From the IMG/VR virus record IMGVR_UViG_3300005613_000498, positions 1-20,367 of that record: 20,367 nucleotides of DNA, one strand, 5' to 3'. Shown here piece after piece: positions 1 through 20,367 of the stretch. Numbering within the stretch: the first letter of the stretch is position 1; every line of letters starts with the position of its first letter. A program made the translations under genes and the position numbers. This DNA is from a virus. The notes beneath the pieces are model-generated. The model was not told the origin of the DNA. It ran no database searches and worked only from the letters and a program-made list of their open reading frames with translations.

Positions 1-123
1 AACGTTTTGAATATCAAAGTGGCAGTAGCCAACTAAATTTGGACTTTGTCTTAATTCACCATATACAACAGAGGCACTTTGTATACGAATAGCATTTTTA
101 ATACCATCTTCGTCAGTATCAAA
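1..123. repeat. Terminal direct repeat, left copy (circularity signature)
   Basis: Bases 1-123 are identical to 20245-20367. The copies lie in the middle of a coding sequence and the reading frame is continuous across the join. An assembly overlap on a circular or circularly permuted genome therefore fits better than a functional terminal repeat. True genome length would be 20,244 bp. Confidence 0.97.
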
Positions 124-204
124 AGTAGTTATTATGTTATACCCGTATGTGGCCTGTAAAAGCGGGTCAGTTAAGTTTGGATATGTAAGTGTTATCGTTG
201 CCAT
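1..204 (-). CDS. Distal tail protein, N-terminal 68 codons (continues at right end of window)
   Basis: This is the start of a 482-aa protein cut by the window ends. The ATG at 204 overlaps the stop of the preceding gene as TAATG, the coupling used repeatedly in this genome. The 68 codons begin MATITLTYPNL and run open to base 1. Reading on from 20244 toward lower coordinates keeps the frame: 20 further codons (IKHKCVYYPS...) join the rest of the protein, which ends at 19000. No alternative start is needed. The function is discussed under the right-hand part of the gene. Confidence 0.93.
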   Translation of the reverse strand, partial: MATITLTYPNLTDPLLQATYGYNIITTFDTDEDGIKNAIRIQSASVVYGELRQSPNLVGYCHFDIQNV

Positions 205-605
205 TAGTCTACTATTTCTAAAATTTCTAAAATTTGTTCTGTTATATCAGTTGGATAAAATCGTCTTGGGCTGATTCCCCAGTTTGGTCGTTCTCTACTT
301 TCGAATTTCTCAACACCAAAATAATTTTGTACTTCAGGAGTTAGACCCATTGCTGTATGATTACCTCCTTCAACACCAAAAGAAACAAAATATCCATAAT
401 TCAACATCTGTATTACTATGGAATAATCTTGCACGTATGCAGTCATACTACTTCTTAAAGCCCCAGTTCTATCCTTAAAATCACCTGCTTGTAAATCAGC
501 TAGTATTTGTCCAGCCAGTGTAGTTAAATCACGTGGTACGTCTTCCTTTAGTTCTTTAACTAGCGAATTAAAGTATAAGGCAATATTTTTAAAATCGTCA
601 TTCAT
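204..605 (-). CDS. HK97-gp10-like head-tail/neck protein
   Basis: This 133-aa protein resembles the HK97 gp10 family of head-tail joining and tail-completion proteins. Family-like features are a helical N-terminus (about residues 5-40), the segment DRTGALRSSM near residues 45-54, and then YGYFVSFGVEGG, a typical strand and turn of the fold. The C-terminal segment SPRRFYP also occurs in this family. Its ATG at 605 overlaps the stop of the tail-completion gene as TAATG, and its own stop overlaps the next start as TAATG, so it is translationally coupled on both sides. It would act in the neck of the virion. The assignment is from remembered family patterns, not a search. Confidence 0.75.
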   Translation of the reverse strand: MNDDFKNIALYFNSLVKELKEDVPRDLTTLAGQILADLQAGDFKDRTGALRSSMTAYVQDYSIVIQMLNYGYFVSFGVEGGNHTAMGLTPEVQNYFGVEKFESRERPNWGISPRRFYPTDITEQILEILEIVD

Positions 606-1819
606 TAGACGTAATAATTTCTAACCATCATTAAGTGGTCAGGTGTGTTATAAGTAGGGCTAGTAGTTCCTGTTATTGTACCGCCATTAGTATTAATTGA
701 CATATACTGATTGTCTTTACTAAACGTTCCTGTCCACAATTGACCACCATAATTTCTGATATTGGGGTCTGTCATAGGTGCATATACGTTAGGATATGAA
801 TTAGCATAATCGTGAAATCTAACTGAAACAAGGTAAGTACCTATATCTACTAATCTCCAATCACTAAACCCAGCATAACTAAAGTTGTTAGCATAAGCAA
901 CTGCTTCACTATAGTTTCTGTTTTGTATATCATTATAAGCATCTTCAACATAGTAAGCTAAACCACTAAAGTGGTCAATACACAATCTTGGATTTGAACT
1001 ACTATTAGAAGGTGATTCAGCAAACCCTTCAGTAAATTGTTCACCTACATCATTTGTGTATTTGTATTTGTTGCCAAATGCATTGTTTTGTAATAATAAC
1101 GGATTTGTGTAATCATAATCGTTAGGTAAAGAAGCAATATATTCAGGGTTAGTAGGCGGTGTGTAATCGTATGTTCCGTTTTGAGTATGCCAGTATACTG
1201 AACCAACAACACTAGGGTCATTATTTGCCCAAGGTAATTGTCGTTGATAAAATATTCCACTTTTAGAAGTAGCAGGTAAACAACTAAAGGTTCCACCTGC
1301 ATTAACTAAATATTCAGTCCCATCACCATCAGTAATTGTGGCTTGAGGACAACTTGCAGTAGCAATAGTTAGGTAATCACCAAACGGCGTATCACATCCG
1401 TCTATAGCTTTAGCATAGTTTATAGTAAGCACGGCAGTTGCACCTACGACATCGTCTTGGAATCTTTCTTTAAACGGGGTTATAGAAAAAGGAGTTTGAA
1501 TATCGAGTAGCGGGTCGTTGTTTGTATTTGTGTATACGGAAACAACATCTTGAATAATTTGGATGCATTTATCTTGTCCAGCTAATTCATTCGCTTCTCC
1601 GTCCTGAACTTGAGTCATTACAATTAAATTCAAGGTTAGGCTGAAACTATTTCTGCCGTTGCTGACGTTGCTAGGATTAATAAACACATAAGGATAATTT
1701 GCAGGTTCCTCATCGTCAGGAACCGATATGTCGCTGATATTACCATACCCATAAGTGTTAACCATGTAGTGGGCATTAATAATACTTTCTAAGTTGTCAA
1801 TTATATTCTTGTAAGTCAT
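605..1819 (-). CDS. Tail-completion (terminator-like) protein fused to C-terminal Lcl/DUF1566 lectin-like domain
   Basis: This 404-aa protein has two parts. Residues 1 to about 150 resemble the tail-completion proteins of Bacteroidetes phages: an N-terminal helix with NAHYMVNTYGYG, then YPYVFINPS, and an ending TPFKERFQDDVVGATAVLTINY. Residues 279-404 resemble the Lcl C-terminal/DUF1566 domain: SGLAYY, then YSEAVAYAN and GFSDWRL (SDWR at 319-322), then LWTGTFSKDNQYMSINTNGG, and a final MMVRNYY in place of the usual VRCVR. A Ser/Thr/Asn-rich linker joins them. A head-tail joining base carrying a probable glycan- or collagen-binding fold suggests a virion-surface adhesin. It overlaps the gene before it as ATGA and the next as TAATG. 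Confidence 0.75.
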   Translation of the reverse strand: MTYKNIIDNLESIINAHYMVNTYGYGNISDISVPDDEEPANYPYVFINPSNVSNGRNSFSLTLNLIVMTQVQDGEANELAGQDKCIQIIQDVVSVYTNTNNDPLLDIQTPFSITPFKERFQDDVVGATAVLTINYAKAIDGCDTPFGDYLTIATASCPQATITDGDGTEYLVNAGGTFSCLPATSKSGIFYQRQLPWANNDPSVVGSVYWHTQNGTYDYTPPTNPEYIASLPNDYDYTNPLLLQNNAFGNKYKYTNDVGEQFTEGFAESPSNSSSNPRLCIDHFSGLAYYVEDAYNDIQNRNYSEAVAYANNFSYAGFSDWRLVDIGTYLVSVRFHDYANSYPNVYAPMTDPNIRNYGGQLWTGTFSKDNQYMSINTNGGTITGTTSPTYNTPDHLMMVRNYYV

Positions 1820-2511
1820 CTTGTTAGTTGCATTTGTTTTTTCATTTGTTCTGCCTCTCGTTTCTTATTATCTTTGTCCCAAGCTAGCCAGTTGAAGCAT
1901 TCAATAACTCCTAGTTTAACTAAGTCGTTCATTTTTAGTATGTCGCCAGCACACATAAGCATGACTATGTTATACCATGTACGTGCCGTGTCGTTGTTGT
2001 CTTTTTGAATTTGTTCTTGTTGTTCGTCAGTTAGTTCATCATCAATTTCAAACAACCCAGAATATGATTTAAGCAACATCGTTCTATAGTTTGTATAAGC
2101 GAGGTAAGCTTTGTGGACATCGTTTATAGTGGTTGTATTAGGTAATTCGGTATTATACAATATATTACAAATATCAACAATATGTCGCCCCACACCTTGA
2201 TTCATATAAACTTCTAAATCAATAAATTGTCCTAAAGTTAATTCTTTAAAGTTAATTAGTTCGCCACCGGATAGTATTTTGTTGTATGTTGAATCTTCAG
2301 GATTAATTAAGACGTAAACTAAGGCTATTAATAATTCCAGTGTTTCGTCTGGTATTTTGTTTATCTCAGTTATCGGTATGTTTAATGCAGTTGAAACTAA
2401 TTGTTGGGGAGACGGATTATTGTTCTGTAATTCCATAAGTTGCCCCCACGTATCCAGAGTTAGTTTTTCTGGTAAATCATATTCAGCATCGTATATTACT
2501 AATTTATCCAT
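1816..2511 (-). CDS. Conserved phage protein, 231 aa; tail assembly chaperone candidate
   Basis: I do not recognise this protein with certainty. It is mainly helical. The central segment INFKELTLGQFIDLEVYMNQG (about 86-106) recalls a family found in Bacteroidetes phages beside tail-completion or tape-measure genes. The C-terminus is charged (DNKKREAEQMKKQMQLTR). Its position just before the tail-completion gene makes a tail-assembly or tail-chaperone role plausible, but the tape measure is several genes away, so this is weak. Its ATG follows the TerL stop by 16 bases, and the gap holds a 14-bp box that also precedes the tape-measure gene. It overlaps the next gene as ATGA. Confidence 0.6.
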   Translation of the reverse strand: MDKLVIYDAEYDLPEKLTLDTWGQLMELQNNNPSPQQLVSTALNIPITEINKIPDETLELLIALVYVLINPEDSTYNKILSGGELINFKELTLGQFIDLEVYMNQGVGRHIVDICNILYNTELPNTTTINDVHKAYLAYTNYRTMLLKSYSGLFEIDDELTDEQQEQIQKDNNDTARTWYNIVMLMCAGDILKMNDLVKLGVIECFNWLAWDKDNKKREAEQMKKQMQLTR

Positions 2512-2514
2512 CTG

Positions 2515-2528
2515 TCGTTAAATATAAT
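2515..2528 (-). promoter_or_regulatory. 14-bp box (ATTATATTTAACGA on minus strand) before the 231-aa gene
   Basis: On the minus strand ATTATATTTAACGA ends three bases before the ATG at 2511. The same 14 bases occur before the tape-measure gene (16646-16659). The core TTATATTTA resembles the Bacteroidetes -7 element (TAnnTTTG) only partly. It could be a promoter for a nearly leaderless message or a translation leader. Confidence 0.35.
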
Positions 2529-3748
2529 CACGCCACCCAGTTGTATGAACCTTTAGTGGCTTGGGTTTTGCGACAATAATTTGTTAAAGCAAGGCTAATA
2601 ACACAATCGTCATGCAATCCATTTGGGTGTCCGTATTTGACGGACCTTGTTTTTGGATTATAATCGTAAGTAAAATATCCCAGTTCGTCATATAAAGGAG
2701 AAAATAATTTCCTACTTGGGATACGGACGTTTTGTTCGTTGAAATCCAGAATTAAACCTTCAATTACCTCTTGTTTTGATTTGTTTGTAGTAATAAAAGG
2801 TTCTATATTGTTGTACTTCGCCTTAATCTGTTCGTACACCACGTCCCCCACACTATTAACTTCAATTAAAGTATTCGCGTTATACTTGCGTATAAACGAG
2901 GTTAAGTCATTAACCAAGTCGGCCCATTGTTGCTTATTGTTTCTGTATATGTCCAGCACGTTCCCGTGTTTATCCATTATTGTAGCGACTGAATAATCGT
3001 TTTGTTTTCCTAAATCAATTCCACAATACAATTGTCCTTCTCCCCTGGGATATTCATCATACGTGCATTTATCTATCCCCGTAAACACCTCACCTCCCCC
3101 CTCAATAAACGTTGCCATGTACTCCTGTTTAAATACGTTTTCAGGAAGTGTTTTTTTAGCATCATCAATTTCTTCTTTTGATATAAACGGAGTGTCTAAG
3201 CTAGTTCCCTTATACGATTTGTAATTTGGGTAATCTACGGATTCGCCTAGTTTAAATAAATCGTGAAACCAATTTTTACCTTTGGGGGTGGAAAGAAATA
3301 ATACTTTCTTACCACGTACGGCAAGAGTAGGGCGTATGGCTTCATACCATACTTCTCCTCGCATAAAAGCGGATTCGTCCAGTATTGCATAATCGAAAGT
3401 AAATCCTCGTATGTTATCGTATCGTTCACCACTACGGAAATATATTTCGCTATTTGTTCTAAGTTCAATTCTGGATTCACTAAAATTGCAAGTTCTAATA
3501 AGGTTAGTATGTCGTATTGCATTTTCTATATCTTTTTGAACTTTGTTTGCTTGACTATAAACAGGACTTACCCACAATATCTTACACGGCTTATTATTAA
3601 TAGCCCAATACAACAATAAATTCATCCCCATCAGCGACTTACCAAATTGTCGCCCAACCGAAACCACGTGGTGTTTAGCTGTACTATTTAATACACCATC
3701 AATAATTTCTCTTTGTTTTGTATGAGGATTAAACCCCGTTGCCTTCAT
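2528..3748 (-). CDS. terL: Terminase large subunit (packaging ATPase/nuclease)
   Basis: This 406-aa protein is the DNA-packaging motor. Walker A is GRQFGKS (residues 32-38). Walker B is YAILDE (120-125), followed by SAFM. The coupling motif is FLSTPKGKNW (151-160). The RNase H-like nuclease domain begins with YCGIDLGKQNDYS (acidic D245), continues with EVNSVGDVVYEQI, and ends with GLHDDCVISLAL, supplying the late acidic pair. The length is typical of compact TerL proteins. The ATG at 3748 lies 20 bases inside the TerS gene, so the two are likely co-translated. Catalytic residues in both domains look intact. Confidence 0.96.
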   Translation of the reverse strand: MKATGFNPHTKQREIIDGVLNSTAKHHVVSVGRQFGKSLMGMNLLLYWAINNKPCKILWVSPVYSQANKVQKDIENAIRHTNLIRTCNFSESRIELRTNSEIYFRSGERYDNIRGFTFDYAILDESAFMRGEVWYEAIRPTLAVRGKKVLFLSTPKGKNWFHDLFKLGESVDYPNYKSYKGTSLDTPFISKEEIDDAKKTLPENVFKQEYMATFIEGGGEVFTGIDKCTYDEYPRGEGQLYCGIDLGKQNDYSVATIMDKHGNVLDIYRNNKQQWADLVNDLTSFIRKYNANTLIEVNSVGDVVYEQIKAKYNNIEPFITTNKSKQEVIEGLILDFNEQNVRIPSRKLFSPLYDELGYFTYDYNPKTRSVKYGHPNGLHDDCVISLALTNYCRKTQATKGSYNWVA

Positions 3749-4067
3749 CTATCCTATTTTCAGTGTCGTTAATATCTGGACCAAATTCGAATTTCATATT
3801 CTTGAATAAGTCCTCTCCATCAGCACCTACTACTTCTTGTCTTGCTAATTTTGGAATCACATATTCGCTTAATTTAAGCATCAGTGTAATTGCCTCTTTT
3901 GGGTTTTCTTCAGCAACTTGACCTAACCATTCAGTCATGTTGTCTAAATTATCCTCCATTAGCCTTTGATAAGCTTCTTTAATTTTAGTAGTTGTCTTAT
4001 TACCAGCACCTTTGGGACGTCCGTTTGGATTCCCTGATACACCTTCTGTCCAGTTTGGATTAGCCAT
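3729..4067 (-). CDS. terS: Terminase small subunit (DUF5681-like)
   Basis: This 112-aa protein directly precedes and overlaps TerL. Its N-terminus NPNWTEGVSGNPNGRPKG is the DUF5681-type signature seen in small terminase subunits of many phages and prophages. It is followed by a helical segment (KIKEAYQRLMEDN...) and a stretch ending IPKLARQEVVGADG, which is common just before the TerL-interacting tail. It would recognise phage DNA and load TerL. The leader is AAAACTAA-TAATA-ATG, one of five minus-strand genes with this AAAACTAA motif. It overlaps the 70-aa gene before it by 8 bases. Confidence 0.85.
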   Translation of the reverse strand: MANPNWTEGVSGNPNGRPKGAGNKTTTKIKEAYQRLMEDNLDNMTEWLGQVAEENPKEAITLMLKLSEYVIPKLARQEVVGADGEDLFKNMKFEFGPDINDTENRIDEGNGV

Positions 4068-4272
4068 TATTATTAGTTTTAAATTTATTATATATGTTCA
4101 TAAGTTCTCTGTGAGTATTTGCTAAGCATTTACCACATGAAGTAGGACGTTTGTTAGTACCAAATATTCTGTTATAAACACTATACATCTTTTCTCTATC
4201 AGCAGGACTATAACGTTTTTGCTGTATAATTGATTCTAGGTAAGTTAATTCGTCGTTTGTTGGAGTATTCAT
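4060..4272 (-). CDS. Small conserved phage protein, 70 aa, unknown function
   Basis: This small protein is helical, and its centre reads YNRIFGTNKRPTSCGKCLANTH. One CxxC pair sits near residues 46-49, followed by a helix (RELMNIYNKF). The combination of IFG-N and CGKCL recalls small proteins encoded just upstream of terminase genes in Bacteroidetes phages. A single CxxC could bind metal only with partners or as a dimer. Its start overlaps the membrane-protein stop as ATGA and its 3' end overlaps TerS, so it belongs to the packaging transcript. Function is unknown. Confidence 0.7.
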   Translation of the reverse strand: MNTPTNDELTYLESIIQQKRYSPADREKMYSVYNRIFGTNKRPTSCGKCLANTHRELMNIYNKFKTNNNG

Positions 4273-4544
4273 AATTCTATCGTGTTTAATTTTCTAGTTA
4301 TTAATTCACTAACATACGCACCTACACCGGCAAATATAAATCCCCAGAAGAACGTAGTTATAGTATTTGACAAGACTACCCATGTGAACCACCATCCTGA
4401 ACATAACCCACAATTAAAGAGTTCGAAAGTATTTAGTTTTAAAGATTTGATTAGCCACAGATACGGCTTCGAATTCATTATCACAGCCCAACATATGCCA
4501 ATCGTAATTGATATTAGTAGTGTTTCTATCGTTGTAAGTTCCAT
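4269..4544 (-). CDS. Small membrane protein with CxxC motif (DUF1360-like)
   Basis: This 91-aa protein has an N-terminal hydrophobic segment (about 6-22, LLISITIGICWAVIM). After a polar stretch comes FNCGLCSGWWFTWVV (about 43-57), and then another hydrophobic segment (TTFFWGFIFAGVGAYV). The C-x-x-C followed by G-W/F-W resembles DUF1360-type small membrane proteins found in phages. It is not a clear holin. Its first 130 bases overlap the 3' end of the sigma-like gene in another frame, so about 43 codons are dual-coding if both starts are right. A later in-frame Met at residue 23 would shorten but not remove the overlap. It ends in an ATGA overlap with the next gene. Confidence 0.7.
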   Translation of the reverse strand: MELTTIETLLISITIGICWAVIMNSKPYLWLIKSLKLNTFELFNCGLCSGWWFTWVVLSNTITTFFWGFIFAGVGAYVSELITRKLNTIEL

Positions 4545-5070
4545 CTTTTATTTGTTTTATTTTGTTGTTAATTTTGTTTTTTAGTTTCTTTATACCACGA
4601 AGATATATTTTGCGAATTGTCGTATGTGGCATATTTAATTTTCTACCTAATAAGCTGTAGTTAGAACCATTTGTGTGGTACATCATTATGATTAAGGCTT
4701 CGTATTTTTCACCTGGAGTGCCTTGGTACATCTCATCTAATCCTAACATCAGTAATCTCTCCATCACATCTATCGAATAATCATACTCCTCATACTCTTC
4801 TTCCTTCGCCTCAACATCTAAGAAACTATCTCTGTATCTGTAGTGGAAAGGAGATGTACTACTTCTCCACTGATTCAGTCCTATTCTAGCGAGAAAGTAC
4901 CTTGCAGTTCCTGTATCTATCGAATCCTGGGATTTATCATGTTCCAGGAATATCATAATCACCTCATGTATAAAATCTTCATACAGATGTGGTTTCTCTC
5001 CTTTAGTAATATTATATAACCATTTTCTAATTTCATTGTAATTTTCCTGAATATATTGATTGGGGTTCAT
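4414..5070 (-). CDS. Sigma-70/ECF-like transcription regulator
   Basis: This 218-aa protein has the layout of a short sigma factor. A region-2-like segment reads YEDFIHEVIMIFLEHD (about 30-45), then ARYFLARIGLNQWRS. An acidic spacer (EAKEEEYEEYDYS) follows. A region-4-like helix-turn-helix reads SNYSLLGRKLNMPHTTIRKIYLRGIKKLKNKI (given here in pieces: SNYSLLGRKLNM, PHTTIRKIYLRG, IKKLKNKI). A 45-residue extension after the HTH overlaps the next gene. It is the second gene of the minus block, 11 bases after the zinc-ribbon gene, with leader AAAACTAA-CAAC-ATG. It is the best candidate in this genome to redirect host RNA polymerase to the phage-specific elements. Plain DNA-binding activity without a sigma role is also possible. 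Confidence 0.7.
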   Translation of the reverse strand: MNPNQYIQENYNEIRKWLYNITKGEKPHLYEDFIHEVIMIFLEHDKSQDSIDTGTARYFLARIGLNQWRSSTSPFHYRYRDSFLDVEAKEEEYEEYDYSIDVMERLLMLGLDEMYQGTPGEKYEALIIMMYHTNGSNYSLLGRKLNMPHTTIRKIYLRGIKKLKNKINNKIKQIKDGTYNDRNTTNINYDWHMLGCDNEFEAVSVANQIFKTKYFRTL

Positions 5071-5081
5071 GTTGTTAGTTT

Positions 5082-5378
5082 TTATAATTCACCTCTATAC
5101 CACCTTTGTATTGACCCTGTATTTGTTCTGTGTTTAAGTAATTGTGGCATATCGAATATCTGGGCATAGTGGTTTAGGCACCAATTGAATTCGTCCTCCT
5201 CAGTCTTAAATCCATTCCTTTCCCATCTCTTCACCCCCCTCCTTATTTTACTTTCATACATCGTCTCTTTATTACACGGACGACAATATGAGTGTAATTT
5301 ATCTAAGTTTTTTGTAAAAGAAGAGAATTCACTTACATCTTTTTCTTCTTTACATTTTGCACATACCTTTGTTTTCAT
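5082..5378 (-). CDS. Zinc-ribbon protein, 98 aa (HNH-associated type, no HNH core seen)
   Basis: Two CxxC pairs, CAKC (6-9) and CRPC (32-35), frame a short ribbon. The sequence KVCAKCKEEKDVSEFSSF is the pattern found at the N-terminus of many phage HNH endonucleases. The remainder (KIRRGVKRWERNGF..., NWCLNHYAQIFDM) is basic and helical and shows no HNH catalytic motif. It is the first gene of the minus block, 34 bases downstream of a promoter-like element, so it is probably expressed early. A nucleic-acid-binding regulatory role is likely but unproven; it could also be a decayed HNH protein. Confidence 0.7.
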   Translation of the reverse strand: MKTKVCAKCKEEKDVSEFSSFTKNLDKLHSYCRPCNKETMYESKIRRGVKRWERNGFKTEEDEFNWCLNHYAQIFDMPQLLKHRTNTGSIQRWYRGEL

Positions 5379-5412
5379 AATTTCTGGGTTAATTTATATC
5401 CTGTTGTCGCGT

Positions 5413-5435
5413 ATACATATTGCGAAAGAGTGGAA
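5413..5435 (-). promoter_or_regulatory. Promoter-like element M1 (TTCC-N11-ATATGTAT), toward first minus gene
   Basis: Read on the minus strand: TTCC, 11 mostly pyrimidine bases (ACTCTTTCGCA), ATATGTAT, then ACGCGACAACA. The ATATGTAT box ends 34 bases before the ATG at 5378. The same two boxes with exactly 11 bases between them occur at three other sites, two of them 30-34 bases before plus-strand start codons. The equal spacing in both orientations argues for a promoter. Confidence 0.6.
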
Positions 5436-5444
5436 GACACGAGA
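5413..5444. repeat. 32-bp imperfect direct repeat, copy 1
   Basis: ATACATAT, three variable bases, GAAAGAG, one variable base, then GGAAGACACGAGA. It matches 5792-5823 at 28 of 32 positions with no gap and in the same orientation. It contains the M1 promoter-like element on its complementary strand. The match extends beyond the promoter core (ACACGAGA), so it may also be an operator or iteron. Confidence 0.85.
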
Positions 5445-5476
5445 GGGGGTGAAGAGAATTTGAGAGAAGAGGAGAT

Positions 5477-5502
5477 GGGGAGATGGGAAGAGGGGATGGG
5501 GG
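5477..5502 (+). other. G-quadruplex motif in polypurine tract
   Basis: Plus strand: GGGG, AGAT, GGG, AAGA, GGGG, AT, GGGGG. These are four runs of at least three G with loops of 2-4 bases. It sits within a roughly 80-base purine-rich run (about 5424-5502) in an otherwise AT-rich genome. The motif is in the non-coding strand of the leader toward the minus block. Confidence 0.7.
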
Positions 5503-5707
5503 CGAATTTTTCACCTTATCCTTCCAGCCTCAACCATTCGCCTAATTTCTCTTTTCTATATAATACAGGACATATTAATAAATTTCAACATATCCCCTCC
5601 CCCAAATACCTAGTTTCAAAAGAAATAATTTATGCCAGCGAACATGGATTAAACGGATATTACAATAAAATCAAATTGACTAGGTACGTTTAGCATTATT
5701 CGCGGGA

Positions 5708-5786
5708 CTTGGTTTACCTGTTCCAAGCTAGTATTTCAGTAGCAAGTTTGGGGAAGAATATTTGAAACCGGAGTATCCCAACCGGT
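5708..5786. other. Possible structured RNA/hairpin cluster
   Basis: Two short hairpins are possible: CTTGG (5708-5712) with CCAAG (5723-5727), loop 10; and ACCGG (5767-5771) with CCGGT (5782-5786), loop 10. A further TTGGG/CCCAA pairing competes with the second. They lie immediately downstream of element M2 on the minus strand. Stems are only 5 bp, so this is tentative. Confidence 0.25.
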
Positions 5787-5791
5787 CATCG

Positions 5792-5814
5792 ATACATATC
5801 ATGAAAGAGAGGAA
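5792..5814 (-). promoter_or_regulatory. Promoter-like element M2 (TTCC-N11-ATATGTAT), minus strand, no ORF nearby
   Basis: Minus strand: TTCC, TCTCTTTCATG (11 bases), ATATGTAT, then CGATGACCGG. It is a near copy of M1 but no open frame longer than about 11 codons begins soon after it. A transcript from it would cross 400 bases of non-coding DNA before the gene at 5378. It could give a non-coding RNA or act only as a binding site. Confidence 0.45.
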
Positions 5815-5823
5815 GACACGAGA
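5792..5823. repeat. 32-bp imperfect direct repeat, copy 2
   Basis: This is the second copy of the 5413-5444 repeat, in the same orientation, 379 bp away. The four differences are the three bases after ATACATAT and one base between GAAAGAG and GGAAG. Confidence 0.85.
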
Positions 5824-5853
5824 ATTTTAAAAAGAAGTTTTTTTTCTTCGTTT

Positions 5854-5876
5854 TTCCTTTTTCCCACCATATTTAT
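5854..5876 (+). promoter_or_regulatory. Promoter-like element P2 (TTCC-N11-ATATTTAT), toward nuclease-like gene
   Basis: Plus strand: CGTTT then TTCC, TTTTTCCCACC (11 bases), ATATTTAT, TACCG. The second box ends 34 bases before the ATG at 5911, the same distance as M1 to its gene. The flanking CGTTTTTCC and ACCG are shared with P1. Confidence 0.6.
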
Positions 5877-5910
5877 TACCGCAAACATAACAACAACAAA
5901 AAACAACAAC

Positions 5911-6384
5911 ATGAAAAATTCCGGCAAAGCAAAAGTATACAACACTTGGAAATTAAACAGAAAAGTATTATTTTCAGGTTTAGAACACGGTTATAACACT
6001 TATCCAACAGATTTTGATATGATTTTTAATATAAGAAATGAGATTAATATTATCGTTGACGCCAAAGAAGTAGGCAAAAAACCAGTATTTGGTCAAACTA
6101 TTACTTACGTCAATATGACGGACTCTCTTGAATTAGCAGGAGTTCCAAGTTATGTAGTCTGGGTATCACACCCAGCAAGTGTTGAAGATATTATTTTATC
6201 TTCTTGCAGTGTGGAACAAATTTATCACGACGGGAAATTTATTACCAAAGATAAGATTTGTGAAGTATTTGGTTGTCCTCTTTCATATAAAGAATTACAA
6301 GAAATTCTTATGAAGAGACATGACGTTGAAGAGTATAATCCCCAGAAACATAAATTCGACAAAAAAAGATACCTTCCTTCGTAA
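5911..6384 (+). CDS. PD-(D/E)XK nuclease-like protein, 157 aa
   Basis: This is the first gene of the plus-strand block. The pattern looks like a small PD-(D/E)XK nuclease of VRR-NUC or Hjc type. YPTDFDMIF (31-39) supplies the acidic D34 or D36, and INIIVDAKEVG (45-55) supplies the D-x-K (D50, K52) at the end of a hydrophobic strand. Q62 follows, and then GVPSYVVWVSHP, the usual strand after the active site. It could act in recombination, resolution or host DNA breakdown. It is the only enzyme of DNA metabolism visible besides TerL. The ATG follows an A/C-rich leader (AACAACAAC) 34 bases from element P2. There was no search, so the fold is an inference; a non-nuclease is possible. Confidence 0.55.
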   Translation: MKNSGKAKVYNTWKLNRKVLFSGLEHGYNTYPTDFDMIFNIRNEINIIVDAKEVGKKPVFGQTITYVNMTDSLELAGVPSYVVWVSHPASVEDIILSSCSVEQIYHDGKFITKDKICEVFGCPLSYKELQEILMKRHDVEEYNPQKHKFDKKRYLPS

Positions 6385-6396
6385 AAAGAATCGTTT

Positions 6397-6419
6397 TTCC
6401 TCTTTTTTCACATATGTAT
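6397..6419 (+). promoter_or_regulatory. Promoter-like element P1 (TTCC-N11-ATATGTAT), toward small-gene chain
   Basis: Plus strand: CGTTT, TTCC, TCTTTTTTCAC (11 bases), ATATGTAT, AACCGAACAACA. The box ends 30 bases before the ATG at 6450. It lies between the nuclease-like gene and the small-gene chain and would let that chain be transcribed separately. It also contains an in-frame ATG (6414), which argues against using that ATG as the gene start. Confidence 0.6.
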
Positions 6420-6449
6420 AACCGAACAACAATTAAAACCCCAATCAAC

Positions 6450-6734
6450 ATGAAAAAATTACTTTTAACTCTCTCGGTCTTAGTACCAGCAATCGGTTTT
6501 GGGCAAATTGATTTTGTTAACTTTCACAAACATCAAGATAGTCTTGAAGTTAAGTATACAGAAGACGTATACAACTTAACTCTATTATGTCAGGAACATG
6601 ACATCTCGTTTCGAGAATTTAGTCGCAAGTTTAATCTTTTATACCAAGGATATCTTGATGATTCTAGAGTTGTAAGAAATCGTTTTGGTATTCCAACATC
6701 TCGTCTTAACAAAAATAAATCTTGGACAAGATGA
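6450..6734 (+). CDS. Secreted small protein with signal peptide, 94 aa
   Basis: I chose the start at 6450 (MKKLLLTLSVLVPAIGFGQ) rather than the in-frame ATG 36 bases upstream. The internal ATG has the CAAC-ATGAAA leader used elsewhere, gives a clean signal peptide, and leaves element P1 outside the gene. The Lys-Lys start, hydrophobic core and GFG-Q end are typical of Bacteroidetes signal peptides, with likely cleavage near residue 18. The mature part (about 76 aa) is polar and helical (HKHQDSLEVKYTED..., CQEHDISFREFSRKF) and ends basic. I do not recognise it. A periplasmic role, perhaps in lysis, is possible. Its stop overlaps the next start as ATGA. Confidence 0.7.
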   Translation: MKKLLLTLSVLVPAIGFGQIDFVNFHKHQDSLEVKYTEDVYNLTLLCQEHDISFREFSRKFNLLYQGYLDDSRVVRNRFGIPTSRLNKNKSWTR

Positions 6735-6886
6735 TTGCCGACGACTTTTACACCCAACTAGTAGTAGCAATTGCACACTACACCCAAGAAAAGTCAGTAT
6801 TTGAAGGTTTTGTAGAAGCTGAAAAAGCACAAATTATATTAGATGATTTTTTAAACTACGTAGAAAAACAAGATTATGATATTTAA
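6731..6886 (+). CDS. Small acidic protein, 51 aa, unknown
   Basis: ATG at 6731 overlaps the stop of the secreted-protein gene (ATGA). The product begins MIADDFYTQLVVAIAHY and ends NYVEKQDYDI. It is acidic, probably helical, and has no Cys. The case for it being real is positional: it fills the space between neighbours and is coupled at both ends (11-base overlap with the next gene). Function unknown. Confidence 0.6.
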   Translation: MIADDFYTQLVVAIAHYTQEKSVFEGFVEAEKAQIILDDFLNYVEKQDYDI

Positions 6887-7052
6887 GAACTATTACGACT
6901 ATTGCAAAAAAACAAATAAGCCTTATATTTATCAGTGTTATAAACATAGTATGATACTAAATAAATTAAAGATAAATTTAAGAAAATTAAAGTGTTATTT
7001 GACTAACCAAGAATACGAACCTTACCCACAACCTAAAAACAGATTAATATGA
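6876..7052 (+). CDS. Small basic Tyr/Lys-rich protein, 58 aa, unknown
   Basis: It begins MIFKNYYDYCKKTNKPY at 6876, inside the 3' end of the preceding ORF, and stops at 7052 with the TGA overlapping the next ATG. It is strongly basic, with two Cys in the first third (CKK, QCYKH) and a Pro-rich end (EYEPYPQPK). Composition suggests nucleic-acid or ribosome contact, but nothing specific is recognised. It belongs to the coupled chain of short plus-strand genes. Confidence 0.55.
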   Translation: MIFKNYYDYCKKTNKPYIYQCYKHSMILNKLKINLRKLKCYLTNQEYEPYPQPKNRLI

Positions 7053-7171
7053 TTTCCCCTGAAAGAACAAAATTGCTAAAACAAACTCGTACATACTATA
7101 AGTGTAAAAACAAAGCGAGTTTAATTCAAAAAAGAATCGACTTCATCAAATCCAAAACTCAAACAACATGA
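7049..7171 (+). CDS. Very small basic protein, 40 aa, unknown
   Basis: ATGA overlap on both sides: the start at 7049 lies in the previous stop and the stop at 7171 lies in the next start. The product begins MISPERTKLLKQTRTYYK and is basic and likely helical, about one quarter Lys/Arg. It may be a true microprotein or simply a translated spacer that couples the genes on either side. Confidence 0.5.
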   Translation: MISPERTKLLKQTRTYYKCKNKASLIQKRIDFIKSKTQTT

Positions 7172-7440
7172 AATACTCAAGAAAACAAATATTTAATATT
7201 ATTACTAATATATTAGTTTTAGCCTTTATGGGATTTTTATCTGTAGGAATTTTTAAATCAGTATTTAATTCTCCTACTAAGCAATACCAAGAATCAGTTA
7301 AAAGAATCGAACTCCAGTTTAGCGAGACGGAATTACAAATTTTCCAAATCGAAAAAGACGTAAAAGAAATCGGTAGTAGAATCGACTCATTAGAACAAAA
7401 AATCGATAAGCTATTCTACAAACCAACAGAACCAATTTGA
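7168..7440 (+). CDS. Membrane-anchored coiled-coil protein, 90 aa (inner-spanin-like candidate)
   Basis: N-terminal basic residues (MKYSRKQ) precede one membrane segment at about residues 9-30 (IITNILVLAFMGFLSVGIF). The rest (about 40-82) is a periplasmic-type coiled coil with regular hydrophobic spacing (IELQFSETELQIFQIEKDVKEIGSRIDSLEQKI, seen at positions 47-79). An N-in, single-pass, coiled-coil protein of this size is the layout of an inner spanin or Rz-like protein. Many other membrane proteins share it. It is last in the plus block, coupled by ATGA to the preceding ORF, with a terminator right after it. Leader CAAACAAC-ATGAAA. Confidence 0.6.
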   Translation: MKYSRKQIFNIITNILVLAFMGFLSVGIFKSVFNSPTKQYQESVKRIELQFSETELQIFQIEKDVKEIGSRIDSLEQKIDKLFYKPTEPI

Positions 7441-7456
7441 CATTTGGTTGTTTTTT
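7430..7456 (+). terminator. Intrinsic terminator of plus block
   Basis: AACCAA (7430-7435) pairs with TTGGTT (7444-7449) over an 8-base loop, followed by G and six T. It overlaps the last codons of the coiled-coil gene and is rather weak (6-bp stem), but the T-run is on the correct side for plus-strand termination. Confidence 0.5.
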
Positions 7457-7471
7457 AATTATGTTTGCAAA

Positions 7472-7501
7472 GAGGGGGCTACCACGTTTGGTAGCCCCTT
7501 C
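7472..7501. terminator. GC-rich hairpin between convergent blocks
   Basis: GGGGCTACCA (7475-7484), loop CGTT, TGGTAGCCCC (7489-7498). This is a perfect 10-bp stem extendable by three pairs. It lies in the 91-bp gap between the ends of the plus and minus blocks. T-runs on both sides are weak, so it is likely a stop and 3'-end-protecting hairpin for the minus block and a backup for the plus block. Confidence 0.65.
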
Positions 7502-7531
7502 CTAACAACATGAAAACAAATAATTCCCCAA

Positions 7532-8077
7532 TCATTTTGTATTCGGTACTATATATTTTGGCATGTAATATTGTTGGTGATTAAAATAAGAATTTTCAGG
7601 AGGCTTCACATCCATAATTTCAAATCTTGTTCCTTTTAACTTAAACTCATTATATCGTTCAGGTAGGTTATTCCACCATGTTATTCTTGTTTTATACGTT
7701 GATATACGCGGTATAATCGCAGGAAAATCGGGTGCGTGGCGGTCCATGTGAGTATCAAAAAATATGCCGTTATATACGTTCATCTTATCAACGTTATCAT
7801 ACCAATCACCTTCTAAAATTCGTACGTTTGGTTTATCTTTAGCCCATTCGTGTAGTTTTTCTAGTACTACCGAATCTTTTTCGCATATTGTATGTGAGTT
7901 AATTTTTTGTTTCTGGATATGTGTTGCAGATATCCCCATACCAAATCCAAATTCGATTATGTCTCCACCATTTTTACACACAAATTCTGCCATTTTATGT
8001 ATAATTGGAGTTTCCCATCTGTGCATAATTGTCCCCTCTTTAGAAGAATATAACATTTCGTCAGTGTATTCAAACAT
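7532..8077 (-). CDS. GAMT/RMT2-type SAM-dependent guanidino methyltransferase
   Basis: With the start at 8077 the protein is 181 aa. I prefer this ATG because it forms TAATG with the fiber stop, as at 204, 605, 9747 and 19000; an earlier in-frame ATG (8098) would add seven residues. The sequence follows guanidinoacetate and protein-arginine (RMT2) methyltransferases closely. HRWETPIIHKMA (19-30) matches their MxRWETPYMH; IIEFGFGMGISATHIQ (40-55) is the SAM-binding motif I; then HTICE, LHEWA, GDWYDNV, and YNGIFFDTH (102-110). E22 and D108 correspond to the acidic pair that, as I recall, binds the guanidino group in GAMT. The C-terminus (VKPPENSYF...MPKYIVPNTK) also resembles the family. Substrate is unknown: protein arginine, a small guanidino compound, or another. 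Confidence 0.8.
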   Translation of the reverse strand: MFEYTDEMLYSSKEGTIMHRWETPIIHKMAEFVCKNGGDIIEFGFGMGISATHIQKQKINSHTICEKDSVVLEKLHEWAKDKPNVRILEGDWYDNVDKMNVYNGIFFDTHMDRHAPDFPAIIPRISTYKTRITWWNNLPERYNEFKLKGTRFEIMDVKPPENSYFNHQQYYMPKYIVPNTK

Positions 8078-9171
8078 TATACCGTAGTGTAATACCAATC
8101 AGGGTCGAACCAAATTTTATAGTAAGTAGTTCTTCCTGAAACATATGAATCCATAATTTGTCCTACTTTTCTAATTATATCTCCAGTTCCCGTAGGTGGG
8201 TCAGCATCAAAGTTTCCAGCAGAAGTTTCACTTAAGTATAATATTCCACCAATTGTAGGTGTTCCAGTTATGTTGGTACTAATAGTACTAATCATACCTT
8301 TTGTTAGAAATCTATTTACAGTCCCACCATTTACAGATACACCTAAAAGTCCTGCTGAAGTAGCTTGTGCATTAGCATCTGCTAATACCCATCCACCACC
8401 TGCCCTCCAACAATAAATTTTACCTTCAGTTGTTGATACAGCAGTACCTACCGCTACCGATTCGCCGGTTCCGTATGAATCTAATCCTTCACCCCATGTA
8501 TCAAAACTTGGGTATGTTATACCATCTACTTTTGTATTTGAACCTGCAGTACCAAAAACAACCGCATTTCCTGCAGTCATATTTAAATTACCATTTAACT
8601 CAATATTACCTGCATCAACGTTTAAATCACCTGATGTTAGTGTTATATTACCTAAAGCATTAGTGTAATCGCCTGTTTGGTTAAAATCTCCGGTTAAAGC
8701 TAAAGTGTTTGTAGTAGAATTATAATTTAAATTTGCTTCAGCACCAAATCCTCCTGCACCATCATTATATTGAATATCACCACTACTACCTGCGGGAGTT
8801 CCACCTCCTCCTGTTGCATCAATCGTTATTTGGTTTGAACCATTATCCGTAAGAGTAATATTAGTTCCTGCTACTAATTTAACTATATCATTTGTAGCAT
8901 CACTACCTGCTAAATCAATATCAACATCACTACCATTTTGGGCTGATGTTAAATCATATGTTGTATCAGTAGTTGACAAACCAACTACGGTAGCACTAGT
9001 AAAATCCGCGGTCCCCGTAAATTTAATTGTAGTAGTAGAAGCTTGAACCGGTAAAACATTACCTAATCCGTCGCTTAAATCTTTGTTGCCTGCAGTTAAA
9101 GCATCATTATCACTTAATTTAATAAGAGAATCATATGTTCCGTTTACCGCTGTTCCTGTTAAACTTGCCAT
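8077..9171 (-). CDS. Phage fiber (head or tail fiber, receptor-binding candidate)
   Basis: This 364-aa protein is rich in Gly, Ser, Thr, Asn and Asp, like beta-helical trimeric fibers. The N-terminus (MASLTGTAVNGTYDSLIKL) plus SDGLGN resembles fiber attachment segments of marine phages. The middle has fiber-type stretches (NITLTDNGSNQITID, GDIQYNDGAGGFGAEANLNY, NTLALTGDF). The C-terminal domain from about residue 228 (GEGLDSYGTG, YCWRAGGGWVLAD, GLLGVSV, ILYLSETSAG, YYKIWFDPDW) matches a knob common in fibers of environmental phages. It sits after the portal and adaptor, which favours a head-associated or neck fiber, though a tail fiber is possible. It is 3 bases from the adaptor stop and coupled to the methyltransferase. 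Confidence 0.75.
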   Translation of the reverse strand: MASLTGTAVNGTYDSLIKLSDNDALTAGNKDLSDGLGNVLPVQASTTTIKFTGTADFTSATVVGLSTTDTTYDLTSAQNGSDVDIDLAGSDATNDIVKLVAGTNITLTDNGSNQITIDATGGGGTPAGSSGDIQYNDGAGGFGAEANLNYNSTTNTLALTGDFNQTGDYTNALGNITLTSGDLNVDAGNIELNGNLNMTAGNAVVFGTAGSNTKVDGITYPSFDTWGEGLDSYGTGESVAVGTAVSTTEGKIYCWRAGGGWVLADANAQATSAGLLGVSVNGGTVNRFLTKGMISTISTNITGTPTIGGILYLSETSAGNFDADPPTGTGDIIRKVGQIMDSYVSGRTTYYKIWFDPDWYYTTV

Positions 9172-9174
9172 GTC

Positions 9175-9747
9175 TTATAAGTATTTTTCATTACAAACAC
9201 AATCTTGTTCACTACATATTCCACATCCCCAGTTTGAAGACGGGATAAAAATACCTGCATTATATTGAGTATTCTTATTTGGTAGCATACCATCATCTAT
9301 GTTTGGATTCGTATAATCGGGAAATTCTACATCATTATTACAAAGATATTCAATACTTCTTTGTGCATAAAATTGTGCAGTGTCCAAAATCGAATCTCTT
9401 AAAAATCTAATTTCGTCTAATCCTGTAGTTGTGGATTCTTCGCTTGTAGGAACTAATACCGCCTTATTCTTAATTTTGTAATTTAAAGTTGGTAAACCTA
9501 AATACAAAGCATAATTTGCAGTAGTAGGTGCTAAATAATCGTCTATTAAAGTAGTTTCAGCAGTTGTTAAAGTTGAATTAACTATTGCATCTTTTAAAGA
9601 ATTAAAGAAAGTAGTTCCTAAAATTTCTTGGATGTATATGTCCTGTGCCTGAACCACATATGGCATCAAATCATTTGGTTCAACGTTATCATGTATCGCC
9701 GTAATTGATTTTAACCTTTGTTCGCTTATAAATAATACGTTTGCCAT
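9175..9747 (-). CDS. Head-tail adaptor/neck protein (DUF6712-like), 190 aa, with Cys-rich tail
   Basis: The N-terminus VLFISEQRLKSITAIHDNVEPNDLMPYVVQ (in pieces: LFISEQRLKSIT, NVEPNDLMPYV, AQDIYIQEILGTTFF) matches a family placed after the portal in Bacteroidetes phages and taken as a head-tail connector. Helices continue with TLIDDYLAPTTANYALYLGLP and LDTAQFYAQRSIEYL, and the core ends VEFPDYTNP. The last 20 residues carry four Cys (CGICSEQDCVC), unusual for a connector and suggesting a metal site or disulfides. TAATG coupling with the portal gene supports a joint assembly role. Confidence 0.7.
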   Translation of the reverse strand: MANVLFISEQRLKSITAIHDNVEPNDLMPYVVQAQDIYIQEILGTTFFNSLKDAIVNSTLTTAETTLIDDYLAPTTANYALYLGLPTLNYKIKNKAVLVPTSEESTTTGLDEIRFLRDSILDTAQFYAQRSIEYLCNNDVEFPDYTNPNIDDGMLPNKNTQYNAGIFIPSSNWGCGICSEQDCVCNEKYL

Positions 9748-10856
9748 TATTCTACAATTTCTTCAATATTTTGTGTAAAGTCTAATTTTGCGGGGGCAAC
9801 TCTAATTGCTTCCTCCATACCCATTTGTCTAGTAATTACACCTAAACTCTTATTTAAAGATTTTTGAATTGGTTGAATTACCGAACTCATGAAGTGGGTA
9901 TAAGCAGTTTCAATTTCCTCACTATTATTACCTAAACCACCACCATCTCTAATTCCTATTAAAAGAGGAGATGTAATTCTGTGTGCAGTTAATATTCTAC
10001 TACTAATTCTTTCCTCCAATACAACATAGTAAGAATCATTTGCTGCTTCTACGGGAGTTAATTGTGGTGCCCTATCTTGTCCGTCGCTAAAAGTTAAGAA
10101 TACTCTACCTGCATTATTTTCACCTGAAAAAGAATCATTTAAATCTTGGTGTAATCTTCTTTGTTCTTCTGGTGTTGGGACTCCATTTGGTAAATTAATT
10201 AACAAAGATGGGGACATACCATTTGAAATATTTGCATTATGAAATCTAGCAATACGTGCATCTAGTTCTATGTCGTTTACGGCACCCATGTATGAAGGAA
10301 GAGGATAAACATCACTAGAAGGAGAATAATTATAAAAATAAAAGATTTGTGAGGCATTATCCCCTTTATTATCAGTTGTTGAGAAAGATTTATATCTTAC
10401 CGGCTTATATTTTCTTACGTTTCTCCAGTCGCTAGAGTAAAAATATTCTTCAACTTCATCTTCTTCAGTTAATTTTCCTGAACGTACGTTTGCAAAAGGA
10501 ATATGATATAATTCAACTATTGAATCTCCTCCTCTATTCCAAATTGGATTTAAAGCGTAGCCACCAAAAACAATAAAGTCATAAGCAATCTTTTCGTATA
10601 TGTCGTTGAGTGTTTCACCTTTTGAGTTAATTATATTATTACCTACTTCAATTATTCCTTCTCCTACGGAAGCATCTAATTTTGCATTAATTGCCGTACC
10701 ATGAATTGCTGAAGTATTAAGCAACTCTATTAATTTGTCAGGAAACATATTTTTGTCTCCGTATGTAATCCAGTCTTTACCTCTAACCTCTCTAAAACTC
10801 GGCAAATTAATTGCCTCGAGATTAATTACGTGGATTAATTTTTCTAAATCTTTCAT
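9747..10856 (-). CDS. Portal protein
   Basis: This 369-aa protein is compact but shows the portal pattern: KDWITYGDKNMFPDKLIELL at the N-terminus, AYDFIVFGGYALNPIWNR in the clip/stem region, and YHIPFANVRSG. The best evidence is the C-terminal ITSPLLIGIRDGGGLGNNSEEIETAYTHF (pieces: ITSPLLIGIRDGG, GLGNNSEEIETAYTHF) followed by SSVIQPIQKSLN, the segment conserved in phage portals of this type. It forms the dodecameric ring at the packaging vertex. It starts in an ATGA overlap with the 121-aa gene and is unusually far downstream of terminase, in a unit set off by a terminator. Confidence 0.88.
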   Translation of the reverse strand: MKDLEKLIHVINLEAINLPSFREVRGKDWITYGDKNMFPDKLIELLNTSAIHGTAINAKLDASVGEGIIEVGNNIINSKGETLNDIYEKIAYDFIVFGGYALNPIWNRGGDSIVELYHIPFANVRSGKLTEEDEVEEYFYSSDWRNVRKYKPVRYKSFSTTDNKGDNASQIFYFYNYSPSSDVYPLPSYMGAVNDIELDARIARFHNANISNGMSPSLLINLPNGVPTPEEQRRLHQDLNDSFSGENNAGRVFLTFSDGQDRAPQLTPVEAANDSYYVVLEERISSRILTAHRITSPLLIGIRDGGGLGNNSEEIETAYTHFMSSVIQPIQKSLNKSLGVITRQMGMEEAIRVAPAKLDFTQNIEEIVE

Positions 10857-11218
10857 CTAAAATAAATTATTTGTTCATTATTTTCATTGTCAGGACTAGT
10901 AAATACAATATCAGCTTCTATTCCCGTTGTATTAATTACTTTAACTAAAGTAGTAGATTTTAATTGTCCATCACCTATTAGTTCTAATAAGTAATAACCT
11001 GCTACATCTTTTGTTGTATTATATGAATTACTCCAATCAAAAGAATACCAATTAGTTTTATTATCTCTATCAGTTAATGATAATTCATAATCACCACTTG
11101 CAAACTCAAGATATTCGTTGCTGTATCTACCTTTTAATTTAGCTACAAATACTAAATGACTAGGTCTACTACCCTGAAAGTATAATACTCCGCTTGTTTG
11201 TCCTAAATCTATTGTCAT
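10853..11218 (-). CDS. Structural protein of unknown role, 121 aa (beta-rich)
   Basis: I do not recognise the family. The sequence alternates hydrophobic and polar residues in a beta-sandwich pattern (HLVFVAKLKGRYSNEYLEF, YYLLELIGDG, TLVKVINTTGIEADIVF) and has no Cys or signal peptide. It resembles small virion decoration or adaptor proteins in size and composition. It is the first gene after the minus-strand terminator at 11268-11295 and is coupled by ATGA to the portal gene, which points to a head or neck role. A promoter-like element precedes it by 13 bases. Confidence 0.6.
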   Translation of the reverse strand: MTIDLGQTSGVLYFQGSRPSHLVFVAKLKGRYSNEYLEFASGDYELSLTDRDNKTNWYSFDWSNSYNTTKDVAGYYLLELIGDGQLKSTTLVKVINTTGIEADIVFTSPDNENNEQIIYFR

Positions 11219-11231
11219 CTTAATTAATTTA

Positions 11232-11257
11232 CGTGGCTAAATATAAAATTAGCGGGA
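11232..11257 (-). promoter_or_regulatory. Second-class promoter-like element before 121-aa/portal unit
   Basis: Minus strand: CCCGCTAATTTTATATTTAG then CCACG. It aligns with the element before the scaffold gene (13445-13469), sharing CCG, TAAWTTTATATYTAR and CACG. It sits right after a transcription terminator and 13 bases before the ATG at 11218, where a new promoter is expected. Confidence 0.5.
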
Positions 11258-11267
11258 TTTGTACATG

Positions 11268-11295
11268 AAAAAAGGGGAACTTATGTTCCCCCTTT
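11268..11295 (-). terminator. Rho-independent terminator after major tail protein
   Basis: On the minus strand: GGGGAAC, loop ATAA, GTTCCCC, then six T (11273-11268). This is a classic stem plus U-tract, 26 bases past the stop at 11321. It would separate the scaffold-capsid-tail-tube transcript from the portal-fiber unit. Confidence 0.88.
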
Positions 11296-11320
11296 CTCTT
11301 ATATATGTAGCGACTTAAAA

Positions 11321-11845
11321 TTACGCTATTGTAATTTCAGTCATTGGGTTCTGGTCTATTCCAGTAAACTCAATTGTTAATCCGTTTCTGTCTCCAAAAG
11401 CCGTACCAACGTCTGTGGTTGAATTACTAACTAAAGAACCTCTGTCATTACCTAACAACCAGTATTTACCATTGTTATCCTTTACGATTACGCAAAGCAA
11501 AGTAGTAATACCTAAGTTGTAAAGTTCTTGTAATTTAGCCCCAGTTACTTTGTTAAATACCGCACTAGCAACCGAAGTGTAGAAAGCGGTTCCGTTTTCT
11601 TCACTAAAAGTTCCTGTTTCAGTCAAAGTTCCTGTTTGCTTAACACAAGCATAAGTTGACAAATCGCTTAAGCCAGTCAAAGCAGTACCATCTAGTTTTA
11701 CGTTTGTGATTGCAGATGTACCATCAGTTGGTGCAGATGCAAACTCAATCGAACCAGAAGCACTACCGATGTATACTTCTTCAATACCACCAACGTTATC
11801 TCGGCAATCTAAAGTTATTCCTGAAAGTGATGCACATAAAGCCAT
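11321..11845 (-). CDS. Major tail (tube) protein
   Basis: This 174-aa beta-rich protein matches the tail-tube family common in Bacteroidetes phages. ISGITLDCRDNVGGIEEVYI is the N-terminal signature (SGITLDCRDNVGGI shown here as residues 8-21). The ending KDNNGKYWLLGNDRGSLV then GTAFGDRNGLTIEFTG is also typical. Two families of short repeats give the Ig-like or tube fold. High copy number fits its place right after the capsid gene and before a strong terminator. Leader AAAACTAA-CTTATC-ATG. An alternative reading as a minor capsid protein is less likely. Confidence 0.75.
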   Translation of the reverse strand: MALCASLSGITLDCRDNVGGIEEVYIGSASGSIEFASAPTDGTSAITNVKLDGTALTGLSDLSTYACVKQTGTLTETGTFSEENGTAFYTSVASAVFNKVTGAKLQELYNLGITTLLCVIVKDNNGKYWLLGNDRGSLVSNSTTDVGTAFGDRNGLTIEFTGIDQNPMTEITIA

Positions 11846-11865
11846 GATAAGTTAGTTTTTAAAGG

Positions 11866-12807
11866 TTAAAGAGTATAGTTAGTAACAGATGGGTTCGCAA
11901 TTACAGCCAATTCGGCTTGCTTCATAGCAACACCAATTGCCCACTTCATTGTAGCCCTCATTTGGTCGTTGTCTTGTGAGTACCAAATCTTGAATTGTTC
12001 GAAATCTCCAGTTAAGTCAGTACCAAGAACAATATTCGAAGCACGAGTCAAAATTCTAGTATTCTTACCTCCAGTTTGGTCCTTAATACCTGCTGAAGCA
12101 ACAACACGGATGTTAGTACCTGGTACAAACAAATCTTTCAAATCTGGTGCGATGTGGTAGTAGTTGCCTTGAGTAACTCCTAAAGCCAACTTCTTGTAAT
12201 CACCAACAGAAGTAATCAATACCAAATCATCAGCATTTGATACTTCGCCTGGAAGCAATTCGTACATAGTGTGTGCGAATCCAACAGAAGTACTTGAGTC
12301 CCAAGAACCAGAAATTGAATCTAATTCACCTGCAGTCAAGTTAGTTGAAGCAGAAGCAAAGTATTGGATACCTTTTGAATCAGCACCTTTACCATTAATC
12401 AAGAACTTCTCGTTCCAGTTGTTCAATTGTTCAACCATTTGTCCAGCAAATACTTCTTCGTAAGGAAGAGATTCGCTACCACCGAATTGTCCTGAAGCCA
12501 ACTTACCAGCCATGAAAGTATCTCTCAATACTTGCGGGCAGTATTCGTGTTGGACTTTAGCGTGGTAGATATCCATCTCAACCTGCGAGATTGATGCAGT
12601 ATTGTTGGCATCCCAAGAACATGCACTACCATCACCTACGTTAAAAGTTTCGTCAACAAGAGGAATATCCACCTTGTTGCCTTTCAAACCTGCACGTACG
12701 TCTACGTATGTTGCGAGGTTTGTTCCTAAGACAGCTTTTGAAATTAACTCAAAAGACGTTTCGTCTACATATTGAGTTAAGCCGTCAAATCCTCCGTTAT
12801 AAGCCAT
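11866..12807 (-). CDS. Major capsid protein (HK97 fold)
   Basis: This 313-aa protein starts MAYNGGFDGLTQYVDE and has the capsid pattern of Bacteroidetes phages. Near the N-terminus lies DIPLVDETFNVGDGSACSW, then VEMDIYHAKVQHEYCPQVLRDTFM. A helical spine follows (PYEEVFAGQMVEQLNNWNEKFLINGKG). The latter half has ADDLVLITSVGDYKKLA and IRVVASAGI, ending IWYSQDNDQMRATMKWAIGVAMKQAE, which are typical axial-domain segments. It lies directly after the scaffold and before the tail-tube protein. Leader AAAACTAA-AAAACA-ATG, 33 bases from the scaffold stop. Confidence 0.88.
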   Translation of the reverse strand: MAYNGGFDGLTQYVDETSFELISKAVLGTNLATYVDVRAGLKGNKVDIPLVDETFNVGDGSACSWDANNTASISQVEMDIYHAKVQHEYCPQVLRDTFMAGKLASGQFGGSESLPYEEVFAGQMVEQLNNWNEKFLINGKGADSKGIQYFASASTNLTAGELDSISGSWDSSTSVGFAHTMYELLPGEVSNADDLVLITSVGDYKKLALGVTQGNYYHIAPDLKDLFVPGTNIRVVASAGIKDQTGGKNTRILTRASNIVLGTDLTGDFEQFKIWYSQDNDQMRATMKWAIGVAMKQAELAVIANPSVTNYTL

Positions 12808-12840
12808 TGTTTTTTAGTTTTAAAGTTTAAATTAAAGTTA

Positions 12841-13419
12841 TTATCGTTTCGTTTGGTTTCTAAATTCAACCAATTTTTCAAAACGTGCAGTAGCTAAATC
12901 ACCTTCGTTCTTTTGAACATCACCTAAGTTGTTTGTGATTTTCTTACCTGCAGGTTCGTTTCTAAAAGCGTGGAATTCTTCTTCCGTAGCATTTAGTCTA
13001 GTTTCTAAGTTAGTAATTGTTTCTTCCATTCTGGTGAGGACGTCCATGACTTGTCCTACTACCTCTTGTGAAAGAGAAACTACTTCTTCTTCAACCTCTT
13101 CTGTAGCTTCGAATTCTTCTTCTTCGCTAGCTTCAGTTTCGGTTTCTTTTTCTTCGATTGAAGTAATTACGCCGTTTCCGTCAACAGAAAGTACTAAGCC
13201 TGATTCGGTTTCGTGCTTACCTTCAGGGGCATATACGTCGCCCTCGTCAGTAATTACGAAAAGAGGTTTACCAACCTCAAATTCGCCTTCGACTCTTACT
13301 TTTGTTCCGTCCACTAACGTAGCTTCTTCAAGCTTAACTTCCTGTGTCTCTGCAGTCTCGCCTTCTTGGGCTACCCCTAACATGACACTAATCTTGTTAA
13401 TTGCTTCTTTTGCAGTCAT
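12841..13419 (-). CDS. Capsid scaffolding protein, 192 aa
   Basis: It is strongly acidic. Residues about 35-90 form a small beta domain of the type DGTKVRVEGEFEVGKPLFVI...GDVYAPEGKH...GLVLSVDGNGVITSIEE, repeatedly seen in scaffold-like proteins next to capsid genes of environmental phages. Residues 92-112 are a Glu-rich linker, and 113-160 a coiled coil (VVGQVMDVLTRMEETITNLETRLNATEEEF in part). The C-terminus is basic (FEKLVEFRNQTKR), as in scaffolds that bind capsid by a charged tail. The position just before the capsid gene supports this. It has the AAAACTAA-TTATT-ATG leader and a promoter-like element 25 bases upstream. Confidence 0.75.
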   Translation of the reverse strand: MTAKEAINKISVMLGVAQEGETAETQEVKLEEATLVDGTKVRVEGEFEVGKPLFVITDEGDVYAPEGKHETESGLVLSVDGNGVITSIEEKETETEASEEEEFEATEEVEEEVVSLSQEVVGQVMDVLTRMEETITNLETRLNATEEEFHAFRNEPAGKKITNNLGDVQKNEGDLATARFEKLVEFRNQTKR

Positions 13420-13444
13420 AATAATTAGTTTTTGGTTTAAATTT

Positions 13445-13469
13445 CGTGATTAGATATAAATTTACGGAA
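13445..13469 (-). promoter_or_regulatory. Second-class promoter-like element before scaffold-capsid unit
   Basis: Minus strand: TTCCGTAAATTTATATCTAA then TCACG. It shares its layout with the element at 11232-11257 and sits in the 59-bp gap upstream of scaffold and major capsid genes, where high expression is needed. Confidence 0.5.
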
Positions 13470-13478
13470 AGTCGGGAC

Positions 13479-13700
13479 TTATTCGTCTCCTTCTTCCTTT
13501 TTCTTGTTCTTAAAAAGAGATTCTATAAAAGTATTAATTGTAGGATTGCCTTCTACCCCTTTATGAATCTTTATAATAGTATAAATTATCGAGACAACCA
13601 TAAGTAGTATCTCTAATAATTCGTATAATTCAGTAAAAGTAATTGTTGCTAATACGCTAGCATTTAGCAGGATTACCTTGTCTAATAAAAAGTCTTTCAT
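13479..13700 (-). CDS. Small membrane protein, 73 aa (holin candidate)
   Basis: Two hydrophobic segments are visible, about 8-22 (KVILLNASVLATITF) and 28-45 (LLEILLMVVSIIYTIIKI), with a short turn (TELYE) between. A polar tail follows, ending KNKKKEEGDE. Size, topology and charged C-terminus fit a class II holin, and no other clear holin is present. Its location between protease and scaffold is unusual for lysis, so a head-assembly membrane protein is an alternative. ATGA overlap with the protease gene. Confidence 0.55.
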   Translation of the reverse strand: MKDFLLDKVILLNASVLATITFTELYELLEILLMVVSIIYTIIKIHKGVEGNPTINTFIESLFKNKKKEEGDE

Positions 13701-14647
13701 TCGTCTATTTGGTTTAGTATGTCAATAATAGCCTGTAATTTATTGTTGTAAATATTTTCACTAGCCATTTTTTCAATAAAAGGACCAGCAAGAGAAAAAC
13801 CTTTTAATTCTCCGTTTTTAATTTTGTTCCACGTTTCGTCGTCATTTATCTTATATGACACATACCATGTTCCCATTGGCAACCCAAACCCTAATTTATA
13901 AGATTTGTCGTACATCTTATCTTCACTAATCCAAGATTCTATAAGAGTATTTTTATTAGTAATCTGGTTGTCATGTTGTACGTCTGTGTTGTTGTGCTTA
14001 TTAAGTTTCAGGAATCTTTCCATCATTTTCTTAATTGTTGCCTTTGTAAAGAAGATATAATAAGGATTTCCTTCGTCATCACGTCTTAAAATCATCTTAT
14101 TTGGTATCATAAGAGGACCAGAAACTACCCTTTCATCTTCATTCATGGAAAGTTGTTGTAAAGAAACAGACATATTCTTTTCTTTCCTAATTTGTTTTAA
14201 TTTTCTTTCTGCCCAATTAATTCCAGCATCACCACCCCACGCATCCCACATCAAACCACCACACCCTTCCCCGTAAGGAGTATTTTTATTTTGTTGCTGA
14301 CGTCTAAAAGCTGACATACGTGCAATTGTATCTTCGCTAATTGGTTCTCTATTTGCGAGTTGATTAGCACGAACCTTACCTACCTGAGTACCACAACTTC
14401 CCCACCCATTTTCCTCTGCATATTTTAAAGCCCTTTTTGCATTATTAGTTGCTTCTTGGGGATAGTCAGTATAAGATTCTAATTCGATATCATCTACCTC
14501 GTTAAAGTATTGGAAATTTTCTCCTATTGCAGGTTCATCTACTAAGGAAACAATTTCAACACCAAACTCTTCTTGTTCTTCTTCAGTTAAACCTTCAATT
14601 TCAATATCTAGTTGAACTATTTTATCTATTTTTTCGTCTTGTATCAT
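13697..14647 (-). CDS. Prohead protease, XkdF/Peptidase_S78_2-like, with inserted domain
   Basis: This 316-aa protein has three parts. The N-terminus FGVEIVSLVDEPAIGENFQYF (28-48; FGVEIVSLVDEPAIG shown) is the XkdF start. Residues about 60-152 are an extra domain: YPQEATNNAKRALKYAEENG, GSCGTQVGKVRANQL, ISEDTIARMSAF, CGGLMWDAWGGDAG. Residues 158-300 complete the protease: VVSGPLMIPNKMI, YYIFFTKATIKKMMERF, DVQHDNQ with candidate catalytic H225, GTWYVSYKINDDETW, and LKGFSLAGPF with candidate catalytic S285. It would mature the capsid. It is coupled by ATGA to the tape measure before it and the membrane protein after it. Confidence 0.8.
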   Translation of the reverse strand: MIQDEKIDKIVQLDIEIEGLTEEEQEEFGVEIVSLVDEPAIGENFQYFNEVDDIELESYTDYPQEATNNAKRALKYAEENGWGSCGTQVGKVRANQLANREPISEDTIARMSAFRRQQQNKNTPYGEGCGGLMWDAWGGDAGINWAERKLKQIRKEKNMSVSLQQLSMNEDERVVSGPLMIPNKMILRRDDEGNPYYIFFTKATIKKMMERFLKLNKHNNTDVQHDNQITNKNTLIESWISEDKMYDKSYKLGFGLPMGTWYVSYKINDDETWNKIKNGELKGFSLAGPFIEKMASENIYNNKLQAIIDILNQIDE

Positions 14648-16644
14648 AATCTTGCTAAGTTTTCGATTTGTGAATTTGCTTCCTGTGCATTTGATACATC
14701 AGTCGCTATTACATATGCCCTAAGTGGTTCTTGTGATATACTTTCCCCAGTTGAAGTTTGACCTGTAGTTATTGTTTGTCCTACTTGTTGTCCACCTAAC
14801 TGATAATTAATTGAACCACCAACACCACCACCACCACTAGAAGGAGTACTACCACCACCAGAGAAAGTAGTTTTCTTAATTGCAGCGATTTGTATAGCCC
14901 CAGCCGCGGCATTTGCCCCTGCTAAGATAAAGCTAGCAGGAGGGGGTGCAGTGGATAAAGCTGTTAGTATGGATTGTGCAATTGCTATTGTAGCTTGTGC
15001 AATTTGGAATTTCTTATTTCTCTCAAATTGTTTTTTAAGTATTTCTTCTTCTTGTTTTGAACCTTTTTCTACGTTTTTTAATTGTTCTTGTGTTTTAACA
15101 TCACTTAGGTTCTTTAAAGCTGAATTTAATAATTGTGCTGAACGTAAAGAAGCTTGTGCTATTTCTAAGTCTGAAGCCCTTTCTCCTTCTTCCTTTTTTT
15201 CTTGAGTATCTTTATTAAGGGCTTGAATATCCTCTTGAAGTTTTGTATTAATAGCTAAAACTTTTTTTGCATATTCCTCTTCGCTAATAATTTTATCCTC
15301 TAGTAATCTGTCTAAAATTGCAATTTGGGCATCCGCGGCTTGCATCAGCAAAGTCTCTTGTCTATCTAAATCACTTAAAGTATCTAAATAAATTTGTTCG
15401 TAAAGGTTTAAATTTTCTTGTAGCCTATTTTGCTGACGTAAAGTTTCTCTATCAGCAAACATCTGTCTAGTTGTATCAATTACTCCTTCCCAATACAATT
15501 CTACCTCAGCAATTTGTTCAGCCGTAGCATTATTTTCTTTAAGTTTTTTAAGTTGCTTATCTCTTTCTATTTCTACAGATTTAATTGCCTTTTCCTCTTC
15601 ATCAGTAATAGCATCTAATCTTATTTTTTCAAGAATACCAGCTACAGCTTCTGCCTTTTTAATCCTATCTTGTTCGTCTTTTTCTCTTTTCTTTCTAGCA
15701 TTTTCAGCAATACGTTCTGCTTCTCTATCTAGTTTATTAAGTTCTAGTTGTGCATTTCTTCTTTGGTTAATCGAAGCAGTTTCTAAGTTATTTAATTTTT
15801 GTTTTTCTTGTGAAAGTTCTTCTAAAGTCTCAGCATCACTATCACTCAAATCTGCTAAAACTTGAAGTGCATCAACTCTTTGTCTTTGTAAAGCTAATTC
15901 GTCATCGGCTAAGGCTTGTTCAGCATCAATTACCTTTTGTAAGGCTTCTCTTCTTTCTTCAAGAGATAAATTTTCATCTTTAGCATCTAATCTAGCCTGT
16001 GCTAACAATTTGTTTTGTTCGCTTCTTCTTTCATTAAGACTTCTTTGTGCATCGTCTAAATCCTGAAGTAAAGCAGTTGCTTCTTTTGCCTTATTAAATT
16101 CATCTACTATTTCATCTCCTACACCTGAAAAAGCATCTTTTAAATCACTTGCGGCACCTCCAAAGTCTCCTGAAAGGAATTTTACAATTGCCCCACCTAT
16201 CTGCAGTACTCTATCTCTAAGTACATCAAATACGGCACTAAGTCCAGCGAGGGCTTGGTCTACTACTTCACTTCCTTCTTTTGTTGATGTAAATGCCTTA
16301 TATAACGTAGTTAATGCAACAACTATTGCAGTAATTGGTATAATAATTGGGTTTACTGCGAGAACTTTTAAAACTTTGTCAAAAAGAGACGTAGCCTTGC
16401 TAACTTGCCCAATAGCCCCACCCATAGCCCCTAAAGGACCCGGCAAAGAACCGGCTAATCCGCCTAATTGTCCTAATCCTTCACCAGATTTTTTAGTAGT
16501 TTTGTTTAAATCTTTAGTAGCTTCGGTAGTTTGTTTAACAGCTTTGTCAGTTTTATTCAAACCTTGTACAAGAGAATTTGAATCTGTGATAAATGTATCA
16601 ACTCCTTCAAGCTTTATATATATGTTTGCATTTTGATTCGCCAT
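14644..16644 (-). CDS. Tail tape measure protein
   Basis: This 666-aa protein has a Thr/Lys-rich N-terminal helix (LNKTDKAVKQTTEATKDLNK). A Gly-rich hydrophobic zone follows (GLGQLGGLAGSLPGPLGAMGG), then membrane-like segments near 90-115 (LAVNPIIIPITAIVVALTTLY). A very long coiled coil runs from about 185 to 530, with many Glu/Lys/Gln heptads. Next is ATIAIAQSILTALSTAPPPASFILAGANAAAGAIQIAAI (pieces: QSILTALSTAPP, AGANAAAGAIQIAAI), the usual tape-measure end, and a Gly/Gln-rich tail. Length suggests a tail on the order of 100 nm. A 14-bp box shared with the 231-aa gene lies just upstream. Confidence 0.92.
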   Translation of the reverse strand: MANQNANIYIKLEGVDTFITDSNSLVQGLNKTDKAVKQTTEATKDLNKTTKKSGEGLGQLGGLAGSLPGPLGAMGGAIGQVSKATSLFDKVLKVLAVNPIIIPITAIVVALTTLYKAFTSTKEGSEVVDQALAGLSAVFDVLRDRVLQIGGAIVKFLSGDFGGAASDLKDAFSGVGDEIVDEFNKAKEATALLQDLDDAQRSLNERRSEQNKLLAQARLDAKDENLSLEERREALQKVIDAEQALADDELALQRQRVDALQVLADLSDSDAETLEELSQEKQKLNNLETASINQRRNAQLELNKLDREAERIAENARKKREKDEQDRIKKAEAVAGILEKIRLDAITDEEEKAIKSVEIERDKQLKKLKENNATAEQIAEVELYWEGVIDTTRQMFADRETLRQQNRLQENLNLYEQIYLDTLSDLDRQETLLMQAADAQIAILDRLLEDKIISEEEYAKKVLAINTKLQEDIQALNKDTQEKKEEGERASDLEIAQASLRSAQLLNSALKNLSDVKTQEQLKNVEKGSKQEEEILKKQFERNKKFQIAQATIAIAQSILTALSTAPPPASFILAGANAAAGAIQIAAIKKTTFSGGGSTPSSGGGGVGGSINYQLGGQQVGQTITTGQTSTGESISQEPLRAYVIATDVSNAQEANSQIENLARL

Positions 16645-16645
16645 A

Positions 16646-16659
16646 TCGTTAAATATAAT
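16646..16659 (-). promoter_or_regulatory. 14-bp box (ATTATATTTAACGA) before tape-measure gene
   Basis: This is identical over 14 bases to 2515-2528. Here it ends one base before the ATG at 16644, in the 22-bp gap after the tail-tip gene. The position is too close for a normal leader, so a leaderless transcript or a translation signal is implied. Confidence 0.35.
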
Positions 16660-16666
16660 TTGTTAG

Positions 16667-19000
16667 TTAGACGTCTTCCCAATTATCAGTCGTGTTATTC
16701 CATAATGTAGCAACATCTTCCCAGTTTGTTCCGATTGGGATAAATCCACCTGACGGGACTACAAAATCTAAGAGTTTGATTAGTTCAACTTTTGTAAGAG
16801 AATTTTCTTGGAAAGTTGCATCTATAATTTTTGATATATAATAATAAGTGTCTTTAACAAATATTACATCTTTAAATTCAAAATTTCTTATGTCTTCACT
16901 AGTTAAATAAAAGTAAGCAGTTATTTTTCTCCCCCATTTGTTATATAAATCATTAACATAATTAATCCAGTATCTATCGTATACAGATTCCATGTAAGCA
17001 TCTATATCAAATCCTACTAAATCGGGTTGTAATATGTAGCTAGTTTCTTTTTGCCAGTTTAAATCTAGAGTCTGGGTATCAATTGGCCACTCACTATACG
17101 GACTAACCATGGGGAATTCATCCCCCATATTAGTTGAAGAACCATTTACTACCATATACCAGTCTTTAGCATTAGCCGGTTCATATCCGGTTGATTCTAA
17201 ACCATCATAAAATAATAATCTAGTTTTCGCCTTAATTGGTAAGTGTTGTAAACCAGTATCAGTATTAGTATGAGTATGTATTTGTGGGATAATTGTATTC
17301 CACATACCATTACCTGCAGTTGAAGCATCTTCAATTTGTTTAATCGGAGTTGAAGCAAATTTAGTTTCAAATTTCTTTTCTCCTTTTAACAAATCATTTT
17401 GACTATCGAACCTAAGTGCACCATATACCTCTTTAAAAATTTCTTCGTTTAGTGTATTTAAGAAATCACCGTCGGGCGACTCAGTAAAATTAATAATATC
17501 ATCTTGTTCGAAGAAAGTTGGTTCAATAACTACGTCTTTACTCGTATCTAATTTCTTAGTCCAGTCTTTTATTTCACCACTAGCAATCCAGTCTTTCCAA
17601 GGTTCAATTATAAGTTTACTTTTAATCGTAGGGTGGGGTGCTATTATTAATTTAAATTTTGAAATTATATCAGTTAAGAAATCAATTTGTTTGTAATCAC
17701 AATCTAAACATAATTCGGGTTTACAAACATCCCCGCTTAAAAGATAATTATGTCTAGAGGGGAAAGCAGTTGGTGAACCATAATCCTCATAAATCGTAAA
17801 AATACAATATTTGTATTTCACACGAACATATATCTTATCACCTTGATTAACACCATTAAAAGAGAAATTATTTGTATAAGCCGCATCTCCGGAGACAACC
17901 CAACTATTAGTATCTAGTATATGAATTGTTCCATCTGGTTCTTCTCTTACGGTTTCAAAAGTTAATATACCAGTAGGGTCAGTAATTACAGATAAGTTAA
18001 AATAAATTGTAATTGCGGGTAAGATATAATCAGTTGTTGCATTTATGTCTACGGGAACAACATAATAAGAACTACTTATAAACCCATACGGGTCATCAAA
18101 GTTAGGGTCGCTTGTAGTATCATCAAGTGGTAAAGTTAAATATTCAAAAGTAGATTGAAAAGCCGCATTTTTGTAAATATCCCCTCCTGACATAACAGCA
18201 CCACAGTATTCAGTATTAGTATCTAATAATAAATCATTAATATTAATTCTTTCATTACCAAAAGCACTAACATAAATATGTCTAAACAAATTTGAATTTA
18301 AAAAAGTAGATTCATAAGTGTATCCAGCATTATCAAGAATTTTATCAACTAAATCTTTAGCCTTAATAAGTGGTTTAAATCTATCTCTAGTTAAGTTTTT
18401 TAATGCACTAGTGCTACCACCTTGAGTAAAATTATGAGTGCCTTGGGGTGATATTCTTGCTTGTTCTATATTACCATTTTCATCATACGTGTTTCCAAAA
18501 TCAATAAGTGGGTAAATAACACTACCTGATTTTAAACCATCATTATTACCTGCAGGTGTTTCAGGATAAGCTTGCCAACTATCGATAATATTATCTTCAC
18601 TATGCATGTGGTGTAAGTGGGATAAGTCTAATTGACATAATCCATCATTCAGTACAGAAGCTAAGTCTCTTACTTCGCCAAAGAAAACTATTTCGTAGTC
18701 AATTCTTTTTCCGTTGTCGCTATTATAAATTTTATTTAAGCGAATATGACCTTGTTTGTACTCATCAGTATTAACAAGTAATACGGCATCTTTCTTTATC
18801 GTAATATCAAAATCATATCCGTTTACCTCGAAAGCAGTTTGAAAAAATTCATAATTATTTGCCGTAGACGGAACTCTAAAAGTCCTAGTAAACACAGACG
18901 TTGGCTTAAAAGATTGAAGACTTTCAAGCGACAAATTTAATTTTATGGGGTCTGTATCGTATAAATCAATATACTTACCTTCTACTCGTAGTTGTAGCAT
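16667..19000 (-). CDS. Tail-tip/baseplate hub-like protein, 777 aa
   Basis: This is the largest protein. The N-terminus is LQLRVEGKYIDLYDTDPIKLNLSLESL, followed by TRTFRVPSTANNYEFFQ, GHIRLNKIYNSDNG, IDYEIVFFGEVRDLASVL and LCQLDLS. It matches a large tail protein encoded beside the tape measure in Bacteroidetes phages and prophages. The centre has CKPELCLDCDYKQIDFLTDIISKFKLIIAP then SKLIIEPWKDWI, a hub-like segment. The C-terminal quarter includes WGRKITAYFYLTSEDI and FKDVIFVKDTYYYISKI. No peptidase or lysozyme motif is visible. TAATG coupling with the 482-aa gene suggests a common distal-tail complex. Confidence 0.7.
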   Translation of the reverse strand: MLQLRVEGKYIDLYDTDPIKLNLSLESLQSFKPTSVFTRTFRVPSTANNYEFFQTAFEVNGYDFDITIKKDAVLLVNTDEYKQGHIRLNKIYNSDNGKRIDYEIVFFGEVRDLASVLNDGLCQLDLSHLHHMHSEDNIIDSWQAYPETPAGNNDGLKSGSVIYPLIDFGNTYDENGNIEQARISPQGTHNFTQGGSTSALKNLTRDRFKPLIKAKDLVDKILDNAGYTYESTFLNSNLFRHIYVSAFGNERININDLLLDTNTEYCGAVMSGGDIYKNAAFQSTFEYLTLPLDDTTSDPNFDDPYGFISSSYYVVPVDINATTDYILPAITIYFNLSVITDPTGILTFETVREEPDGTIHILDTNSWVVSGDAAYTNNFSFNGVNQGDKIYVRVKYKYCIFTIYEDYGSPTAFPSRHNYLLSGDVCKPELCLDCDYKQIDFLTDIISKFKLIIAPHPTIKSKLIIEPWKDWIASGEIKDWTKKLDTSKDVVIEPTFFEQDDIINFTESPDGDFLNTLNEEIFKEVYGALRFDSQNDLLKGEKKFETKFASTPIKQIEDASTAGNGMWNTIIPQIHTHTNTDTGLQHLPIKAKTRLLFYDGLESTGYEPANAKDWYMVVNGSSTNMGDEFPMVSPYSEWPIDTQTLDLNWQKETSYILQPDLVGFDIDAYMESVYDRYWINYVNDLYNKWGRKITAYFYLTSEDIRNFEFKDVIFVKDTYYYISKIIDATFQENSLTKVELIKLLDFVVPSGGFIPIGTNWEDVATLWNNTTDNWEDV

Positions 19001-20367
19001 TATAAATTATTTTGAGTATTAATTTTATTTGCCATTTCGAAGTCAATACTAACTTGGAATAATCTATCTTTTCTAAAAGTACGTTCAGTCCAAGAGTCAG
19101 TAGTTATTACTACGGGCAACCATTCAGTTTCACCTTCAAATCTAACTTTAACTTCTGGGCTAATAAATAAATTCTTTAAGTAGTTAGCTTCATTATCGGT
19201 TAGGTATCCAGTCGTGGCGACATAATTATCTTTTACTACCGAACTATATTGTGTTAAACCGCGGTCCGTATTCGAGACACTAAATGTGATGTCGTCGTAA
19301 GTACCTTCGAGTTTATCAAAGTTATTACGTGTTATATTGTAAGATTCTTCGTGTCGTTTTCTAAATGTCCAGTAATCTTTAAGTCCATATGAATTAACCC
19401 AGCTTAGTTGTATGTGTGAATAATCACTACCGTCTTCACAGTCTAAGATAAATCTATATCTTCTAGTTAATCTAAAAGCTTCTTGGTCAGTAGAACTTGA
19501 AGGTACATCAGGGTCAGGTTCATTTGGAATACTAACACCATTATACATCCCAAAAACATCATAATAAGCAACATCATCTCCTAAGGCATCTAAATTAGCT
19601 TGAATTGTCGCATTTGATTTACCACATGCAAAGCTAACAAATCCCATGACGTTTTGACTATGTAGTTGTGTGTCGCCAGCATCAGTAGGGTATACGGCAA
19701 AATAACCTCCGTTTGCTTGAGTATTTTGTATGATATCGGAATCTTGTAATACCCCAGCTTCATTATAATAAAGAACAACAAAGTCAGTTAATACAGGGTC
19801 TCTATCGGGACCATCACCTGATTCTTGGGATATTAAGAAAGTTAAAGTATAATCTTCGTCTCTAGTAATTTTTCTGGGAACAACATATAAATCACCTACA
19901 AGTTCTGTGGTATCAGGTACTCTAAAATCATTATATGAATAATCAGTTAAAGCTTCTCCCTTATTAGTATTACTAGGGGTAAACCACCAGTATTGACCAC
20001 CCGTGCCCGTAGACCAACCACCACCAAAATTAATTAAGCTACTATCGTATGCTACCTCATCATATCTTTTTCTTGCAGGTATGACATAATATTTTTGGTT
20101 AGTAGTTGCAGTGGAGGTAAAGTCGCCAGTAGTAGTATCTTCGTATCCGTAATCAATATTAAAAGATTGTTCTTCATGTCCCAAGTGATAAAAACACAGG
20201 GGAATTGTCTCTAAACTAGGGTAGTATACGCATTTATGTTTGATAACGTTTTGAATATCAAAGTGGCAGTAGCCAACTAAATTTGGACTTTGTCTTAATT
20301 CACCATATACAACAGAGGCACTTTGTATACGAATAGCATTTTTAATACCATCTTCGTCAGTATCAAA
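19000..20367 (-). CDS. Distal tail protein, C-terminal 455 codons (start at left end of window)
   Basis: The frame stays open from the stop at 19000 to the window edge; joined with 1-204 across the repeat it gives 482 aa. The internal TTG at 20184 is not the start. The first ~90 residues are beta-rich. The middle is a Gly/Asp/Thr-rich region (INFGGGWSTGTGGQYWWF). The last third, from RLTRRYRFILDCEDGSDYSHIQLSWVNSYGLKDYWTFRKR (pieces: RYRFILDCED, IQLSWVNSYGLKDYWTF) to YLKNLFISPEVKVRF, LPVVITTDSW and RKDRLFQVSIDFEMANKI, is a segment common in Bacteroidetes phage tail genes beside the hub. It probably forms part of the tail tip. Coupled by TAATG on both sides. Confidence 0.78.
   Translation of the reverse strand, partial: FDTDEDGIKNAIRIQSASVVYGELRQSPNLVGYCHFDIQNVIKHKCVYYPSLETIPLCFYHLGHEEQSFNIDYGYEDTTTGDFTSTATTNQKYYVIPARKRYDEVAYDSSLINFGGGWSTGTGGQYWWFTPSNTNKGEALTDYSYNDFRVPDTTELVGDLYVVPRKITRDEDYTLTFLISQESGDGPDRDPVLTDFVVLYYNEAGVLQDSDIIQNTQANGGYFAVYPTDAGDTQLHSQNVMGFVSFACGKSNATIQANLDALGDDVAYYDVFGMYNGVSIPNEPDPDVPSSSTDQEAFRLTRRYRFILDCEDGSDYSHIQLSWVNSYGLKDYWTFRKRHEESYNITRNNFDKLEGTYDDITFSVSNTDRGLTQYSSVVKDNYVATTGYLTDNEANYLKNLFISPEVKVRFEGETEWLPVVITTDSWTERTFRKDRLFQVSIDFEMANKINTQNNL
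20245..20367. repeat. Terminal direct repeat, right copy
   Basis: These 123 bases are identical to 1-123, without mismatch. See the left copy for interpretation. Confidence 0.97.

Follow-up and report, generated by a model that had tools for sequence, protein, structure and literature searches.

A conserved promoter-like element and an associated structured RNA in a one-kilobase hub of a small phage genome

Four copies of a promoter-like element lie between and just inside two gene sets

The window analyzed here is an entire virus contig. It measures 20,367 bases and begins and ends with the same 123 bases. Because these ends constitute a 123-bp terminal direct repeat (left copy, 1-123; right copy, 20245-20367), we take the window to be a complete genome with a unique part of about 20,244 bp (~20.2 kb); the repeat is present despite the record being classed as linear. 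One set of leftward genes starts at position 5378 and continues around the circle as far as 7532; a second, short set reads rightward and occupies 5911-7440. The first leftward gene (5082-5378, minus strand) encodes a 98-residue endonuclease-VII-like zinc protein that matches PHROG endonuclease VII families with E-values of 1e-6 to 1e-7, and the second (4414-5070, minus strand) encodes a 218-residue, ECF-like two-domain sigma factor, designated SIG and recognized by PHROG match and by fold. The first rightward gene (5911-6384, plus strand) is kept in relatives, as judged by protein alignment, and its product of 157 residues bears PD-(D/E)XK-like residues, seen by eye only. A PHROG search with this protein returned no match, Pfam gave none above cut-off (best, 12.9 bits), and no relative was found in the genome collection searched or among phage isolates. 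The second rightward gene (6450-6734, plus strand) is a short exported-protein-like ORF. The portal protein resembles those of Nonlabens phages and the terminase resembles those of contigs binned with uncultured Flavobacteriaceae, similarities that point, indirectly, to a Bacteroidetes host. A bidirectional terminator-like hairpin (11274-11292) lies in the long leftward operon, 3' of the capsid region, with similar hairpins at the corresponding place in three relatives (L024, L025 and L007).

Four exact matches to the pattern TTCC-N11-ATATKTAT, proposed in an earlier note on this DNA, are located within 1 kb between, or just inside, the two gene sets. Element 1 (TTCCACTCTTTCGCAATATGTAT; 5413-5435, minus strand) ends 34 nt before the ATG of the first leftward gene at 5378, element 3 (TTCCTTTTTCCCACCATATTTAT; 5854-5876, plus strand) 34 nt before that of the first rightward gene at 5911, and element 4 (TTCCTCTTTTTTCACATATGTAT; 6397-6419, plus strand) 30 nt before that of the second rightward gene at 6450. 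Element 2 (TTCCTCTCTTTCATGATATGTAT; 5792-5814, minus strand) faces no ORF and instead heads a structured RNA. These positions and gaps are as originally claimed, and the mostly pyrimidine spacer is seen in all four copies. The related flanks are likewise real, with CGT upstream and ACCG/ACAACA downstream, but they are weaker and shifted by one base between the strands. Dinucleotide shuffles of the window contained a mean of 0.04 matches (maximum, one) against the four observed. When two mismatches were allowed, 14 matches were obtained versus 10.2 expected by chance, an excess not above chance, and we therefore regard only four copies as real; the earlier note had found no further ones by eye. 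Since the genome is complete, these four represent the genome total. A site with two mismatches at 11286 was rejected as a copy; it overlaps the 3' side of the terminator-like hairpin.

The elements are conserved at orthologous positions

Three genes served to fetch relatives: those for the terminase and the sigma-like protein, and the first rightward gene. In L024, L025 and L007 all four elements are found at orthologous positions, two per direction, and these positions are maintained while the sequences between the elements have diverged. Orthologs of element 1 are present in L024 (4802, minus strand), L025 (5139, minus), L007 (8444, plus) and L031 (200, plus); those of element 2 in L024 (5052, minus), L025 (5394, minus) and L007 (8196, plus); those of element 3 in L024 (5166, plus), L021 (9964, plus) and L026 (1104, plus); and those of element 4 in L024 (5679, plus), L025 (6018, plus) and L007 (7560, minus). 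The counterparts of element 3 in L025 and L007 keep ATATGTAT, but their upstream box is weak. Additional copies, each preceding a gene or an RNA, were seen in L021, L026, L031 and L143.

In a position weight matrix built from 22 copies, seven of the eight ATATKTAT positions are invariant. A run of T lies 14-17 bases before ATATKTAT and is followed by CC or GA, the pyrimidine preference of the spacer is strong, and A-C-C-G is weakly favored after ATATKTAT. The TTCC upstream box, which holds for the copies in the window, is only one of two states: the upstream half in L024, L025 and L007 reads TTTTCC or TTTTGA, and TTGA is frequent in relatives. Reversal of the whole pattern yielded no matches in 102 loci; this reversal and a different spacing were used as controls in place of the reversed word TATKTATA, which overlaps the element and is a poor control. 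In L009, another member of the wider family, short leftward genes (2460-4990) are accompanied by a promoter-like unit that is also repeated but differs from the element, TTTTTTATCTCAGRAWTNTTG..TATATTTA, a hint that multi-copy promoters of their own exist in other members.

The close proximity of the elements to start codons could also be accounted for by an RNA or translation-start element within a 5' leader. Among relatives, however, anything from 3 to 34 nt separates the element from the ATG, and in one case what follows the element is a non-coding RNA. Furthermore, because only 3-4 nt lie between the element and the ATG in L024 and L021, transcripts starting there would be leaderless or nearly so, which disfavors a role inside the transcript. 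We consider this explanation extremely improbable.

One leftward copy precedes a conserved structured RNA

In the direction in which element 2 points, no ORF conserved in relatives is present for about 350 bases. Just after the element begins a previously unannotated structured RNA of ~200 nt (5594-5791, minus strand), which ends in a run of G residues. Its 5' hairpin (5767-5786, minus strand) consists of ACCGG, a 10-nt loop and CCGGU, and the stem is complementary across relatives. A pseudoknot helix pairs a 5' arm, ACCUAGU (5679-5685, minus strand), with a 3' arm, ACUAGGU (5608-5614, minus strand), and is complementary in all rows of the alignment, with four two-sided changes. The G-run, GGGGGAGGGG (5594-5603, minus strand), lies directly 3' of the pseudoknot.

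RNAalifold, applied to the window, L007, L024 and L031, predicted 33 pairs, 13 of them with two-sided changes. The pseudoknot helix was first spotted by eye and then tested; with this helix the model comprises 37 pairs, all 148 of 148 cells in the same four phages are paired, and 17 pairs have changed on both sides. None of 500 shuffles reached this. Sliding the partners reduced pairing to 27-45%, although this test is biased toward the structure, which was derived from those same sequences. MAFFT did not align the RNA reliably with L025, L021 and L143, and all three were left out of the pair counts. A covariance model of the nested part detected L027 (E = 3e-16) and L066 (E = 1.5e-13), neither of which was used in its construction, and also matched part of L025. 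Folding of single sequences gave no convincing z-scores, the structure being visible from the alignment only, and Rfam searches of the hub and its relatives at a permissive threshold returned chance-level matches, none over the gathering threshold.

The anatomy of the RNA recurs among the eight phages compared. The 5-bp 5' hairpin is found mostly with a similar 10-nt loop, and its stem differs in sequence and is still complementary in L007, L024, L025, L027, L066 and L008. Although their sequences differ, the two arms of the pseudoknot match each other as complements over 8-10 bases in seven of the eight (L008 is weak), and a run of 5-10 G follows the pseudoknot in all eight. Relatives of the RNA exist in L007, L024, L025, L031, L027 and L066, and probably in L008. 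In the window, L007, L024 and L025 the 5' hairpin starts 2-6 nt after ATATKTAT, and a transcription start site just after this box would therefore fit. The RNAs of L027 and L066 have ATATTTAT nearby, with the upstream box missing at the usual spacing, and that of L027 precedes a structural gene rather than the zinc-protein gene.

A structured RNA between a promoter and the first gene of a long operon is also known from processive antitermination RNAs such as HK022 put and B. subtilis EAR. The RNA described here shares this arrangement with put, EAR and the leaders of phage late operons, but unlike them and other long leader RNAs it has no Rfam match. Guessing from its anatomy, it could be a trans-acting RNA, a leader that alters elongation, or, given a G-run reminiscent of ColE1 RNA II, an R-loop replication primer.

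Other ORF-less stretches were observed in this family. In L021 (4934-5180) and L143 (1280-1529, minus strand) the element is directly followed by about 230 nt of conserved sequence that looks different; the two stretches are 91% identical, show paired changes by eye (CCAGGUUACAAUGCCUGG / CCAGAUUACAAUGUCUGG), and may represent either another type of RNA or a diverged version of this one. Three more distant terminase relatives, L010, L014 and L017, have ORF-less, hairpin-like stretches upstream of the sigma-like operon (e.g. L014, 5825-6124), possibly another leader RNA.

The element occurs in other phages with specific spacing

Exact scans of 2.9 million viral contigs were carried out for TTTTCC or TTTTGA at the N11 spacing, with N14 as the control. 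At N11 there were 87 matches, of which 31, representing 17 distinct site sequences, immediately precede a gene; none of the 25 matches at N14 does so. The raw counts are inflated by related contigs, and the distinct counts are the fairer comparison: 17 of 62 distinct sites are upstream of a gene at N11 and 0 of 16 at N14. Many of the upstream matches belong to T4-like Bacteroidetes phages, in which the site lies between the prohead protease and scaffold genes, often directly 3' of a terminator-like hairpin. The isolate Flavobacterium phage immuto carries TTTTGA-N10-ATATTTAT between the same two genes, at 125504-125527 of NC_055915. The earlier note had called the element phage-specific; this stands insofar as it belongs to phages rather than hosts, but it is not private to one phage, being found in relatives and in unrelated T4-like phages. 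Among open-licence papers, a literature search found no description of the element.

Two further observations concern the T4-like phages. Immuto also has a near-match, TTTTGACTCTCCTTTCCTATTTAT (NC_055915.1:146918-146941), ahead of its tail sheath gene, which suggests that it possesses another late promoter belonging to the element's class. In L185, L149, L144, L177 and L110 an AT-rich hairpin just after the element starts the leader, and the leader stems (AUGCUAC..GUAGCAU, AUGCAAU..AUUGCAU) vary yet remain complementary.

Comparison of the element with known promoter classes

Bacteroidetes sigma-A promoters have a TAnnTTTG -7 box with TTTG 17-23 nt upstream. The element resembles them in its T-rich upstream box and TA-containing downstream box; its gap from TTTG to TATKTAT, however, is about 13 nt rather than 17-23. 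With ATATKTAT, a spacer of 10-11 nt and no TAnnTTTG, a sigma-A promoter is ruled out, in agreement with the original remark that the element does not fit TTTG-N17-21-TAnnTTTG. A sigma-54 promoter is also excluded, as the invariant bases of that class (-24 GG / -12 GC) are absent from the 22-copy matrix. In ECF-type promoters a -10 box of the CGT type follows the -35 box by about 16-17 nt; in the element, the preference for A-C-C-G after ATATKTAT is weak, and TTTTCC-N16-TATNAC is a possible alternative way of reading it. The six promoter motifs mapped in F. psychrophilum include sigma-A, sigma-54 and CGT-box motifs, and none resembles the element, which lacks an invariant CGT box such as that of the ECF-type motif SM6 (PMC9723704).

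The element and T4 late promoters share an AT-rich -10 box and a phage-only distribution upstream of virion genes. T4 late promoters consist of a single TATAAATA box and are read by the gp55 sigma factor, whereas the element has a second box, a fixed spacer of 10-11 nt and the box ATATKTAT; a T4-type late promoter was rejected on the basis of the different box and bipartite layout. The phage in the window, moreover, is not T4-like and encodes an ECF-like sigma rather than gp55.

A long, multi-copy, clustered element common to divergent units might instead be the binding site of a phage regulator near promoters, either an activator site or a repressor operator, and an operator could look alike. 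Sigma-70-like matches in the window are at chance (83 versus 84.7), and a scan with the sigma-A consensus gave three matches versus 0.9 expected, none of them at an operon start. The element is also directional, pointing at a downstream gene or RNA, and where it ends 3-4 nt from the ATG, in L024 and L021, there is no room for a separate downstream promoter. A regulator site is thus an improbable explanation.

A sigma-like protein is a candidate reader of the element

The assignment of the second leftward gene as sigma-like, made in the earlier note, is borne out by concordant PHROG, Foldseek and VIA matches. SIG matches a PHROG sigma factor family at 2.6e-7. Against Pfam, its scores lie below the curated cut-offs both for sigma70 region 4 (E = 0.0011; 18.9 bits, cut-off 24.1) and for region 2 (13.8 bits, cut-off 24), and for this reason we call it ECF-like rather than a filed member of the family. 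An AlphaFold2 model built from a 37-sequence alignment has a pLDDT of 86. The top 13 rows of a Foldseek search with this model are ECF sigma factors (best E-value, 0.013), and VIA-align places residues 1-89 on sigma-2 (Z 7.7, 3.8 A) and residues 96-174 on sigma-4 (Z 7.7, 2.9 A); these scores are middling, as expected for small helical domains, and the ranked families agree. Like ECF (group 4) sigma factors, the model contains sigma-2 and sigma-4 and no sigma-3, although sequence similarity to them is low.

Homologs of SIG adjoin TerS/TerL through much of the family, and none was detected among phage isolates. At the cut-offs tested, the SIG family was not found in the T4-like element carriers or in immuto, where one very weak local match of 100 residues was seen. 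SIG is consequently not needed for the element to exist. Both T4-like records examined encode a gp55-like protein, to which SIG shows no detectable similarity. The SIG proteins of L021 and L026 share only about 30% identity with the window's SIG, yet their elements are the same, so no co-change of sigma and element is apparent. The dedicated sigma/promoter pair suggested at the outset is a plausible hypothesis; taken as a step by itself, the proposal that SIG is the main reader seems to us about evenly balanced.

SIG is itself made from the hub, and the first round of transcription would therefore need another reader. This requirement, and the occurrence of the element in phage groups that have different sigma-like proteins and the host as their common factor, would be explained if the promoter were read by an uncharacterized host sigma factor on which different phages had converged. 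In 199 host-family genomes the relaxed pattern occurs 30 times, against seven for the reversed control, in line with this idea. Most of these relaxed matches, however, are TTTTCA-ATATTTAT, just three strict copies, combining TTTTCC or TTTTGA with ATATGTAT, occur in the 199 genomes, and none of the six F. psychrophilum motifs is similar (PMC9723704). Reading by a host sigma factor is therefore unlikely, if less so than a regulator site.

Discussion

Orthologous conservation, spacing-specific enrichment upstream of genes and the placement of one copy at the head of a conserved RNA agree with the initial proposal of a promoter serving both directions. Judging from sequence comparison, we regard the element as representing a genuine, conserved class of promoters that has a new RNA associated with it. 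The analysis shows where the sites lie, that they are conserved and enriched at specific positions, that the RNA covaries and that SIG has a sigma-like fold; from these we infer that transcription starts at the elements, exactly where it starts, and that SIG reads them.

The explanation that we think probable as a whole is that of one phage promoter class, [TTTT(CC or GA)]-N10/11-[ATATKTAT] with a pyrimidine-rich spacer, concentrated in a 1-kb hub. ATATKTAT would take the role of the -10 element and the T-rich box that of the upstream box; transcription would begin about 5-7 nt beyond ATATKTAT. Element 1 would feed an operon running from the zinc protein through the sigma factor and terminase to the virion genes; element 2, in tandem upstream, would give a transcript that begins with the folded RNA; and the other two copies would fire rightward. 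The four copies thus seem to start all RNAs of the genome, including the folded non-coding RNA, and all transcription of a 20-kb genome could begin in the hub. The most likely reader would be the host core RNA polymerase with the phage's own ECF-like sigma factor, which, being encoded in the leftward operon, would amplify its own expression.

A possible but more doubtful reading is that the class is private to Bacteroidetes phages and is read by differing phage sigma factors, ECF-like in the small siphovirus-like genomes and gp55-like in the T4-like genomes. The new pseudoknotted, G-run RNA of the small phages would then have a function of its own, such as priming replication through an R-loop or acting as an antiterminator leader.

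Bacteroidetes hosts have an unusual primary sigma factor, and to our knowledge little is known of how their phages take over transcription. The promoter hub described here brings together a short motif, a fixed spacer and a candidate sigma factor within 1 kb of a complete small genome, and is therefore directly testable. In addition, the motif has led to a phage RNA that is strongly conserved, had gone unannotated and is covered by no Rfam family.
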